This document shows, in pieces, positions 1 through 64,000 of a stretch of DNA of 64,000 nt. Source of the DNA: a virus; IMG/VR virus record IMGVR_UViG_3300008516_000114, positions 25,684-89,683 of that record. One strand, 5' to 3'. How positions within the stretch are numbered: the stretch's first letter is position 1; the number at the start of each line of letters is the position of its first letter. A model generated the notes under the pieces. That model made no database searches and was not told the DNA's origin. It saw only the letters and a list, made by a program, of their open reading frames with translations. The translations under genes were made by a program, and so were the position numbers.

Positions 1-1
1 A

Positions 2-127
2 ATAAGAGGATATGAACACATGCTAACTATTGATAATAAATGGTGGCGTGAAACGGCTATAAAACGGTTAAAGGAATTGAAAAAGTCATTGTTTAGTAGA
101 TTATTAAGAATTAAGAAGAGACAATGA
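2..127 (+). CDS. C-terminal fragment of an unidentified protein
   Basis: An open frame enters from the left edge and ends at TGA 125-127, giving 41 residues rich in Lys, Arg and Leu with a Trp-Trp pair. The gene starts outside the window. It precedes two glycosyltransferases in the same direction, so it may belong to the same surface-modification group, but the fragment holds no diagnostic motif. Confidence 0.5.
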   Translation: MRGYEHMLTIDNKWWRETAIKRLKELKKSLFSRLLRIKKRQ

Positions 128-216
128 CATATAAATATTAATTGAGTGCAATGATTCCATGAAAAACGGTTACTTTTCGTGAAAATTGGTTACTCAAATT
201 ATTGGAGGACAAATAG

Positions 217-957
217 ATGGAAAAAGTATCAATTATAATAGTAACGTACAACCGGTTAGATATGTTGAAAAAATGTCTTGCTGGAATAAGAAAAAATACT
301 AACTATCCTTATGAAATGATATTAATTGATAATGGCAGTGACAGAGAGACTGCTGATTATATCGGATTACAGGGATGGATGGATGATGTTTGGGGAGTAT
401 ACCGATTTGATAATAACGCAGGTTTTGCAAGGGGATTTAGTAAAGGACTTGCAATGACAGATTGTAAGTATAGAATAATACTTAATAGCGATACAGTTCC
501 TTATAAGGGCTGGCTTGACAGATTGGTAAGATTTTTTGATATAAATCCAGATGTGGGAATAGTATTGCCATATACAAATTATGCTTGTAACCCTGAGATA
601 CGTTGTGATGAACAAGTCATATTTGATACTCAAACAAAATTATTAAAAGGCGATGTACCGGCAATATGCTGGATGATATCGAGAAAATGCTATAATGCAG
701 TTTGTAATGTAATTGAAAAATTGGGTGGTGGCAATTGTTTTTTCCACAGTGATTTTGAATATGGTTGGGCAGAAGATATATTGACTTCACAAATAATAAG
801 GAAATTGGGATTTGATAGATATGTAATAGGCAAGAGTTTCATTTATCATTTTGGAATGGCAACGCAAGCAATCCTAAAGGATACAGGTGGTTTCAGAAAA
901 AAAAATATGGTGAAATTGAAAAAATATCTTGAAGAATTAAAGGAATTGAATTTATGA
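217..957 (+). CDS. Family 2 glycosyltransferase
   Basis: A 246-aa protein that opens with the GT-A nucleotide-binding strand VSIIIVTYNR, followed by LIDNGS (about residues 37-42) and LNSDT, which takes the place of the DXD metal-binding motif (about residue 90). It should transfer a sugar from a nucleotide-sugar donor; acceptor unknown. GGAGG at 203-207 fixes the start. Its last four bases overlap the next glycosyltransferase (ATGA), so the two are probably translated together. A role in decorating virion proteins or host surface polymers is inference. Confidence 0.9.
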   Translation: MEKVSIIIVTYNRLDMLKKCLAGIRKNTNYPYEMILIDNGSDRETADYIGLQGWMDDVWGVYRFDNNAGFARGFSKGLAMTDCKYRIILNSDTVPYKGWLDRLVRFFDINPDVGIVLPYTNYACNPEIRCDEQVIFDTQTKLLKGDVPAICWMISRKCYNAVCNVIEKLGGGNCFFHSDFEYGWAEDILTSQIIRKLGFDRYVIGKSFIYHFGMATQAILKDTGGFRKKNMVKLKKYLEELKELNL

Positions 958-2153
958 AAGTATTGCACTTTGTAGAAGGCGATAATGCCTGCACATATTA
1001 CCGAACAACACAGCCGTGTGAGTTTATGAAATGCAGTGGTCATATTCATATAATTATACAAATTTATTGCAAATTATCGGAAAAAGATAGAGATAAGATA
1101 TATAAAGTAATTCCCGATATGGACATAATATTTTTCAATAGGTTTTTAGATTGGCAGGATTTAATAGAATTTGCAAATAAAAAGAATGTAATTACAATAT
1201 ATGGCACAGATGATTATTTTGAATTTGGAGATAAAAATCCATTTGGTGCAATTGCAAAGTATAATCATTATGATCTCAGATGCCAGAATGCGGCACAATC
1301 TTGCGATGGAGTGATTGTATCTACAAAGGCTCTACAGGAGATTTTTTATAGATATAATTCAAATACCTATGTTGTACAGAACATGATAGATTATTCAATG
1401 AAGCAATGGCATAAGAAAATAAGAGGAAATGGGAAAGCGAGCAGTAGAGCAGGGGAGAGAATTGTAATAGGATATTATGGAAGCCCGACGCATTATTATG
1501 ATCTTAAAGAGGCAATGCCAGCAATTACACAATTAATGCAGGAGTATCCGAATCTGGAATTTCATTATGGGGTTATACCAACAGAGGGTGTGATTTACGA
1601 TTTGAATAAAGAAAGAGGTCGTTTTAAAAAAGAAGTTAATCCAAATAACTTCATGGCAATTAAATACAGGAATTTGAGTAAGGATATGCCTAACGACAGG
1701 GTTAAGTACTTAACCTACTCATCGATAGATGAATTTGGTAAAGTATATGCAGATTTTGATATTGCTATTGCTCCACTTGCGGATACTGCAATGAATAGAC
1801 ATAAATCGAATCTAAAAGTTATAGAACCCGGTGGATATAATTTACCAGTAGTTTGCTCTGCTATTCGTCCATTCACAGAGACGATAAAACATGGCGTTGA
1901 TGGATTTTTGGTAAACACTCCCGATGAATGGTATGATTATCTCAAGCAATTAATTGAGAGTAAAGAATTGCGTAATACAATAGGAAAAGCATTAGGCGAA
2001 AAAGTTCTATTGAATTATGATATTAGAAATCGCTGGCATGATTGGTTTTATACTATATTGACAATTGCAAGAATATCCGGTAAGCCATTTCGGAATATCA
2101 CGGGCAAGAAATGGAGTAAAGCAAGAATATTACGCAAAAATCTATTCGGTTAG
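954..2153 (+). CDS. GT4/GT1-like (GT-B fold) glycosyltransferase
   Basis: A 399-aa protein. The C-terminal half has the GT-B donor-site pattern: APLADT, then KVIEPGGYNLPVVCS, then HGVDGFLV (about residues 272-325), as in family 4 transferases. The N-terminal half is typical of the acceptor domain. It overlaps the preceding GT2 gene by 4 nt. The two enzymes probably act in one glycosylation step series. The substrate cannot be read from sequence. Confidence 0.85.
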   Translation: MKVLHFVEGDNACTYYRTTQPCEFMKCSGHIHIIIQIYCKLSEKDRDKIYKVIPDMDIIFFNRFLDWQDLIEFANKKNVITIYGTDDYFEFGDKNPFGAIAKYNHYDLRCQNAAQSCDGVIVSTKALQEIFYRYNSNTYVVQNMIDYSMKQWHKKIRGNGKASSRAGERIVIGYYGSPTHYYDLKEAMPAITQLMQEYPNLEFHYGVIPTEGVIYDLNKERGRFKKEVNPNNFMAIKYRNLSKDMPNDRVKYLTYSSIDEFGKVYADFDIAIAPLADTAMNRHKSNLKVIEPGGYNLPVVCSAIRPFTETIKHGVDGFLVNTPDEWYDYLKQLIESKELRNTIGKALGEKVLLNYDIRNRWHDWFYTILTIARISGKPFRNITGKKWSKARILRKNLFG

Positions 2154-2156
2154 ATT

Positions 2157-2336
2157 ATGGGTTTTCGTAAGAGTAAAGAATTATCAAGGCGCAATAAAGA
2201 TATATTGGAAGAATATATTCGGTATTGCAAGGAAGGGAAATTGCAAGATAAAGAAATTATAAAGAGACTGGCTAAGAAATTTTATCTTGCAGAGAGGACT
2301 ATTGAGAATATTGTGTCATTGAGGAATGATTTGTGA
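2157..2336 (+). CDS. Small putative HTH protein
   Basis: A 59-aa basic protein starting 4 nt after the glycosyltransferase stop. The C-terminal stretch KEIIKRLAKKFYLAERTIEN looks like a helix-turn-helix with a recognition helix. Phage small HTH proteins at this position, shortly before head genes, are sometimes small terminase subunits or transcription regulators. Neither is shown here. It is the last gene before a strong terminator. Confidence 0.7.
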   Translation: MGFRKSKELSRRNKDILEEYIRYCKEGKLQDKEIIKRLAKKFYLAERTIENIVSLRNDL

Positions 2337-2391
2337 ATATTTGAATATGTGAAAATAAAATTATAATATAAAATATCAGATAACTTGAAGC

Positions 2392-2413
2392 CCCGATTAT
2401 ATCGGGTTTTTTT
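2392..2413 (+). terminator. Rho-independent terminator
   Basis: CCCGAT-TAT-ATCGGG followed by seven T. It separates the glycosyltransferase group from the head genes. Confidence 0.9.
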
Positions 2414-2451
2414 ATTTTCAGATACAGAAAATATTGCACAATATATTGTAT

Positions 2452-2470
2452 TTTCCCCTTTAAGGGGAAA
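2452..2470. promoter_or_regulatory. Palindrome in the intergenic region before the head operon
   Basis: TTTCCCCTT-T-AAGGGGAAA is a perfect 9-bp inverted repeat, flanked on both sides by copies of TATATTGTA. It lies 65 bp before the head operon with no T tract, so an operator or second hairpin is more likely than a terminator. The following AT-rich stretch (2471-2520) probably holds the promoter, but no clear -35/-10 pair is visible. Confidence 0.45.
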
Positions 2471-2534
2471 GTATATTGTATAAAATGTTATATTTTTGTT
2501 TATTATGCGTCAGAATGAGTGAGAAAGGCGAAAT

Positions 2535-4106
2535 ATGGAACAATCGATAACATTCAAAGCAGATATTGCTAATTTCCAATTTATTCAAGAACCACTTAAA
2601 GTTTCTGTTGGAGAAAAGGAGTATGTTTTTGAACCAGACGTTAGTAAATCATTTTTCCATTTTGATTTGCTTTCTTCTTATCCTACTTTTAATTCAAATA
2701 AATTAACATTTACGCTTCCGATATTAGCAAAGGCGTTTGCAACTGCTATGTATAATCCATTGGATATTGAACATATATTGGAAGGCAATCCTGGTATTTT
2801 CGATCCTGAAAAAGATGCTAATCGCATTATCGGGGCAATGATATTATCTTATTTACCAGGCATTGAAAAGTATGGCGACGATGTACCACTAGTACCCGAT
2901 GCTCCTATACCAATGCGGATCGTTGGCGTTGCATGGAAGCGAATTGCGGATGCCCAGGATTTATTGCAGGGAATGGCAAATGGTGTGAAATGGGGTACAT
3001 CAATGGAGGTTATCAGGAATTCCAGTGAGGATATGTATGTCAATCCTGAAACCAATGAATTCTATGAATTGGGCAGTGTACCAGAAGACTTAAAAGACAA
3101 AGTTGTATTGGCTGTTGGTGGTAAAGGCGATAAGGAAAAAACCACTGTTAATTTCTGGGGTGGCGGATTCACATTATCACAAGCAGATAGGACGGCAAAT
3201 ATTCTTTCTTTGAACGCAGCAATGGCAAACAAGGGAGAGATGACAATGAAGATAGATAAATCAAAAACAGACAAATCGAATATAGAAAAATTATTTGCTG
3301 ATACTAATAAAATTATAATAATCACCGATGGTTCTGCAAGTGGTACTATAATGCAAATAGGTGAAGAGCAAGTTGCTTTTGAAAGTCTTTGGTTAAGTTG
3401 CTCTAAAGATAATAGAGACGATAGAGTATATATGGATTTTTCAGTAGTGAAAGAAAAAATCGGTGATTTTGTTGTTTACCAACGATATGAATTGAAGAAA
3501 AAAGAACTCTTTAAAGCGGAAGGAGATGAGGACATGAATATTATACAACAAGCAAAGAAAGAGTTGAAAGAAGAGGGATACAAGAGTGCTTCCGAGATAG
3601 AGAAAGAGATTTCTACGGTTAAGGAAGGATTTAAGGATTTTGTATCTCCTGACAAGCAAAAGGAATTGGTAGATCAGGCAGTTAAGGACAAGGCAGTGGA
3701 GATCGAGAAAGCAGTTAAGGAAAAATACGATATTCTTTTTGCACGTTTAGGTGAAATGGAAAAAGAAGGTATTAAGGTAACGGTTTCGAGAAAAGAAAAG
3801 ATAATTTCTTTTAAAACAGATGAAGCAGGAAATAAAGAATTCAAGGAATATTTGGATTCTATTAAAGCATCAATTGCGGATATGGAAAAAGTATTGAAAG
3901 AGAAGAATGTTGAATTGAACGATAATTTAAAAGCCAAAATATCGGCATTTAATGGAGTTGATGACCTGGAATTTAAGGCATTAATAGATGGTATCAGCAT
4001 GATTGCATCGAAAGCCAGTGGAGACGATAGAGAAACATTCGTTTTTTCTCCTACTGGGGGGGACATTGATAAAAATAAAGACCCTTTTGCCGGAATGCAC
4101 AAATGA
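2535..4106 (+). CDS. Prohead protease-scaffold fusion protein (putative)
   Basis: A 523-aa protein directly upstream of the decoration and capsid genes. The N-terminal 220 residues resemble phage prohead core proteases: NPLDIEHILEG supplies a candidate catalytic His, and WGTSMEV supplies the candidate Ser in the SMEV context seen in this group. The C-terminal 190 residues are Lys/Glu-rich, coiled-coil-like and end in a short tail, as expected for a scaffold. It should build the procapsid core and cleave itself and the capsid proteins. The residue assignments are inference from pattern; no portal gene is in view to confirm the order. Confidence 0.7.
   Translation: MEQSITFKADIANFQFIQEPLKVSVGEKEYVFEPDVSKSFFHFDLLSSYPTFNSNKLTFTLPILAKAFATAMYNPLDIEHILEGNPGIFDPEKDANRIIGAMILSYLPGIEKYGDDVPLVPDAPIPMRIVGVAWKRIADAQDLLQGMANGVKWGTSMEVIRNSSEDMYVNPETNEFYELGSVPEDLKDKVVLAVGGKGDKEKTTVNFWGGGFTLSQADRTANILSLNAAMANKGEMTMKIDKSKTDKSNIEKLFADTNKIIIITDGSASGTIMQIGEEQVAFESLWLSCSKDNRDDRVYMDFSVVKEKIGDFVVYQRYELKKKELFKAEGDEDMNIIQQAKKELKEEGYKSASEIEKEISTVKEGFKDFVSPDKQKELVDQAVKDKAVEIEKAVKEKYDILFARLGEMEKEGIKVTVSRKEKIISFKTDEAGNKEFKEYLDSIKASIADMEKVLKEKNVELNDNLKAKISAFNGVDDLEFKALIDGISMIASKASGDDRETFVFSPTGGDIDKNKDPFAGMHK
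3534..4106 (+). CDS. Nested in-frame scaffold protein (internal start)
   Basis: Inside the protease-scaffold gene, GGAAGGAG at 3518-3525 lies 8 nt before an in-frame ATG at residue 334. It would give a 190-aa scaffold made of the coiled-coil C-terminal part alone. The arrangement matches lambda C/Nu3, where the scaffold is translated from an internal start of the protease gene. Seen: strong SD and in-frame ATG at the domain boundary. Inferred: that it is used. Confidence 0.6.
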   Translation: MNIIQQAKKELKEEGYKSASEIEKEISTVKEGFKDFVSPDKQKELVDQAVKDKAVEIEKAVKEKYDILFARLGEMEKEGIKVTVSRKEKIISFKTDEAGNKEFKEYLDSIKASIADMEKVLKEKNVELNDNLKAKISAFNGVDDLEFKALIDGISMIASKASGDDRETFVFSPTGGDIDKNKDPFAGMHK

Positions 4107-4120
4107 GATAGGAGGTAAAG

Positions 4121-4594
4121 ATGAGTTTTAAAATTTTACATGGAATGGATGAATTGAACATTGGTTATATGACCTGTGATACGGAATTGGCTAAGGGTAT
4201 CGCTGTTGAGGAAGCCGGTGACGGCACAGAGATCGTCCAGGCTTGTGTATGTGGTTCGCCTTTAGGATTTTTGCTTCAGGATGTTACAGAAGATGGAGCT
4301 TCATACCAGGAATTGGAATTACTGCCAGGCTCGGAGATTTATGAAGTTAAGATCGGCGGTAAGGTTGCTATAATCGATGGTGAAGGTGAAATAGTAACAA
4401 GCCAGGTTGTTGAAACGGGTACTGGTAATTTAGGAGCTGCAACTGTTGAAGATCAGCTTTCGATTCTTAATGGTAAATGGCGAGTTGCACAGACAGGCGA
4501 TACGGTTTGTGGTTTTCTGCGAGGTACTGATTATAATAGTGTTTCTGGTGATTATCATATCCGCAGGATTAAAGGTGGATATATAAAGGCATAA
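4121..4594 (+). CDS. Putative head decoration protein
   Basis: A 157-aa Gly- and Val-rich beta-type protein with an AGGAGG site, between scaffold/protease and major capsid protein. That is where lambda gpD-like decoration proteins sit. It has no membrane segment or enzyme motif. Function rests on position, size and composition. Confidence 0.6.
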   Translation: MSFKILHGMDELNIGYMTCDTELAKGIAVEEAGDGTEIVQACVCGSPLGFLLQDVTEDGASYQELELLPGSEIYEVKIGGKVAIIDGEGEIVTSQVVETGTGNLGAATVEDQLSILNGKWRVAQTGDTVCGFLRGTDYNSVSGDYHIRRIKGGYIKA

Positions 4595-4607
4595 AAGGAG
4601 GTTTAAA

Positions 4608-5678
4608 ATGGGACGAATACTTGATAAAAATTTAGAATTAATGAAGCCTGCTATTGCCGCTATGGAAGATAATCAAAAAAAGAGAAATGCGAGCAAATCC
4701 GAGAGGCGAGAGGCATGGAAATCAACATTTCAGAATTATGAATTAGCGGCATCATGGGCGGCACACCGTAAAGAGGTATTTAATCTTACGGTATTACCGG
4801 ATTTAATAGCATCGGAATTGTTTGAAATCATATCGCTTGAAAAAGGTCAGCGTATCGAGATAGATACGACTTACAATGCGGAATACCAGGTCAAGGAAAT
4901 CAACCAGATGGGTGGAATGGTGCATAACTCCTGGGTTATGCCCAATACAGTTAATATGAGAGATGTATATGAGATTGAAACTGAGGAAGTGGCATATCCT
5001 GTCGAGTCAATCATACAGGGTAATATTGATAAATCCGATGAGGTCAACAGGGATGTCAGGTTTGCTTATGAAAATAAGATAGATTTAGATGTCTGGACAT
5101 TGTTTACAAGCATATTTGATACTTTTACCACAAATGCTACTTACAGATTACATTCGAGAGTTGATAGCGGCAACTTACCAACAACCAATATTGTTGATGC
5201 AAGTGCCGAAGGTGGTTTGACAGTAGGTGCAATGAAACAGTTATTGGCACATTGTGAATTAGCCGGTATAACACCAAGGTTAATTTATCTCTCACCACAA
5301 GACAAACCCGATATATGGGATTGGACAACTGTTGTAGCCGGTTATACCGGTACTACTCCAACACCCCAAGATGTGCTTTCATTGGAAAAGCACGCTGAAT
5401 TATGGAAAAGTGGTAAGATTACCAATATGTTTGGCTATCCTGTTATTTTCAAGACATTGAATTTTCTTGCTCCTGGCAAGGTTTATGTTGCTAGTGATAA
5501 ACCTTCGGGTAAATTGTATTTCAAACCTGATTATGAACGGGTGATTTTCTATACTCAAAATGAATGTCGTAAGCTTATGAAATTACCGAGACATGAAGCG
5601 GTAGGTATAGAAGGTGTCATTAAACCGTTGATTGAAGCTCCGCAATATCTTAATTCGGTGAGACTTGATATTGCATAA
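4608..5678 (+). CDS. Major capsid protein (HK97-like, putative)
   Basis: A 356-aa protein following the decoration gene, with the strong site AAAGGAGG. It has a charged helical N-terminus (about residues 1-55), then the alpha/beta pattern typical of HK97-fold capsid proteins. A P-domain-like C-terminus includes a stretch around GYPVIFKTLNF and KLYFKPDYERV. Length and synteny fit the family. I could not align it to a named member. Confidence 0.75.
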   Translation: MGRILDKNLELMKPAIAAMEDNQKKRNASKSERREAWKSTFQNYELAASWAAHRKEVFNLTVLPDLIASELFEIISLEKGQRIEIDTTYNAEYQVKEINQMGGMVHNSWVMPNTVNMRDVYEIETEEVAYPVESIIQGNIDKSDEVNRDVRFAYENKIDLDVWTLFTSIFDTFTTNATYRLHSRVDSGNLPTTNIVDASAEGGLTVGAMKQLLAHCELAGITPRLIYLSPQDKPDIWDWTTVVAGYTGTTPTPQDVLSLEKHAELWKSGKITNMFGYPVIFKTLNFLAPGKVYVASDKPSGKLYFKPDYERVIFYTQNECRKLMKLPRHEAVGIEGVIKPLIEAPQYLNSVRLDIA

Positions 5679-5729
5679 AATATTTTCAAAGAGGGATTCT
5701 TTGAACAACTTCTTTAATAAGGAGGCAAT

Positions 5730-6083
5730 ATGGCTCAATTTATAAAAGTTAAGCCAACGGAATTGTTACATGGTGTTATACGCCTGAGCAAAAAGGTTTT
5801 CATTAACCCGAATAGTGATTGGCGTGAATTACCAATAACTGCTGAAAAGCCTAAAGATGAAAAGAAACTGGCGGAATGGCAGTTGATGATGGATAAGGTA
5901 AATCATTATTGGACAGTTGGGAAGTTACAGGTTAAAGGCAAAATACCACAGAGGAAAAGAGTCAAGGAAACTTTTTATTGTAAGGAAAAGGATGGACATC
6001 TTAATAGCCCTGTGCCTGTATTCAAGGATGGGTTATGTTCCTTTCATTATAATAAAAAGCATCCGGAGATATTTGCGGGTTAA
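5730..6083 (+). CDS. Unknown structural-region protein with Cys/His-rich end
   Basis: A 117-aa basic protein just after the capsid gene, with a strong AAGGAGG. The C-terminal 40 residues contain FYCKEKDGH and GLCSFHYNKKH. These two Cys and several His could bind a metal. Position suggests a capsid-associated or connector protein. No family recognised. Confidence 0.7.
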   Translation: MAQFIKVKPTELLHGVIRLSKKVFINPNSDWRELPITAEKPKDEKKLAEWQLMMDKVNHYWTVGKLQVKGKIPQRKRVKETFYCKEKDGHLNSPVPVFKDGLCSFHYNKKHPEIFAG

Positions 6084-6103
6084 TTGTCAATATGGGGTGA
6101 GAT

Positions 6104-6436
6104 ATGAGCAGGACAAAGTTAAAAGACCATTTAACCGGTGGCGATATAGATTTTGGTGATTTGCTGACGAATATGGCTTATATCAGGCAATATCTAAGTG
6201 AGAGTTTTCCACCTATAATCGAAGATATTACACCAAGTGATACTACCGTACTTTCAGATGTATTATGGATACGATGTGGTACTTCGGGCACTTTAAAGAT
6301 AAGGGATTCTGAAGGCAATGATACTACTCATTCAAATGTAAGTGCTGGTGAGAAATTCTTCGGTAGAATAACGAAGGTATATTTAACAGGGACGACTTGC
6401 ACAGGGATAAGAGCGTGGAAGGTTAAGGGTAGCTAA
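6104..6436 (+). CDS. Unknown structural-region protein
   Basis: A 110-aa protein. The C-terminal 65 residues are rich in Thr, Ser and Gly, with alternating hydrophobic residues suggesting a beta sandwich. The N-terminal 40 residues look helical. It lies in the head gene group and is probably a minor virion protein. No family recognised. Confidence 0.65.
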   Translation: MSRTKLKDHLTGGDIDFGDLLTNMAYIRQYLSESFPPIIEDITPSDTTVLSDVLWIRCGTSGTLKIRDSEGNDTTHSNVSAGEKFFGRITKVYLTGTTCTGIRAWKVKGS

Positions 6437-6467
6437 TTGTTAATTGTGAATTGTTAATTATTAATTG
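6434..6467. repeat. AATTGTTAATTATTAATT intergenic repeat, copy 1
   Basis: Short AT-only repeat (TAATTGTTAATTGTGAATTG then TTAATTATTAATTGG) filling the gap before a small gene. Three similar copies lie at 13338-13372, 61133-61166 and 61843-61870, always between same-strand genes. Confidence 0.6.
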
Positions 6468-6477
6468 GAGATGAGAG

Positions 6478-6597
6478 ATGCTGACAGTTTTGAAGGATTT
6501 CTTTTTTGATTTAATAAACATTATCAAAGATACATTTTTGGGCGGTATAAATCACAAACTTGAAGAAGAACACCGAAAACTTGATGAAATCGGATAA
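6478..6597 (+). CDS. Small unknown protein, 39 aa
   Basis: Starts after GGAG at 6466-6469 and ends 13 nt before the next gene. The N-terminal half is hydrophobic and aromatic (FFFDLINIIKDTFLGG); the C-terminal half is charged and helical. It may be an amphipathic or membrane-associated peptide. No family recognised. Confidence 0.55.
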   Translation: MLTVLKDFFFDLINIIKDTFLGGINHKLEEEHRKLDEIG

Positions 6598-6610
6598 GAG
6601 GAATTAAAAT

Positions 6611-7630
6611 ATGTTATCACAAGAAGAAGTAGCCATTGAATATGTAAAATTTATTTATCAAAATGGTGATGACCATAAAATTAAGCGTGGTGATGATGGT
6701 GCTATATCTGGTTTTACAGGTGGACATTTGTTATCTGTTGCGACTGATGGTAAAGGATTTGAGGATTCGGGGATTAAGAAGGATACAAGTGGTGCAACTG
6801 CTGATAAGGTCGTAACGCTGAAATCTTTACATACCGACAATAGAGTAATAACATTACCTGATGCTACGGATACATTGATAGGGAAAAACACAACCGATAT
6901 ATTAACACTCAAAACATTAACTACTCCAGTTATTGCATCATTTTATCGGGATGCAGGTAAGACAAAATTAATGACAGTGCCAAATGTGGCGAGTGATACA
7001 TTGGCTTTACTCGCTGCGGTACAGATATTGACAAATAAGAGATTAAATAGCCCAAAGATTAATGAAGATACGATTTTATCTTCTGCCTCTTCTGCAATCG
7101 ATGATGCAGTGGATAAGAAACACGCAAAACCAGATGCTAATTATGATTTCTCTGCTGGTTCATGGGATTATCCGGACAGTAATCCAGCACCTTTAGATAC
7201 GGATTCCGGTACTAATGGGACTGCAAAACGAATTTTATTTGATGATACCACTGAAGAATTTATTATAGATCAGATTAAACTTCCAGGTGACTTAAATGCT
7301 TTGGGAACAGTAACGTTCGAGACTTATGGCCATGCAGTGACATCGGTAGCGGACAAAAAAGTCCAATTGAAATTTTACCATTGTGCAAAAGCTGCAGGTG
7401 AAAGTTGGGATGCTGCTTTTGCCTCAAAAGTGAGTGGAGATAAAGATTGCGATTCTACACAAGACGAAAAAGGATTAGACCATTTTACCTGGACAGAAAC
7501 GATTGCAAATTTGGGCTGGGCTGCTAACGATTTTGTGAGGATTAAGCTATCAAGAATAGCACCTTCAGAAAACAATCTGAGTGGAGATTATGGTATTTTC
7601 CATTTCAGAGTTAAGATACCGAGAACATAA
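6611..7630 (+). CDS. Virion surface or fibre-like protein
   Basis: A 339-aa protein. The first 160 residues are short Thr/Asp/Leu repeats of the kind seen in phage fibre shafts (KTLTTPVIASF, QILTNKRLNSPKI). The C-terminal 150 residues look like a compact beta domain. The location between capsid and LamG genes suggests a head fibre or other surface appendage. Assignment is by composition. Confidence 0.6.
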   Translation: MLSQEEVAIEYVKFIYQNGDDHKIKRGDDGAISGFTGGHLLSVATDGKGFEDSGIKKDTSGATADKVVTLKSLHTDNRVITLPDATDTLIGKNTTDILTLKTLTTPVIASFYRDAGKTKLMTVPNVASDTLALLAAVQILTNKRLNSPKINEDTILSSASSAIDDAVDKKHAKPDANYDFSAGSWDYPDSNPAPLDTDSGTNGTAKRILFDDTTEEFIIDQIKLPGDLNALGTVTFETYGHAVTSVADKKVQLKFYHCAKAAGESWDAAFASKVSGDKDCDSTQDEKGLDHFTWTETIANLGWAANDFVRIKLSRIAPSENNLSGDYGIFHFRVKIPRT

Positions 7631-7644
7631 AGAGGAGTATTATT

Positions 7645-8316
7645 ATGGCGTTGGAGCTTGATGGGTTAGGTGTTATTAATATTGGAGAACCTATAGTATT
7701 AGACCAAGATTTTTCGGCAATTACATTATCTTGTTGGATTAAACACTCTACAGGAGATGTATCTCCTACTGATTATATTTTAGGCAAGGGATCTATGTGG
7801 TATTTAATGTTTAATAATCCAACAATATGTAAGTTCAGACACTTAAATCTGGGAATTGCAAATACTTCGGTTACTGTACCTGCTATTGGAACTTCTTGGC
7901 ATTTTATTGTTGCTACTTACAATGGAAGTAGAACAAATATTTATTTAAATGGAGTGGATTATGATGGTAATACTGGATTATCTGGAGGTCTGGGAACTAA
8001 TGATGTGAATGTCGGAATAGGTAGTTATTTTGGTGATACTCCTTTTTGGAAAGGCTCCATCGACGAAGTCCGTATCTACAACCGCGCCTTGAGTGAAGCA
8101 GAAATTAAGATTCTTTATAATTCAAGAGGGCAAAATATAATAACCAAAGGTTTAGTAGGTTATTGGAGAATGAACGAAAAACCTGATGGAACAGCAGCAA
8201 GTGGAGCTAATTCCATTATAGATTTAAGCGGATATGGAAATCATGGAACACCAGAAGGCGGACCAATTTATCGGGCAACACCCAATAAGATATATATTCC
8301 GAGAGTGATAGCATAA
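7645..8316 (+). CDS. LamG/concanavalin-like surface protein
   Basis: A 223-aa single-domain protein. GSIDEVRIYNRALSEAEIK (about residues 136-154) is the hallmark end of a LamG (laminin G-like) jelly-roll domain, and IVATYNGSRTNIYLNG is the preceding strand pair. Such domains bind carbohydrate. Placed in the head block, it probably decorates the virion and adheres to glycans in the environment or on the host. Confidence 0.85.
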   Translation: MALELDGLGVINIGEPIVLDQDFSAITLSCWIKHSTGDVSPTDYILGKGSMWYLMFNNPTICKFRHLNLGIANTSVTVPAIGTSWHFIVATYNGSRTNIYLNGVDYDGNTGLSGGLGTNDVNVGIGSYFGDTPFWKGSIDEVRIYNRALSEAEIKILYNSRGQNIITKGLVGYWRMNEKPDGTAASGANSIIDLSGYGNHGTPEGGPIYRATPNKIYIPRVIA

Positions 8317-8328
8317 GGATAAATAGTC

Positions 8329-8649
8329 ATGTCAACAGTAATCAATAAAGATAAATTAGAAATAAGAAGGAGTGTTCATACTCCAGATTATTCTGGTAAA
8401 GATGATTGGCTTATAAATCCTAAACTTCCGGATTGTTCCAAGAAGTACTGGAAAGTTGCCGGGGCTAATGTAACAGAAATGACCAGTGAAGAAAAGTCAG
8501 TTAAAGATGCCGAATTAACTACACAACAACAGGAATTATTAGAAGAACAACAGGAACAAGAAGTTCGCCTTAAAAAGGTAAGGGGAAAATTCCAATTATT
8601 GGGATTTACAGAGGAAGATATAGAATTATTTAGAGTATTATTTTCATAG
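8329..8649 (+). CDS. Unknown protein with coiled coil
   Basis: A 106-aa protein following the LamG gene. The N-terminal 45 residues include DWLINPKLPDC and KYWKVAGANVTEM, a pattern often at the ends of phage fibre-type proteins. A Gln/Glu-rich coiled coil follows (about residues 62-85). Could be a fibre accessory protein; not recognised. Confidence 0.6.
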   Translation: MSTVINKDKLEIRRSVHTPDYSGKDDWLINPKLPDCSKKYWKVAGANVTEMTSEEKSVKDAELTTQQQELLEEQQEQEVRLKKVRGKFQLLGFTEEDIELFRVLFS

Positions 8650-8680
8650 TTGAGCGATTATCGATAGGGTTGGTAAAATA

Positions 8681-8893
8681 ATGAATAACAAAGATTTAAT
8701 TACACAATTGAAAGCATTTGAAGATAATTTACCAGTTTATTTCTGTAAGAAAGAGGAAATGTGTTTTTCAAATGTAGTTGAATCTGAAGAAGAATTGGAT
8801 ATGTTGACAGTTGATAGAATAGAATTAATGGAAGATAAAATAATATTAACCAATGTCAATGGAGTTGGGGAGTTAGAGAGTTTAGGAGTTTAG
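8681..8893 (+). CDS. Small acidic unknown protein, 70 aa
   Basis: Acidic protein beginning NNKDLITQLKAFEDNLPVYF. Similar openings occur in small phage proteins of unknown role. The final codons and stop lie inside a tandem 8-nt repeat that also provides the SD of the next gene. Confidence 0.6.
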   Translation: MNNKDLITQLKAFEDNLPVYFCKKEEMCFSNVVESEEELDMLTVDRIELMEDKIILTNVNGVGELESLGV

Positions 8894-8909
8894 GAGTTTA
8901 GGAGTTTAT
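8878..8909 (+). repeat. Four tandem copies of an 8-nt unit ending at a start codon
   Basis: GAGTTTAG three times, then GAGTTTAT, directly before ATG 8910. The second unit supplies the TAG stop of the upstream gene and every junction creates AGGAG, so the array offers several SD copies. It may vary by slippage. Confidence 0.85.
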
Positions 8910-9191
8910 ATGGATGGTAAAGAATTTTTGAATTTAAATGCTGATGATTTAGTAAAAACGGGAAGCACAAAAATAGTATTGAAATTCGTTATTGTAGGAC
9001 AACAAAGTTTATTCAAAGAATTCAATGATATTGAAGAAAAATTATTAGATCCCGATAAAGGTATTTATGCAAGAATTAAATCAAATACAGATGCACGTAA
9101 ATTATTTCAGCGAATCTTTATCGGCTGGGGTGCTATTATGACGGGGTTAATAACCGCCATGCTTTTTAAAATACTTAGCAAAGGAATATAA
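8910..9191 (+). CDS. Single-span membrane protein, holin-like
   Basis: A 93-aa protein. About 65 soluble, helical residues are followed by one membrane segment (IFIGWGAIMTGLITAMLFKI, about residues 69-88) and a Lys end. The size and tail-anchored layout resemble XhlA-type proteins. It stands two genes before an M15 peptidase, so it is probably part of a lysis cassette. It could also be a membrane anchor unrelated to lysis. Confidence 0.7.
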   Translation: MDGKEFLNLNADDLVKTGSTKIVLKFVIVGQQSLFKEFNDIEEKLLDPDKGIYARIKSNTDARKLFQRIFIGWGAIMTGLITAMLFKILSKGI

Positions 9192-9207
9192 TCACAAAGG
9201 AGGCAAT

Positions 9208-9471
9208 ATGTCTGAATGGTTTAGCTTACAGAATATTTTAATGATAGTAGCTTTGATTTTATCAGTTGTATTTGGGCTGGTATCATTGAAGTACAGAATA
9301 CTTATCGTGAAGTTGCGTGATATTGTTAAGAAATACCGTGACTCGATCAGCGAGCAATCGGAAGGTGGCAAGAGTTTAACAGCCAAAGAGAAACAAGAGA
9401 TAATGAAATTGATCGTACTGTTTTTTCAGGAATTGGGAATGCTATTGCTTAAAAAAAAGTCAAAAAGTTGA
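9208..9471 (+). CDS. Membrane protein, putative holin or lysis protein
   Basis: An 87-aa protein with one N-terminal membrane segment (ILMIVALILSVVFGLVSLKY, about residues 10-29). A charged helical region and a second hydrophobic stretch near the end (LIVLFFQELGMLLL) precede a Lys-rich tail. Strong AAAGGAGG. With the preceding tail-anchored protein and the following peptidase it forms a probable lysis module. Which of the two is the holin cannot be decided. Confidence 0.7.
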   Translation: MSEWFSLQNILMIVALILSVVFGLVSLKYRILIVKLRDIVKKYRDSISEQSEGGKSLTAKEKQEIMKLIVLFFQELGMLLLKKKSKS

Positions 9472-9478
9472 GGATTTT

Positions 9479-9835
9479 ATGGTTAGTCTTAAAAATTTTA
9501 AGGAATCTGACTTCTACTGTCCGTGTTGCGGAAAAGAGATAATGAATGATAGGTTTTTGATACAATTGCAAAAAGCAAGGTCTATTGCCAATGTTCCATT
9601 TGTTATTAATTCAGGATATAGATGTAAAAAACACAACAAAGAAGTTAGAGGGAAACCAACATCTTCGCATTTAAAAGGATTAGCGGTAGATATTATGGTT
9701 AAAAATTCCTGGATGCGCTATAAGATTTTGGAATCATTTATATCTGCGGAATTTAAAAGAATAGGTATTGGAAAAGGATTTATTCACGTTGACGCTGATA
9801 CCGATAAACCACAAGAAACAATCTGGTTATATTAA
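9479..9835 (+). CDS. Peptidase M15 family endolysin (D-Ala-D-Ala carboxypeptidase-like)
   Basis: A 118-aa zinc peptidase of the M15A type, about the usual length for the free domain. Candidate zinc ligands are His in TSSHLKG, Asp in LAVDI and the late His in FIHVD. VINSGYRCKKHN is the conserved preceding segment. It should cut peptidoglycan peptide cross-links during release. Two Cys near the N-terminus (YCPCCGK) are commonly kept in this family. It follows two membrane proteins. Confidence 0.9.
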   Translation: MVSLKNFKESDFYCPCCGKEIMNDRFLIQLQKARSIANVPFVINSGYRCKKHNKEVRGKPTSSHLKGLAVDIMVKNSWMRYKILESFISAEFKRIGIGKGFIHVDADTDKPQETIWLY

Positions 9836-9836
9836 A

Positions 9837-10289
9837 ATGAGTAGCATTACTGATTATAGCGACTTATATACTTTTGTCCGCCACGCAGCGGGCGATTTCG
9901 GTACATATAAAGACGGCAGTCGTGTCGGTGATTATAAATACCAGGATGATGTGATAGATAATGCTATTACTTACAATTTACTGAAGATGTCGAGTTATTC
10001 TAAGGTATCAGGTGCTGACCAGATTACACCGATAATGACAGATGATAATGATATAGGATATTTAATTAATCTCATAGCACTAAAACTTGTTATAGCAGAT
10101 TTATTGACAGCATATAAAACGAGAAACATGGCGGTAACGAAAGATTTGAAATATTTAATTGCGAATATATTACATGATCTCCAAACATTCAGTAATGTAA
10201 AAGGTTTAGTTCATGAAAAGGATGGAGCGCTGGAGATGCTATACGATCTACCAGATAGAATCAGTGATTTCGTTTCAGCGAATACATAA
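9837..10289 (+). CDS. Putative head-tail connector protein
   Basis: A 150-aa helical protein starting 1 nt after the endolysin stop. Pattern and size (YKYQDDVIDNAITYNLLKMS, then a helix-rich body) are like small connector/adaptor proteins that dock on the portal. The next genes are tail proteins, which agrees. No strong SD is visible, so translation may be coupled to the endolysin gene. Confidence 0.55.
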   Translation: MSSITDYSDLYTFVRHAAGDFGTYKDGSRVGDYKYQDDVIDNAITYNLLKMSSYSKVSGADQITPIMTDDNDIGYLINLIALKLVIADLLTAYKTRNMAVTKDLKYLIANILHDLQTFSNVKGLVHEKDGALEMLYDLPDRISDFVSANT

Positions 10290-10306
10290 GAGAGGAGTAA
10301 TAAATA

Positions 10307-10690
10307 ATGAAGTTAAAATTTATATGTACGGATAAAGTGAAAAGAGAAGGGATAAGGATTTCTTATGGTGATAAGAGTTATAAAGAAGGCGATATCCTGA
10401 TAATTGATAGGGAAAAAGAGCAGGAATTTAGTTCAAGTTATATCAGGGGATATTTCAGATATATTGGGATTATACAACCTGATAAAAAAGTACTAGTAAC
10501 CAAGAAATCAGAAATAAAAACTAAGAAAAAAGAAAAATTAAAGACTAGGAAAAAAGAAACAAGAATTAAGAAAGATAAAAAGGCTTTGGGTATTCCTAAA
10601 GGATTTAAAAGGGATATCATAATTAATGAGAAGCCGGATATAAAGATTTATAATATTGAAAAGGAGGTTGAAGATGACAAGAACAACTAA
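10307..10690 (+). CDS. Unknown basic protein with Lys-rich tail
   Basis: A 127-aa protein. The first 60 residues are beta-like (KFICTDKVKREGIRI). Residues 65-95 are almost all Lys, Thr and Glu. It overlaps the next gene by 17 nt. It could be a connector accessory or a DNA-contacting protein; not recognised. Confidence 0.6.
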   Translation: MKLKFICTDKVKREGIRISYGDKSYKEGDILIIDREKEQEFSSSYIRGYFRYIGIIQPDKKVLVTKKSEIKTKKKEKLKTRKKETRIKKDKKALGIPKGFKRDIIINEKPDIKIYNIEKEVEDDKNN

Positions 10691-11429
10691 CGTGAAAAAC
10701 CTTGAGGAAGGCCACTTATACGGATTAGTGGCGAATGCAAATGAACACAAATTTGGTGTGGTGCAGATTTTAAAAGTAACCGGAGCAGACGCAGTTACAG
10801 TTACAAATGGTGATGAATATTCGGATTTTCCAGCTATTTGTGGTGATGTGTATGGCTATGTAAGAACCATAACACCAATCACTGGTGGTGAAGATGAAAC
10901 CGATATTGTTGTTACTGTAGATGGTAACACGGCAACTATTCCTGCTGGTACACCTTCGGGGCGTGGTTTCGCATTAGCGGATGCAACTGATTTAACAGCA
11001 ACCCCAACTATCACAGGTGGTGTAGCCGGTGATATTCTTGAGATTGTATATGTACCTCAATTTGCAACATCAGATGAAATTGATTATGTAACTGATTTCG
11101 GAAGGACTTATCCCGATAAATATCGTGGTATCTATTACAGAGGCGAATTAAAGCATAGGAAGAGGATATGGAATGTTGAAAGCACATTATCATTTACCGC
11201 TTCATTCCTGAGTTTTGAACAAGTTATGCATCAATTTGCTAACCTGGAACACACATTACTTTTTGAAAGAAAAGATGATGGTGGTGCTACTGTATCCGAA
11301 AAGGAATATTACGGTAAATGTTTTGCAAAAGAACCTGATTTAACCGGTTCAGGTGGAGATACCGATACTACCAGTGCAACAGCAGTTAGATATGAAAGAT
11401 GGATGACGGTTGAGGACACACCTGCATAA
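10674..11429 (+). CDS. Putative major tail (tube) protein
   Basis: A 251-aa protein. The start is set by AAGGAGG at 10661-10667, seven nt before ATG 10674, not the upstream in-frame ATG. It is Gly/Thr-rich and beta-type, with a GTPSGRGFALADATDL turn region in the first half. Composition and position before chaperone and tape-measure genes suit a tail tube subunit, but another neighbour could hold that role. Confidence 0.55.
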   Translation: MTRTTNVKNLEEGHLYGLVANANEHKFGVVQILKVTGADAVTVTNGDEYSDFPAICGDVYGYVRTITPITGGEDETDIVVTVDGNTATIPAGTPSGRGFALADATDLTATPTITGGVAGDILEIVYVPQFATSDEIDYVTDFGRTYPDKYRGIYYRGELKHRKRIWNVESTLSFTASFLSFEQVMHQFANLEHTLLFERKDDGGATVSEKEYYGKCFAKEPDLTGSGGDTDTTSATAVRYERWMTVEDTPA

Positions 11430-11455
11430 TGGACATATAAAATGCGAGGTGTACT

Positions 11456-11878
11456 TTGGGTAGAGTCGTTTTCGATCACGATAACGCATTGGTGAAGATA
11501 TATAAGCAGGACTCCGATGGGAGTAAGGGGGATGTGCAATCCGATGACTGGCTTTATGTACAGGGTATAAAATTAGTTGAGACACCGAAAATTAAAGCCA
11601 TCCCCCGTTTGTTTGCCAGTAGAAACAGGGTAGAAACGATAGGCTATGAACGGTTACTGACTATTGAAAAATTCCATTATTATAAAGTTAATGATTGGTC
11701 ACTTGCTAAAGATGTTGACCAGGATTATTGGATCGAGATTGTATTTACCGGAGATAATATAAATTATACAGAAACATATACCTGTAAATATTGCCGATAT
11801 AATGGACAATCATTAAATACAAGAGAAGACCCTGCTAACGATTTCAGTAAAGGTTGGATAGTAGGGACAATTACGTAA
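11456..11878 (+). CDS. Tail region protein with TTG start
   Basis: A 140-aa protein. GAGGTG lies 5 nt before TTG 11456, and no better start is present. Beta-rich, with a TCKYCRYNG stretch near residue 110. Lies between the putative tube and the chaperone genes; probably a minor tail or tube-like protein. Confidence 0.6.
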   Translation: MGRVVFDHDNALVKIYKQDSDGSKGDVQSDDWLYVQGIKLVETPKIKAIPRLFASRNRVETIGYERLLTIEKFHYYKVNDWSLAKDVDQDYWIEIVFTGDNINYTETYTCKYCRYNGQSLNTREDPANDFSKGWIVGTIT

Positions 11879-11893
11879 AAGAAGGAGAAATGT

Positions 11894-12397
11894 ATGAAAC
11901 CTGAAAATTATAAGTCAAAAAAAGATGGTACAATCATCCATGTTGAATCTCTGGAGATTATTCCAGAGAGGGAGAGTGAGATAGTTTCTATCAAACATAG
12001 GAATGTGATTTGGGAATGGAAAGTCTGGAATTTAACAGGCTTAGAATTTCAGCAATTGCAAAGGGATAAAGATAAACGGAGAAATAAATTAGATGCCGAG
12101 AAACCTAAACCGCCAACAAGATTAGAAAAGAATAAAGATATTCCGGTATTAGATGATAAAAAATATCTAAAAGATATGGCTGAATTTAGTGATAAGGAAT
12201 TGGAATTAGGTATATGGTATGAATACAGAATCCTGGAAATGGGTCTTTTTGAATGTAATAAATGGACAACCGAAGGTGAAACAGAAAAGTCAAGAATAGA
12301 ATACATGCAAAAAAAGGTCGGTGCTTTCTGGCTGAAATTGATAGGTAGAATATTAGCTATTAGTATTGTAACCGATGGTGATATCCAAAGTTTTTAG
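11894..12397 (+). CDS. Putative tail assembly chaperone
   Basis: A 167-aa charged protein two genes before the tape measure, the usual place of lambda gpG-type chaperones. It contains EFQQLQRDKDKRRNKLDAEK and a helical C-terminal half. The stop (TAG 12395-12397) is followed at once by a gene in the -1 frame, so a frameshifted fusion is possible. Confidence 0.6.
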   Translation: MKPENYKSKKDGTIIHVESLEIIPERESEIVSIKHRNVIWEWKVWNLTGLEFQQLQRDKDKRRNKLDAEKPKPPTRLEKNKDIPVLDDKKYLKDMAEFSDKELELGIWYEYRILEMGLFECNKWTTEGETEKSRIEYMQKKVGAFWLKLIGRILAISIVTDGDIQSF

Positions 12398-12399
12398 AT

Positions 12400-12612
12400 A
12401 TGCTCCTGCCTGAAAAGGTAAAAAAGTATAAGCCTAAAAAAAAGAAAGGCGAAAAGCAGGTGAATATAGGAATTAAATACAGAGAAATGAGAACAGCGGA
12501 AAGTTTCGGGAAACTACCACATGAATTTTATAACGCTCCTAAATGGAGTCAGGTACTTGCTATCGCTTTCTTTGAGGCAAAACAGAAAATCGAATCCTAT
12601 TTGAGTGATTAA
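12400..12612 (+). CDS. Putative tail chaperone second frame (gpT-like)
   Basis: A 70-aa protein, strongly basic at the N-terminus (KKYKPKKKKGEK) and helical after. It begins 2 nt after the preceding gene, in the -1 frame. The frame is open back to 12382, so a -1 shift near 12391 would fuse the two as in other siphoviruses. It may also be made alone; no good SD precedes the ATG, which favours coupling or fusion. Confidence 0.6.
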   Translation: MLLPEKVKKYKPKKKKGEKQVNIGIKYREMRTAESFGKLPHEFYNAPKWSQVLAIAFFEAKQKIESYLSD

Positions 12613-12615
12613 GAG

Positions 12616-13335
12616 ATGCAGTATTTATCGGATTGGGAAGTAAGGAATATAAGAATGGGAATAGGGGATATGATATATTCCGGTGAGGCACAGATAATAC
12701 GTTTAGAATGGTTTGGCACGGATACCAGTGAGGGCAATGTCTATGTAGCACGCTCAGGCGGGAGCATTGATGTTTTAACAACGGGATACAATAAATATTT
12801 CAGAGATACACCACAGACTATTAGCGATGGATCGTGGTATCTATATACGGAGGATAATATTTCCGCATATATTCATATAGTAGATGAATTCGATACAAGA
12901 CAATTTGATAATCAGAAAATAGTTATTGGCGATACGCTTATTTATATGAAGACGAGTTTGAATTTATATAAACGTGATAAACTCCGGGTAGTGCATTTAC
13001 TTGATACTGAAAAGGTAACAGGCACAGGCACGGGCAGCGGGTCTAACTGGTTAGACGAATCTGCTTCATGGGATACAAATAAGTATAAAGGATTCTGGTT
13101 AGTATTTTCAGATAGGCGTTTTTTGATAATAGCGAATACAGGAACACAATTAACGGTAAATCTTGATGGTTATACATTACCAGCATCGGGAAGTTATACT
13201 ATACAACCTTGTATCGAATATTCCACAAAGATAATTAATCCTGATCTGGCTGATGGATTAAGTGTACCGTTTGGTGATGAAATACCTTTTCAGGTTTTGG
13301 TTTGTGAGAGGGTGGAGCAGAGTGGAGTGCGATGA
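12616..13335 (+). CDS. Unknown tail-region protein
   Basis: A 239-aa beta-rich protein with repeated short Gly/Thr turns (TGTGTGSGSNW near residue 137). No enzyme motif or membrane segment. It lies between chaperones and the tail terminator-like gene and may be a connector or minor tail protein. Confidence 0.6.
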   Translation: MQYLSDWEVRNIRMGIGDMIYSGEAQIIRLEWFGTDTSEGNVYVARSGGSIDVLTTGYNKYFRDTPQTISDGSWYLYTEDNISAYIHIVDEFDTRQFDNQKIVIGDTLIYMKTSLNLYKRDKLRVVHLLDTEKVTGTGTGSGSNWLDESASWDTNKYKGFWLVFSDRRFLIIANTGTQLTVNLDGYTLPASGSYTIQPCIEYSTKIINPDLADGLSVPFGDEIPFQVLVCERVEQSGVR

Positions 13336-13337
13336 TG

Positions 13338-13372
13338 AAATTTTTAATTTTTAATTGTTAATTATTAATTGG
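13338..13372. repeat. AATTGTTAATTATTAATT intergenic repeat, copy 2
   Basis: AAATTTTTAATTTTTAATTG then TTAATTATTAATTGG, in the 44-bp gap before the next gene. Its last part is identical to copy 1 at 6434-6467. Confidence 0.6.
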
Positions 13373-13379
13373 TGGAAAG

Positions 13380-13862
13380 ATGGGAATAACAACAACATTG
13401 AGTATTGCGAATCTTGATTACACAATGAATATGATTTTGGTCGAATGGCTTTCGGATAGTAATTGCTTTGGGGATCCAGAATCCGAATTGAGAATTGGTA
13501 ATGTTGTTATTGGCATTATTGAATATACAGGTGCATTAAATCGTCCTGAAATAAATGTTGAAATTATTCCGATAGGAATTAGATCAACAGGAGCGGGAGA
13601 ATGTGGTGAAAGAAAGGAATTCCGTACCTATAATGCGCATATAAGGATTATAACCGCAAAAGGTAGTTTTAAATATGCTGGTGATATAGGTTCAATACAG
13701 TTAGGTGACATATTGATGGAATATTATAGAAATGCAACAGCCGGTAAAGTGGCATTAGCACAGGCGGGATTGAGGAAAAATAGATTGAATGGTGGGTTTC
13801 CGTCAAATGATGGGAATTATATTTATAACGACTTTTATCTCACCTTTGAGGTTTTAGTATGA
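13380..13862 (+). CDS. Putative tail terminator/completion protein
   Basis: A 160-aa protein. The pattern of a helix, an alternating beta core (FRTYNAHIRIIT) and a terminal strand (FYLTFEVLV) is typical of small tail-terminator proteins. It overlaps the next gene by 4 nt. The assignment is structural guesswork supported by location just before the tape measure. Confidence 0.5.
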   Translation: MGITTTLSIANLDYTMNMILVEWLSDSNCFGDPESELRIGNVVIGIIEYTGALNRPEINVEIIPIGIRSTGAGECGERKEFRTYNAHIRIITAKGSFKYAGDIGSIQLGDILMEYYRNATAGKVALAQAGLRKNRLNGGFPSNDGNYIYNDFYLTFEVLV

Positions 13863-14332
13863 TTGCTTATGAAGATAATGTAGCACAGGTAATGGTTTCA
13901 TTAACCAAAAAGCAATCGGCATTGCTTGATTGGAATAAATTCTTGAAAAAAAGAAAAAATGAATATAAAGGAAATGCCAAAAATATTGTTTTGATTGATA
14001 TCTATTCCTATCCCGAAAATCCTAAATATAAGAGAAGTATGGATACATTGAATAGTGTCGATACGGATATACCAGAGAAAAACACTTTAAGAGTATTCCT
14101 TAACCCGGCATTAGCAACAAGGAATAAGAGATTTCCAGGATTACAGAGTTATGCTTACCTGATGGGTAAAGCAGAGGCGGGATTTAGATATTATCCAGCA
14201 TTTGTCAGGCGTGGCATATTCTTTAAGAAACGTGGTGAGCCGAGAGATTTTTTGGTATCATGGCATGATAGAATTGGGAAAGTATTTAAGGAAGATGTGA
14301 ATAAAGAGATTAAAAAGGCATTAAAGAAATAA
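13859..14332 (+). CDS. Putative minor tail or neck protein
   Basis: A 157-aa basic protein overlapping both neighbours (ATGA with the upstream gene, TAATG with the tape measure). Mixed alpha/beta with a Lys-rich end. Tight packing suggests the three are one translation unit. No family recognised. Confidence 0.6.
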   Translation: MIAYEDNVAQVMVSLTKKQSALLDWNKFLKKRKNEYKGNAKNIVLIDIYSYPENPKYKRSMDTLNSVDTDIPEKNTLRVFLNPALATRNKRFPGLQSYAYLMGKAEAGFRYYPAFVRRGIFFKKRGEPRDFLVSWHDRIGKVFKEDVNKEIKKALKK

Positions 14333-17300
14333 TGGAAAATACTGATATTATACAATTATTGCTGAAAGTAAATGCTACAGAAGCCAAAAAAATTGATAAA
14401 ATCACGGGCTATCTGGCTAAACAAAAAGCAATGTTGAAATTATTATCAAAAGAGAGGGATAAAGCATTTCAACCCAAAGCTATAAATCAATATTCTAAGG
14501 CAATTGGGCATACAAAAAACAATATTGAAAAGCTTACTACTGAAGTTGAAAAATCAACAAAGGGATTCTTAGGACTTGGACAAACACTTGGTTATACTGC
14601 TAAAAAAGTTGCTATGTGGACTATATCTACGGGTATGATTTATGGAACTTTAAGAGCTTTAAAATCGGGTATTGCCACTATTTCTATGGTAGATAGCAAA
14701 ATGGTGGATTTACAGAAAGTATTTATCGGCACATCCGGCGAATTAAAAATGCTTAAAGCCGATATAATGGATGAATCTATTGCAATGGGATCGCTTATTG
14801 ATACCACTATGGATGCTGCAATTGAATTAGGTAGAATGGGCAAGACAAGAACAGAGATAAGCACATTAATGAGAACTTCATTGCTTGCTCAGAATATAGC
14901 AGAGATAGAAGCTTCCGATGCCACGAAATATTTAAACGCAGCAATATTGCAATTCAATAAAATAGCCGATGATTCTATCACTATTTTAGATCAATGGAAT
15001 CAGCTCAGCAATCAGATGCCAGTAAGAACGATAGATTTTGCACAAGCGGTATCAGCAACGGGCTCTGTTATGCAGCAGGCGGGTGCTGAAATAGAGGATT
15101 TGAATGCTTATGTTGCAACACTATCAGCTTCAATGGCAAAAAGTGGGCGTGAGATAGGGCAGGCATTGAAAACAATTACCAGTTATGCTTATCGTCCGGC
15201 AACAAGGGTAAAAATTAAAGATATTCTGGATATCGATGTTAAGGATATAAGAGGCAATTTGATAGATATAGATGAATTGCTTTTAAGAGTGGCGTCAAGC
15301 TGGGATACATTGAGAGAATCAGAACAGGAAGAGCTGGCGCAGAGCATTGCAGGAGTAAGAAGAAAAGCATTCTTTTTGAGTTTAATGGAGAATTTTGATC
15401 TTGTATTAGAAGCACATGCCAAACAATGGGATGCAGCAGGTTCAGCATATCAGGAAAATGAAATTAGATTATCTTCATTAAAAACGAAAGTAGAACAATT
15501 ACAGGCAGCATTACAAAAATTATCAGTACAGGGTGGGGATACGGGATTACTTGGATTAATGAAAAAAACAATAGATAATTCAAGAATATTAGTAGAAAAT
15601 TTTGAAGATATGAATGGTACTTTGCAAATTTTAGCAACTGTTGGTATTCCAATAACTTTGACTGGAATAGCATTATTGATGAAAAAGATAACTTTTTTAA
15701 ATGCTATTATGAGTGTTACAATGGGAAAACTTACTATTTGGATTGCTGTTATTGGCGGAACTCTTTATGGATTAAACAAATTATCGAAAGCACTTGCTGG
15801 CAATGCTGCTAAATTGCGTGAACAAAGGAGAGAAATAGAAAAAAGTATAGATAAAATAAGAATCCAAAAACAAGAACAGAAGGCATTAATAGATCAATAT
15901 GAATTATACAAACAGGCTTTTGATGTTTATGATGAATTAAGGAAAAAGGGAGAAGATACTACCGAAGCAGAGAAGAATCTTAAAAAGGTTTTGGAAGAAA
16001 TAAATAAATTAAATCCTGAATTGGTAGAATCTACAGATAGTTATACTAAATCATTGAAAAGATTTGAGGGATGGGTTAATAAAGCAAGAAAAGCAATAGA
16101 AGAATTGACAAGAACAGAACTGGAAAGACGTGAAGAAAGTATTTTAGCAGGTTTTGAATTTAGAACTGACGATTTAAGAAGATCATTTAATTTAGCAATG
16201 GCCGAATTTTCTGGAGAATGGGAAGATTTCCCTGGATTATTCAAATGGATTCCTGATTTTGCTAAGTGGGCACAACCAATATTAGGTTCACTTGGATTAG
16301 GCGATGAATTTATGGTTCTCACAGAAAATGAAATGACAAAGTTCTTTGGAAGATTACAAAAAACATATCAAGAAGATTTAAAAGCATTACCAGGAGATAC
16401 AATTGATTTATTAAAAGAGAAATATGGGAAATATGATAAAGTTATTACAGAATTAACTAGGAAAAGAACAGATTTACATATAGCATCAAAAGGACAATTA
16501 ACTGATGAAATCAAAGCAGTTGATACTGTTTTAAATTTATTACAAGAACAAAAAAGTGATTTAAAAGATTTAATAAATATACGTAAAAGAGTTGCGGATA
16601 TAGGTAAACCCAAACCATCAGAGCTTAAAAAGCCTGAAGATTGGGTATCATCAGAAGATAGAGAAGCATTAATGAAATTGGAGGAATCACATGCTCTTGC
16701 TATGGCAAAATTGCGTGACAAAGAACTTGAATACTGGAGAGAAAGATTAAGAACTCATAAATATGATGGTATTGTAGAAGAACAGGAAATAAAAAATAGA
16801 ATTGAATATTTAGTCGTACAAAAGAAAATAAAAGACGAAACAGATACAAAGAGAGAAAAAGAGAAGGAAGCACTAAAGATACTAAGAGAGCAGAAAAAAA
16901 TATTAAATGAGCAAAAACGGATATATGAGAGAATAAACGAAGAAGTACGCAAAGCACAATTGCAAATCGATACTGCAATGAAATTACAATCAAGATTTGC
17001 AGGATATGACCTTACCAGGTCTGGTGCTTATGCTTTATTAGATATGCCTGATTATGGGGCTGGATTAAGAAGAGCAAAAGCAAAGAAAGAAGCAGCCTAT
17101 AAAGGAATAGGAGAAGTAAGCGGGGGCTTGATAGAACCAAGAACAATAACTTCATTAAAAGATATTAAATTAACCTCAGAATGGGCAAAAGCGAATCTTT
17201 TTGATGAAGATTATAAAGAATTGGGCAGATATTTAGGGGATTTATCAGATTCATTTGCCGATATAGAAGAAGAGCAAAAAAAATATGATATAGCAATACA

Positions 17301-18279
17301 AGAAGGATTAGAAACTGAAAAATTAAGAAAACAATTAATAGCCGATGAGGCAAAATATTTTTCCGATGAACAATTAATTCAAGAACAAATTAAATATTAT
17401 AATGAACTTATATTAGAAGATAAAACAAAAATTAAGGAAATTGAAGATTCAAATTTAAGTACAGAAGAAAAAGTATTAATCATTGAATCGCTTAGATTAG
17501 ATATTGGAGCAAAAAATCTTGGAATATTAAAATTACAAAACGAACAGGATAGGATAGCAATACAGCAAAAAAGGCGAATTCATGCACAGATTGTTAATAC
17601 TTTAAACCAGGTAATAAGAGATTGGTCGGCAGGTAGAAGGGGTGCAGAAGTAGGAGCAGATTTTGCCGAAGGTATGGGTGAAGCCATAGGATTAAAATTA
17701 GCAACCGAATTAGGTAAATCTATTGCTGGTGAAGGTGCAAGTTTAATAGGTAATCTTATAGGAAATACAATTTTACCAAGTATTGGGGGAACTCTCGGTT
17801 CATTAATATTTGGTGAAATTGGAAAACTAATCGGCTGGGAGCGTGAAGAGCCTAAATCGAGAGTAGAGGAAGCATTAGAAGAAAACACAAGGGCATTAAG
17901 AGAGAACACACAGACATTTCAGGATTTTCAAGAGCGATTTATTAATGCACCAATAGGATTTGTGTTACCACCTGCCGCAAGGGGTAGTTTACCCAGGTTT
18001 CAGAACGAGGGTGTAGTAAAGAGAACCGGTGGGGCTATAGTACACAAAGACGAAGTAATATTAAGAGCGAGCAACCTTGAGAGAATATTGAGCAAGCGTG
18101 GCGAGCAGACCATTTCTTCATCGCAGGTAAATAGTACGGCAATGACATTCCAGTTTGGGAATATAAATATCAATAATCCAAGCAGCAATCTTGATATAAA
18201 GAGGGGACTTGAATCTGGCATGAATGAAATATTTAATGGCGGTATGCTCAGATATGCGAACGTATCATCGGAATATTAA
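14332..18279 (+). CDS. Tail tape-measure protein
   Basis: A 1315-aa protein, by far the longest helical protein here. Residues about 110-330 match the TP901-type tape-measure core (VDSKMVDLQKVFIGTS, then AAIELGRMGKTRTEI and DFAQAVSATGS). Hydrophobic segments occur near residues 440-480 and 1120-1170, and long Lys/Glu coiled coils fill the middle. It sets tail length; by the usual 1.5 A per residue the tail would be near 200 nm. The 1-nt overlap with the upstream stop couples translation. Confidence 0.95.
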   Translation: MENTDIIQLLLKVNATEAKKIDKITGYLAKQKAMLKLLSKERDKAFQPKAINQYSKAIGHTKNNIEKLTTEVEKSTKGFLGLGQTLGYTAKKVAMWTISTGMIYGTLRALKSGIATISMVDSKMVDLQKVFIGTSGELKMLKADIMDESIAMGSLIDTTMDAAIELGRMGKTRTEISTLMRTSLLAQNIAEIEASDATKYLNAAILQFNKIADDSITILDQWNQLSNQMPVRTIDFAQAVSATGSVMQQAGAEIEDLNAYVATLSASMAKSGREIGQALKTITSYAYRPATRVKIKDILDIDVKDIRGNLIDIDELLLRVASSWDTLRESEQEELAQSIAGVRRKAFFLSLMENFDLVLEAHAKQWDAAGSAYQENEIRLSSLKTKVEQLQAALQKLSVQGGDTGLLGLMKKTIDNSRILVENFEDMNGTLQILATVGIPITLTGIALLMKKITFLNAIMSVTMGKLTIWIAVIGGTLYGLNKLSKALAGNAAKLREQRREIEKSIDKIRIQKQEQKALIDQYELYKQAFDVYDELRKKGEDTTEAEKNLKKVLEEINKLNPELVESTDSYTKSLKRFEGWVNKARKAIEELTRTELERREESILAGFEFRTDDLRRSFNLAMAEFSGEWEDFPGLFKWIPDFAKWAQPILGSLGLGDEFMVLTENEMTKFFGRLQKTYQEDLKALPGDTIDLLKEKYGKYDKVITELTRKRTDLHIASKGQLTDEIKAVDTVLNLLQEQKSDLKDLINIRKRVADIGKPKPSELKKPEDWVSSEDREALMKLEESHALAMAKLRDKELEYWRERLRTHKYDGIVEEQEIKNRIEYLVVQKKIKDETDTKREKEKEALKILREQKKILNEQKRIYERINEEVRKAQLQIDTAMKLQSRFAGYDLTRSGAYALLDMPDYGAGLRRAKAKKEAAYKGIGEVSGGLIEPRTITSLKDIKLTSEWAKANLFDEDYKELGRYLGDLSDSFADIEEEQKKYDIAIQEGLETEKLRKQLIADEAKYFSDEQLIQEQIKYYNELILEDKTKIKEIEDSNLSTEEKVLIIESLRLDIGAKNLGILKLQNEQDRIAIQQKRRIHAQIVNTLNQVIRDWSAGRRGAEVGADFAEGMGEAIGLKLATELGKSIAGEGASLIGNLIGNTILPSIGGTLGSLIFGEIGKLIGWEREEPKSRVEEALEENTRALRENTQTFQDFQERFINAPIGFVLPPAARGSLPRFQNEGVVKRTGGAIVHKDEVILRASNLERILSKRGEQTISSSQVNSTAMTFQFGNININNPSSNLDIKRGLESGMNEIFNGGMLRYANVSSEY

Positions 18280-18293
18280 AAGAGGAGATATGT

Positions 18294-19436
18294 ATGAATG
18301 ATATAATACCTAAGAACATTGAAGAGTATTTTAAAGAAAATCCCGGGGTAGGGCGAATAAGACTGGGGAATGAATTTAATATACCACAACAGGAGGCGAG
18401 GTTTTATTGTAGTATTTTTAAGGGTACTTATAATAAAGATAGTGATTTTGATTGTAGAAATACAAATATTAAAAAAGAACAATTAATTAAAATTTTAAAA
18501 TCTGAAAAATATTCTGTTGAAGATTTAAGCAATAGATTAAAAATAATCCCTGCGGAAACAAGGGAATTGCTACAACAATTAAAAGATGAAAAATATAATC
18601 TTCATATACATGATGGTAAATATGAATTATCTAAAGAGTTAAAATCCTCTTATAAAAGAAGTTTGAATATATCACATTGGCAGAATAATAAGATTAAATT
18701 TGGATTCGTTGCCGATACGCATTTAGGAAGTAAATATGAACGTTTAGATGCATTGAATCTAACATACGATATTTTTCAAGATGAAGGTATTGAATTGGTG
18801 TATCATGGAGGTAATTTTATTGATGGTGAATCCCGATTTAATAAATATGAAATTCACATTATTGGTATGACACCACAGGTAGAATATTTTATTAACAATT
18901 ACCCTAAACGTGAAAATATCATTACAAAATTCATCTCTGGTGACGATCATGAAGGCTGGTATGTACAGCGTGAGCGTATAAACATTGGCGAATATGTTCA
19001 ATTAAAAGCAGAACAAGCAAATAGAGATGATCTTGAATATATAGGACATGTTGAAGTTGATATTGAATTAGAAGGAATAGAAGGCAATTCTTGGATTCGA
19101 CTAATGCATGGTGGCGGTGGTTCAGCTTATGCTTTATCATATACACCACAAAAAATCGTTGAGTCATATTCGGGAGGAGAAAAGCCAAGAGTTTTACTGC
19201 TCGGACATTATCACAAATTAGATTATTGCTACCCAAGAGAAGTACATGTAATACAAATGGGAAGTTTCCAAGACCAAACTATCTGGTCACGAAAGAAAAA
19301 AATACAATCTCATATAGGTGGCGGAATTCTTGAAATGAATCAAGCACCCGATGGAACAATAAATAGAGTAAAGGTAGAATTTATCACCTTTTTCGATAAA
19401 GGATTTTATAAAGGCAAAGACAAATATTGGAAATAG
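18294..19436 (+). CDS. Metallophosphoesterase with N-terminal HTH-like region
   Basis: A 380-aa protein. The C-terminal two thirds is a calcineurin-like phosphoesterase: FVADTHLGSKY (D-x-H), GDDHEGW in place of GNHE, a late His in LMHGGGG, and LLLGHYHKLDY (GHxH). The second motif, normally GDxxD, reads HGGNFID, so one metal-ligand Asp is replaced. The first 125 residues look like two winged-helix segments that could bind DNA. It interrupts the tail genes and is followed by a homing endonuclease. A DNA nuclease or phosphatase role is inferred. Confidence 0.85.
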   Translation: MNDIIPKNIEEYFKENPGVGRIRLGNEFNIPQQEARFYCSIFKGTYNKDSDFDCRNTNIKKEQLIKILKSEKYSVEDLSNRLKIIPAETRELLQQLKDEKYNLHIHDGKYELSKELKSSYKRSLNISHWQNNKIKFGFVADTHLGSKYERLDALNLTYDIFQDEGIELVYHGGNFIDGESRFNKYEIHIIGMTPQVEYFINNYPKRENIITKFISGDDHEGWYVQRERINIGEYVQLKAEQANRDDLEYIGHVEVDIELEGIEGNSWIRLMHGGGGSAYALSYTPQKIVESYSGGEKPRVLLLGHYHKLDYCYPREVHVIQMGSFQDQTIWSRKKKIQSHIGGGILEMNQAPDGTINRVKVEFITFFDKGFYKGKDKYWK

Positions 19437-19437
19437 A

Positions 19438-20196
19438 ATGAAATTATATCAAAATAAAGATTGGCTAAAAGAACAATATTTAGATAAGAAATTATCTACG
19501 ACACAAATTGCAAAATCATGTGATTGTAGTAGTGGAACTATTTGTAATGGGCTAAAAAAATATAATATCCCAGCTCGTTCTACGCCAGAAGGTAATCATT
19601 TATCAAAAAGAAATCATTGCGATTTATCTGAAGAAGCAAAACAGTGGATAGATGGAGAGCTTATGGGCGATGGGTGTTTACTTTCTTATTCAAAATATTC
19701 TGCTAATTTTAATTATTGTTCAAAATACGAGGAGTATATTAATTATATTTTAGATACACTCAATTCTTTTAATATAAAACAAGCTGGTAAAATAAATAAA
19801 TATTATCATAAAAAAAGATGCTATTATAGTTATCATTATGCGTCTTTATGTTATCCCGAACTTTTATCAATTAGAAAATATTGGTATCCTAATGGGCATA
19901 AGATTATTCCAAAAGATTTAAAATTAACTCCATTAATTTTAAGGCAAGAATATATTGGTGATGGTAATTTATCTCATCCAAAATATGGAAGACCATATAT
20001 TAGATTAGCAACTCATGGTTTTTCAACTGAAGGTGTAGAATGGCTTGTAAATAAATTAAATAAATTAAATTTTAAATCGACAAGACGTCCAAGTGATAAT
20101 CAAATTCATATTTCAGCACACTCCACTAAAGATTTTCTTGATTATATTGGTGAGTGTCCCATTCAATGCTATCAATACAAGTGGAATTATAATTAA
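19438..20196 (+). CDS. LAGLIDADG homing endonuclease with HTH
   Basis: A 252-aa protein. Residues 18-40 form a helix-turn-helix (STTQIAKSCDCSSGTICNGL). Two LAGLIDADG-type motifs follow: WIDGELMGDG (about 73-82) and RQEYIGDGNL (about 168-177). Each supplies an acidic catalytic residue, so this is a single-chain two-motif enzyme. It is free-standing, starts 1 nt after the phosphoesterase stop and lies within the tail cluster. It presumably cuts a phage locus lacking it and spreads by repair. No intron or intein boundary is visible. Confidence 0.92.
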   Translation: MKLYQNKDWLKEQYLDKKLSTTQIAKSCDCSSGTICNGLKKYNIPARSTPEGNHLSKRNHCDLSEEAKQWIDGELMGDGCLLSYSKYSANFNYCSKYEEYINYILDTLNSFNIKQAGKINKYYHKKRCYYSYHYASLCYPELLSIRKYWYPNGHKIIPKDLKLTPLILRQEYIGDGNLSHPKYGRPYIRLATHGFSTEGVEWLVNKLNKLNFKSTRRPSDNQIHISAHSTKDFLDYIGECPIQCYQYKWNYN

Positions 20197-20207
20197 GGAG
20201 TTATAGA

Positions 20208-20843
20208 ATGAGTCGTTACATAAGAATTGCTGATGATGAAGTAATGGAAACAAATCTTTTCGACTTTACGGAGTATCCCAGCAATATTACAATTGAAGAT
20301 AATGATAACCCGACTGTATTAAATGCACTTGATGGCGAGGGAGTTTTACAATACAATTTTGTAGATGTAAGAGAATTTGAAATAATCTTTGAATCCCTGA
20401 AGAGATCAACACACGATAAGGGCGCAGGCACACTAATAAATGAATTAAAGGATAGGAAATTCAAGATTACCGGTAATAATTATTATTTGCGATACACGCC
20501 GGAAGTTAGCGATATAATCAATGATGTAACAGATGATGTAATTTCTGTTGACACGGGGGGTATGGTTACAAATGCTTATCAATATATGGATCTGGTTTGT
20601 GATGATGATAATGGCGACTTACAGGCATTTTTTATTACATCTAATGATGCAGATAGTTTTACCGTGGAATTAGATGGTAGGGTACCGGATACAGGAGCAT
20701 GTTATGTTATTGACAGAGCACACAATCCGCTGAAAATATCTACACCTATCAAGATGCGTATCAATGATATTGAAGAGAAATTAGTACCAAATACGGAAGA
20801 GGCGTTTTTTGATGTGGTTGTTAAATGTCAAAAGGTAGTGTAA
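20208..20843 (+). CDS. Putative distal tail protein
   Basis: A 211-aa acidic beta-rich protein, first virion gene after the tape measure once the phosphoesterase and endonuclease are discounted. That is the usual place of a distal tail protein joining tube to baseplate. Strong AAGGAG precedes it. No motif was recognised. Confidence 0.55.
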   Translation: MSRYIRIADDEVMETNLFDFTEYPSNITIEDNDNPTVLNALDGEGVLQYNFVDVREFEIIFESLKRSTHDKGAGTLINELKDRKFKITGNNYYLRYTPEVSDIINDVTDDVISVDTGGMVTNAYQYMDLVCDDDNGDLQAFFITSNDADSFTVELDGRVPDTGACYVIDRAHNPLKISTPIKMRINDIEEKLVPNTEEAFFDVVVKCQKVV

Positions 20844-20878
20844 TAACTCCTTGCACTTTTTACTAAGTTGGAGGTGAT

Positions 20879-20953
20879 ATGAAAGTAGAAGTAATAAATA
20901 GAGATGGTATAATCAGTAATATATTGCCGAAAAATGAACTATCACTGCAATAA
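20879..20953 (+). CDS. Small unknown peptide, 24 aa
   Basis: Very short frame with a strong GGAGG at 20870-20874, five nt before the ATG. It encodes a Val/Ile/Asn-rich peptide. The good SD is the main support. Confidence 0.45.
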   Translation: MKVEVINRDGIISNILPKNELSLQ

Positions 20954-20983
20954 TTGGTAATATATTACTGATTAACACGATGA

Positions 20984-21232
20984 ATGGAGGTTAATCAGCA
21001 ACAAATGTTTTATAACATCGAATTCTCAGTAGCAACGAGTAATCAGATTGAAGCAGCCACTCTGCAAGCGCCCGGTTTTGTTTTGGGTCGTGATTGCGGG
21101 TTAACTGGAGGATGTCCTAAATGTAGCCCCCTTCCTCCCTATAATGAGAAAGAGAGAGACATTTCTATTTTTATAATTGATAGAAAGAAAGAAAATGAAG
21201 GCAATTTTAATATTCAAATTACCGGAAGATAA
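20984..21232 (+). CDS. Small unknown protein with Cys pair
   Basis: An 82-aa frame with GGCPKCSP near residue 42, possibly a metal-binding turn. An in-frame second ATG lies at 21005. GGAGG at 20988 favours neither start strongly. It overlaps the next gene by 38 nt, in a moron-like pocket between tail genes. Confidence 0.5.
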   Translation: MEVNQQQMFYNIEFSVATSNQIEAATLQAPGFVLGRDCGLTGGCPKCSPLPPYNEKERDISIFIIDRKKENEGNFNIQITGR

Positions 21233-21419
21233 GTTTGATTTTGAATGTGCTTGTAAAGGTGCTGAATATCTATTTGCGTTAAAAGATATTAGAGAATATT
21301 TACGTGAAGAATTGAAATGGGGCGAACATAAAGACGGGGAATTTGAAATGCTTGAAAAGATGGAAAAAGAATTTTTTAATATTATTGAGGAAAGGAATAT
21401 CAATCTTGATATCGAATAA
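21195..21419 (+). CDS. Small conserved phage protein, 74 aa
   Basis: Begins MKAILIFKLPEDKFDFECA and continues with an ALKDIREYLREELKWG helix. This pattern (short strand, LPED turn, helices) is common among small phage proteins of unknown role. I chose ATG 21195 because it matches that usual start. It ends 4 nt before the tRNA gene. Confidence 0.75.
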   Translation: MKAILIFKLPEDKFDFECACKGAEYLFALKDIREYLREELKWGEHKDGEFEMLEKMEKEFFNIIEERNINLDIE

Positions 21420-21423
21420 TAAT

Positions 21424-21496
21424 TGCGGGGTGGAGGAGATGGTTTCCTTGTGGGTTTCATACACCCAAGACGGTGGTTCGAGTCCATCCCCCGCGA
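21424..21496 (+). tRNA. tRNA-Met (CAU), initiator-like
   Basis: Full cloverleaf, 73 nt. The acceptor TGCGGGG/CCCCGCG has U1-G72. The D-stem is GAGG/CCTT. The anticodon stem TGGGT/ACCCA has loop TTCATAC, anticodon CAT at 21458-21460. T-arm GGTGG-TTCGAGT-CCATC, discriminator A, no encoded CCA. A11-U24, the GTGGAG segment and GGG/CCC in the anticodon stem resemble initiator tRNA, although the G run is at 28-30, not 29-31. A weak first pair is also an initiator trait. It could instead be elongator Met or Ile2. Confidence 0.9.
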
Positions 21497-21567
21497 GAAA
21501 CAAGGACTGGAAATAATAGAGGATTTTAATTTACATAATAAAGAAATAATTAAAAAAGGAGTTAATT

Positions 21568-21813
21568 ATGAAAAATCGAGCTGATAAAGGTAAATTAAGA
21601 ATTATAAGTGATGGATCTTCAGAGGGTACTTATATTTATGATGATAACGGAAAAGAAATGCTTTATATGACTAATATTCAAATAAATATGAGTTTTGATA
21701 AAGATGAAGTAAGTACCGTTATTGAAGTAATCAATGTTGAATCTGATATTCAAATAGATATTGATAAAGTCCAGATAAAACAAAAGAAAATAAAAGATGA
21801 ATCCAGTAAATAG
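21568..21813 (+). CDS. Small unknown protein, 81 aa
   Basis: Follows the tRNA with a strong AAAAGGAG. Beta-type, Asp/Ile-rich (LRIISDGSSEGTYIYDDNGK). The layout resembles small phage proteins that end with a strand and a Lys tail. It overlaps the large tail gene by 17 nt. Confidence 0.65.
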   Translation: MKNRADKGKLRIISDGSSEGTYIYDDNGKEMLYMTNIQINMSFDKDEVSTVIEVINVESDIQIDIDKVQIKQKKIKDESSK

Positions 21814-24800
21814 TACACATGAAGCATTAATAAACGCAAAGAATCAGTTGCCGATTAGTCGTGTAACTATCTTTGACACTTGCAAAACAGTTCCGAGTAA
21901 GGGGTTCAATGTTTATTTCTATACATTACCCGATAGTGATAATACAACTCTTGATGCCATTCTTAATGATTCAGATCCTTTTTGGTATGCTATGGAAGAT
22001 GTTATACTGCAGTTAGGCAGTAGTGATATTATTGAATATTCAACAGCGTTAGCATTTGATTGGGGTGTAGGTGGATCACCATCACCTGTCAGCCAGGCAC
22101 ATCTGTTTGGTATAAAGTGGACAGGTTATTTTTATGCAAGATATACAGGAGTATATAGATTTTATATTGATTCATCTTATTTTGCAAGACTGAGAATAAA
22201 ATTCAATGGTTCTTATCTTACATTCAAAGATCCCGATGATGACTCGGAAGTTGATTCATGGGATGCCGATTTGGATAATACAGATGAACTATATGCAGAC
22301 ACAGCATCATTAACAGCAGGTGATTGGTATGCGATACAGATAGAATTTGCAGTTGGCAGGAGAGAAGAATGTACCGATCCGACTTATCTCTGTGTGAAAT
22401 ATAAAGAGCCTACAAGTGTAACAACAGGGTATGATCTCTGGGGTGATAGTGGCGGTGATATTGTTGCCGATTATCCTTCAGATAGTGATAAAAAAGTATT
22501 ATCTGCTGGTGTAGTAAATACTGCAGGTAGTTTTTTATCAGGCGATGAAATTACCGATATAGTTAAATCGGTATCAGGTGGAAAATCAAGAGGGGAGAGT
22601 GCTCAATATCAATTCGATGTTGCAGTAGCAGTTTCAACATGGCTAACAGATCCAGGTGGTGTTTCGGCGGAGGATACTGAGATCAATGTAGGTTCTACCG
22701 AGGGATTGCCCGATAAGGGTAAATTGATTATAGGAAGTGGAACGACAACCATTACATATACAAACAAAGATGCCACAACTTTTAAGGGTATTCCTGCTAC
22801 CGGAGATGGCAGTATAGGTGGTAGTTATGTACAATATACAAGAATTACACTACATACGGGTAAATATTCATTTAATCCATATACAAAAGATTTCGGTATT
22901 ATAAAGCCTTATAGGCTCGTAAAGATAGAATTAGGACATAGAAGTCCGAGTACGGAAACAAACTATTACAGTAATGTTGTCTGGGGTCATATATTCCCGA
23001 ATCCACAGTTACAGCGAAGTAAAAACGAGGATATTCTTACTATTTATATGCAGGACTTCAATAATATGCTGGGCAGTATTCAGCAGAACTATCCGGATAA
23101 TGCTTCATACTCAGGTGCAAGCTATTATAATAAATTAACATCCGGCGAACCCGATGGGCAGGAACGACCTGTAGCTTATGATCGCTGGAAATGTGAATAT
23201 GCAGTCAGAGATATATATATCAAGGCTAATATCGATCCCATTTTGACATACCAGAGAAAGCGTTTACAAGTAACCGGAGATTACGCTCCCGATTATGGGG
23301 GATATCTTATAGATGCTGATTTCCAATTGAATTATCAGCCGAACTATGGGAATCCCGGCAGTGTAGATAATCCCGATGATAAATATTTATGGTTTTTTGG
23401 ATATGGCAAGAAATTAATAGAAATGCTTGCCTCTTTTGCAAAGACATTCGGACGTAGAATAGGATTTGATAATAATGGATTTGCTAAATTTTCAAGTGTT
23501 GGACTTCCTACAAGCAAGATGGATGTTGGAGATGCTGCGGAATCAGGTACATGGTCGGAAGAAACAGTAGATTTCGATACACTCGAAGGTCATTACAAAT
23601 CGTCAACTGAACTTAATGCTTATCTGTCTTTTACGGCAACCGGAAGTGAGTTTATATTACTGGTTGGCAGGCATTCGACTTTCGGTGGAATAAAACTTGA
23701 GGTAGATGGTGGTGTAGTAACAGTGATTTATATAGATGGAAAATATGTTATTAGTGATTTAGGTGTATATGATCTGGATTATGCAGGAAGAACATCAGAT
23801 AATCCCTGGTTCTATTATGAGGGTGTTGATAGTACAGGCAATAATCCATCTGAAATACGAATAAAGACTAAATATGATTATGGTGTGCATACTGTGAAAG
23901 CTACAGTTCAAAGCGATGCGAATGTTTTCATTGACGGACTTTTATGTTATGATAATACTCTCGATTATCCAGTTAGAGATATTGAAACCGATAGAGTTAA
24001 AGATAATTTAAACACAAAATTCGATATTGAGAATACACGCAATGAAATGATTGTAGTCGGTGCATTACAGGGCTTATTTCAGAATAGCGAAGGACAGATA
24101 GTCAATCCTAATAATCCGATATATTTGCATTTATTCTCCAAAACCAGTGATGTTTATTCGATTTATGATTCGAGTAATATTGATTATGTAGGTAGAAAAT
24201 TACCCTTTGAAATATATGATCCCAAGATCAATTCGCAGGAATGGGCAGATTATATCAGTACACAAAATGTCATTAAGTACCGGTCAGCGGTTTTTCAACC
24301 ATCGGTTACTATCGATGGCGATATGAGATTAGAACCTGGTGATTGTATTACTGTTAAGGATTTAAAGACCAAGACAACAACAGATAGCGATAATCTCTGG
24401 GTCGAGCAGGTCAGACATGATTCTACAATAGATAAAGATGGTAAGATTCAATTCATTACAGGTATCGAGACAGTACCGAGAAAGCCGGTAAAGAGTTTTG
24501 AACGCCGTCCTGCACTCGATCTATCCGATTGGCATGATGAACCGATTATAAATATTGAATTGAGAAGTCAGGGTAAGCGAATAAGTGGTAATGATGTAAC
24601 TATCGATGTAGTAGGGGGAACTATTACCATAGATAATGATCCTGATTGGGACACCAATATGTGGGCAGGGTATTTATTTGTGGTATTTGGGACAGTTACA
24701 AAATCAGGGAATATATACCCGGTTTTAATTGACAGCATAGCATCTAATACAAGTGATACTATTACATTATCGAATATAACAATAACAGATTATACATTTG

Positions 24801-26575
24801 GCGAGGATTTAACATGGTGTATTAGTTTCGATCCATTTGATACAGACCAGAAGGGCTCTCCACTTGAGATACATTACGACCAATTAATTACGGGTATAGT
24901 AGAAATTTATATTGTAGATGAAGAAGATAGATATGTAGCTCTTGTTAATCCTTCAACAAGCAATGAGATTGTTGAATGGGGTTCAGGAAAAGTTGCTTAT
25001 TGGTCGGGCGTTTTTGAAAAAGGAGAGGATAATACTAATTACTATGTTAATGACGAATTATTTCTGTCGGATGGAATATTAAAACGTCCACTTTCCGTTA
25101 TGTTTCAAATAACAGATATTGATACAGATAATTTATATAAGATTAAAAGTAAAATAATAGATGAGCAATATGCTGGAATAGTACCACCCGATGCCAATGT
25201 TTACACAGCATTGCAGGAATCGGATTATAAAAAAAATGATATTTATTCAGCAGCGATTTTTCCATATATAATCAATTCCCCGCCGATTCTGTATTTAGAA
25301 GACGAGGATGAATCATTGATTATTAATTCAGGTAGAATAGTAAATCATTCTATTGAATCAAAATGGGTTGAAATAGACAACGATATTAATTGGGTTGAAG
25401 ATGAAAGCCCTGATGATTGGGTGGGAAAAACAATATTCTTTTCGATAAATAGAAAGCCTGATGGTATTTATAAACATGCATATAATTATTTTAAAATAGA
25501 TTCTACATCTGATCAAGGTGATGGTATAATCCGGATAACAATAGATGCTCCCTATACACAAGAAGGTCTTTATGAAGGCAGTTGGACTATGGGTAAAAAA
25601 ACGGATTTTTATTATGCTATTTTTGCTGATGAACCATTTTCTAAATTTGATAGTAATGACAATAGTTTTAATGGGTTAAGTTTACACATAGTTCAAGCAA
25701 ATATTTATGTTGACGGCGATTTCCAGTATAAAAAAGTTGGAGATGACATTAAAGTTACAAATAATTTCAAAATAATTTATAACGATATCGAATATTCTTT
25801 CAGTGCGGATGATATTATAAATTTCTGTTGTTTTTCAAATTGGGAATATGATGCAGATGCAAATTTTAGAATAATTTTCTGGAATAAGTACAATCCGACA
25901 AAACTTTATTATACTTATTTTGCTGATAGTTACACTGATGTTGAACATTATAATTTAATTTTTTCCAAATTATTTAATCCAAGAAATGGTCTGTATCCAA
26001 TTTATGCCGGAATGGTAGATGGAGATTTCATTAGGGAAAACTTATTAGATTTTCCTATAGAGAAATTAGAAGAGGCAGGTATTTATTGTAATATAGAACG
26101 CAGAGATTTTTCAATTTTTGATGGCGAAGTACATGAATGGGATAAAGCAGATGATAGTGATATACCAATTGAAAATTTCCCCAAGTCAAGTAATATTAAA
26201 AATATCTATGTCAACCCGGAAAATAATAGAAATGCGTTCCGTGATCTACCCTATGAAACTGATAAAGATACGGAATATATGGGGAGATTATTTGTTTTTG
26301 ATGCTGATTTCAGAGATAGGGCTGGTAGATATGCAATTAATAATAGTAAACATACAGGTTATAAAAATTGGTTGGGTGTTGCATTAACACACCATAGGGC
26401 ATCTTTGTTTGACAAAGTATTTAAAACAGAAAATATTAAAATAGATTCATTACCTGTTGTATGGCATCCTTTAACAAATGATGGCACGAAATTAATTTCA
26501 ACACATAGTGGTTCAATTAGCAGCCCAAATTTATGGGGTATACAAGACATATTAGTAAAATTATTTAAAAAGTGA
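21797..26575 (+). CDS. Large baseplate/tail hub protein with PA14-like domain
   Basis: A 1592-aa protein. Residues about 90-215 resemble a PA14 domain (FGIKWTGYFYARYTGVYRFY, then SYFARLRIKFNG). PA14 modules bind glycans. The next 500 residues read like a tail hub/baseplate core, and the remainder is many beta modules rich in Asp, Asn and Tyr. It is probably the central tip or side protein that first contacts host polysaccharide. The start overlaps the preceding gene. Confidence 0.75.
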   Translation: MNPVNSTHEALINAKNQLPISRVTIFDTCKTVPSKGFNVYFYTLPDSDNTTLDAILNDSDPFWYAMEDVILQLGSSDIIEYSTALAFDWGVGGSPSPVSQAHLFGIKWTGYFYARYTGVYRFYIDSSYFARLRIKFNGSYLTFKDPDDDSEVDSWDADLDNTDELYADTASLTAGDWYAIQIEFAVGRREECTDPTYLCVKYKEPTSVTTGYDLWGDSGGDIVADYPSDSDKKVLSAGVVNTAGSFLSGDEITDIVKSVSGGKSRGESAQYQFDVAVAVSTWLTDPGGVSAEDTEINVGSTEGLPDKGKLIIGSGTTTITYTNKDATTFKGIPATGDGSIGGSYVQYTRITLHTGKYSFNPYTKDFGIIKPYRLVKIELGHRSPSTETNYYSNVVWGHIFPNPQLQRSKNEDILTIYMQDFNNMLGSIQQNYPDNASYSGASYYNKLTSGEPDGQERPVAYDRWKCEYAVRDIYIKANIDPILTYQRKRLQVTGDYAPDYGGYLIDADFQLNYQPNYGNPGSVDNPDDKYLWFFGYGKKLIEMLASFAKTFGRRIGFDNNGFAKFSSVGLPTSKMDVGDAAESGTWSEETVDFDTLEGHYKSSTELNAYLSFTATGSEFILLVGRHSTFGGIKLEVDGGVVTVIYIDGKYVISDLGVYDLDYAGRTSDNPWFYYEGVDSTGNNPSEIRIKTKYDYGVHTVKATVQSDANVFIDGLLCYDNTLDYPVRDIETDRVKDNLNTKFDIENTRNEMIVVGALQGLFQNSEGQIVNPNNPIYLHLFSKTSDVYSIYDSSNIDYVGRKLPFEIYDPKINSQEWADYISTQNVIKYRSAVFQPSVTIDGDMRLEPGDCITVKDLKTKTTTDSDNLWVEQVRHDSTIDKDGKIQFITGIETVPRKPVKSFERRPALDLSDWHDEPIINIELRSQGKRISGNDVTIDVVGGTITIDNDPDWDTNMWAGYLFVVFGTVTKSGNIYPVLIDSIASNTSDTITLSNITITDYTFGEDLTWCISFDPFDTDQKGSPLEIHYDQLITGIVEIYIVDEEDRYVALVNPSTSNEIVEWGSGKVAYWSGVFEKGEDNTNYYVNDELFLSDGILKRPLSVMFQITDIDTDNLYKIKSKIIDEQYAGIVPPDANVYTALQESDYKKNDIYSAAIFPYIINSPPILYLEDEDESLIINSGRIVNHSIESKWVEIDNDINWVEDESPDDWVGKTIFFSINRKPDGIYKHAYNYFKIDSTSDQGDGIIRITIDAPYTQEGLYEGSWTMGKKTDFYYAIFADEPFSKFDSNDNSFNGLSLHIVQANIYVDGDFQYKKVGDDIKVTNNFKIIYNDIEYSFSADDIINFCCFSNWEYDADANFRIIFWNKYNPTKLYYTYFADSYTDVEHYNLIFSKLFNPRNGLYPIYAGMVDGDFIRENLLDFPIEKLEEAGIYCNIERRDFSIFDGEVHEWDKADDSDIPIENFPKSSNIKNIYVNPENNRNAFRDLPYETDKDTEYMGRLFVFDADFRDRAGRYAINNSKHTGYKNWLGVALTHHRASLFDKVFKTENIKIDSLPVVWHPLTNDGTKLISTHSGSISSPNLWGIQDILVKLFKK

Positions 26576-26590
26576 ACGGAGAATTAAAAG

Positions 26591-27796
26591 ATGAGACCAC
26601 AACAAGAGACAATAGAAAAGCGAATAGATGAGAAACAGCGCCCTGAAGAACATATAAAAGAATATGGTTCAAAAGGATTGTTCATAAAATCCGAGAAATA
26701 TTCTAAAGAGCCACTGGAGGATATAAAATTCAATTGTCGATTTTACAATGAAGAAAAAACAGCATACAGCGGTAACTCTACTATAATAATAGACTCCGTA
26801 CTTACCTGTGCCGGTGCTTCTAATTATGATTCTGATTCAGATGGAGTCTGGACAACAGTTTATACAAGTGCAGGGGCATCATGGGTGATAGATCAATGGG
26901 CTGGTTATTATTTAAAAACATCTGGTTTATATTTTTATATTAAATCAAATACTGCTACCGCATTAACAATAAGGGCAGTACCTGGTATTGAACCGATAGA
27001 TGGTGATTTTGAAATTGTGCCATTTATTGCTCATTCAATGTATGGGGCGGAACTGAATCCTGATACGACACAGGAAACGGTATTTCAAATCGTAAATAAT
27101 ACCGATACAACAATAACCGTAGCACCGAACAATGATTCTTTTCTTACAGATGTAGCTGTTGCTACCGACCCATTTACAGTTAAGGGTTATTATGCACCGT
27201 GTTTAGCAGATTTTACCGATACAGATGAAGGGCAAGATGCCGGTGTTATTCAGTCTAAGATAGTTAATGCCCCATTTGGTAAATTAAATGATAAGAATAT
27301 GGGGCAATACTTCATTGGTGTCTACTCGGTTAGACTTATGACATTTAGAAGCAAAACCGTTCGATTAAAATTAGATGTTCCCGATAGTTTGAGAATAGTG
27401 GAATACGAATCGGATAGAGAGGCAGTGCTTGTAAATTCAAGATTCGGACAGAATAAAGTACAGTTCATAAGTTTATATTTTATGGCTAATGTATGGAAAC
27501 GATTAGATATATTCTATTACACAAAAGATGGTGATTACGGATTCACTATAACAGGAGCAGATAAACCGATAGGTGATTATATAGATGCCTGGAGCGATGT
27601 AACGCCGGAAGTACCTCAATGGGTTAGTGGATATCCCGAAGGACAATTAAGACAGATAGAATTGAGATGGATCAACACAGGATTATTAGGGCAAGGGGGC
27701 GGTACACAGATATTCCGTTCTGATGATGATGGTGCAACATATTCTTTCAAGGCATTTGTTCCGTGGGATCATAATACATATTTTGATTCCAGTTAA
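26591..27796 (+). CDS. Tail tip/baseplate protein
   Basis: A 401-aa beta-rich protein 15 nt after the large hub. The first 60 residues are helical and charged; the rest is Asp/Thr/Gly-rich. It includes RFGQNKVQFISLYFMANVWK and ends in a strand-turn pattern (IFRSDDDGATYSFKAFVPWD). Likely part of the same tail tip complex. No family assigned. Confidence 0.65.
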   Translation: MRPQQETIEKRIDEKQRPEEHIKEYGSKGLFIKSEKYSKEPLEDIKFNCRFYNEEKTAYSGNSTIIIDSVLTCAGASNYDSDSDGVWTTVYTSAGASWVIDQWAGYYLKTSGLYFYIKSNTATALTIRAVPGIEPIDGDFEIVPFIAHSMYGAELNPDTTQETVFQIVNNTDTTITVAPNNDSFLTDVAVATDPFTVKGYYAPCLADFTDTDEGQDAGVIQSKIVNAPFGKLNDKNMGQYFIGVYSVRLMTFRSKTVRLKLDVPDSLRIVEYESDREAVLVNSRFGQNKVQFISLYFMANVWKRLDIFYYTKDGDYGFTITGADKPIGDYIDAWSDVTPEVPQWVSGYPEGQLRQIELRWINTGLLGQGGGTQIFRSDDDGATYSFKAFVPWDHNTYFDSS

Positions 27797-27869
27797 AAGA
27801 TATTTGATAACTTAAATAAATTTAGAAATGTCGATAACTTAATGAGAAAAAAAACGAAAGGAGAAAACA

Positions 27870-28019
27870 ATGGAAATTATGATAGGTTCTATATCAAATA
27901 TAGATAATCGTGGAACTCCTTTTACCGAACAGTGGGTTGGTGATGTTGAAAGATTATTATTAGAAATTGGAGATTTTACACTGTTAGAAAACGATGATAA
28001 AATATTAACGGAGGATTAA
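27870..28019 (+). CDS. Small unknown protein, 49 aa
   Basis: Clear AAAGGAG before the ATG. Acidic peptide; the final codons include GGAGG, which serves as SD for the next gene 3 nt on. Tail block, role unknown. Confidence 0.6.
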   Translation: MEIMIGSISNIDNRGTPFTEQWVGDVERLLLEIGDFTLLENDDKILTED

Positions 28020-28022
28020 ATA

Positions 28023-28226
28023 ATGGCCGATACAAAAATAAGTGAGTTACCCGCAAAAACAGAATTAGAAGCAACTGATCATTTTGTAGTTGCAGAAGGA
28101 ACAACAAGCAATAAGAAGGTATCTTTAGCGACGATGAGAAATGAAATAGGTAGTGGTTCGGTTCACATTTCACAGGCCGAACCAGACAACCCTGTGACGG
28201 GCATGATTTGGGTTGATTTACCATAA
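28023..28226 (+). CDS. Short tail-fibre adaptor-like protein
   Basis: A 67-aa protein. ADTKISELPAKTELEATDHF, followed by a VAEGTTSNKKVSL turn, is the common N-terminal module of phage tail fibre and receptor-binding proteins. It is usually fused to a long fibre; here it stands alone and ends with VTGMIWVDLP, a typical fibre end. It may be an adaptor or a remnant of a larger fibre gene. Confidence 0.7.
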   Translation: MADTKISELPAKTELEATDHFVVAEGTTSNKKVSLATMRNEIGSGSVHISQAEPDNPVTGMIWVDLP

Positions 28227-28245
28227 TATAAAAAAAGGAGCAATA

Positions 28246-29499
28246 ATGATTTCAATATTCACACCACATTTTGAAGGTACAAATCCATATATCAATGAGA
28301 CTTATCGTTCATTGTTAGCACAAACTTATTTGGATTGGGAATGGGTTATTTTGGTTAATAACGGTGGTATTGTACCAAAGTCAATTACTAAAGATAAAAA
28401 AGTACATATTTTTACATATCCAGATGATAAGCCTTCAAATATTGGGGCATTGAAAAAAACAGTTTGTGGTCATTGTAAAGGTGATATTTTATTAGAACTT
28501 GATGCTGATGATCTTCTTACACCAGATGCTTTGAAAACTATTGAGGAGGCATTTCAGGATCAGAATATTGAATTTGTATACTCTAATTCTGCCCAGTTTG
28601 AACATGGGACATGGAAGAGTAGTGGTTATTCGGAATACTGGGGCTGGAAATCACGACAATTCTATTGGCATGGTCACATTCTTCAAGAAATGATTGCCTT
28701 TCCACCTACCGCACATTCTATTCGTGGAATATGGTGGGCTCCAAATCATGTTCGAGCCTGGCGTACTGAAACTTATCATAGTATTGGTGGGCATGATCCT
28801 AAATTACTTGTAGCAGATGACCATGATCTAATTTGCCGAACTTATCTTAGTGCAAAAATGAAACATATTGACCGTTGTTTATATTTATATCGGGTTCATC
28901 CTGGTAATAGTGTTAAACGTTTTAACCCAGAAATTCAAGCGGGTTCTTGGAAAAATTATGAGAAATATATTTTTCGTATGGTAGAATACTGGGCTCGTGA
29001 AAATGATTTGAAGTTGATTGATTTAGGGAGTTCACACGGTAAACCGGAGGGTTATTTAGGATTAGATTGTGAGTCTAATGCAGATTTAGTATGTGACCTT
29101 GAAAAAGGCATTCCAATGTCAGATAATTCTTGTGGAATTGTACGAGCCCATGATATACTTGAACATTTATCTCCAATTCCTATTATGAATGAGATTTATC
29201 GGGTATTAGCTCCGGGTGGATGGCTTTTTGTATCAGTACCATCTACTGACGGGCGAGGGGCTTTTCAAGACCCAACACATATTTCCTTTTGGAATCCTAA
29301 TTCTTTTTGGTATTACACCAATCCGCAATATCAGAAATATGTTCCATCGATCAAGGCTCATTTTCAAGTATCAAGAATAGTGAATTGGTTTCCATCTAAT
29401 TTCCATAAACAAAATAATATTTCTTATGTTGATGCTCAATTAATTGCTATAAAAGATGGCTTTCAAGCACCAGGAGAATGTCTATGGCAGAAACTTTAA
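28246..29499 (+). CDS. Glycosyltransferase-methyltransferase fusion
   Basis: A 417-aa two-domain enzyme. Residues 1-250 are a family 2 glycosyltransferase ([12 protein letters not shown], then [12 protein letters not shown] with the DXD). Residues 250-417 are a class I SAM methyltransferase ([10 protein letters not shown], then AHDILEHL and [16 protein letters not shown]). AAAAAGGAG lies 6 nt before ATG 28246. It is placed between fibre genes and overlaps the collagen-like fibre by 16 nt, so that fibre is a plausible acceptor. An alternative is methylated glycan synthesis on host or phage surface. Confidence 0.9.
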
Positions 29500-30899
29500 A
29501 AATCCGTAACGAAAATAATGATGGTTGGTATGAATTTGGATACCAGGGTAACCAGGGATATCAAGGATTGACAGGTGCTCAAGGTAATCAAGGATTAACT
29601 GGTAGTCAAGGTGATCAAGGGGTAACTGGTTCACAAGGCTCTCAAGGGCAAACTGGTTCTCAGGGCTCTCAAGGCTCTCAAGGTAATCAAGGATATCAGG
29701 GAGATCAGGGTTCTACAGGAGCAACTGGAGCACAGGGAGATCAAGGACAAACAGGAGCCCAAGGTAGTACAGGCTCACAAGGTAATCAAGGATATCAGGG
29801 TGATCAAGGGAGTGCAGGAGCAACTGGATCACAAGGAGCTCAGGGTCAAACTGGGGCTCAAGGAGAAGTTGGTGCTCAAGGTAGTGTAGGGGCTCAAGGA
29901 GATCAAGGAAATCAAGGGGCAATTGGGGCAGCAGGTATTGAATGGCAAGGTGTCTGGAATGGAGGGACTGAATATTTTGTTGATGACGCTGTTTCGGAAA
30001 GTGGAACTTCTTATATATGTATTCTAGGACATACAAATCACCAACCTCCAAATGCAACATATTGGCAAGTCTTATCTTTAGAGGGTGCTCAGGGAAGTGT
30101 AGGGGCTCAGGGAAGTGTAGGAGCTCAAGGTAATCAAGGAGCTGTTGGAGCACAAGGTGTTACAGGTTCCCAAGGTTCGCAAGGAGCAACTGGAGATGTT
30201 GGAGCTCAAGGACCAACCGGTAACCAAGGCAACCAAGGAGAAACAGGTGTTCAAGGGGCTACAGGCTCACAAGGAAGTCAAGGAGCTACAGGAGATGTTG
30301 GAGCTCAAGGTCCAACTGGAAATCAGGGTAATCAAGGAGAAACAGGAGCTCAGGGTGCTACAGGCTCACAGGGTTCACAAGGAGTGCAAGGCGCACAGGG
30401 ATTATTGGGTGATGTTTTGGCTCATGCCGTAACTCTTGAAGGAGATGGGGCTTTTACAGGTGGAATGTTTAGAACAGCAGCGACAGGGCAAAGGATCATT
30501 ATGACTGGAAATAGTTTAAAATTTTATAATTCATCAAACGAACTTATGGAAATATGGGGATTAACCTCTCAATCCCCTTGGAACACAAAAGGATTTTATT
30601 TTAATCAACCAATTATAGCTGTTTCTGATATGTATTGCAATATACTTCATACAGGTATTATATCAGAAAAAGCAGGTACATCTGATGGAGTTACGATAGA
30701 TGGGGTGTTGCTTAAAGATAATTTTATTGCAGAGGCTGCCATACCTTCCTCTATTGCTCGTGATACTGAGTTGGTTGAAACGTCGAATGGCTCTGACCAA
30801 AACGAGGAACCATCTGGTGGGAAAAATGGAGATATGTTTTATCGTTTTAATGGAGAAGTTTATTTGAAGATAGCGGGTACTTGGCGACAAGTTGCATAA
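29484..30899 (+). CDS. Collagen-like tail fibre with carbohydrate-binding insert
   Basis: A 471-aa protein. Collagen-type Gly-X-Y triplets run from about residue 15 to 150 and again from 195 to 310, nearly always with Gln or Thr before Gly ([16 protein letters not shown]). Between them, residues 152-193 have the [17 protein letters not shown] pattern of CBM5/12 chitin-binding modules. The end [16 protein letters not shown] is a typical fibre terminus. SD AGGAG at 29472 selects ATG 29484. It should form a trimeric fibre. Close linkage to the fused glycosyltransferase suggests modification. Confidence 0.88.
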
Positions 30900-30926
30900 T
30901 CTAATTATAAAAGAGGATAAATAAAA

Positions 30927-33900
30927 TTGATAGCAGAAAAAACTTACTATTATAAGCTAAGACATAAAAACGCCCGTGGTGATCTATCAGATTATTCTTC
31001 AGTGGAAAATGCAGCATCACTAGCTGAAGCGAGTGATAATAATACATTATCAATTAAATGTCAATGCGGTGATAGAAAATTAAATATTAACACAGCTTAT
31101 TATAAAATTGGAGATTCTTTGATAATAGACGTTACATCTCAATTGCCATTAACAGCAGAACCCGTTGTAACAATAGATAATTATAATATAGGTGTGGCGG
31201 ATAGTAGCACAACAGATTATCTAAGCAATATATATTTACCTCTTCCTATAGCAGATTTTCAAAGGAGTAGTACAGCACAATCAGTAAATAATCCAGCAAA
31301 AACAGTAACGCTTGATGTGGGGGCATCTGCTGTCAATGATTTTTATAAAGATATGGTACTGGTAATGGATAATGAGCAACACAGAATTACTGCTTACAAT
31401 GGAGACACAAAAGTTGCAACAGTAGAGGGTTCTCCAGCGTGGGGTGCAGGTACTTATCAGATTTATTTATATCACCAAGGCACGGTGATATTAAAAGCAA
31501 CAGCAACAGTAAAGCAGGGTGGTACTTCGATACAGACAGAAGTTGATATCATGCTTGATTTTATTGCACCAACAGTAACAGGAACGCCTATTATCATAGA
31601 TACAAAAAATAACGACCAAATACCAGAAAATGTACCCTATGCTTATAAAGCTGAGATGATATGGATATTTATTACCGATGATGTTTCAGATACAAGTGGC
31701 GATTCCAGCGAAGCAGCGGGGTTGAATAAAGTTTATTTACAGAATGCTTTTGTAGGATTAAGTACATCTACACCAGGCGATACTCTTGTGGATAGTGTAT
31801 TGGCTAATATTTTTGACGATGATTATTGGAACGATTATTATTTAACTGATTCCGGGGGTATGGTATATCAAATATTAAATTATATTGGTGCAACAGGAAC
31901 ATTTGAATTAGATGATACTTGTGATGATGGTGTTTATTATGTAACAAAATATGATCCAACCGATACCGCTCATTATAGCGATTGGAAAAATTACGATGTT
32001 CAAAATTACCAAGTATTTAATTGGAATCTTACTATAGAGATGCCATATAATAAGGATGAGATTCCCGATACCGGGCAACCAGGAAATGGCGGTAGTGTAG
32101 GCGGAGAAGATGCGTATCTTGATACAGACCATAAATATAAAGTGGTAGCAAGATTCACCGATAATGCTGAGAATTTTTCTAATATCTGTTCAGATGATAT
32201 TTATCTAGATAAGACACCACCATCATCACCAACAGAATTTACAGCCAAGGGAATGTTAGAATCTATTTTATTAACATGGCAAAATCCAGCCGATCTTGAT
32301 TTAGATAAGATCAATATTTATATGAGGGATCGTGAAGGTATATGTTCTGGAGGCATACCAACGAATTATGATAAAACTATTTATATACCCAATGCTATTC
32401 CAGATAAATATATGGAATATACAATTTATTTTCAAGAACCCGACCCACAGCATAAATACTTTATATTAACAGCAATGGATAAAGCGGGTAATGAGAGTAT
32501 TTGTTCAAGTGAAGAAGATGCAATATCATTTGGCCATTGGGGCAAGATATTCAGGAACTGGCTGGATAATTCATCTTTCGAGAGAACTGTGCCTAGCGAT
32601 GCTAATTTACCAGTTAGTCTTCTTAAATCAGGCTCTCCGACAGTAGAAACTTCATCTCAATATGGTAGTAATAGCATTTTAGTTGATCAGAATGATTATT
32701 ACTACTATGATTATATGTGGTTACCTGCAAGTCCCGATACATATTTCTTCACTTTTAGTGTTTATGCAAGATATGATACAAATTGTCAAGCTAAAATAGA
32801 GATAAAGTTTTATGATTCAAATGGAGACCAAACAGGTTCTACTATTACTTTATTAACAGGAAATGAATTAGGGGATTCTTTAACTGATACCTTTGTACGC
32901 TATCATGCACATTTCGGCGTTGAGGGCAATACCATACCATCTGATACTACATCTGCAAAGATTTATTTCAAATCTGATAGCGATACGAATAAAGCTTATT
33001 ATGATGCCGTCCAATGGGAACAAGTTACTGCTATTGATTCAGATCCCACAGATTATGTAGAAGGCAGGGTAATATCCGGCGATAGAATGATGGCTCATTT
33101 TATACGTGGTGATCATATAGAATTTGATACGATGATTGGTAATCATTTCAAAGCGGTTTCGATTCAAACAAGCAAATTAGAAATAGCCAGCGGTGAAAAT
33201 CTTGTGCCTAATTCAGCATTTGAATCAGATTTTGCATACTGGACATACGATGCTGATTTCAGTTTGAGTGATACTCGTATAGTCTATGGAAAACAATGTG
33301 CCAAATTAGTATTAGCAAGCGCTGAGGGTTATTTAAAATCCGATTATTGTCCTATTAAGCAAGATGCTGATTATTGCATAAGTTTCTATTATTATCTTGA
33401 TGCTTTGGGTGATGATCTATATTTCAAATTAGAGCAATATGATAAAGCCCATGTTATAGGTACGACTACTACAATGAAATCCTCCAATTTTACAGAGGAT
33501 GCTTGGACAAGATTTGAATATCAAATGACTGTTTTTGATGCTGATGCTGCTTATGTGAAAATTTATATTTTATGTGAGGAAGATGGATTAGCCACCACTG
33601 GTTATTTTGATGCTTTCCAGATAGAGCAAATCGCATCAGCTACGCAGGGTGCAAGTGATTATAAAGGGAAAACCAGGATAGTTGGCGAGGAAATTACAGC
33701 GGGTAAGATTCAATCAGCCGATGAAAAGACTTATTTTGATCTGGATAATTCTGTAATTGTTCTCGATCATCCAACAGCAGATGTTAAAACTGTATTAAAA
33801 TCTGATTATCTTGCAAAGACTTTTGACGGAACTAATTATCATAAATATCCAGTTGTTATAGTAGCAACCACAACAGCAGAGGCAGATGGTAGCTTGGAGT

Positions 33901-34157
33901 ATTCTTTATGGTGGAATGCCGGAGCGACTGATGTTTTCAATTTAGGTAGTCGAGCAGAATATATGAATTTATACATAGTATCAGTTTTGGAGAAGGAGAC
34001 GGGTTGGGATGTATATCAAAATTATAAAGCACTTGCCAATGATATTAAAATGCATCAGAGTGTAGAATTAGATGGAGTAGCAATTACTGCAGCAGCTGGT
34101 ACTTTCACTAACAATGCTGATATTAGAATAGTGTTTTTAAGTTCTATAACATGGTAA
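30927..34157 (+). CDS. Large receptor-binding fibre protein (TTG start)
   Basis: A 1076-aa protein starting at TTG with AGAGGA upstream; no ATG fits. It opens with a fibronectin-III-like strand (KTYYYKLRHKNARGDLSDYS). Around residues 430-530 lies another FN3 unit (TPPSSPTEFTAKG, then LLTWQNPADLDLDKI). Two modules with family 4/9-type carbohydrate-binding pattern follow (near 550-710 and 755-905). The C-terminal 170 residues look like a trimeric tip. This is the best candidate for host recognition. Confidence 0.75.
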   Translation: MIAEKTYYYKLRHKNARGDLSDYSSVENAASLAEASDNNTLSIKCQCGDRKLNINTAYYKIGDSLIIDVTSQLPLTAEPVVTIDNYNIGVADSSTTDYLSNIYLPLPIADFQRSSTAQSVNNPAKTVTLDVGASAVNDFYKDMVLVMDNEQHRITAYNGDTKVATVEGSPAWGAGTYQIYLYHQGTVILKATATVKQGGTSIQTEVDIMLDFIAPTVTGTPIIIDTKNNDQIPENVPYAYKAEMIWIFITDDVSDTSGDSSEAAGLNKVYLQNAFVGLSTSTPGDTLVDSVLANIFDDDYWNDYYLTDSGGMVYQILNYIGATGTFELDDTCDDGVYYVTKYDPTDTAHYSDWKNYDVQNYQVFNWNLTIEMPYNKDEIPDTGQPGNGGSVGGEDAYLDTDHKYKVVARFTDNAENFSNICSDDIYLDKTPPSSPTEFTAKGMLESILLTWQNPADLDLDKINIYMRDREGICSGGIPTNYDKTIYIPNAIPDKYMEYTIYFQEPDPQHKYFILTAMDKAGNESICSSEEDAISFGHWGKIFRNWLDNSSFERTVPSDANLPVSLLKSGSPTVETSSQYGSNSILVDQNDYYYYDYMWLPASPDTYFFTFSVYARYDTNCQAKIEIKFYDSNGDQTGSTITLLTGNELGDSLTDTFVRYHAHFGVEGNTIPSDTTSAKIYFKSDSDTNKAYYDAVQWEQVTAIDSDPTDYVEGRVISGDRMMAHFIRGDHIEFDTMIGNHFKAVSIQTSKLEIASGENLVPNSAFESDFAYWTYDADFSLSDTRIVYGKQCAKLVLASAEGYLKSDYCPIKQDADYCISFYYYLDALGDDLYFKLEQYDKAHVIGTTTTMKSSNFTEDAWTRFEYQMTVFDADAAYVKIYILCEEDGLATTGYFDAFQIEQIASATQGASDYKGKTRIVGEEITAGKIQSADEKTYFDLDNSVIVLDHPTADVKTVLKSDYLAKTFDGTNYHKYPVVIVATTTAEADGSLEYSLWWNAGATDVFNLGSRAEYMNLYIVSVLEKETGWDVYQNYKALANDIKMHQSVELDGVAITAAAGTFTNNADIRIVFLSSITW

Positions 34158-34231
34158 TAATAAAAAAGTTTTTATAAGAAACAATTTTGTAAGAAAAGGG
34201 AAAGTATAAGAAACAACAAAAGGAGGTTACT

Positions 34232-34471
34232 ATGAAAGATGAGAAGTTTTTATTTAAGATTAAGTATCAAGACAAACATGAATATATCATTTATGAGAAT
34301 GGAGATTCTAAGGGGTTTCCTGCCGGGGGAACTACAATAAATAATATTCCAATAGTAACATATAAAATGGCGCTTTTACTTTTACCAGATATTGTTAAGT
34401 ATCTTTGCGAAAAATTAATTAATAATCTAAAAAAGGATCATTCAGTTCAGGAACATAAAATTGGAAAATAG
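34232..34471 (+). CDS. Small unknown protein at end of the tail operon
   Basis: A 79-aa protein with a strong AAAGGAGG. Mixed alpha/beta with GFPAGGTT and a Lys-rich C-terminus. Its last 53 nt overlap a minus-strand gene, so the two end in each other. Confidence 0.6.
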   Translation: MKDEKFLFKIKYQDKHEYIIYENGDSKGFPAGGTTINNIPIVTYKMALLLLPDIVKYLCEKLINNLKKDHSVQEHKIGK

Positions 34472-34751
34472 CATTTTTATTTGGTTGGTTACACTTTATG
34501 GCATTATACTTATCTAATATATCTTTTAATAGTTTTTTACCCGATTCAGGAAAATATACCGTGAATGGCTCAATGTCAATATTATTGTTTTGTGATGATT
34601 TTAAAGTGCTTCTATACATTGCTATTCCATTTTTGCCTGAAAATCTATCATCAATCATTGAAACCCAATCTCTAATATTTTGGGCTTCTTCATTAAAAAC
34701 GACAATATTTGGAAATTTAATCTTATACCATTTCATTCTTAAATGTTTCAT
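34419..34751 (-). CDS. Unknown protein
   Basis: A 110-aa protein on the minus strand, with an alternative ATG five codons in (34736). Amphipathic helices and WYKIKFPNIVVF, RSTLKSS segments look like real coding sequence. No convincing SD is visible. It ends inside the plus-strand gene. Confidence 0.5.
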   Translation of the reverse strand: MKHLRMKWYKIKFPNIVVFNEEAQNIRDWVSMIDDRFSGKNGIAMYRSTLKSSQNNNIDIEPFTVYFPESGKKLLKDILDKYNAIKCNQPNKNAIFQFYVPELNDPFLDY

Positions 34752-34815
34752 TATATTTTTGTATCAACATAATGTTAATTTAATATAAAAAATGAAATAA
34801 TAAAGGAGAAAAGAC

Positions 34816-35058
34816 ATGGATAACAATTATGTAAGTAAAGAAGTTGATAGGATAATAACTAATTTAAGAAAACAGGAGTATGAATTAAGGGGAGACCTGC
34901 AGCTTGTTCTGGATATGCGGCAAGTAATCGAGTCTGTTGTTCAGACGAGTAACCAGAATGTTGAATTAATGCAGAGAAAAGAAAAAGAACTTTCTGTTCT
35001 TAAAAATGAGTTAAAGAAGAAGGAAGAGGTTGAAAATGCCTCAAAGAGGTCTCTATGA
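34816..35058 (+). CDS. Small coiled-coil protein
   Basis: An 80-aa protein with AAAGGAG, almost all helical heptads (VDRIITNLRKQEYELRGDLQ and a Lys/Glu end). It overlaps the next gene by 4 nt. Possibly a small structural or regulatory partner; not recognised. Confidence 0.6.
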   Translation: MDNNYVSKEVDRIITNLRKQEYELRGDLQLVLDMRQVIESVVQTSNQNVELMQRKEKELSVLKNELKKKEEVENASKRSL

Positions 35059-35243
35059 GAAAAAACAAGAAAGAGGAAAAGCCAAGTAGCTGTTCATCAA
35101 ATAAAAAAGAAAGAGAATTTGTTATTGTTTATAAGACGGATGATGGCGAATATGAGGAAAAATGGGATCACAAATCAGTAGCATTTTCAGAAGATATTTT
35201 TGAATGTGTGGAAATGTCAAGCTTCAGCGGGGTTGAGTTTTGA
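35055..35243 (+). CDS. Small unknown protein, 62 aa
   Basis: Lys/Glu-rich start (RKNKKEEKPSSCSSNKKER), then a beta segment VIVYKTDDGEYEEKW. ATGA overlap with the coiled-coil gene. Its 3' end overlaps the DUF3467 gene by 27 nt in convergent orientation. Confidence 0.55.
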   Translation: MRKNKKEEKPSSCSSNKKEREFVIVYKTDDGEYEEKWDHKSVAFSEDIFECVEMSSFSGVEF

Positions 35244-35528
35244 TATATCTAATTGTTTTTCGGTTTCTTTTATTTCACCGTATTTCTGTTCATATTTATT
35301 TATATTATCCATTAAAACGCTATAAATTCTTTTTATATGAGAAGGACTGGTTATAATCCTAGTGTTAATAGTGCCTCTATTACCAATTAACATACCAAAA
35401 TCCATAACAAATTCTTCTTTGGTATGTGAAATTCCCATAATATTTGAATATATACCACGTAATATTTTTGGGTCTATACTAATTTGGGGTTTCTCTACAA
35501 ATTGCTTTTGTGGTCTTTTTTTTGACAT
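35217..35528 (-). CDS. DUF3467 family protein
   Basis: A 103-aa protein. The pattern IYSNIMGISHTKEEFVMDFG, then TRIITSPSHIKRIYSVLMDN and a YEQKYGEI end, is characteristic of DUF3467. That family is about 90-110 residues, found in bacteria, archaea and phages, role unknown. Last gene of the minus-strand block at its left end. Confidence 0.88.
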   Translation of the reverse strand: MSKKRPQKQFVEKPQISIDPKILRGIYSNIMGISHTKEEFVMDFGMLIGNRGTINTRIITSPSHIKRIYSVLMDNINKYEQKYGEIKETEKQLDISKLNPAEA

Positions 35529-35587
35529 ATTTTTTCCTTATATTTTTAGAAATACCTAGATGGGAATATGGGCGTGCTGTTCATGTA

Positions 35588-35968
35588 TTAATCATACATC
35601 CAATTTTTTTCGGGATTTAATCCATATCCAATTAAAATAACATTTGAAATAGTTGCATTACCATATTGATAGCTAGCATCAAATTTAGAAGAATAGGATT
35701 TATTGGATAAAATTTCACAATTTTTATTTCCAAAACGCCTGCCCCTAATAATATTACCTGAATAATATACTTTGATATCAATGTAAAAATTTGTAATTGT
35801 TATTTCGCCAGTATTAAAGACAGAATAATAAACATATTTAGAACCTTGGTTCCAAGAAATATTAACATCAGCTTTTGCTTCTTTTTCCTCTTCAGATTTA
35901 GTTGGATTTGATCCACAAGAGAACATAATCAAAAATGACAAAGCAAATATTATAATTATCTTTTTCAT
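35588..35968 (-). CDS. Lipoprotein
   Basis: A 126-aa protein. Signal peptide KKIIIIFALSFLIMFSC with lipobox-type IMFSC, so Cys18 would be lipidated. A 108-residue acidic beta domain follows, containing a Trp-Asn-Gln turn and a YYSVFNTG strand. A phage lipoprotein expressed from its own promoter is often a superinfection-exclusion or lysogenic-conversion factor; this role is inference. GGAGG precedes the ATG. Confidence 0.85.
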   Translation of the reverse strand: MKKIIIIFALSFLIMFSCGSNPTKSEEEKEAKADVNISWNQGSKYVYYSVFNTGEITITNFYIDIKVYYSGNIIRGRRFGNKNCEILSNKSYSSKFDASYQYGNATISNVILIGYGLNPEKNWMYD

Positions 35969-35998
35969 AACAACCTCCTGTTAAATATATCAAGGTAG

Positions 35999-36027
35999 AT
36001 AGTATTTAATTTTATTTAGAAAGTCAA
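35999..36027 (-). promoter_or_regulatory. Promoter of the lipoprotein gene
   Basis: On the minus strand TTGACT, 17 nt, then TACTAT; start expected near 35992, about 25 nt before ATG 35968. The -35 and its TTTC extension match the phage promoter motif at 36887-36917. Confidence 0.7.
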
Positions 36028-36035
36028 GTGATTAG

Positions 36036-36130
36036 TTCCCATGCCCGGTTTCGAGCCGTACTACCATTTCAATAGCTACTCATTAATATTTTAGTTTTTA
36101 ATAGTCTCAATGAAATGTAGTGACATGGGA
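36036..36130 (-). ncRNA. tRNA-like hairpin element C
   Basis: Minus strand: acceptor-like arms TCCCATG (36130-36124) and CATGGGA (36043-36037), 7 perfect pairs. The 3' arm is preceded by a T-arm-like CGG-CTCGAAA-CCG whose loop keeps U55, C56, G57 and A58. The long inner stem ACTACATTTCA with TGAAATGGTAGT closes a 39-nt loop instead of normal D and anticodon arms. It starts 7 nt after the stop of the upstream minus-strand gene. Could be a decayed tRNA, a processing signal, or only a hairpin. Confidence 0.5.
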
Positions 36131-36136
36131 AGATAT

Positions 36137-36709
36137 TTAATGCCGGCGACCCTCCTCTTTTTGCTGTAACTTCCTCTTATAACTTTCCAATTCCGCTTTT
36201 AATTTGAAATTGTACTGCCAGATCAATTCATCTTTACCGGTCACTGTCCATCTAATCAGGTTACCCTCAACGATTTTAGCCAATCCATGATTAAGACACC
36301 GGTGGCGTAAAAACCTTTTTTTACTATCATGGACCTTATAGATAATATTAGACTGGTCGTCAATGAACTTGAGGAATTCTTTTGTACTGATCAAAAGTGT
36401 TTTTGCTACCTGTGAATTACTATAAAGCAACTCATCGCCAAATCTTGATCTGAATTTCTCCAGGTAATCCAAATCCTTAACAAAAATCTCTGTTACTTCT
36501 GTTTCTGAGTCCTCCTTCTCTTTTTCCAGATGAATTTCTGTTTTTCCCGTTTCTTCCATTCCTTCAGGTTCTTCCGGATTCAACTGCTCTTGAATTTGTT
36601 CCGTTAATTCACTGTTGCCGTTAATCGTAACCGTGCAATTGTTGAGATGAAAAATTGACGGAACTCCCTGATTCTTGCTTAATACGGCTTGATACTTTTT
36701 GTTGCCCAT
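36137..36709 (-). CDS. Unknown protein, possible antirepressor-type C-terminus
   Basis: A 190-aa protein. Residues 90-165 (SNSQVAKTLLISTKEFLKFI, then a basic FLRHRCLNHG and IRWTVTGKDELI) resemble the loosely conserved helix-turn layout of phage KilA-C antirepressor domains. The N-terminal half is Gln/Glu-rich. It is preceded by a 170-nt structured leader and a strong promoter, so its expression is probably controlled. I rate the antirepressor idea as weak. Confidence 0.6.
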   Translation of the reverse strand: MGNKKYQAVLSKNQGVPSIFHLNNCTVTINGNSELTEQIQEQLNPEEPEGMEETGKTEIHLEKEKEDSETEVTEIFVKDLDYLEKFRSRFGDELLYSNSQVAKTLLISTKEFLKFIDDQSNIIYKVHDSKKRFLRHRCLNHGLAKIVEGNLIRWTVTGKDELIWQYNFKLKAELESYKRKLQQKEEGRRH

Positions 36710-36880
36710 AATAAGCCCTTTCTTTAAAATTAAAGGACTTCCCTGAATCGCAACCCGCAGTATCGGCGGTGTGGTGCTTTCGCAACCACAAATCCAAGAA
36801 AGCCCTTTACAGTTTTCCTAAGATTCCAATCTACAAAAAACAAATGGCTGTTTACTGTTAGCCTTCAGGATACTAAATTG
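36710..36880 (-). promoter_or_regulatory. Structured 5' leader of the 36137-36709 gene
   Basis: About 170 nt between the predicted start site and ATG. It contains GTGGTTGCGAAAGCACCAC (36789-36771), CCGC-CGATACT-GCGG downstream, and CCTTT...AAAGG enclosing the SD region just before the ATG. Such a leader may control translation, but it matches no riboswitch I know. Confidence 0.45.
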
Positions 36881-36886
36881 CATCAA

Positions 36887-36917
36887 GAATTTACAACAGT
36901 TCAGGTCAGAAAGTCAA
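36887..36917 (-). promoter_or_regulatory. Phage promoter motif, copy 1
   Basis: Minus strand TTGACT at 36917-36912, 17 nt, then GTAAATTC at 36894-36887. It shares TTGACTTTYTGA and TGTTGTAAATTC with the promoter at 49296-49326. Confidence 0.75.
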
Positions 36918-36938
36918 GGTTTTTCTTTGGTTAAGTGG

Positions 36939-37796
36939 TTATTTTTTGGGGTGTTTGTCTTCAAAAATCTCTAATTTCATTTCAGGATTAGCTATAATTA
37001 TCTTAGGTATATTCCCCGACAAATCTTTAACACTTCCATTGTCTTCTATTTTCTTGATTATCACTTGTTCTGAATAAGGAATTACTACTGATGAGTTTTC
37101 CCGAGCCACTACTGATGAGTTTCCCCAAGCCACTACTGATGAGTTTCCCCAAGCCACTACTGATGAGTTTCCCCGAGCCACTACTGATGAGTTTCCCCAA
37201 GCCACTACTGATGAGTTTCCCCAAGCCACTACTGATGAGTTTCCCCGAGCCACTACTGATGAGTTTTCCCAAGCCACTACTGACGAGTTTTCCCAAGCCA
37301 CTACTGATGAGTTTTCCCAAGCCACTACTGATGAGTTTTCCCGAGCCACTACTGACGAGTTTTCCCAAGCCACTACTGACGAGTTTTCCCAAGCCACTAC
37401 TGACGAGTTTCCCCGAGCCTTTACTGACGAGTTTTCCCAAGCCACTACTGACGAGTTTTTAATGAAAAACCGTCCCTTACCTAATTTCTTCCAAGACTTG
37501 TCATTTATAACAAATCTCTCATCCATGAGACTTTGAAGGGCTTTTCTCATTTCTTTTTCTGCCTGTTTTTCATTAAACCATTTGGGAATAATATCTTGGT
37601 CAACTCGCAGATCCCATTTGGAAAGGTTTTGGTCAAATATATTACCATTAGGTGGCAATAGTTCTACTCTGATGAATTTTGGTTTCATTGTCGTATCATC
37701 AAGCCCATTTTTCTTTATTAATTTCTCATGTGAATCATAATCTAAATCATAAAGAATTTTTTTCTCTGTGATAATCCCACTAAAAAATTGACACAT
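36939..37796 (-). CDS. Octapeptide-repeat protein with conserved N-terminal domain
   Basis: A 285-aa protein. Residues 1-113 form a domain seen in many phage proteins with MCQF start and KWDLRVDQDIIPKWF. Residues 114-241 are 16 copies of an 8-residue unit NSSVVAWE, with W or R at position 7 and E or G at 8. The W/R choice follows mostly a three-unit pattern (W-W-R). A 44-residue tail ends the protein. Repeats of this kind probably form a stacked beta fold. Function unknown. Confidence 0.85.
   Translation of the reverse strand: MCQFFSGIITEKKILYDLDYDSHEKLIKKNGLDDTTMKPKFIRVELLPPNGNIFDQNLSKWDLRVDQDIIPKWFNEKQAEKEMRKALQSLMDERFVINDKSWKKLGKGRFFIKNSSVVAWENSSVKARGNSSVVAWENSSVVAWENSSVVARENSSVVAWENSSVVAWENSSVVAWENSSVVARGNSSVVAWGNSSVVAWGNSSVVARGNSSVVAWGNSSVVAWGNSSVVARENSSVVIPYSEQVIIKKIEDNGSVKDLSGNIPKIIIANPEMKLEIFEDKHPKK
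37074..37457 (-). repeat. 24-bp tandem repeat encoding octapeptides
   Basis: Sixteen in-frame 24-bp units, differing mainly at the codons for residues 7 and 8. Spacer-free and coding, so not a CRISPR array. The identity between units suggests recent expansion. Confidence 0.9.
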
Positions 37797-37940
37797 AACT
37801 TTCTCCTTTTTTTCATTGTTATATTATTTTCTTCTATATAGTTAGCATAGATATATTGCGATAACTCATAATAAGTAATGAGTAACTGAATTAATTTAGA
37901 GGGTTGTTTCATTAACTTCTTAAAACGGAGGATTTTTGCT

Positions 37941-38126
37941 ATGGAAAAGATAGAATTGGCAATTGGGTTAATCGACAAACTCAAGGGCGATCTTCATAAT
38001 GAGATGGTGATTGAGGTTTCAAGTTGCAGGGACTATGACACAAACGATAGTTTCTTGGAGTCTTATTATGCAGACAGAGTAATTCTTGATAGAAGTATGC
38101 AAATTATCAGGGATTATTTCGCTTAA
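37941..38126 (+). CDS. Small unknown protein, lone plus-strand gene
   Basis: A 61-aa helical acidic protein with CGGAGGA 9 nt upstream. It is the only plus-strand gene in the 35.2-49.1 kb block and is divergent from the octapeptide-repeat gene; the 144-bp gap between them must hold two promoters. An imperfect CTCATAATAAGTAATGAG palindrome at about 37867 could be an operator. It is followed by two hairpins. Confidence 0.65.
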   Translation: MEKIELAIGLIDKLKGDLHNEMVIEVSSCRDYDTNDSFLESYYADRVILDRSMQIIRDYFA

Positions 38127-38145
38127 TTACAGAAAAATGTAATTA
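38124..38145 (+). terminator. Hairpin overlapping the stop of the lone plus-strand gene
   Basis: TAATTAC-AGAAAAAT-GTAATTA; the stop codon is in the left arm. AT-rich, no T tract. Confidence 0.4.
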
Positions 38146-38152
38146 AGTTAGC

Positions 38153-38204
38153 ATATATGAGGGGTATTGTCTTTTTAATTTTCAATTCAACACCCCTCAT
38201 ATAT
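38153..38204. terminator. Long-stem bidirectional terminator candidate
   Basis: ATATATGAGGGGT and ACCCCTCATATAT form a perfect 13-bp stem around a 26-nt loop, between convergent genes. The sequence after it on the plus strand is CACATTTCGTTCTTTTTT. A protein-binding site is also possible. Confidence 0.6.
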
Positions 38205-38221
38205 TCACATTTCGTTCTTTT

Positions 38222-38515
38222 TTAATGAACTCCTATTTCTGTATGGTCAAAAATTCCCTTAGGGCCAAATGATAAATAGGGTTCTTTGTTTTTATGCTTA
38301 TCACAAAGGAAAATTTCAAAAGAACCCATCATTGACCATTTAAAGAAGTGTGTTTTTCTCTTACAAACAAAACATTCACCCAAATTTATTGAAAAAATCC
38401 TGTTGTCATTTTTATCTTTTCTAAGTAATTCAATAAGAGAATTCTCTTCTTTAGTTAATTCGCTCATCTTTCTACGAAGAGATTTAATACTTCTAATAAT
38501 TCCTTGTTGAGTCAT
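38222..38515 (-). CDS. Small zinc-finger-like protein (paralogue 1)
   Basis: A 97-aa protein. AAAGGAG fixes ATG 38515. Helical N-terminus, then GECFVCKRKTHFFK and FLCDKHK, giving a Cys2...Cys-x2-His arrangement that could bind zinc. The gene next to it (38542-38820) has the same core, so they are tandem duplicates. Function unknown. Confidence 0.7.
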   Translation of the reverse strand: MTQQGIIRSIKSLRRKMSELTKEENSLIELLRKDKNDNRIFSINLGECFVCKRKTHFFKWSMMGSFEIFLCDKHKNKEPYLSFGPKGIFDHTEIGVH

Positions 38516-38541
38516 TATTTCTCCTTTCAAATAATCATTTT

Positions 38542-38820
38542 TCACGTCAAATATTCTTTAATATCATAATATTTGTGTTTATCACAAAGAAAGATTTTCT
38601 TCTCTGGGACTGGAAAGATTTTAAATGTAAAAATTTTGCAGAAATGCGTTTTTATACCACAAATAGCACATAAACCAGATTTATTTGAGAACATTCTATT
38701 GTCGTTGCTATCGTTATTTTTCAATTGTTTAATCAGGTTTTTTCTTTCTTCTTCTGATTTTAGAACATTTTCCTCTAGAACAATAATCTTATCTTCAAGT
38801 TCTTTTGGTGATAATTGCAT
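38542..38820 (-). CDS. Small zinc-finger-like protein (paralogue 2)
   Basis: A 92-aa protein: coiled-coil N-terminus, then NDNRMFSNKSGLCAICGIKT and KKIFLCDKHK. It shares NDNR-x-FS, C-x2-C, KTHF-x-K and FLCDKHK with the downstream paralogue at about the same spacing. Confidence 0.7.
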   Translation of the reverse strand: MQLSPKELEDKIIVLEENVLKSEEERKNLIKQLKNNDSNDNRMFSNKSGLCAICGIKTHFCKIFTFKIFPVPEKKIFLCDKHKYYDIKEYLT

Positions 38821-38823
38821 TTT

Positions 38824-39258
38824 TTACCTCTTTTGTTTTTTATTAAATTCATTATATTCTTCTTCATCTTTTCTAAGTTCTTCCTGCTTTTTTATATACC
38901 ATTCATCAAAATGCTCATTAAAATAATTTTCGCCAAATTTTGCTAATTCCCAGAATAATTCAAAAGATATATATATATCATGCTTATTATTATCAATAAA
39001 ATATAGAAAATATCCTTTAATAAAGGGTTCTTTATTAGAACTATATTTACTAAAATCATCAGTATAAATATAAATATAGTCCACATATTCATTAACAACG
39101 ATACATGGATAACTTTTGGGCTTTTCTAATTTAGCCCAACATTTTAAACCATATTCAAGTTCATCATAGCCTTCATCCTCATTATAAAATTTTGAAAGAA
39201 ATAATTGTTTCCACATTTCTTCAGATGTCAATAAAATTTTGATCTTATCTTTAATCAT
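38824..39258 (-). CDS. Unknown acidic protein
   Basis: A 144-aa protein rich in Tyr, Glu and Asp (VNEYVDYIYIYTDDFSKY). The start at 39258 is chosen for AAAGAGAT upstream; an in-frame ATG at 39282 is possible. It is 3 nt from the downstream gene and overlaps or abuts the upstream one. No motif recognised. Confidence 0.6.
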   Translation of the reverse strand: MIKDKIKILLTSEEMWKQLFLSKFYNEDEGYDELEYGLKCWAKLEKPKSYPCIVVNEYVDYIYIYTDDFSKYSSNKEPFIKGYFLYFIDNNKHDIYISFELFWELAKFGENYFNEHFDEWYIKKQEELRKDEEEYNEFNKKQKR

Positions 39259-39259
39259 T

Positions 39260-39571
39260 TTATATCTCTTTATTTTTATCAATTATTTTTGAACCACATT
39301 TGGGACAAACAAAATCAAGATCTTTATCTTTCCATGGAATGGTGAATTCATGCTCACATTCAGAACATAAGATATAATAATCATCATGTTTTCTAAATGG
39401 ACGTGTGATTTTATATAGAAAAAGTTTAATTTTGAATTTCCAATCTGAAAGTTTAATCTTTCTATTAAGTTTTCTAAGTAATTCAATAAGAGAATCTTCC
39501 TCTTCTTTGTCTAATTCTGTCTTCTTTTCATAAATAGATTTAATCTTCTCAATAATTTCTGATTGATTCAT
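39260..39571 (-). CDS. Zinc-ribbon protein (paralogue of 40991-41473)
   Basis: A 103-aa protein with AAAGGAG before ATG 39571. Helical N-terminus, then a FKIKLFLYKITRPFRKHDDYY segment of which most residues are repeated in the 40991-41473 gene. A zinc ribbon follows (LCSECEHEF and FVCPKCGSK). The ribbon could contact nucleic acid or be structural. Confidence 0.75.
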   Translation of the reverse strand: MNQSEIIEKIKSIYEKKTELDKEEEDSLIELLRKLNRKIKLSDWKFKIKLFLYKITRPFRKHDDYYILCSECEHEFTIPWKDKDLDFVCPKCGSKIIDKNKEI

Positions 39572-39742
39572 TTTTATTTCTCCTTTTAAATTGTGTATCA
39601 ATAAACTTAATACTAAGTGCCCATTTATAAATAAAATAAGGGACTCTAATCCAGCACTCATAAAGCCAAAAAGATATATAATATTTAGATAACGATTTCA
39701 TAATTCTTCTTTTCAAATATTCAAGTTTTACTCTCGTAAGTT

Positions 39743-39937
39743 TTATTTATTAGGTATTACAAAACATTTAATTAAATATCCCCAAGGTGCATAATGATAT
39801 GGTGTTCCTTTTGGAATAATACCAGCTATTGTATTCTCTGTTCCCATATATTCAGTCAAAATATAGCCCTTTTTATTTTTGCTTCTTATTATTGTCCCTG
39901 ATACACATTGTTCTTTCTCATTCTCTGAATAAATCAT
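39743..39937 (-). CDS. Soluble part of a probable interrupted membrane protein
   Basis: A 64-aa frame with no SD before its ATG. The same frame is open for 23 more codons upstream with protein-like sequence (FEDNRHDKIAAENISCF), back to the TAA of the 23-aa membrane peptide 40007-40078. The two parts are probably one gene split by a nonsense codon, or joined by readthrough. Confidence 0.5.
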   Translation of the reverse strand: MIYSENEKEQCVSGTIIRSKNKKGYILTEYMGTENTIAGIIPKGTPYHYAPWGYLIKCFVIPNK

Positions 39938-40006
39938 AAAGCATGAAATATTTTCTGCTGCTATTTTATCGTGGCGATTATCTTCAAAAGGAGAAACAAA
40001 AGAAGT

Positions 40007-40078
40007 TTATTGGTATATAGACCTGATAATAATAAGAGCTATAGCGATTAAAATACAAATAATAATTAATATTAACAT
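40007..40078 (-). CDS. Membrane peptide, 23 aa
   Basis: AAAGGAT 6 nt before the ATG; encodes one hydrophobic segment (MLILIIICILIAIALIII) and RSIYQ. The frame continues open beyond its TAA into 39743-39937. Confidence 0.5.
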   Translation of the reverse strand: MLILIIICILIAIALIIIRSIYQ

Positions 40079-40098
40079 TTTAATATCCTTTCTATCTT

Positions 40099-40392
40099 TC
40101 ATTTTTCACTTAATATTGGTGATTTAATATCTTTATATTTATTTTTGATTCTATTTAATTCCTTTTCAGATATTGTTAGAAGGGATTTTTTAATACTGAT
40201 AAATGCACTGAAATATAGTTTAACAAAATGATAAACTGAATAATCTCCATCCTCAATTTTTTCTCTTAATGTTTTATTTGGATTATCAATTGTTTCAATT
40301 CTTAATTGTTTAAGAATATCTTCAATATCTTTTTGTGTAATTAAACACTTATCTAATAATTCGATAGAATCAATATTTTTTTGTTTTTTCAT
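40099..40392 (-). CDS. Unknown helical protein
   Basis: A 97-aa protein. GGAG is 8 nt before ATG 40392; a GTG at 40401 is less well placed. Lys/Ile/Asp-rich helices, no Cys. Close to its neighbours (overlap of a few nt if GTG is used), so part of the long minus-strand operon. Confidence 0.65.
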   Translation of the reverse strand: MKKQKNIDSIELLDKCLITQKDIEDILKQLRIETIDNPNKTLREKIEDGDYSVYHFVKLYFSAFISIKKSLLTISEKELNRIKNKYKDIKSPILSEK

Positions 40393-40394
40393 TT

Positions 40395-40808
40395 TTAACA
40401 CTCCATCTTAACATTTAAAATAACATGCTCAGGGAAAGGGATTGTATCCTGTTTATTTTCCCAGACACTTTTAGTTACAAAATATTCACCATTAAGGATT
40501 ATATAATTATCTTTCCAATTTTGATAATCTTCTTGTCTGAAGCCAGCGACTATTATTGCCTTGCGTCTAAACGATTCGCTATTACCGGTAATGTGAACGG
40601 TGATACGCTGAGGGGTTAAGTCCTTTATATCAGCAAGTTCGTAACCGCATTTAGCACAGATATAGATTTCTCTTGAAACATGAAACGTGAGACGTGAATT
40701 ATCATCAGAATTTTTTAGATTTCCAATAGAGATTGTACCTAATGGGATTTTCTGGAATAGGTCGGAATTGCATTGAGGGCAGAGAATAGGAGATTGTTTA
40801 TTAGCCAT
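40395..40808 (-). CDS. Zinc-ribbon protein
   Basis: A 137-aa protein. N-terminal ILCPQCNSDLF and IYICAKCGYEL form a four-Cys ribbon, followed by a beta region with ITVHITGNSESFRRKAII. Overlaps the upstream gene by 8 nt. Not recognised. Confidence 0.7.
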   Translation of the reverse strand: MANKQSPILCPQCNSDLFQKIPLGTISIGNLKNSDDNSRLTFHVSREIYICAKCGYELADIKDLTPQRITVHITGNSESFRRKAIIVAGFRQEDYQNWKDNYIILNGEYFVTKSVWENKQDTIPFPEHVILNVKMEC

Positions 40809-41025
40809 TTTTAATTTCTTTTTCTATAATTTCAAATGTTTGGGGATATAAAACCTTATATCCTAATTTCTCTATTAATACCAACAATAGTTGGCGGGTA
40901 TCCTCACCTCTATCATAATTTAATTTTGTAATATTACTTCTCTTTTGTCCAGGCTGATCAAAGGGATTAAATATTATTTCTTCTAAGGTTTTAATTCTTT
41001 TTTCTAATAATTTTATGCTTTTCAT
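40801..41025 (-). CDS. Small helical protein
   Basis: A 74-aa protein with AAAGGAGA before the start. Basic and helical (LLEKRIKTLEEIIFNPFDQP). Overlaps the downstream gene by 8 nt and lies 35 nt inside the upstream one. No family. Confidence 0.65.
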   Translation of the reverse strand: MKSIKLLEKRIKTLEEIIFNPFDQPGQKRSNITKLNYDRGEDTRQLLLVLIEKLGYKVLYPQTFEIIEKEIKNG

Positions 41026-41473
41026 TGTATCTCCTTTTATTCCACTTTTTTTTGTATGTTGTGCGAACTTCCATTATTTCATTTTCTAAATCAAAGAATG
41101 TTTGCTCATTTTTTATAAATCCACTGAGGTGTGCTAATTTTCCAGATATAATTGTTTGATAGCCACATCTAGGGCAAGGAAAACTGAGGTCTCTATTTTT
41201 CCACGGAACAGTAAAATCATATTCACATTTAGAGCAGACAACATAATAATCGTCATGTTTCTTGAATGGTCTTGTAATTCTATATAAAAAACATTTGATT
41301 TTGAATTTTCGGTCTCTTTGCTTCCTGTTTTTATACATTTTTTTGAATTTTCTCCAGTCTGATTTATTCATTACTATTTTGGCTCTCTGCATATTTTGTT
41401 TTGAGTGTTTATCAAGAAACTTCATGGTTTCCTTTAAGGTTTTTGGATGATTGCTTTCTATTAATTCCTTCAT
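40991..41473 (-). CDS. Zinc-ribbon protein (paralogue of 39260-39571)
   Basis: A 160-aa basic protein. The central part (FKIKCFLYRITRPFKKHDDY, VCSKCEYDFTVPWKNRDL, PCPRCGYQ) is about 70 percent identical by eye to the 39260-39571 protein. Here it is flanked by a longer N-terminus and a Lys-rich C-terminus. Gene duplication within the operon is the simplest explanation. It overlaps its upstream neighbour by 4 nt. Confidence 0.7.
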   Translation of the reverse strand: MKELIESNHPKTLKETMKFLDKHSKQNMQRAKIVMNKSDWRKFKKMYKNRKQRDRKFKIKCFLYRITRPFKKHDDYYVVCSKCEYDFTVPWKNRDLSFPCPRCGYQTIISGKLAHLSGFIKNEQTFFDLENEIMEVRTTYKKKWNKRRYNEKHKIIRKKN

Positions 41474-42048
41474 ATTTTCTCTAATTGATTGATTTTATAT
41501 TTATTAAAAATACGTTTGATTTTAAGAAGATTTTTTGATCTGGGCTTCATTCCATATTCCCACCCTCTATAGGTATTACGAGAAACACCAATTATTTTTG
41601 CTGCTTTACTCTGTGATAATTTGAATTTAAAACGCCAATATAATAAAGTATTAGCGATAGGGTCTTCTTGATTGTTCATAACAAATAAAAACCTTTTATC
41701 ACGAGAGTAACCTTTAGAAGATATTTTTTTGATATTTTTATTAGCAGTTGTAGGTGGGAACATGAGATAAAAATACCGCTTATGCTTGAATTGAAAATGC
41801 CGGATTAAATTATGTCCAATAAGATAATCCCTTGCTGATTCTACTTCCTTAACATTTGTGTTAAGAAACTTGCATAGTTCATTATCGGGATAGAGTACAA
41901 TATTTGTTCTCCAAAGGTCTTTATAGCTTATATGATAGTTAATTTTGTTGAGGCGTAACATTAGGGTAAGGTACAATTTCAATGGCATTACTGGAATAGT
42001 AGCAAGGTGTTTGATCAATATATCACCATTAAGGACACAGGGGTTCAT
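41470..42048 (-). CDS. XRE-type HTH protein
   Basis: A 192-aa protein. The C-terminal 50 residues are an HTH (LSQSKAAKIIGVSRNTYRGW, then EYG), usual in XRE repressors. The N-terminal 110 residues are helical with KINYHISYKDLWRTNIVLYP and may be a winged-helix domain, as in some replication initiators. It probably binds DNA as regulator or initiator; which cannot be told. Confidence 0.75.
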   Translation of the reverse strand: MNPCVLNGDILIKHLATIPVMPLKLYLTLMLRLNKINYHISYKDLWRTNIVLYPDNELCKFLNTNVKEVESARDYLIGHNLIRHFQFKHKRYFYLMFPPTTANKNIKKISSKGYSRDKRFLFVMNNQEDPIANTLLYWRFKFKLSQSKAAKIIGVSRNTYRGWEYGMKPRSKNLLKIKRIFNKYKINQLEKI

Positions 42049-42069
42049 TGTTCATTTTCCATTAATATG

Positions 42070-42309
42070 TTAGGCAGTTAAATATCTTTCTTTTACTGCT
42101 TCTACAATTTTCCCTCCAAATATTGATATAAGCATTTTACGAATATTACTGGCTTTTGTATCATCAAATTTTCCAGAAAATATCATCCATTGTAAAACTC
42201 TAAATGCTAAATCAACTTCATCATCCTGCCTAATCTCCTGCTTCACCTGACGGTCAGAGCTGTTTGATGATTTGAATTTCTTTTGATTTTTCAATTTTAC
42301 AATATCCAT
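42070..42309 (-). CDS. Small unknown protein, 79 aa
   Basis: Starts with a basic, Ser-rich stretch (KLKNQKKFKSSNSSDRQVKQ), then two helices. Preceded by AAAGGGGAAAT. No motif; may be a DNA-associated accessory protein. Confidence 0.6.
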   Translation of the reverse strand: MDIVKLKNQKKFKSSNSSDRQVKQEIRQDDEVDLAFRVLQWMIFSGKFDDTKASNIRKMLISIFGGKIVEAVKERYLTA

Positions 42310-42321
42310 TATTTCCCCTTT

Positions 42322-42531
42322 CTAACTCACTCGCAGGTGAGCTAAGTCCGTTAGGTTATCAATAATAGAACAACTTACAATTCCAATACCCCACTGTAAG
42401 AAGCAAGCATCTATAAATAATTGAGCATCTTCCAATGTATTATGTTCTGAAATACTTGTTTTTCTACAATATTTAGATTCATAAACTGTTTTTACATATA
42501 TTGTTTCTTTAGCACTTTTGAGTGTTTCCAT
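42322..42531 (-). CDS. Small unknown protein, 69 aa
   Basis: Begins ETLKSAKETIYVKTVYESK and holds a beta-alpha pattern with a central Cys. AGGAGA upstream. Between the 42070-42309 gene and the recombinase; role unknown. Confidence 0.6.
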   Translation of the reverse strand: METLKSAKETIYVKTVYESKYCRKTSISEHNTLEDAQLFIDACFLQWGIGIVSCSIIDNLTDLAHLRVS

Positions 42532-42549
42532 TTTTATTCTCCTATTCTT

Positions 42550-43494
42550 TTAATGTTCTAAATAACACTTTTGATATTTTTCTTGAATTTTATCTTCATC
42601 CGGGTGATCATAATATACTTGTAATGTATAAGGGTGAGCACCAACTAACTGAGAAACTTCTTTAATAGAAAATCTTCTACCGCCTCTTTCATCGAGTAAT
42701 TGCATAAGACTTGAAATTTTATAATGTCTGAATATATGCGGATACAGGGGAAAGGAAATTCCTGCTTGCTCTCCTAATTTTTTTATGTATCCAAGAGCAC
42801 CTCTTTTTGTTATATTGAAAATCTTTTCAGGTGGCCTTGAATATACATATATATAATAAGCCTTTAGTTGCTGCAAGGAATTTGCTTTAGATTCACGTAA
42901 CGGAAATGCCCGAAACCCATTATTATCCTGTTCTGCAGTCTTTTTGCCATGAATAAGGATATATTTCTCGTGAATATCGGTATATTTCAGGCTTATTAAT
43001 TCGGATATTCTTGCCCCTGTTTCAATAAGGAATTCAATAAGTGTATGCCGTTCTAATTGAATATATAATTTATTTAGATTTGTAGGTAGTGGCTCATTTT
43101 CAATATAATCTTTTATAATCCGGATATGTTTATCTTTAAGATAGTATTTTATTTGATTCTTTTCTTCCTTGGTTTTCCGCAAATTACCCTTAAAGATCAC
43201 TGGTTCGGAGATCAATTTTTTATCTTCGGCAAAATTATAAAAATGCTTTATACCGCTTTTAATATATCCCTGTCGTGTATTTTTCTTAACGTTTTTATCA
43301 TAGAGATATCTAAAGAAATTTTGAATATCTAAGGATTTTGCATTTAAGAGAACGTCTTCTTTTAGTTTACGTCTGCTGCCATTAAGATATTTAATGAATT
43401 TTTTCACCCCGATAACATACCTCACAGCAGATGATGGAGCTACACCCAAATCATAAAGTAAGTAATTTTCATAGCGTTTAATTAATGTGAGCAT
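42550..43494 (-). CDS. Tyrosine recombinase
   Basis: A 314-aa protein, normal length for XerC/D-type enzymes. N-terminal SAM-like core-binding domain (residues 1-100), then the catalytic domain with Arg in TGARISEL, HIFRHYKI (H-x-x-R), a late His in LVGAHPYT, and nucleophile Tyr in TLQVYYDHP. All expected catalytic residues can be placed. Likely integrates, excises or resolves the phage genome. A second, unrelated recombinase lies at 50985-52466. Confidence 0.92.
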   Translation of the reverse strand: MLTLIKRYENYLLYDLGVAPSSAVRYVIGVKKFIKYLNGSRRKLKEDVLLNAKSLDIQNFFRYLYDKNVKKNTRQGYIKSGIKHFYNFAEDKKLISEPVIFKGNLRKTKEEKNQIKYYLKDKHIRIIKDYIENEPLPTNLNKLYIQLERHTLIEFLIETGARISELISLKYTDIHEKYILIHGKKTAEQDNNGFRAFPLRESKANSLQQLKAYYIYVYSRPPEKIFNITKRGALGYIKKLGEQAGISFPLYPHIFRHYKISSLMQLLDERGGRRFSIKEVSQLVGAHPYTLQVYYDHPDEDKIQEKYQKCYLEH

Positions 43495-43844
43495 ATCAAT
43501 TCCTTCTCACCATAGCCTTGTTTGATCTTGCGGTCAATCATTTCTAAAAGTTGCAGATAATATTGGATGTCTGCGGATTCGTTTCTATTAATTTTATCAG
43601 GATTAGTAAAAAAATCTTTTGTTAGCCAGTTCATTGTTTTATTATCAAGATAGTTAAGTGCGGATAGATATTTTCCAATATCATTGAGAAATATCCTATC
43701 CAGTGTTTGTGCATTTTCGTCAATCCAAGAGCCGTCTTGTAGAAGTTTATAATCCTGACGGCTATTCAATACAAATTCATCATGTTGTTTGCATGTTTCA
43801 ATAAGTTTATGTATATCATCTGCAATTTGTTTAAGAGTTTTCAT
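43482..43844 (-). CDS. Unknown helical protein
   Basis: A 120-aa helical acidic protein overlapping the recombinase start by 13 nt and the upstream gene end by 14 nt. It begins KTLKQIADDIHKLIETCKQH. Probably translated with its neighbours; possible accessory factor. Not recognised. Confidence 0.65.
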   Translation of the reverse strand: MKTLKQIADDIHKLIETCKQHDEFVLNSRQDYKLLQDGSWIDENAQTLDRIFLNDIGKYLSALNYLDNKTMNWLTKDFFTNPDKINRNESADIQYYLQLLEMIDRKIKQGYGEKELICSH

Positions 43845-44040
43845 CAATTAATATTCTTTTGCATTGTATACATTGTTTTCTTTTACCCTTTTTTATAACT
43901 TTAGTCATCCCATTATGTGTAAAGTTCGTACTACCATCCCAATTATAATGCCAATATTCCTTGACATAAACTGTAACCCAATAACCATCAATATCCCCAC
44001 AATATGGGCATTTAATATTCTTTTTAAGTGTTTTTGGCAT
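43831..44040 (-). CDS. Zinc-ribbon protein, 69 aa
   Basis: Two Cys pairs, NIKCPYCGD at the start and KQCIQCKRI at the end, around a beta hairpin rich in Trp and Tyr (VKEYWHYNWDGSTNFTHNG). Compact ribbon; role unknown. Confidence 0.7.
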   Translation of the reverse strand: MPKTLKKNIKCPYCGDIDGYWVTVYVKEYWHYNWDGSTNFTHNGMTKVIKKGKRKQCIQCKRILIDENS

Positions 44041-44176
44041 TTAGTTCCTTTTCTATTTTGCTCTTATCTTTAGGCGTTAACCTTTTAACAAATTCCTCTG
44101 CTGTAATTCCGCTATTTCTAATAAGCCAACTTACTTTTTCAAGACATTCTTCAATAACATTTATATTTTCTTCCAT
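44024..44176 (-). CDS. Small helical protein, 50 aa
   Basis: GGAGA upstream and 16-17-nt overlaps with both neighbours support it. Acidic helix then basic helix (TPKDKSKIEKEL). It is shorter than most annotation cut-offs. Confidence 0.65.
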   Translation of the reverse strand: MEENINVIEECLEKVSWLIRNSGITAEEFVKRLTPKDKSKIEKELNAKNT

Positions 44177-44469
44177 TTTTCTCCAGTATATATATTATGT
44201 AACTCAAAAATCTTATCGATATTCTCGTTAAGAGAATTCTTGGCAGTTTGTACAGATTCAAATTCACCTTTTAAAATAATCCATTTCCATTTACAATTAG
44301 GATTACCGTCTTCATTAATATCTTTTTTTATAACTTTTAATCTGATTTTATGCGGATTCTTATCTTCTATACATCCACATTCAAATTTATTAAATTTTAT
44401 ATCATGGTGGTCAGTAAAAAATGATCTATATCTTCCTGTTGCTTTTGTTGTTTTAAATGTAAATTTCAT
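44161..44469 (-). CDS. Unknown basic protein
   Basis: A 102-aa protein with alternating beta segments (KFTFKTTKATGRYRSFF, KIRLKVIKKDI), possibly a small ferredoxin-like fold. Starts with an ATGA overlap to the 24-aa gene upstream and overlaps the next gene by 16 nt. Confidence 0.65.
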   Translation of the reverse strand: MKFTFKTTKATGRYRSFFTDHHDIKFNKFECGCIEDKNPHKIRLKVIKKDINEDGNPNCKWKWIILKGEFESVQTAKNSLNENIDKIFELHNIYTGEKWKKI

Positions 44470-44540
44470 ATCAATTTTTTTCTAAAATCACTGTGAGGCT
44501 TGGCAGGATTTTTACCTACTGGCTTTTTTGCTTGGGACAT
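44466..44540 (-). CDS. Peptide of 24 aa inside tRNA-like element B
   Basis: GAGGAG at good distance before ATG 44540; ends with an ATGA overlap on the next gene. Basic peptide containing VGKNPAKPHSDFRKKL. Its codons cover the T-arm and acceptor arm of element B, so the same bases would serve two roles. Confidence 0.5.
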   Translation of the reverse strand: MSQAKKPVGKNPAKPHSDFRKKLI

Positions 44541-44619
44541 CTCAATCTCCTCATAACCCACAGTCAACCTATAAACTGCATGCAATGCGTTTCGCAGAAC
44601 ACCACAAGCCTCACAATGT
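44491..44619 (-). ncRNA. tRNA-like element B
   Basis: Minus strand. Arms TGTGAGGCTTG (44615-44605) and CAAGCCTCACA (44502-44492) pair perfectly over 11 bp. The 3' arm follows GTAGG-TAAAAAT-CCTGC, a T-arm with a degraded loop. The 5' 18 nt and 3' 20 nt are nearly identical to element A at 54736-54817; the centre is unrelated and holds a start codon with SD. It could be a decayed tRNA, a regulatory RNA, or a small mobile repeat with these arms as terminal inverted repeats. Confidence 0.6.
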
Positions 44620-44776
44620 CAAATAACTATCATAATTTACTCTTATTTCTCTTGTATTACAAGGGTAGTTAACCCCCTACATCCTGCCCTTGAGACAGGT
44701 TCGTTCCAGCTTGTAGAATATGAAACGAAGGATGATTTCGCTGGCATTTTGGGGATCAGTAATAAGTTACATAGGC

Positions 44777-45844
44777 TCAATTTTCATCTTCCGACAATCT
44801 TACTGGCATCAAAAGATTTATGCTTTTAATCTCATTGTCAGATGTCTCCTCAAAGACTTGTGCCGATATTGGATTACTGAATTTCCATACAACGATATCC
44901 GAGTTCATGCTTTTCAATAGTTCCGTAAAATACTTAATATTCATACCCACTGGTTTTCTTGAACTATCGCCTTGTTTTGAAATCTCTGAATTCCAGCTTA
45001 TATCGGTTTCAGGATCATAAGTTGATACTTTGATCCTACCATGAGATATATTAAATATTCCCTTCTCTGTAACATCAGGAAACAAAGCAGCATCTTTAAG
45101 TAATTTCAACATTTCCTTTCTATTAAACTGAACTTTTTTCTCTGTATGTTCAGGTATTACAGATTTGAAATCAACGGAAGGCTCATCAATTAAGCGAATA
45201 TATAATTGGATATTATTTTTCAGGCTGAATCTAAGATAATGTTTATTATCTCCGCTTACTTTAACAATCTCATCAGCAAATTGTTTGATAATCCAAATTG
45301 ATTTTTGATGTATAATGCCAGAAAATTCCTTGTCAACTTCACAACTACCCAAATCCGGATAATATTTCATCATTGAGCCATTAACCGCACAGGATTCTAA
45401 TTGACTGTTCTGAGAAACAAATACACCTGTTAATGCAGGTCGCAGTTCATTATTTGAACAGAAGGGCAATTGGTTATTTAGATATTCAAAAACTTTTTTA
45501 TTCCAATTACCGACAAAATTAAACCTGGTTTTGGGTAATGAGGGAAAGTCTTCGACATCTCTATTTGTGAATTTCAATTGCCGGCTATCGTAATTGATAG
45601 TGGTTTTATCTTTTCTGGTTTTAATCTCAAATGTCTTAGGTTTGGATCTGAGGACATTCTTGAGTATTGTAATTGGTATAATACAATTCAGATTAGTATC
45701 AATTGGTATAACGGCATAGTTCTCAATATCAGTGACAATCATTTTGCCGTTTCTCAAACATATATTCTTGAGAATTAGCAGTGGGTTCTTTTTATTAATT
45801 ACCTTCTCTGCTATTGGCAAAAATTGGTTAAGTTGTTCTAACAT
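44777..45844 (-). CDS. dnaN: DnaN-like sliding clamp
   Basis: A 355-aa protein, the length of a bacterial beta clamp. Markers are NNELRPALTGVF in the middle domain (normally the R-x2-L-x-GV strand) and the terminus INLLMPVRL, corresponding to the conserved MPVR/MPMR end that binds partners. It would tether a polymerase during phage replication. No polymerase gene is in the window. AGGAGA precedes the start. Confidence 0.88.
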   Translation of the reverse strand: MLEQLNQFLPIAEKVINKKNPLLILKNICLRNGKMIVTDIENYAVIPIDTNLNCIIPITILKNVLRSKPKTFEIKTRKDKTTINYDSRQLKFTNRDVEDFPSLPKTRFNFVGNWNKKVFEYLNNQLPFCSNNELRPALTGVFVSQNSQLESCAVNGSMMKYYPDLGSCEVDKEFSGIIHQKSIWIIKQFADEIVKVSGDNKHYLRFSLKNNIQLYIRLIDEPSVDFKSVIPEHTEKKVQFNRKEMLKLLKDAALFPDVTEKGIFNISHGRIKVSTYDPETDISWNSEISKQGDSSRKPVGMNIKYFTELLKSMNSDIVVWKFSNPISAQVFEETSDNEIKSINLLMPVRLSEDEN

Positions 45845-45922
45845 GGTTTCTCCTTCATTATTTATTTTGCGTTATGCACATTTGCGTAATTTCTCTTAAT
45901 TTGTTTTTCATTATATATTGAG

Positions 45923-45940
45923 TTTCAGCGTTTGCTGAAA
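45923..45940 (-). promoter_or_regulatory. Palindrome and -10 box upstream of the clamp gene
   Basis: TTTCAGC-GTTT-GCTGAAA, followed on the minus strand by TATAAT about 12 nt later (near 45910). The palindrome would cover the -35 area, so it may be an operator of the clamp promoter. No good -35 is seen. Confidence 0.5.
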
Positions 45941-45960
45941 GTGCCGTTATAGTGAAAGTT

Positions 45961-46182
45961 TTATTTAATATTAAACATATCCATTAAATTATCAACCGCT
46001 TTATCACCAGCTTTTTCGCCAAATATATCTTTTGCAGTTTTAAGTGATTGTTCTTGTAGCTGTTTTGCAAGTTCAAGAATGCTGTTACATTGTTTGCAAT
46101 ATATTACAGCACCCTTTTCGATTCTGCCTTTCTCTATTTCACCGAGATACTTATTGCATTTTTTACATCTTAATTCTTTCAT
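45961..46182 (-). CDS. Com-like zinc-ribbon protein
   Basis: A 73-aa protein. KELRCKKCNKYLGEI and IYCKQCNSI give a two-knuckle ribbon very like the phage Mu Com protein, a translational activator; then a helical end. Whether it regulates translation here is unknown. Overlaps upstream gene by 20 nt. Confidence 0.75.
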   Translation of the reverse strand: MKELRCKKCNKYLGEIEKGRIEKGAVIYCKQCNSILELAKQLQEQSLKTAKDIFGEKAGDKAVDNLMDMFNIK

Positions 46183-46369
46183 GTTCCTTTTTCTTTATAG
46201 CATTTCTAAAAATCTCCATTTCTTCATAATCGGAGATTATACCCTGTTTATGGTTATGCAAAGCCTCTGCGAGTTTTGCTTGAAATCTTAGTTCAAGATT
46301 ATCTGAAAATGAAATATAGCCCTTACCAATAGCGTAATCTTCCAGTTGTTCTATAGATAATAGTTTCAT
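46163..46369 (-). CDS. Small helical protein, 68 aa
   Basis: Helical (LSIEQLEDYAIGKGYISFSD, then LRFQAKLAEALHNH). Located just downstream of the palindromic operators at 46398-46434. No strong SD. Unknown role. Confidence 0.6.
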   Translation of the reverse strand: MKLLSIEQLEDYAIGKGYISFSDNLELRFQAKLAEALHNHKQGIISDYEEMEIFRNAIKKKEHERIKM

Positions 46370-46397
46370 AATAATATTTGTCCGCCGTTTTCTAATG

Positions 46398-46434
46398 TTC
46401 GGTTATACCAGACAAATGTTCGGTTATACCGAAC
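46398..46434. promoter_or_regulatory. Two tandem palindromic operators
   Basis: GTTCGGTTATACCAGAC and GTTCGGTTATACCGAAC, 20 bp apart. The second is a perfect 7-bp inverted repeat; the first has a two-base change. They lie 30 bp before the 46369 start and overlap the 3' end of the 46424-46516 gene. Confidence 0.75.
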
Positions 46435-46516
46435 AAATCCAGATTAAAACATAAATACCAAAATAGATGGCTGTTAATGCTATTATACTATAAGAGATTT
46501 TGTCGAATTTAGTCAT
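46424..46516 (-). CDS. Membrane peptide, 30 aa
   Basis: ATGA overlap with the upstream 51-aa gene. One membrane span (SIIALTAIYFGIYVLIWI) after a short polar start. The last codons are within the operator repeats. Confidence 0.55.
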   Translation of the reverse strand: MTKFDKISYSIIALTAIYFGIYVLIWICSV

Positions 46517-46668
46517 AGTGATTCTCTAAAATCTTGGAAAGCCCAGTTGACCCACTGTTCATACATTTCTTTATATAGTGGATTGGATAAACTTCTATCA
46601 CTGGGCATTGTTCTGCCGTGTTCTAAATGCCATTGTTCTGCGTGATCCGCAAGAGTTATTTCAGACAT
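46513..46668 (-). CDS. Small acidic Trp-rich protein, 51 aa
   Basis: Strong AAAGGAG before ATG 46668. Contains HAEQWHLEHGRTMP and YEQWVNWAFQDF. Its stop overlaps the membrane peptide start. No motif; too short to assign. Confidence 0.7.
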   Translation of the reverse strand: MSEITLADHAEQWHLEHGRTMPSDRSLSNPLYKEMYEQWVNWAFQDFRESL

Positions 46669-46727
46669 AGCATCTCCTTTTGGGTAATAATCTACCCGAT
46701 TAGATTGTTGTCTAAGAAATCACATTA

Positions 46728-46746
46728 TAGTAGTTATATGCTACTA
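46728..46746 (-). promoter_or_regulatory. Palindrome over a -10-like box
   Basis: TAGTAG-TTATATG-CTACTA; on the minus strand its end reads CTACTATAATG, so a TATAAT box overlaps the repeat 60 bp before the 46668 start. A second inverted repeat, CAATATA-TTGT-TATATTG, lies near 46782. Probable promoter/operator for the small gene group. Confidence 0.5.
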
Positions 46747-46793
46747 TATCGTATATTTTAAGTCTATTATGTTCGGGAAATCACAATATATTG

Positions 46794-46943
46794 TTATATT
46801 GCGTGTTTTGAACTTGATAGGAAAATTGAGTTGTTATTGAATCTTTTGCTCTCATACCATTTTTTCCATTGTTTATATAATTCATCAAAAAACAATTCTA
46901 TTAGTTCATCATAACTCAATTTATTAATATCTTTTAATTTCAT
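46794..46943 (-). CDS. Small helical protein, 49 aa
   Basis: ATG 46943 follows GTGAGAATGAG; earlier in-frame ATG at 47000 lies in the hairpin cluster. Helical core YDELIELFFDELYKQWKKWY, then a Ser-rich tail. Confidence 0.5.
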   Translation of the reverse strand: MKLKDINKLSYDELIELFFDELYKQWKKWYESKRFNNNSIFLSSSKHAI

Positions 46944-46964
46944 CTCATTCTCACTTTTCAATTT

Positions 46965-47045
46965 GAGCCTAGCGGGGAAACGATCCCCGCTTGACTCCAA
47001 CGGCTCCCCTCATCAGGGGCAGGATTGCCTGTCCTGCCCGATCCC
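46965..47045. other. GC-rich hairpin cluster
   Basis: Unusually GC-rich for this genome. GCGGGG-AAACGAT-CCCCGC (46972-46990) is enclosed by GAGCC/GGCTC; then CCCCT-CATC-AGGGG (47006-47019); then GGGCAGGA-TTGCCTG-TCCTGCCC (47017-47039). It is in the gap between two minus-strand genes. A structured RNA, terminator or acquired repeat are all possible. Confidence 0.6.
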
Positions 47046-47051
47046 CAGCAA

Positions 47052-47300
47052 TTATTGGAGATAATGCAGTCTTGCGTCAACAACTCCGTCGTGTAACTGC
47101 ACTCTAAATACTGTTAATCCGTTTGCGTCTGCGGAATTAGTGTGCGAAGGAATTTCAATACAACGTCCTATTTCATCAATACCGACAAGGCATACTGTTG
47201 TACTTACAAATCCAATTGAAGACATCATCCGGTAATTGCTGGGGACATGACGTTTTTGGTAATACTTTTCTGCAATTTCTTTCTTGTCAATTACGTTCAT
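47052..47300 (-). CDS. Unknown protein, 82 aa
   Basis: GGAGGATGAG before the ATG. N-terminal helix (KKEIAEKYYQKRH), then a beta region with VSTTVCLVGIDEIGRCIEI. A small alpha/beta protein; no family recognised. Composition is less AT-biased than its neighbours, like the two genes upstream. Confidence 0.65.
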   Translation of the reverse strand: MNVIDKKEIAEKYYQKRHVPSNYRMMSSIGFVSTTVCLVGIDEIGRCIEIPSHTNSADANGLTVFRVQLHDGVVDARLHYLQ

Positions 47301-47327
47301 CTCATCCTCCTTTGCCCCGAAGGGCGG

Positions 47328-47684
47328 TTATTTTAAATTTTTCCTACACACGAGCAATTGTCCACATTGATGAAAATTTACAAATGGCAGATCAGACTCG
47401 CTATGAGTATATACGAAATCTTCTCCGCATTTCGGACACCGAAAATGAAGATAACTTTCAGGATCATAAAATTCAATGCGACCGCGTCCTAATAATTCTG
47501 CAGAAAGTATTTCTACTTCCTTCAGCGGCACGTTTCTGGACTGTTCCAAAAACATCTCCAATTGAGGTATAACCCAATCTGGAACACTCCCCAGAACGTC
47601 TGTTTTTCTTCCCATATATTGGAGAAAATCACCAAGTCTTACAACTTTTTTTTCTCCATTCTGAGTCATTTCTTCACGAATCAT
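47328..47684 (-). CDS. Unknown protein with Cys-rich C-terminus
   Basis: A 118-aa protein; AGGAGG precedes ATG 47684. Helical N-terminal two thirds, then HFRCPKCGEDFVY and FHQCGQLLVC, a likely zinc ribbon. Clear overlap-free spacing in the operon. Function unknown. Confidence 0.7.
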   Translation of the reverse strand: MIREEMTQNGEKKVVRLGDFLQYMGRKTDVLGSVPDWVIPQLEMFLEQSRNVPLKEVEILSAELLGRGRIEFYDPESYLHFRCPKCGEDFVYTHSESDLPFVNFHQCGQLLVCRKNLK

Positions 47685-47700
47685 CACATCCTCCTAAATT

Positions 47701-47913
47701 CTAAATGAAGAATTGCTTTGCATTTCCATCAATTTTCCCAACTGGATAATCTAATTGCCCATTCCATTTTTTCATTATGACCAAACTTTCGTCTTCAATG
47801 TGGTCATAGTTCACAACTCCGTAATCACGGAAATAGCGATACGGAATACCAACTTTTTTCAGTAATTTCTTCACTTTCACTTCGTTTTCTGGGTTGACTT
47901 GTTTGAATTTCAT
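47701..47913 (-). CDS. Unknown protein, 70 aa
   Basis: AGGAGGATGAG before ATG. Basic helix (VKVKKLLKKVGIPYRYFRDY), then an acidic and a beta part. No motif. Confidence 0.65.
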   Translation of the reverse strand: MKFKQVNPENEVKVKKLLKKVGIPYRYFRDYGVVNYDHIEDESLVIMKKWNGQLDYPVGKIDGNAKQFFI

Positions 47914-47973
47914 CTCATCCTCCTTTTATAAACGAAAATATATTAATTTCCCGATTAAATCACAAGTTCATTG

Positions 47974-48035
47974 AGCCTGGCATGACCCGCTTAGGCGTTC
48001 AGGCTGTTTACCATTTTGTTGATGTCAACAAAATG
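47974..48035. other. Two hairpins in the 47914-48041 gap
   Basis: AGCCTG (47974) with CAGGCT (48000), enclosing a CGC/GCG hairpin, and a perfect palindrome CATTTTGTTGA-TG-TCAACAAAATG (48012-48035). No T tract on either strand. Operator or RNA structure. Confidence 0.6.
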
Positions 48036-48041
48036 CTCTAT

Positions 48042-48101
48042 TCAAATTTCTACATATACATTATCTCTGACTTTGCGTATTTTTTCAAAAATATCTTTCA
48101 T
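48042..48101 (-). CDS. Peptide of 19 aa
   Basis: TAATG overlap with the upstream zinc-binding gene, AGAAGAGA upstream. Basic peptide KDIFEKIRKVRDN. Kept only for the overlap; could be chance. Confidence 0.3.
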   Translation of the reverse strand: MKDIFEKIRKVRDNVYVEI

Positions 48102-48220
48102 TATCTCTTCTCGCAAGTAATGTATTTATGATCGTTTTTAAATTCTTTGAAGATAACTTTCCCACATTTCAAACATTTAACGCGTTTTTTGCTAATAGTC
48201 TTGAATTGTTGTTTGCTCAT
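48101..48220 (-). CDS. Small zinc-binding protein, 39 aa
   Basis: GGAGA upstream. VKCLKCGKVIF and a late ITCEKR give three Cys plus a His. Very small ribbon; starts 3 nt after the upstream stop. Confidence 0.6.
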   Translation of the reverse strand: MSKQQFKTISKKRVKCLKCGKVIFKEFKNDHKYITCEKR

Positions 48221-48223
48221 TTC

Positions 48224-48532
48224 TCAATTCTCCTGTTTGTTTATTTTGAAAGGATGATATTCGTCCCAGTAGTAATTATGGATTGTGTTCAGTGTTCCGT
48301 AACAGTGTCCCCGATGTATCACGCCATAGGCTTTGATCCCAAATATATTACCTTCTGAATCAATCATTAATTTGCCAGAACCGCCAACATCAATTTTAGT
48401 GTACTTTTTGCCCTGTTTTACGCTTGTTTTGCAATTATCAATATTTGCTTGACAAGCTAGGTTTTTTCGTTTCAGTGTTTCAATTTGCTGATCCTCAATT
48501 AGCTTTGCTAATTCTAATATTTTTTTGTTCAT
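48224..48532 (-). CDS. Unknown protein, 102 aa
   Basis: N-terminal helix with three Lys/Glu heptads, then a beta domain (KYTKIDVGGSGKLMIDSEGN, VIHRGHCYG). ATG 48532 lies next to the TAA of the upstream gene, so coupling is likely. Not recognised. Confidence 0.65.
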   Translation of the reverse strand: MNKKILELAKLIEDQQIETLKRKNLACQANIDNCKTSVKQGKKYTKIDVGGSGKLMIDSEGNIFGIKAYGVIHRGHCYGTLNTIHNYYWDEYHPFKINKQEN

Positions 48533-48533
48533 T

Positions 48534-48689
48534 TTATTCAAGTGTCAAATTGTATAGTTGTTCTGCAAGGTTGTGTAGGTCGGCTTTAATGTCTTCCGGT
48601 TTCTGAGAGCAGTTGACATCTCTTATATGACCTGACAGAATTCTTAGGCATTCAATTTCTTTTTTACCAAGATTTTCTTTTGTTTTCAT
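48534..48689 (-). CDS. Small helical protein, 51 aa
   Basis: GAGGATGAA precedes the ATG. Helical (LGKKEIECLRILSGHIRD, then EDIKADLHNLAEQLY). First gene downstream of the iteron-like repeats at 48806-48878, so likely among the first expressed. Confidence 0.65.
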   Translation of the reverse strand: MKTKENLGKKEIECLRILSGHIRDVNCSQKPEDIKADLHNLAEQLYNLTLE

Positions 48690-48805
48690 TTCATCCTCAA
48701 GATTATTTAGTGTTCTGTTCTATGAATTTCTACAAGTTATTTTAGGTGACTGTTCACAAGCTTTTTTCGTTCTCTGTTCTGCTCTACAAAGAAAAATCGC
48801 AGGTT

Positions 48806-48878
48806 TGAAATTTACTAGAGTGGAAAATTTTTCAAGTGAAATCTACTACGAAGAAAAAATTTATTTTGAAATTTACTA
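48806..48878. repeat. Three iteron-like repeats
   Basis: TGAAATYTACTA at 48806, 48837 and 48867, spaced 31 and 30 bp, near three helical turns, so all face one side of the DNA. They lie between the 48936-49085 gene and the 48689 start. Candidate operator array or replication origin; the rest of 48690-48935 is AT-rich and shows no gene. Confidence 0.7.
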
Positions 48879-48935
48879 CTAAAAAACGAATAATATTATA
48901 ATATTTAAGCAAATCAAATAACGTGCCAAAAACCT

Positions 48936-49085
48936 TTATTTCTTAAAAATGAGTATCATTCTTTCTTCACTTAGAGAACATTCATATTTATACAATTCCC
49001 AAGCAATCGGGAAACCAAATAATTTTTTCCAAATTTCAAAAGATAGATTCCCAATTATCGAATATAATCCAGCAATATTATACAT
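48936..49085 (-). CDS. Small protein, 49 aa, first gene of the minus-strand block
   Basis: GAAGGTGAAA before ATG. Aromatic and helical (YNIAGLYSIIGNLSFEIWKK, FGFPIAWELYKY). It lies just downstream of the phage promoter motif at 49122-49151. The plus-strand frame covering the same bases has no SD. Confidence 0.65.
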   Translation of the reverse strand: MYNIAGLYSIIGNLSFEIWKKLFGFPIAWELYKYECSLSEERMILIFKK

Positions 49086-49121
49086 ATTTTCACCTTCGTT
49101 TTATTTCAAATTCTCGATAGA

Positions 49122-49151
49122 GAATTTACGGTAATTAAATCAAAAAGTCAA
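49122..49151 (-). promoter_or_regulatory. Phage promoter motif, copy 2
   Basis: Minus strand TTGACTTTTTGA at 49151-49140 and GTAAATTC at 49129-49122, 16 nt between hexamers. It would transcribe the minus-strand block starting about 30 nt before ATG 49085. Confidence 0.75.
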
Positions 49152-49295
49152 GTTTTAAATCCTTGATAAACCAATATTTTATATAATTTTTCAGGAATCT
49201 CTATTTAATTTTACCCTACACTTATATATCACACTTGACCCCTCGAAAATTCACACTTATTTTTTATATTTTCAACATTTTACGTAAGATTTTAC

Positions 49296-49326
49296 TTGAC
49301 TTTTTGAATAGAAGTGTTGTAAATTC
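49296..49326 (+). promoter_or_regulatory. Phage promoter motif, copy 3
   Basis: TTGACTTTTTGA at 49296-49307 and TGTTGTAAATTC at 49315-49326, 17 nt between hexamers. A start near 49331 gives a 35-nt leader for the sigma-like gene. A second candidate, TTGACC-17-TATTTT, lies at 49235-49263. Confidence 0.78.
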
Positions 49327-49367
49327 ACGTAGTGAATATGAGAAAAAACAACAAAATGGAGGCTAAA

Positions 49368-49955
49368 ATGAAGGCGACAAGAAAAGTATTGTATGACTTT
49401 GTAAGAAAGTCTGTAGGTGATCCAAAGTATTTAGATGGACTTTTGAAAAAACAAGAGGATCACTACTTTGAAACCGCAGTAATACCAATCCTGCATTGGT
49501 ATAGCATGAGGATCACAAAAAAAGATCTGTGGTGCGATGACGTGCAGCAAGCTGGTATGATTGACTATATCACATCCTGGAAACTACAGTATAGCATCAG
49601 CCAAGCCCTCGTACATGCGTACAAGCGCATGTTGTCTTATTACTATCGTACTTGCAGACCTTTGTTATGTCGCAAGACAATTGATATAGTCCAGGAATGC
49701 TGGAACAGAGAGAGCGAATCATTCTTCGATGTCTTCCCAGTAGTCAATGACCTCAATGATGAGGTTGAGTACTTGAATCTTCTATTTGAATTAATGTCAA
49801 GACTTCAAAAAAAAGATACCGATACAGTCTTGTTATTAATCACTGGATATAAGAAAACTGAAATTGCAAAGCATCTCAATATTTGCAAGTCCGAAGTCTC
49901 CCGAAGAGTATACCGAATCAAAAGAGCTGCAAGGTTGATACAAGCAACTCCGTAA
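49368..49955 (+). CDS. Sigma-70-like transcription factor
   Basis: A 195-aa protein. GGAGG at 49358 selects ATG 49368, not the earlier in-frame ATG or GTG. The last 60 residues form a region-4-like HTH (TGYKKTEIAKHLNICKSEVS, then RRVYRIKRA), preceded by the LMSRLQKKDTDTVLLL helix typical of sigma factors. The N-terminal half has aromatic helices that may be region 2. It may direct RNA polymerase to phage promoters, including its own. Monocistronic: promoter upstream, terminator downstream. Confidence 0.75.
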   Translation: MKATRKVLYDFVRKSVGDPKYLDGLLKKQEDHYFETAVIPILHWYSMRITKKDLWCDDVQQAGMIDYITSWKLQYSISQALVHAYKRMLSYYYRTCRPLLCRKTIDIVQECWNRESESFFDVFPVVNDLNDEVEYLNLLFELMSRLQKKDTDTVLLLITGYKKTEIAKHLNICKSEVSRRVYRIKRAARLIQATP

Positions 49956-49979
49956 ACCAATCAGAAAATAGCCACATCA

Positions 49980-50010
49980 AAGCCAGGTACAATCAACCTG
50001 GCTTTTCTTA
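49980..50010 (+). terminator. Rho-independent terminator
   Basis: AAGCCAGGT-ACAATCA-ACCTGGCTT followed by TTCTTAT; 25 bp after the sigma-like gene. Confidence 0.9.
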
Positions 50011-50776
50011 TATCTTATATCAAGTCAATCAATATCATCGCTTAGAAGTGATATGAGAGAAGGTTATTTATCGGCAAATTGAATTTACATAGTGTATATA
50101 CGAATACATCCCACAAAATCAAATAGTGCCTTATTTTCTTAAGTCTAATTTTTCACGTCCAGACAAGTGCGATTTGGTAAGTGACGAAACACTTTGATAT
50201 TTAGTAGAGCACTTTAATTATTTCAGCCTTATATTTTAGAGTAATACCGGTAATACCAGTAATACCAGTTTAATCGGAATTTATCATCTCTTGTTCAAAC
50301 CGTACGTTAAAACGTACATTATTTTATAGTGCCAAAAAATAGCCTTCTTTAATTATTATAATTAAGGAAGTTGCATTTAATCATATAATTAATAATAGTT
50401 TAGGTGGGGCAGTATTGCATAACAGAAGCCCAGCCCCTGAAAAATGGGTCAGGTACTCAATACGGCAATTTGTTTGATTTTTTTTGTATATAGGTTAATA
50501 TTCCGTTAGTAATTTTTTGCAATGCTTATCCAATAGTGATAAGTTACGCAACAGATTCCTTAACACAGTATTTATTTATTGCCTGTTTTTACTGTTATTC
50601 CAATAAATACTCTTGATCATTGCTGAATTACAACATATAAATAGGATTGTATGCATCATATTACTGTTATAAGAGGAAAATTTTATAAACAACTTTATAT
50701 TTGCAATTTACTACATTTTGTGTAGCTTTGTGCAAATGGAATGAAAAAGGGTAAGCCAAATAGAGGTTTTCTAAAT
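50011..50776. other. Non-coding repeat-rich region, candidate origin or attachment region
   Basis: No gene is supported over this stretch. It holds three direct GTAATACCR units (50241-50267), the palindrome GTACGTT-AA-AACGTAC (50302-50317), a 13-bp cruciform-like repeat with one mismatch (50344-50370), and GTATTTATT/AATAAATAC arms around 50570-50610. It lies between a strong terminator and a recombinase gene. Confidence 0.5.
50241..50267. repeat. Three direct 9-nt repeats
   Basis: GTAATACCG, GTAATACCA, GTAATACCA without spacers. Possible binding sites for a replication or recombination protein. Confidence 0.75.
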
Positions 50777-50847
50777 GTCTTCATAATTTAATGGCAGAAT
50801 ACCAGATTCCCAATCTGGAGATGGGGGTTCGATTCCCATTGAGGACT
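50777..50847 (+). tRNA. tRNA-Gly (CCC)
   Basis: Acceptor GTCTTCA/TGAGGAC pairs over 7 bp; D-stem ATTT/GAAT. The anticodon arm CCAGA-TTCCCAA-TCTGG has CCC at 50809-50811. T-loop TTCGATT. With a standard 5-bp T-stem there is one G-A mismatch, whereas ATGGG/CCCAT pairs fully but enlarges the loop. Discriminator T, no CCA. Gly-CCC is unusual for an AT-rich genome. It lies alone in non-coding DNA near the serine recombinase. Confidence 0.85.
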
Positions 50848-50984
50848 CGGTTTGTATTGCATAGAATTAATATCAGTTGGCAAAGCAGTTGATATAATTT
50901 CCACGCAGATATTGTTAATCATTGACTATATAGTATCAATAAACAATATTAAAAATATAGTTATCAACAATTATTGTATAGAAA

Positions 50985-52466
50985 TTACTTAATGTCTATT
51001 TTGATTGGTGATTTCTCAAAGATATAATAGATTAAAATATAATCATTAAAATAATCAATATGCTTAATCAGACAATGAACAAGATTAAACTTCTTTTGAA
51101 ATTCATAATCATCAAATTGTTGTATTCTATTCTTAATAACATCAAAACTAATTAGGGGAGAATCTAATCTTTCCTTTTCAACAATAATATCAACTTCCAT
51201 TCTATTAATTAATTCAGATAACTTAATCAAACGATCCTTAATAGAATTCAGATTAATCCCATTCTCTATAGCGCTAATTAAATTAGACTGTTTTTCTTTG
51301 AATCCTGATAACTGCTGATAAAGAACTGATAAATTATCGTTTATCCTTTCACTATTGGAATATTTATTATAAGCCTTCTCAAGTTTAGTGATATCGAAAT
51401 AATTAGATTTCAGATCGGCAAGGATATTAGTTTCTATTATATCATAGGATATACCCTTGAATTCTGAACATATCTTATTCTTCCTACCACGGCAGAATAT
51501 ACCTAAATAATCGTGTTTGCGTTCAAATGATGAATTTTTATAATGATATATTCCTTTAGGTGAAATATTAAGATATATTTTATGATGGCAGAAGCCACAG
51601 AAAAGGATTGACATAAAAAGGTTTTCGTATTTCGGTTTTGAATTATTATGATAGACATAAATTTTCTTTTGTTTTGAGGCTTTAAGATTTTTCAAATAGA
51701 TATTATATGGAATAATAGGCTGAATATTCTTTGCTTGAATTATTACTTTTTGCGAATTAAACATTTTGCCAGAATAGATAAGGCGCTGTCTAAGACGTAT
51801 TAACGAACCTATAAGATACCTTTTACCTGTTTTAGACAAAATCTTCTTTTCGACGAGATGAAGGAATAAGCGATAATTAGTCAAGTGATATTGATTGAGT
51901 ATATATTTAACTATGGGTGCACGTATAGGGTCTTTGACAAGTTTCTTCTGATTTCTGTCCCATAAGAAACCGTCAGGTGGATTAGGGGCAGCGGATAGAT
52001 ATATGCCAGAATCTCTGGCAATTTTAAAGGAGCGTAGTTGCTCCTTTTTGCGTTTCTTTTTCTCATCTTCAGCACCATAAAATTTAACTATGGATAATAT
52101 AAGATCGCCTAAATGAAGTGGATTAACTCTCTCGTCAGGGGTGGCAATACCAATATTATGCTCACGCAGGATTGAGAGAAGCCATAGACCAAGATTAACT
52201 GAACGCAAAGAGCGATCAATCTCCCTCACTATCATCCAGCCGTTATCATAATATCCAGTTCCGACTTTTTCAATAGCATTCTGGAATATATATCTTACAT
52301 TTTGTTTTGAAGTTGAAGCAATGCCTTCGTCGAAAATATCCGATTTGTTAAAGTGCCAGTCTTGAGATTTGGCAAAAGCAGGTAGGTCTCTACGCTGTGC
52401 TTCAAGCGAATATCCCACCGATTGCGATTTTGTAGACACACGGATTATAATGAAGCAATTAGTCAT
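50985..52466 (-). CDS. Large serine recombinase
   Basis: A 493-aa protein. Catalytic domain with nucleophile Ser in IIIRVSTKSQ, and VREIDRSLRS matching the D-R-x-x-R helix. Then a recombinase domain (PPDGFLWDRNQKKLVKDPIR) and a zinc ribbon with CGFCHHKI and CRGRKNKIC. A coiled coil follows (about residues 375-425). This is the build of phage serine integrases. The non-coding DNA downstream of it is a natural place for an attachment site. Overlaps the HTH gene by 8 nt. Confidence 0.92.
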   Translation of the reverse strand: MTNCFIIIRVSTKSQSVGYSLEAQRRDLPAFAKSQDWHFNKSDIFDEGIASTSKQNVRYIFQNAIEKVGTGYYDNGWMIVREIDRSLRSVNLGLWLLSILREHNIGIATPDERVNPLHLGDLILSIVKFYGAEDEKKKRKKEQLRSFKIARDSGIYLSAAPNPPDGFLWDRNQKKLVKDPIRAPIVKYILNQYHLTNYRLFLHLVEKKILSKTGKRYLIGSLIRLRQRLIYSGKMFNSQKVIIQAKNIQPIIPYNIYLKNLKASKQKKIYVYHNNSKPKYENLFMSILFCGFCHHKIYLNISPKGIYHYKNSSFERKHDYLGIFCRGRKNKICSEFKGISYDIIETNILADLKSNYFDITKLEKAYNKYSNSERINDNLSVLYQQLSGFKEKQSNLISAIENGINLNSIKDRLIKLSELINRMEVDIIVEKERLDSPLISFDVIKNRIQQFDDYEFQKKFNLVHCLIKHIDYFNDYILIYYIFEKSPIKIDIK

Positions 52467-53034
52467 CAGCTAAGGATTGGCGGTAAAGAATTAACAGTCC
52501 CTTATATATATCTATTGTTGGGGGAAATTCAATAGGAAATTTGATATCGGAAAGTATATCAATTTCATACTTACTTGGTTTGTATATAAGTCGCACTTCT
52601 ATATCATATAGAAAATCTTTGAAAACATTATCTGATGAATATTCTAATGATGGCTCTTTTAATCCCTCTATCGTATCTGTTTTTTTTGTATAGCCCAAAA
52701 GTTTTTCAAAATCAATACCATATTTATCTTTTATATCTATAGTAATTAATTCTTTGCCTTTCAATGGAATATGTAGACCTCCGATTTCATCAAGAACCTT
52801 CCATACAATATAGTTGTATTTTTCCGGTTTAGGAGGCAAGGATTCTCTAGTTGCTTTGCCTATCCAATTATTGATGGTTTCCCGACTTTCATCTAGTATT
52901 CTCGCTTTGTGGGCAAGATTAATTGAAGTATCATTTCTAAATCTTTGTATGACTGTAAAAAGATATTCAAGATTTTCTTTAAAGAATTGTCTTTTATCTT
53001 GATATTCTTTAGTGCCTTTTATTCTCGGTTTCAT
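52459..53034 (-). CDS. HTH regulator paired with the serine recombinase
   Basis: A 191-aa protein. GGAGG lies 10 nt before ATG 53034; a GTG at 53046 overlaps the SD. INLAHKARILDESRETINNW (about residues 43-62) reads as an HTH, followed by an alpha/beta C-terminus. It is co-transcribed with the recombinase by an 8-nt overlap and may be a repressor or a directionality factor. No family recognised beyond the HTH. Confidence 0.7.
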   Translation of the reverse strand: MKPRIKGTKEYQDKRQFFKENLEYLFTVIQRFRNDTSINLAHKARILDESRETINNWIGKATRESLPPKPEKYNYIVWKVLDEIGGLHIPLKGKELITIDIKDKYGIDFEKLLGYTKKTDTIEGLKEPSLEYSSDNVFKDFLYDIEVRLIYKPSKYEIDILSDIKFPIEFPPTIDIYKGLLILYRQSLADD

Positions 53035-53144
53035 ATTTTTTTTCACCTCCCTTTAATTATTTTCTTGCATTATTTCACACTATTTCGTAATTTCTCTCGG
53101 TATGTGTAAGAAAAGTAAATTATCACTAATAAATACTCCCACAA

Positions 53145-53282
53145 ATGTCTGAGAGAAAAATCAATCCACAGGCTTTTCATATTGTATTGAATTTCTTGTT
53201 GGAAAACATGACTCCACATAAAAAGAATCTACAACATATAACAAAAAAAATCAACAAAAAAAGAATAAATAATAAACAATAA
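53145..53282 (+). CDS. Possible small basic protein, 45 aa
   Basis: Open frame in the 340-bp gap between the divergent HTH gene and the 53378 gene. Begins SERKINPQAFHIVLNFLLEN, then is very Lys/Asn-rich. No SD; the tail may be only AT-rich non-coding sequence. Confidence 0.3.
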   Translation: MSERKINPQAFHIVLNFLLENMTPHKKNLQHITKKINKKRINNKQ

Positions 53283-53377
53283 TGGTTGTAAAATTCACGT
53301 TTATACCCGATAAAAAGCAAATAAAGGAACAATCAAATACCTATAATATCAACAAAATAATTTATGGGGAGATTAAG

Positions 53378-53593
53378 ATGTTAAATAATGAGGAAAAAGA
53401 AAAGTTCTTCAGGGATTGGTCAAATATTTCAAGGAGAATAAGATTATTGGATGGTAATCTGGCAGGATTAGTCTGCCGCTGTCATCTTTATAGTGGTGAA
53501 GAATTAGAACCTTTTATTTCGGACATCAAAGATGAACTAAAAGAGATATCAACATTGATTGAGAATCATTTCGATACGGCATTAGAAGATTAA
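53378..53593 (+). CDS. Small helical protein, 71 aa
   Basis: GGGGAG 7 nt before ATG 53378 is better than the in-frame ATG at 53282. Helical (NNEEKEKFFRDWSNISRRIR), with a Cys-x-Cys pair and an acidic end. First reliable gene of the right-hand early block. Confidence 0.65.
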   Translation: MLNNEEKEKFFRDWSNISRRIRLLDGNLAGLVCRCHLYSGEELEPFISDIKDELKEISTLIENHFDTALED

Positions 53594-53594
53594 T

Positions 53595-53861
53595 ATGCTA
53601 CATATACCAACAGCAAAGAAGCGTTTAATCAAAGCGATTGACAGCTATCTCCAGTATGCCGATAAAATAAAGGAGATAGGAAGCAATCGTTATACGGTAA
53701 ATAATGGGGCGGATACTTACGTTGTGGATATGAATTTATTTAACTGTACCTGTATAGACAATCAACGCCGTGGTTCTGAAACACCATGCAAACATATCAT
53801 TATGGTATTTCTGTATAGATACTTTATGATGAAGCAGGAGTTAGAAGAATTGCCGATATGA
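53595..53861 (+). CDS. SWIM zinc-finger protein
   Basis: An 88-aa protein. FNCTCIDNQRRGSETPCKHI gives the CxC...CxH SWIM signature (about residues 49-68), preceded by a short beta sheet (YTVNNGADTYVVDM). Free-standing SWIM domains bind DNA or proteins; many phage versions occur near recombination genes. It starts 1 nt after the previous stop. Confidence 0.88.
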   Translation: MLHIPTAKKRLIKAIDSYLQYADKIKEIGSNRYTVNNGADTYVVDMNLFNCTCIDNQRRGSETPCKHIIMVFLYRYFMMKQELEELPI

Positions 53862-53912
53862 TTGATGATATATCACTTTACAATGAACTTAAAAATGAAA
53901 ATAGGAGATAAA

Positions 53913-54257
53913 ATGAAAGTATTTTGTTTAGATTTAATAAAAGACAGGGTTCAAAATATAGTTAATGATTTATCTAATCCAAAATGTTTTGATCAAAATT
54001 CCGAAACTGTCCAGCAAGATATTAAAGCACTTAATTCCATATTGAAGAAGGGAAGAATTCCAGACTGGAGTGGTAGACTATCTAATATTGAAGAACTTTA
54101 CCAAGAAAAGATTCATTTAGAGTTTGAGATAAATAAATTGCTGGCGGATTTTTTAAAGAAATTGCCGACGCAGTGTGATTTAAAAACACGAATTATCCAA
54201 TTTACAGATCGTCATGGTAAAGTATTAAAACTTAATGTTGAATTAATTTACAAATAA
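53913..54257 (+). CDS. Unknown helical protein
   Basis: A 114-aa protein with AGGAG at 53903, chosen over earlier in-frame ATGs. Helical with LYQEKIHLEFEINKLLADFL, then a beta end (RIIQFTDRHGKVLKLNVEL). No family recognised. Confidence 0.65.
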   Translation: MKVFCLDLIKDRVQNIVNDLSNPKCFDQNSETVQQDIKALNSILKKGRIPDWSGRLSNIEELYQEKIHLEFEINKLLADFLKKLPTQCDLKTRIIQFTDRHGKVLKLNVELIYK

Positions 54258-54260
54258 AGA

Positions 54261-54542
54261 ATGGAAGAGAAGATAATGGAAGATTTATGTGAACAATGTT
54301 ATTATCGAGAAAAAAGCAGGCAGGCTTGCGAAGAAGCTCTAAAAATTAATCCAAGTGATGATGGAATAGTCTGTGATCCTGCTCCCAGAGCAGAATGCAA
54401 AGAACACAAATTATACGGCAAAGAAATAAAAAATAAGATTGTTTGTGAAGATTTTAGATTATTAAAAGGATCAGAAAAATTTGAATATTTAATGAAAGTA
54501 GGACTCCCAAGAAAAGCAATGTGGGTAATGAGCAGTTTTTAA
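54261..54542 (+). CDS. Cys-rich unknown protein
   Basis: A 93-aa protein with six or more Cys (LCEQCYYREKSRQACE, then VCDPAPRAECKEH). An alternative ATG five codons in (54276) has a slightly better upstream sequence. Metal binding is likely; role unknown. Confidence 0.65.
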   Translation: MEEKIMEDLCEQCYYREKSRQACEEALKINPSDDGIVCDPAPRAECKEHKLYGKEIKNKIVCEDFRLLKGSEKFEYLMKVGLPRKAMWVMSSF

Positions 54543-54552
54543 TGAGAATGAA

Positions 54553-54645
54553 ATGAAAAAGAAGACATTAGAAGATATTTTAGAACCTCTAAAAGAATGT
54601 GATTTTCAATTATTAGAGGATATATCAAAGAATTTAATGGGATAA
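54553..54645 (+). CDS. Small peptide, 30 aa
   Basis: Helical KKKTLEDILEPLKECDFQLL. Weak SD (GAGAATG). In a 300-bp interval between longer genes. Confidence 0.45.
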   Translation: MKKKTLEDILEPLKECDFQLLEDISKNLMG

Positions 54646-54672
54646 GGTGGCGAAAATATGGAGGTCGGAATA

Positions 54673-54732
54673 ATGCTTCATAGAGCCATAATATATTTGA
54701 TTAACGAGGATTTAAAAAAGCAGGATTTTTAA
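54673..54732 (+). CDS. Peptide of 19 aa next to tRNA-like element A
   Basis: GGAGG 8 nt before the ATG; peptide LHRAIIYLINEDLKKQDF. Ends 3 nt before the arm of element A. Confidence 0.4.
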   Translation: MLHRAIIYLINEDLKKQDF

Positions 54733-54735
54733 CAT

Positions 54736-54817
54736 TGTGAGGCTTGTGGCTTTCTATTATAATGGCTAAAAGATGCGATTGCAGGTTATGCAGGTTCAAA
54801 TCCTGTCAAGCCTCACA
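54736..54817 (+). ncRNA. tRNA-like element A
   Basis: Arms TGTGAGGCTTG (54736-54746) and CAAGCCTCACA (54807-54817) pair fully over 11 bp; the last 7 bp form a tRNA-like acceptor stem. The T-arm GCAGG-TTCAAAT-CCTGT (54790-54806) is canonical. The spacing of 43 nt between acceptor and T-stem suits a normal tRNA, and a D-stem CTTT/AAAG with GG in its loop can be drawn, but no anticodon stem of 5 bp forms in any register. It shares arms with element B (44491-44619). Possible degenerate tRNA. Confidence 0.65.
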
Positions 54818-54842
54818 GTAATTTATTAAAAGGAGAAATAAA

Positions 54843-55142
54843 ATGTTAAGCAAAAAAATGATTAGGCATGAAATGATTGGAGAAATCGAAAGGCTAGAGG
54901 CCCAAATTCAAAAATTAAACGACCAAGTATTTGGTAGGTTTGATGTTCCGGCTTTTTTTAAAGATTATCAAACGAAAAAACAAAAGGGATCAAGAATAGA
55001 CCAATCTATTGAAGCAATTAATAAGAATACTAAAAAATTCAATGTCCTAATGGATAAACTTAATTATGAGTTTATTGAAGAGAATGATTGCCCTGTTTTT
55101 AAAGTAAAAGTAAAACCTTCAACAAAAGACAAGGAGAAATAA
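54843..55142 (+). CDS. Unknown coiled-coil protein
   Basis: A 99-aa protein with AAAGGAG. N-terminal coiled coil (MIGEIERLEAQIQKLNDQVF), basic Lys-rich middle. One nt before the next gene, so the two probably act together. Not recognised. Confidence 0.65.
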   Translation: MLSKKMIRHEMIGEIERLEAQIQKLNDQVFGRFDVPAFFKDYQTKKQKGSRIDQSIEAINKNTKKFNVLMDKLNYEFIEENDCPVFKVKVKPSTKDKEK

Positions 55143-55143
55143 A

Positions 55144-56175
55144 ATGGCAGAAGATTTATTTGAAGATAGTAGGTACGCTGAAGATTATAAAAAATCAAAG
55201 GAACCACCAAATCCAGTTGAAAAACCAAAAGCAGACATAAAGACAACAGAGAAAATCAAACAAGAAAAATCTCAACCCCCAAAAGAATTAAAACCAGTAA
55301 AAAAAGAATTGGTAAAAGTTGAAGATTCGGGATTGCCATCTGAGATAAAACTTGCTAATGGTGATATTATTACACTTCGGCATAAAACATTTAAACTAAC
55401 AGAAGAAAGAAAACAATTATATCATGTACAAGATGATTATCGTATAACAGCAGATGGGTACTACTATGTAAATAAATTTGCAAATATTAATATATTAACG
55501 CCCCCAATAATAATTGTTGATGGTGTAGAACAGCCCAATCCTTATCCACTTAGAGATAAAAAAAACGGTTGTTTAATAATGATTACAGTCAAAAAAATCG
55601 CATTTGGTAGAGCACCAACAGGTAATTTAGTAGCAATAGATCAGACTTTATTTTTTTCACCACGATCTTATCTTAAACAGAGATTAATTCATCTTTGTAG
55701 AAAATTTCCTGCTTTAGCAGAAATGAGAACAAAATTATCATTATCCGTTGATGAAGAAAAGAATTGTCATTTTGAAGAAATTATTACTGGTTTGGGTGTA
55801 TTAATCAAAAATATTAGCCATGGAGAATTTTTAAAAGAATTAGATGCTTTTGAAAATAATCAGATATTTGGTGATCGCAAGGCAACAACAATATGTGAAC
55901 GCAATTGCCTTCGGAAACATCCGGCGATAGGGGTATCTAATGTGCAACTTATCGGAAGTGGTCATAATGCTTATGCACAGGTAACAAGTTATGCTTTCGG
56001 TGAGACAGAGAAAAGCCGTGATAAAATCAGCCATCTATCACAAATGATAGAAAAAGGTAAAATCGAAGAACTGCAAGATATAGAAGTTATAAAATCAGTA
56101 GATACAGTAGATACAGCAGAAAAGGTCGAAGAAGCAGAGGTTATCCCTACAGAAGAAAACAAAAAAGATAATTAA
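55144..56175 (+). CDS. Unknown early protein, possible DNA-binding or recombination function
   Basis: A 343-aa protein. Residues 1-60 are Lys/Pro/Glu-rich and disordered. The core (75-305) has DRKATTICERNCLRKHPAIG, reminiscent of the conserved stretch in phage annealing/recombination proteins. The end is acidic (EEAEVIPTEENKKDN), common in single-strand DNA-binding proteins. Located upstream of a methyltransferase, an SbcC-like ATPase and a resolvase, which fits. No firm family. Confidence 0.65.
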   Translation: MAEDLFEDSRYAEDYKKSKEPPNPVEKPKADIKTTEKIKQEKSQPPKELKPVKKELVKVEDSGLPSEIKLANGDIITLRHKTFKLTEERKQLYHVQDDYRITADGYYYVNKFANINILTPPIIIVDGVEQPNPYPLRDKKNGCLIMITVKKIAFGRAPTGNLVAIDQTLFFSPRSYLKQRLIHLCRKFPALAEMRTKLSLSVDEEKNCHFEEIITGLGVLIKNISHGEFLKELDAFENNQIFGDRKATTICERNCLRKHPAIGVSNVQLIGSGHNAYAQVTSYAFGETEKSRDKISHLSQMIEKGKIEELQDIEVIKSVDTVDTAEKVEEAEVIPTEENKKDN

Positions 56176-56176
56176 T

Positions 56177-56395
56177 ATGGATATAGTAAGACGGGGTGGC
56201 AAAACAGGCAGGAAAGTCGGCAGGAATATAAAGAAACCAGCAAAGATGAGGTATCTCGCAGAACGCAGATGGATAACCAATAAGGCAATAAAGATTTTTA
56301 AGTATATGAAAAAACACCCTAAATGGAAACCAGAAGGACTCGATCCTTTGGTTAATAAAGAAATCAATGAGTTAAGAAAGAAGTATAAAAAATGA
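56177..56395 (+). CDS. Small basic protein, 72 aa
   Basis: Highly basic (KTGRKVGRNIKKPAKMRYLA). Starts 1 nt after the previous stop and overlaps the next by 4 nt. Likely nucleic acid-binding. Confidence 0.6.
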   Translation: MDIVRRGGKTGRKVGRNIKKPAKMRYLAERRWITNKAIKIFKYMKKHPKWKPEGLDPLVNKEINELRKKYKK

Positions 56396-56634
56396 AATGG
56401 ACTTTTATTGACAATAGTGACTTTATTGAAGCACAATTTTCAAAGAGAGAAAAAGGTTATTGGATTGTCTGGTTGCCTGGAAGTGGAGAACCTCAAAGGA
56501 AACATGAATCTTGTATCGAGGCACGAAATGAGGCGAAACGATTAGCAGAAAGCAATCCTGGAAAGCAATTTATTGTCCTTCATACCGATTCTGCTTATTC
56601 AATCTCAAAACAAGAAGCAATATTTTATCATTAA
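56392..56634 (+). CDS. Unknown protein, 80 aa
   Basis: Beta-alpha pattern (YWIVWLPGSGEPQRKHESC, EARNEAKRLAESNPGKQFIV). The second half resembles the end of small phage proteins with an alpha-beta fold. ATGA overlap. Confidence 0.65.
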   Translation: MKWTFIDNSDFIEAQFSKREKGYWIVWLPGSGEPQRKHESCIEARNEAKRLAESNPGKQFIVLHTDSAYSISKQEAIFYH

Positions 56635-56644
56635 GGGGTTTGTA

Positions 56645-56854
56645 ATGAAATTATATGAAGCAACAAACGGAATCGAGGGCTGCTCGTATATGAGGGTATA
56701 TGTCTGGGCAGAGAATGGAAAACAAGCAATTGATATGGCAAATGCTGAATTTAAAAAGTGGAAAATAGATAAAGTGAGTAATATAAAAGAATTGTTTGAC
56801 AGTGATACAAAACCTTTTTGCTCGAAACCAAGTGATGAAGGCTTTGAACTTTAG
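56645..56854 (+). CDS. Unknown protein, 69 aa
   Basis: AAGGGG before ATG 56645. KLYEATNGIEGCSYMRVYVW then a helix AIDMANAEF; pattern of small phage proteins that take YxWAx..A form. Role unknown. Confidence 0.65.
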   Translation: MKLYEATNGIEGCSYMRVYVWAENGKQAIDMANAEFKKWKIDKVSNIKELFDSDTKPFCSKPSDEGFEL

Positions 56855-56868
56855 AAACGGAGAATCCA

Positions 56869-57081
56869 ATGGGTATGTTATATATCGACGGCAAGGAACT
56901 TGAATATATACCTAATCCTCATTGCACTCAATGTTGGGGCAAAAAAGGATACATAAGACAAATTAATCCCGCAAGCAAGGATGTAACACTTAAACCATGC
57001 GGCTGCGTGAAATTGCGAATTAAGAGAACCAATGCTTCGCCTACGGCCACGCAGGGCAGGAAGGATAAAGATGGAAAATGA
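56869..57081 (+). CDS. DnaJ-type Cys-motif protein, 70 aa
   Basis: HCTQCWGKKGYIRQ and KPCGCVKL give a C-x2-C-x-G-x-G plus CxC set like half of a DnaJ zinc centre. Its basic C-terminus overlaps the next gene by 11 nt. CGGAG precedes the start. Confidence 0.65.
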   Translation: MGMLYIDGKELEYIPNPHCTQCWGKKGYIRQINPASKDVTLKPCGCVKLRIKRTNASPTATQGRKDKDGK

Positions 57082-57472
57082 AAAAAAGTCCTGCAATTTA
57101 GAATTAGCAATTAAACTTAAAGATTTGGGATTTAAACAAGATGCTCAATTCGGATGGTATGATGCTCAAATTGCGAAAGTCATAAAATCTAAAAAAGAAG
57201 TATCAAGGAGAGAATTTGAAAGCGGTCAAGTAGAATATGTTTTGATAGCAGATGCTCCTACTGTAGCCGAACTCGGAGAGAGATTACCCAAAGATTTTTG
57301 CTCAATGAAGACAGCTTTTAAAGATAAAAAAAGAAGATGGATGTGTGGATCACCTTTATTTTATGCTGATGATCATTATGGTGTAATAAATTTTGTAAAA
57401 TATCAGTATGCAAAAACCGAAGCAGATGCAAGGGCAAAGGTTATTATTGCTGATTTGGAAGATAAGAAATGA
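57071..57472 (+). CDS. Conserved phage protein, unknown
   Basis: A 133-aa protein. AAGGATAAAG before ATG 57071. YVLIADAPTVAELGERLP is a segment seen in small phage proteins associated with replication genes. ATGA overlap with the methyltransferase. Confidence 0.7.
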   Translation: MENEKKSCNLELAIKLKDLGFKQDAQFGWYDAQIAKVIKSKKEVSRREFESGQVEYVLIADAPTVAELGERLPKDFCSMKTAFKDKKRRWMCGSPLFYADDHYGVINFVKYQYAKTEADARAKVIIADLEDKK

Positions 57473-59094
57473 CTGAGCCTTATTATCAGCACAAAGGGAT
57501 AACGATATATAATGGTGATTGCTTGGAGATATTACCAGAATTGACTGATAATAGTATTGATATGCTACTGACCGATCCACCTTATGGCTATTCATTTATG
57601 GGTAAAGATTGGGACAAAGCAGTATCAGGTGTAGAAATATGGAAGGAATGTTTAAGAGTATTAAAGCCAGGTGCTTTTTGTTTTGTAATGTCTGCACCGA
57701 GACAAGATGTTTTAAGCAGAATAATTGTCAATTTAGGAGATGCAGGATTCAGAACTGATTTTACAAGTATCTATTGGGCTTATGCCAGCGGATTTCCAAA
57801 GGCGATGTCAATTTCAAAAGCTGTTGACAAGAGGGGTGGCAAATATCTCGGATGGTTTATTGATTATATCCTTGAGATTGCAAAACAAAAAGGAATTAGC
57901 AGAAAAGAGTTAACAAATTTATTCCTAAGTAAAAATGGTAAACCTACTGGATGGCTTTGGAATAAACAATATACTCAAGCAATAACGGTTGAGCAATATA
58001 ATAAGATTAAAAATTATCTTGACTTACCATTTGAGAATATAGAAGAAGCCGAAAGAGAGATTATTGGTAGAAAACAAACTGGTGATCCCGTTAATTGGTT
58101 CGCTAATCAAGATACTAAACCCAGAGATGGCTTAGTAGATATAACTGCTTCAGCTACCCCCCAAGCCAAAGCACTTGATGGTTCGTATGCTGGATTTCAA
58201 CCCAAGCCTGCAGTGGAAGTTATAATTGTCTGTATAAAGCCCTTATCTGAAAAGACTTATGTTGACCAAGCTTTGAAGAATAGAAAGGGAATAACATGGC
58301 TGGACGATTGTATAATACCGTATGAAAGTAAGGTGGATAAAGAAACAGCAAGACCTGGTGGTAAAATAACGACAGCAATGGGAAGTTTTGTTAGTAGAAG
58401 TGGCGGGAAAATAGTAGAAAGAGAAAATAGAACTTATCAACCAAAAGGTCGCTTCCCAGCCAATCTATTAGTAAGTGATGATGTTCTAAATGATGGAACG
58501 AATCACATTTCTGGTAAAATGGATTGTGTTGCAAAAAACGATTTTGATAAAAGTATATGCTATGGAAAATATAATCCACATCCTGCAGTAACTCAAAAAT
58601 CAGAAGGCTCATTTAGTAGATTTTTTGACCTTGATGCTTGGGATAAAAGAGAAAGAGATAACTTTCCATTTATAATTGTACCAAAAGCATCCAAGAGTGA
58701 GAAGAATAGGGGGCTGATTGGTGAGGTTAATCCGATACCGTATTCGGAGTATCGAGAAAACTTTGATACCACAAAAAGTTATGTTTCGGAATATCCAGAT
58801 GGTAAACCAAGACCAATGAACAAAAGTATAAACAATCATCCAACTTGTAAGCCTATTAAACTTATGCGTTATTTAATTACACTCGCAAGCCGAAAGGGTG
58901 ATTTAATCCTTGACCCATTTATGGGGAGTGGAACGACAGGTATTGCTTGTAAATCAACAAATAGAAAATTCATCGGAATAGAAATAGAAAACTCAGAGGA
59001 AAATAAATATTGCGAAATGGCAAAATTAAGAATAATTGCTATGCAAAGTTTATCACAAGAAGAATTATTTAAAATAAAAAGGAGTATTTTATGA
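57469..59094 (+). CDS. Beta-class DNA methyltransferase (N6-adenine or N4-cytosine)
   Basis: A 541-aa enzyme. Catalytic motif LLTDPPYGYSF (DPPY, residues about 36-39) comes first and the SAM-binding FxGxG motif (LDPFMGSGTTGIA, near 478) last, the beta-class order. An insert with a small HTH-like region (AKQKGISRKELTNLFLS, about residues 140-185) and a long target recognition region lie between. It may protect phage DNA or regulate it. No restriction endonuclease is next to it. Confidence 0.93.
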   Translation: MTEPYYQHKGITIYNGDCLEILPELTDNSIDMLLTDPPYGYSFMGKDWDKAVSGVEIWKECLRVLKPGAFCFVMSAPRQDVLSRIIVNLGDAGFRTDFTSIYWAYASGFPKAMSISKAVDKRGGKYLGWFIDYILEIAKQKGISRKELTNLFLSKNGKPTGWLWNKQYTQAITVEQYNKIKNYLDLPFENIEEAEREIIGRKQTGDPVNWFANQDTKPRDGLVDITASATPQAKALDGSYAGFQPKPAVEVIIVCIKPLSEKTYVDQALKNRKGITWLDDCIIPYESKVDKETARPGGKITTAMGSFVSRSGGKIVERENRTYQPKGRFPANLLVSDDVLNDGTNHISGKMDCVAKNDFDKSICYGKYNPHPAVTQKSEGSFSRFFDLDAWDKRERDNFPFIIVPKASKSEKNRGLIGEVNPIPYSEYRENFDTTKSYVSEYPDGKPRPMNKSINNHPTCKPIKLMRYLITLASRKGDLILDPFMGSGTTGIACKSTNRKFIGIEIENSEENKYCEMAKLRIIAMQSLSQEELFKIKRSIL

Positions 59095-61133
59095 TTAAGC
59101 GAATTTATATGAAGAACATAAGGAATGTTGAGGGTGAATTATGGGAAGATTTAACAGGATTAGATATTTATAATGGTGAATTAGGATCGGGGAAATCTAC
59201 CCGGTTAGATTCCATATACCTGACTATACTCGGATACATACCTAATATGGGAAAGGACTGTGCAACGTCATTTTTAAACAGCAACAGTAATACAGAGATG
59301 GCGGTAGGTATAGTAAAAGATTGTATTTCATATATAAGAACCTTTGAGAAATCTGAAGATAATCGTATAAGTCAAAAGATATCTATTGGTGCTGATGAAC
59401 ACAAATTATCCGAAGGTAATGAATTAATCTCAAAAGAGTTTGGTGAGGATATTTTTGTATTCAATCTGAAAGAGTTTCTGGATTTATCCGATGATAAGAA
59501 AAAGGAATTTATTTTTAATTTAGGCACAAAAGGTATGGGAGAAAAAGATATTTATAGAGAATTTGTAGATAAATACTGTCGTAGAATAACCAATGAAGGT
59601 GAAGTCGATGGATTACTGAAATTCAAGTACCAGGTAAAATCCTTTAGTGATCTTACAAAAGAGCAGACAAAGGAAGCCACTACTATATTATTCAATACAC
59701 TGGATGATGAAAAGAAAATGATATGTAATGAAACCCTTGCAAAATTCGTTAAAATATATCTCAAATGTGCACACGATACTCAAGGATTACTGAATGAAGC
59801 CCTTGCATATTTTAGTAATGATAAGAAGATACAAATGCGAATAAAGAGAGATGCAGAGGCAGCTAATCGTGAATACCAAAGAATGAAAACTATGCTCGAT
59901 GTTGATTCGAGTTTGGTGGAAATCGAAAAGGAAGTCAAGCAGACACAGGATTCTATTACTGAAGTCAAGATCAAGATTGCTAATAATGATAAAAATAAAG
60001 AAATAATAGAACATCACCAGCAGCAAACAAGCCGAATAATGAAAATTCTTGCTACTTTGGCAGAGGATAATATCAAAGAATGGCGTGAGGAATTAACGAA
60101 TGTTGATAAGAATATAGAAGATATTACTGACAAAAAGGAAAAACTGGAGTTGTCCATAGATGACTATAAGAAAATAGAAACAGAAATTGAATCTTACCAA
60201 ATCGCTATTAAGAAGGCAAAGAATGTCTCAAAAAATAAGGTTTGTGTAATATCGGATCAACTACCATGCACTACCGACTTGAAGCCAGCATTAGAGAATT
60301 TAGCTGATTTGATTGAAGAGAGAAATAGGGAATTAGATAAAATCGAGAGTAATATAAATGATATCAAAGATTCACTTAAAGAGAATTATCCCAATATTAA
60401 ATTCCCCTTAAAGCCTTATTTGAATGAGATTTCCAAATGGCGAAATGAACTAAACGAGAAGATTTCTATGCATACAAAACAGGTTGAACTTTACACGCAG
60501 GAAAAGAAGGATTTAGATAAAATCAATCTGAGCACATTCAATGTTGTAGATGATATGGTATATCAAAAGCAATTAGATGGTTTGTTGCAACACCAGGCAG
60601 TATTAAATGATAAGCAAAAGGAAACACAGGCGTTGAAAGAGAAAATGATCTCTATTCAATCAGCTTCATTATCGAAGTTAATGGCACAACAGAGAGTAGA
60701 TTTTGATAAGAAGGCTATTGATTCTATTAAGGAAATTATCAATGATATGCTTTCGCAATCCATCGAACCAATTAAAGAGATTGTGAATAAACTACTCAGT
60801 GGCATAAAAAAGGATTTTGTTTTCGATATGTATCTCGATGAAAAGGATCACCTGTTATTTGGTTGGCAGAGAGAGAAAGGATTTTCGCCCTTCAATAGTT
60901 TATCCGGAGGTGAAACGATTTTATTCTCTATTGCATTGATAGCGGCATTGATTATCAAGCGTGAGCCGAAATTGAAGATATTATGTATCAAAGCAGCAGA
61001 GGTTAGTATTTTATATTTCAAGTTAATGCTTGCCGGTTTGAAAGCGATGAAATCTAATCTTGATAATATACTTGTGGAATATCCGCATGAGTTACCAGAG
61101 AATATCGAGGGATGGAATATTATAAGACTTTAG
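59091..61133 (+). CDS. SbcC/Rad50-like ATPase
   Basis: A 680-aa protein overlapping the methyltransferase by 4 nt. Walker A GELGSGKST (residues 31-39) at the N-terminus, long coiled coils (250-540), a hook-like VCVISDQLPCTTD in the middle, and ABC signature FNSLSGGE near 603. The segment expected to be Walker B reads LKILCIKAAEVS, without the usual acidic pair. Expected role: DNA end processing. A phosphoesterase partner is not adjacent; the only one in view is at 18294. Confidence 0.85.
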   Translation: MIKRIYMKNIRNVEGELWEDLTGLDIYNGELGSGKSTRLDSIYLTILGYIPNMGKDCATSFLNSNSNTEMAVGIVKDCISYIRTFEKSEDNRISQKISIGADEHKLSEGNELISKEFGEDIFVFNLKEFLDLSDDKKKEFIFNLGTKGMGEKDIYREFVDKYCRRITNEGEVDGLLKFKYQVKSFSDLTKEQTKEATTILFNTLDDEKKMICNETLAKFVKIYLKCAHDTQGLLNEALAYFSNDKKIQMRIKRDAEAANREYQRMKTMLDVDSSLVEIEKEVKQTQDSITEVKIKIANNDKNKEIIEHHQQQTSRIMKILATLAEDNIKEWREELTNVDKNIEDITDKKEKLELSIDDYKKIETEIESYQIAIKKAKNVSKNKVCVISDQLPCTTDLKPALENLADLIEERNRELDKIESNINDIKDSLKENYPNIKFPLKPYLNEISKWRNELNEKISMHTKQVELYTQEKKDLDKINLSTFNVVDDMVYQKQLDGLLQHQAVLNDKQKETQALKEKMISIQSASLSKLMAQQRVDFDKKAIDSIKEIINDMLSQSIEPIKEIVNKLLSGIKKDFVFDMYLDEKDHLLFGWQREKGFSPFNSLSGGETILFSIALIAALIIKREPKLKILCIKAAEVSILYFKLMLAGLKAMKSNLDNILVEYPHELPENIEGWNIIRL

Positions 61134-61166
61134 AATTGTTAATTATGAATTATTAATTTTTAATTG
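61133..61166. repeat. AATTGTTAATTATTAATT intergenic repeat, copy 3
   Basis: GAATTGTTAATTATGAATTA then TTAATTTTTAATTG, directly after the ATPase stop and before the next SD. Confidence 0.6.
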
Positions 61167-61179
61167 AAAGGAAATTGAA

Positions 61180-61392
61180 ATGAAAAAAGATATATGTGGA
61201 TTTGGTAAAGATGTGTGGGAATGGGTAAAAGAACAAGGTGGAGACATATTTGAACACGAAGATAGTGAAGTAATTATGGAAATTGCCGAAAAGCACGGAT
61301 TGGCTAAACGAGTAATTTATGATCCAGAAAAACATGGAGACATTTCTATGGCTGATCCTGGTGAGGAGATTTGGTGGTTTGGTGATGACTAA
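61180..61392 (+). CDS. Small acidic protein, 70 aa
   Basis: AAAGGAAA upstream. DICGFGKDVWEWVKEQGGDI then YDPEKHGDISMADPGEEIW. Acidic and Trp-rich; common among small phage proteins. Role unknown. Confidence 0.65.
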   Translation: MKKDICGFGKDVWEWVKEQGGDIFEHEDSEVIMEIAEKHGLAKRVIYDPEKHGDISMADPGEEIWWFGDD

Positions 61393-61429
61393 TCGTATAC
61401 AAGCTGAGGCAAATCAAGAGGGTGGTTAA

Positions 61430-61837
61430 ATGAGATTCAAATTCACAATACCTGGAATATTATTTGGGAAGAAAGTAAATCCTGTACCATATACTCGTAC
61501 TACTCAACGGCAGATGTGGGTAGATAAGAATTATAAACGGTATCAATGTTGGAAAGGGGTTGTAAGTGGTGCGTTTCTGGCTTTCTTGAAAGAAAATAAT
61601 ATAGATAATAAACCCTATTTAAAGAATTGGTTGCAATTCAAAAAACCAATTAACCCTATTAAAAAATTCCGTATGGACATTATGATTTACTTTAAAGATA
61701 AAAAACACGCCGATAGCGATAATGTATATAAGGGAATTTCGGATTCTTTATTCATAAACGATAAATATATATCAGGTTCTATGGATTTTGATTACGACAA
61801 AGAGAATCCGAGAGTAGAGGTAGAGATAGAGATATGA
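61430..61837 (+). CDS. RusA-like Holliday junction resolvase
   Basis: A 135-aa protein, the usual length of RusA. KHADSDNVYKGISDSLF (about residues 90-106) holds the DxDN-x2-K-x3-D catalytic pattern, followed by the NDKYISG strand. It would resolve branched DNA during replication or packaging. An unusual Tyr/Trp-rich N-terminal half is present. RBS is AGAGGGTGG upstream. Confidence 0.83.
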   Translation: MRFKFTIPGILFGKKVNPVPYTRTTQRQMWVDKNYKRYQCWKGVVSGAFLAFLKENNIDNKPYLKNWLQFKKPINPIKKFRMDIMIYFKDKKHADSDNVYKGISDSLFINDKYISGSMDFDYDKENPRVEVEIEI

Positions 61838-61842
61838 TTGCC

Positions 61843-61870
61843 AATTGTTAATTTTTAATTATTAATTAAA
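61843..61870. repeat. AATTGTTAATTATTAATT intergenic repeat, copy 4
   Basis: AATTGTTAATTTTTAATTAT then TAATTAAA, in the gap after the resolvase gene. Confidence 0.6.
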
Positions 61871-61891
61871 AGACTAAGAGGTGAAGAAATA

Positions 61892-62326
61892 ATGAAACAA
61901 AAAATCATAAAATTAAATGAACGGCAATTAGAAATTGTTGCTGAAGCACTTGAATTTTATTCAAGATTTATGGCAGGACAAGTTGATGCTTTCCCATCTT
62001 CATTGGAAAATTATATGTGGAATGAAAAAAATATAAGCAGTTTCGATGAAATTATTCAAGATGCTTGTATGACATTGAAAAAATATATCTGGGGACTGGA
62101 ACGCAATATGATAAATAAAGGCATAGGATGGGGTAAAATACCTGAAATACAGATTGCTTACGAGATGTATAAATTGATGTACAAGCATTTCAGAGATGAA
62201 TATAAAAAGAAACATCCAGATGATACAAGCTGGACGGTAGATGATTCCGAACCACTTAAATCTAGTAAAGAAACTTTTATTACAGTGGAAGATGATAATG
62301 AAAAACAAGGAATCAAGAAATGTTAG
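61892..62326 (+). CDS. Conserved phage protein, unknown
   Basis: A 144-aa helical protein. LNERQLEIVAEALEFYSRFM is a recognisable opening of phage proteins found with replication genes. GAGGTG upstream. No activity known. Overlaps the next gene by 7 nt. Confidence 0.75.
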   Translation: MKQKIIKLNERQLEIVAEALEFYSRFMAGQVDAFPSSLENYMWNEKNISSFDEIIQDACMTLKKYIWGLERNMINKGIGWGKIPEIQIAYEMYKLMYKHFRDEYKKKHPDDTSWTVDDSEPLKSSKETFITVEDDNEKQGIKKC

Positions 62327-62838
62327 GATCAAAAAGACATAACGAATTGACAAATAGAACACGTGGCTGGTTTAGATCTAGAGCCACACATCGTGGGATT
62401 CGTTGGGGGTCGGAAATATATTTGACATCTGAATATGTTGCAGATGCAATTGCACTTGGGTCATTCCAGTGGCGTTATATGACAGATTACTGCAAGAATT
62501 CTGGCAAAATCATCCGGACAAATCTAACCGAATTCCATAAAGAAGACTTTGAGAAAGATTTAGTGGATGGTTATTGGTTATGTGTTTTTGAATCAAAAAT
62601 AAGCAGGTCAGATTTCCTACAAACATTCAAAAAAAATGCTGGTAATAGATTGATACCAAAAGCAAATATGCACTGGTTGGTAACTCCAAAAACTTTAATA
62701 AAAGTGGATGAATTGCCGAAATTCTGGGGCTTATTAGAAATGTCTGGTCGAGGATTGTGCGAAGTACGCAAACCACAGATTTGTGACATATCAGATGAAT
62801 ATAGAAATGAGATTGCACATAATATGTTATGGAAATAG
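62320..62838 (+). CDS. MmcB-like putative nuclease
   Basis: A 172-aa protein. VADAIAL early and CVFESKISRSDF in the middle give an Asp ... E-x-K arrangement as in PD-(D/E)xK folds of the MmcB repair group. The PKFWGLLEMSGRGLCEVRKP end also fits this group. Predicted DNA repair or processing role; active-site function untested. Confidence 0.75.
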   Translation: MLGSKRHNELTNRTRGWFRSRATHRGIRWGSEIYLTSEYVADAIALGSFQWRYMTDYCKNSGKIIRTNLTEFHKEDFEKDLVDGYWLCVFESKISRSDFLQTFKKNAGNRLIPKANMHWLVTPKTLIKVDELPKFWGLLEMSGRGLCEVRKPQICDISDEYRNEIAHNMLWK

Positions 62839-62845
62839 GGATAAA

Positions 62846-63118
62846 ATGGAAAATATTATCGAAGAAATAAAAGAAGAACGTAAAAGGCAGGATAGAATAT
62901 GGGGTGAACAGAACCACCATCCTGAAAGATGGCTTCGTATTTTAATGGAAGAAGTAGGTGAAGCAAGCGAAGCAAGTCTTGAAGCATACCCAGTTAAAGA
63001 ACAAATAAGGGATAGATTGTTTTGGTTGAAAAAATATCGAACGGAATTAACACACGTTGCTGCTGTTGCTATAGCAGCTATTGAATGTTTTGATAGAGAA
63101 GATAACAATGACAAATAA
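62846..63118 (+). CDS. MazG-like nucleotide pyrophosphohydrolase
   Basis: A 90-aa all-helical protein. EERKRQDRIWGEQNHHPERW then RILMEEVGEASEASLEA: the EExxE metal-binding helix of the MazG/dUTPase-like fold. It would hydrolyse nucleoside triphosphates such as (d)NTPs or alarmones. ATG 62846 follows TAGGG. Overlaps the next gene by 11 nt. Confidence 0.85.
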   Translation: MENIIEEIKEERKRQDRIWGEQNHHPERWLRILMEEVGEASEASLEAYPVKEQIRDRLFWLKKYRTELTHVAAVAIAAIECFDREDNNDK

Positions 63119-63443
63119 ATATCAATTCAGAGAACTTCTGGAACATGCCAAACAGGTTATTGGTAATTTAGATAACGGTGAAGATTATTTGGATTTCATA
63201 AGGTCGTTACCATGTATGATTTTGGGTGGTCGTTCCGATCCGCACCATGTAAAAAGCAGGGGTGCCGGTGGGAGTGATTTTTTGTGTATTCCGTTAAGCC
63301 GAAAATATCACACGGAGATAGAGGTTATTGGAATCGGAAGGTTTGAGAAAAAACATGGGATTGATATTACAAAAACAATTAAAACATTACATAAGATTTA
63401 TAAGGAGCAGAAAGATAAAGGAGAATTATGGAAATCGGGCTAA
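63108..63443 (+). CDS. HNH-type phage endonuclease-like protein (DUF968-like)
   Basis: A 111-aa protein. LPCMILGG then DPHHVKSRGAGGSDFLCIPL and a KYHTEIE segment form the HH ... H ... N-poor HNH-like centre seen in phage recombination proteins near ninG/rusA. One Cys of the usual pair is present in PCMI. It may nick DNA in recombination. Confidence 0.8.
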   Translation: MTNKYQFRELLEHAKQVIGNLDNGEDYLDFIRSLPCMILGGRSDPHHVKSRGAGGSDFLCIPLSRKYHTEIEVIGIGRFEKKHGIDITKTIKTLHKIYKEQKDKGELWKSG

Positions 63444-64000
63444 TAGATGTAGATTCTAAAATTACAAATTTAGCTCTTATGAAATTATCTGCTTGGCATA
63501 AACAGCAAGGAGATAGAGTAGAATTTTATTTTCAATTTAGCCATAATAAATATGATAAAATTTATGCAAGTAAAATATTTACTGATACTCCAGATTATCA
63601 ATATTGTTATAATGATATTATTAAAGGTGGTTCTGGATATGATCTAACTACCAATCTTCCTTTGGAAATTGAGAATATTTACCCCGATTATTCATTATAT
63701 AACTGTAATTATGCGATGGGATTTACGACAAGGGGCTGTATTAGAAATTGCCCTTTTTGTATAGTACCAAAAAAAGAGGGTAAAATAAAAATAGTTGCAG
63801 ATATTTATTATTTCTGGAATGGACAAGATAAAATAATGTTATTAGATAATAATATTTTAGCATTACCAGAACACTTTGAAAAGATTTGCAAGCAATTGAT
63901 AAAGGAAAAAATAAAAGTAGATTTTAATCAAGGTTTAGATATTCGCTTAATAGATGATGATAAAGCAAAATTACTTTCAAAGATAAAGATATGGAAACAA
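63428..64000 (+). CDS. Radical SAM protein, N-terminal part
   Basis: 191 residues are in view and the gene runs off the window. GFTTRGCIRNCPFCIVP carries the C-x3-C-x2-C cluster motif (about residues 104-111) that binds the 4Fe-4S of radical SAM enzymes. It is preceded by a 95-residue region beginning GLIDVDSKI. The later LNQGLDIRL-type segment is seen as DFNQGLDIRLID. The reaction cannot be told. It overlaps the HNH gene by 16 nt. Confidence 0.88.
   Translation, partial: MEIGLIDVDSKITNLALMKLSAWHKQQGDRVEFYFQFSHNKYDKIYASKIFTDTPDYQYCYNDIIKGGSGYDLTTNLPLEIENIYPDYSLYNCNYAMGFTTRGCIRNCPFCIVPKKEGKIKIVADIYYFWNGQDKIMLLDNNILALPEHFEKICKQLIKEKIKVDFNQGLDIRLIDDDKAKLLSKIKIWKQ

Follow-up and report, generated by a model that had tools for sequence, protein, structure and literature searches.

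Two small elements in the genome of a virus, A and B, carry an acceptor-like helix joined to a T-arm and have no anticodon arm. Our favored reading is that they are tRNA-like RNAs, more specifically tRNA mimics placed in the spacers of polycistronic phage mRNA and recognized by tRNA-processing enzymes. We give this reading a probability of about 0.42; transcription, cleavage, the enzyme involved, and any effect on expression are the parts that we infer. Enzyme-recruiting RNA elements are suggested by three observations taken together: the intergenic position of the elements in the sense direction, pairing that is kept through sequence change, and an encoded ACCA end in a comparable element of another viral contig (L225).

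The phage record

The window, by which we mean the whole 64,000-nt stretch of DNA that was analyzed, is part of an 89.7-kb virus record (IMGVR_UViG_3300008516_000114) with tail genes and a DnaB helicase. It also contains the following genes:

42550-43494 (-): tyrosine integrase
44777-45844: sliding clamp
50985-52466 (-): large serine integrase

Given this combination of tail genes, integrases, clamp, and DnaB helicase, the record is probably a temperate tailed phage. Several other features of the record were observed along the way. Integrases of two types, tyrosine and large serine, occur together in this one phage record, and a tRNA-Gly(CCC) gene without an encoded CCA (50777-50848, +) adjoins the serine integrase gene and is possibly att-related. 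A number of glycosyltransferase genes are clustered from L084 15692 onward to window position 2153. The N- and C-terminal halves of a UvrD-type helicase are found in separate ORFs about 740 nt apart (L084 1283-2155 and 2898-3710), a split that may reflect an insertion, an intron, or a frameshift. The DNA methyltransferase at 57469-59094 (+) likely contains a large internal insertion, since its PHROG match covers 527 residues and only 235 profile positions.

Anatomy and setting of elements A and B

Both elements are present where the first-pass annotation had placed them. Their bounds, as used here, are those of the 11-nt arms:

54730..54732 (+): TAA stop of the small ORF (putative gene) upstream of element A
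54736-54817 (+): element A, whole
54736..54746 (+): 5' acceptor-like arm of A, TGTGAGGCTTG, with two more pairs from 54734
54747..54789 (+): variable center of A, 43 nt, without an anticodon arm
54790..54806 (+): T-arm of A, GCAGG TTCAAAT CCTGT, with a canonical T-loop
54807..54817 (+): 3' acceptor-like arm of A, CAAGCCTCACA, then GTAA (no CCA)
54843..55142 (+): gene downstream of element A, 99 aa
44492-44615 (-): element B, whole
44605..44615 (-): 5' acceptor-like arm of B, TGTGAGGCTTG
44520..44604 (-): variable center of B, 85 nt, with predicted hairpins
44503..44519 (-): T-arm of B, GTAGG TAAAAAT CCTGC, with the loop non-canonical and the stem kept
44492..44502 (-): 3' acceptor-like arm of B, CAAGCCTCACA, then GTGA (no CCA)
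44466-44540 (-): 24-codon ORF, MSQAKKPVGKNPAKPHSDFRKKLI, whose ATG (44538-44540) and SD lie inside the center of B
44161..44469 (-): gene downstream of element B, 102 aa

The common 5' and 3' ends that had been reported for the two elements are represented by a 16-mer, ATTGTGAGGCTTGTGG, and a 21-mer, AATCCTGNCAAGCCTCACAGT, each of which has exactly two occurrences in the window, one in A and one in B. Searches of shuffled sequence with the 3' motif, allowing up to three mismatches, gave 0.00 matches. In an ungapped comparison, A and B are 89% alike over 28 nt on the 5' side and 83% alike over 40 nt on the 3' side. A BLAST search of the whole 89.7-kb record with A recovered B in two segments, at E 1.3e-6 and 2.9e-5, and gave no further copy. 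Shared coding was rejected as the source of the common 3' end, as the reading frames differ between A and B. The centers had been described as unrelated, which is nearly right, but a 34-nt part of them aligns at about 47% with two gaps. Differences between A and B affect 0 of 26 arm positions versus about 18 of 34 in this alignable part of the center (Fisher p 2.5e-6).

The pairing proposed earlier was borne out in both elements. The arms form a perfect 11-bp helix, which extends to 13 bp with one T.G (G-U) and one A-T pair, and the T-arm (a 5-pair stem and a 7-nt loop) directly adjoins the 3' arm. Neither center contains an anticodon arm, in agreement with the earlier remark that a usable anticodon stem is lacking. 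The T-stems of A and B differ in two pairs, C-G to T.G and G.T to G-C, both of which keep the pairing, while the arms, being identical in sequence, show no compensatory change between A and B. In the predicted ensembles of the two elements, arm pairs had probabilities of 0.95-1.0 and T-stem pairs 0.85-0.99. Both elements folded far better than shuffled sequences: none of 200 shuffles equaled them, with z-scores of -3.65 (A) and -4.05 (B). When 2.1 Mb of sequence was scanned, no non-tRNA stretch other than A and B combined at least nine consecutive Watson-Crick arm pairs with a T-arm.

Elements A and B are both intercistronic and sense to co-directional neighbors: each starts 3 nt past a stop codon, and an ATG follows its end after 22-25 nt. 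ORF-free placements of a random 82- or 124-nt stretch account for only 4-15% of the window, according to the cut-off chosen for ORFs. The 5' arm of A is separated by 3 nt from the TAA of the small ORF, and the ATG at 54843 lies 25 nt past its 3' arm, with AAGGAG in the gap. Element B, which is positioned after the sliding clamp gene, begins 3 nt past the TGA of a four-codon frame (a putative gene), and 22 nt separate its end from the 102-aa gene, which starts with the ATG at 44469. No family match was found for the 99-aa or the 102-aa gene. The 24-codon ORF of B has a strong SD and ends in a TGA that overlaps the start codon (ATG) of the 102-aa gene, a gene without a good SD of its own. We also observed a promoter-like TTGTGA-17-TATAAT sequence within A (54735-54763, +), with its TATAAT-like box in the center at 54758-54763; both are absent from B.

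Likeness to tRNA and other known RNA classes

Element A scored 24.9 bits (E 0.0021) against the Rfam tRNA model (RF00005), which has a gathering threshold of 29, and element B had no match in Rfam. Neither element was called a tRNA by ARAGORN, whose only calls were tRNA-Met at 21423 and tRNA-Gly at 50777. The tmRNA models and ARAGORN gave no tmRNA match at A or B, and the Rfam C4 antisense RNA model gave none up to E 10. We file A and B as tRNA-like RNAs that are not members of tRNA, tmRNA, or C4 RNA.

Element A resembles tRNA in that its canonical T-arm directly adjoins the acceptor-like 3' arm and in that its 5' arm is followed by T-G-G, matching tRNA positions 8-10. A T-arm with a 5-bp stem and a TTCRANY loop is present in A and in the L225 element; in B, the stem is kept and the loop is TAAAAAT, in which the usual U55 and C56 are missing. 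Compared with tRNA, A and B differ in having an acceptor-type helix of 11 bp instead of 7 bp and in having no anticodon arm and no CCA. The RCCA 3' end is helpful to RNase P and not obligatory; it is absent from A and B, where the corresponding letters are GTAA and GTGA, and present in L225 as ACCA.

Several RNAs other than tRNA are known substrates of RNase P, including phage M3 RNA, phage C4 antisense RNA, T4 gene 32 mRNA, and polycistronic operon mRNAs (PMC11143913). Like the C4 antisense RNA of P1/P7 and the M3 RNA of phi80, A and B would be small non-tRNA phage RNAs on which a tRNA-processing enzyme acts. Unlike C4 antisense RNA, they have no C4 family match and no evident antisense target in the phage genome, where no complementarity to the center of A or B stood out in a search made without a shuffled control. 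The t-elements of plant mitochondrial transcripts are tRNA-like and are cut by tRNA-processing enzymes (PMC4919922). Together with mascRNA/menRNA, they resemble A and B in being tRNA-like folds between or after messages, and mascRNA/menRNA are likewise cut by enzymes of tRNA processing; they differ in being eukaryotic or organellar, and the processing of A and B is putative. We know of no sequence kinship between these RNAs and A or B. RNase III sites between T7 early genes are likewise hairpins in the intercistronic spacers of a phage polycistronic mRNA and are not known to carry a T-arm, an ACCA end, or acceptor-like arms in common.

A comparable element in other viral contigs

Relatives were sought with an 18-letter query made up of A's T-loop, T-stem, and inner arm. 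The search returned seven stretches, and a comparable element was found in L224 and L225 only, two viral contigs that are identical over 10 kb. In L225, the element consists of TGTGGGGCAGG, 96 nt, GCAGG-TTCAAAT-CCTGC, and CAAGCCCCACA, followed by ACCA. It lies between two small genes, with the TAG of its upstream neighbor one base before the arm, and it was not called a tRNA. Its folding compared with shuffles gave a z of -4.31. The inner arm includes two mismatched (unpaired) positions, and at arm pair 5 a GC replaces the AU of A and B, a compensatory change. Two genes downstream of the element, we observed an HNH endonuclease-like gene (L225 6275-6517), identified by eye.

Since the query consisted of A's own letters, the likeness of those letters in L225 is no evidence, and a putative kinship of this element to A rests on a short stretch retrieved with them. 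Three features do not depend on the query: the T-stem's 5' half, which pairs, the eight outermost arm pairs, and the ACCA. The compensatory arm change, the ACCA, and the intergenic position favor an RNA element over a DNA repeat. In the three-sequence alignment of A, B, and L225, covariation was not significant relative to shuffle controls, and no homologous proteins were detected between this phage and the compared stretches of L224/L225.

Other searches were directed at the arms, the neighboring genes, and the predicted structure. Exact arms at A-like spacing had no match in 2.9 million viral contigs and one match in 84,980 genomes (L204), which we regard as a coincidence because it belongs to a 45-copy dispersed repeat in which the usual arms differ and has no T-arm beside the arm. 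The genome in question, the Bacteroidetes MAG DOLZORAL124_46_22 (L204 5917-5983, genome G001), carries about 45 dispersed inverted-repeat elements of 107-111 nt, several of them in pairs about 50 nt apart. Arm patterns revealed no second element in the viral contigs, in the case of the 5'-arm pattern among the matches listed. Protein searches using the genes beside A and B and the tape-measure gene found no relatives of this phage in viral contigs. Model R1 found nothing over 80 viral loci, and covariance model R2 (A, B, and L225) found no further such element among the matches checked from 99 viral records; those besides L224/L225 were ordinary tRNAs. Over the same records, R2 gave one weak match (L235, E 0.097) without a tRNA call. 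The 3' motif had no match in a 297-genome Bacteroidota sample.

Proposed processing of the elements

The first-pass annotation had offered a phage tRNA-like regulatory RNA family, decayed tRNAs, or a small mobile repeat. Among these three options, a tRNA-like RNA is the best supported, but the word family overreaches for three distinct elements and one compensatory change. We propose that in the transcribed spacer the acceptor-like helix would stack on the T-arm, without a working anticodon domain. Acceptor helix and T-arm make up the half of tRNA that is read by RNase P and 3' processing enzymes, and the host RNase P and/or tRNA 3'-end enzyme would most likely bind and cut at this helix. The cut would part the upstream message from the downstream gene and fix the 5' end of the latter, and a small stable RNA could possibly be released.

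The main difficulty for the tRNA-mimic reading is geometry, as the elements would present 16 stacked base pairs (11 + 5) compared with the 12 of tRNA. Bacterial RNase P measures the length of the stacked helix, and the pairing in A and B extends past the expected RNase P cut. A wider claim, that A, B, and the L224/L225 element form an undescribed phage family of anticodon-less tRNA mimics whose acceptor helix has 11 bp, acting as processing punctuation between the genes of polycistronic mRNA, is doubtful at present. Such a role could be likened to mitochondrial tRNA punctuation and t-elements.

Alternative explanations

The strongest rival is a plain cis-acting structure in the mRNA that undergoes no tRNA-type processing, either a leader hairpin affecting translation or stability of the next gene or an RNase III-type site like those between T7 early genes, in which the likeness to a T-arm would be inherited or incidental. 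We consider this somewhat unlikely. The elements are intercistronic, sense, and just upstream of start codons, as expected of such structures; a long perfect helix suits a double-strand-specific nuclease, and translation of the 24-codon ORF from inside B would open the helix. However, a hairpin of this kind does not predict the canonical T-arm abutting the helix in A or the encoded ACCA in L225, and the gene that follows A has its SD beyond the helix.

Descent from tRNA without retained function, with A and B as two copies of a single phage tRNA gene that have decayed or been rearranged, is a poorer fit and distinctly unlikely, because no arm position has changed while about half of the alignable 34-nt center differs. 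Element A does retain a T-arm and the T-G-G that follows its 5' arm, its tRNA score comes near the threshold, and the phage has two tRNAs recognized by ARAGORN. Decay would nonetheless have left the arms identical and perfectly paired as the centers diverged, and the 11-bp acceptor helix, an odd geometry common to A, B, and L225, is foreign to tRNA. Recent copying, gene conversion, or a binder that recognizes this particular sequence could also account for identical arms in A and B, and if the ends were recently copied or converted, the argument against decay would lose force.

The suggestion of a small mobile repeat (MITE-like), with the arms as terminal inverted repeats around unrelated cargo, found little to sustain it, and we regard it as improbable. 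Identical inverted ends, different centers, and opposite orientations 10 kb apart are what such a repeat could produce, and the genome has two integrase-type recombinases. Yet the flanks of A and B share at most 1 nt, leaving no longer target duplication; the record holds two copies only; the A-sized arm pattern was found in none of the other viral contigs searched; and the likeness covers end-specific sequence and the T-arm, beyond what terminal repeats would include.

A DNA site, at which a phage regulator or recombinase would bind inverted sequences or which would serve in integration or inversion, is the least probable of all: the 11-mer occurs four times as inverted pairs, the arm-to-arm spacings of 71 nt (A) and 113 nt (B) differ by 42 nt, or four helical turns, and the tyrosine integrase lies about 1 kb from B with an HTH regulator further on, but the 124-nt spacing in L225 is out of phase with both, and the T-arm, sense orientation, and ACCA would be left unexplained.

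Implications

tRNAs are common in phages, and a few RNAs of phages are known to make use of tRNA-processing enzymes. If A and B are tRNA mimics as proposed, this phage would cut its own messages by means of the host's tRNA-maturation machinery, and tRNA annotators would gain a class that is now missed.
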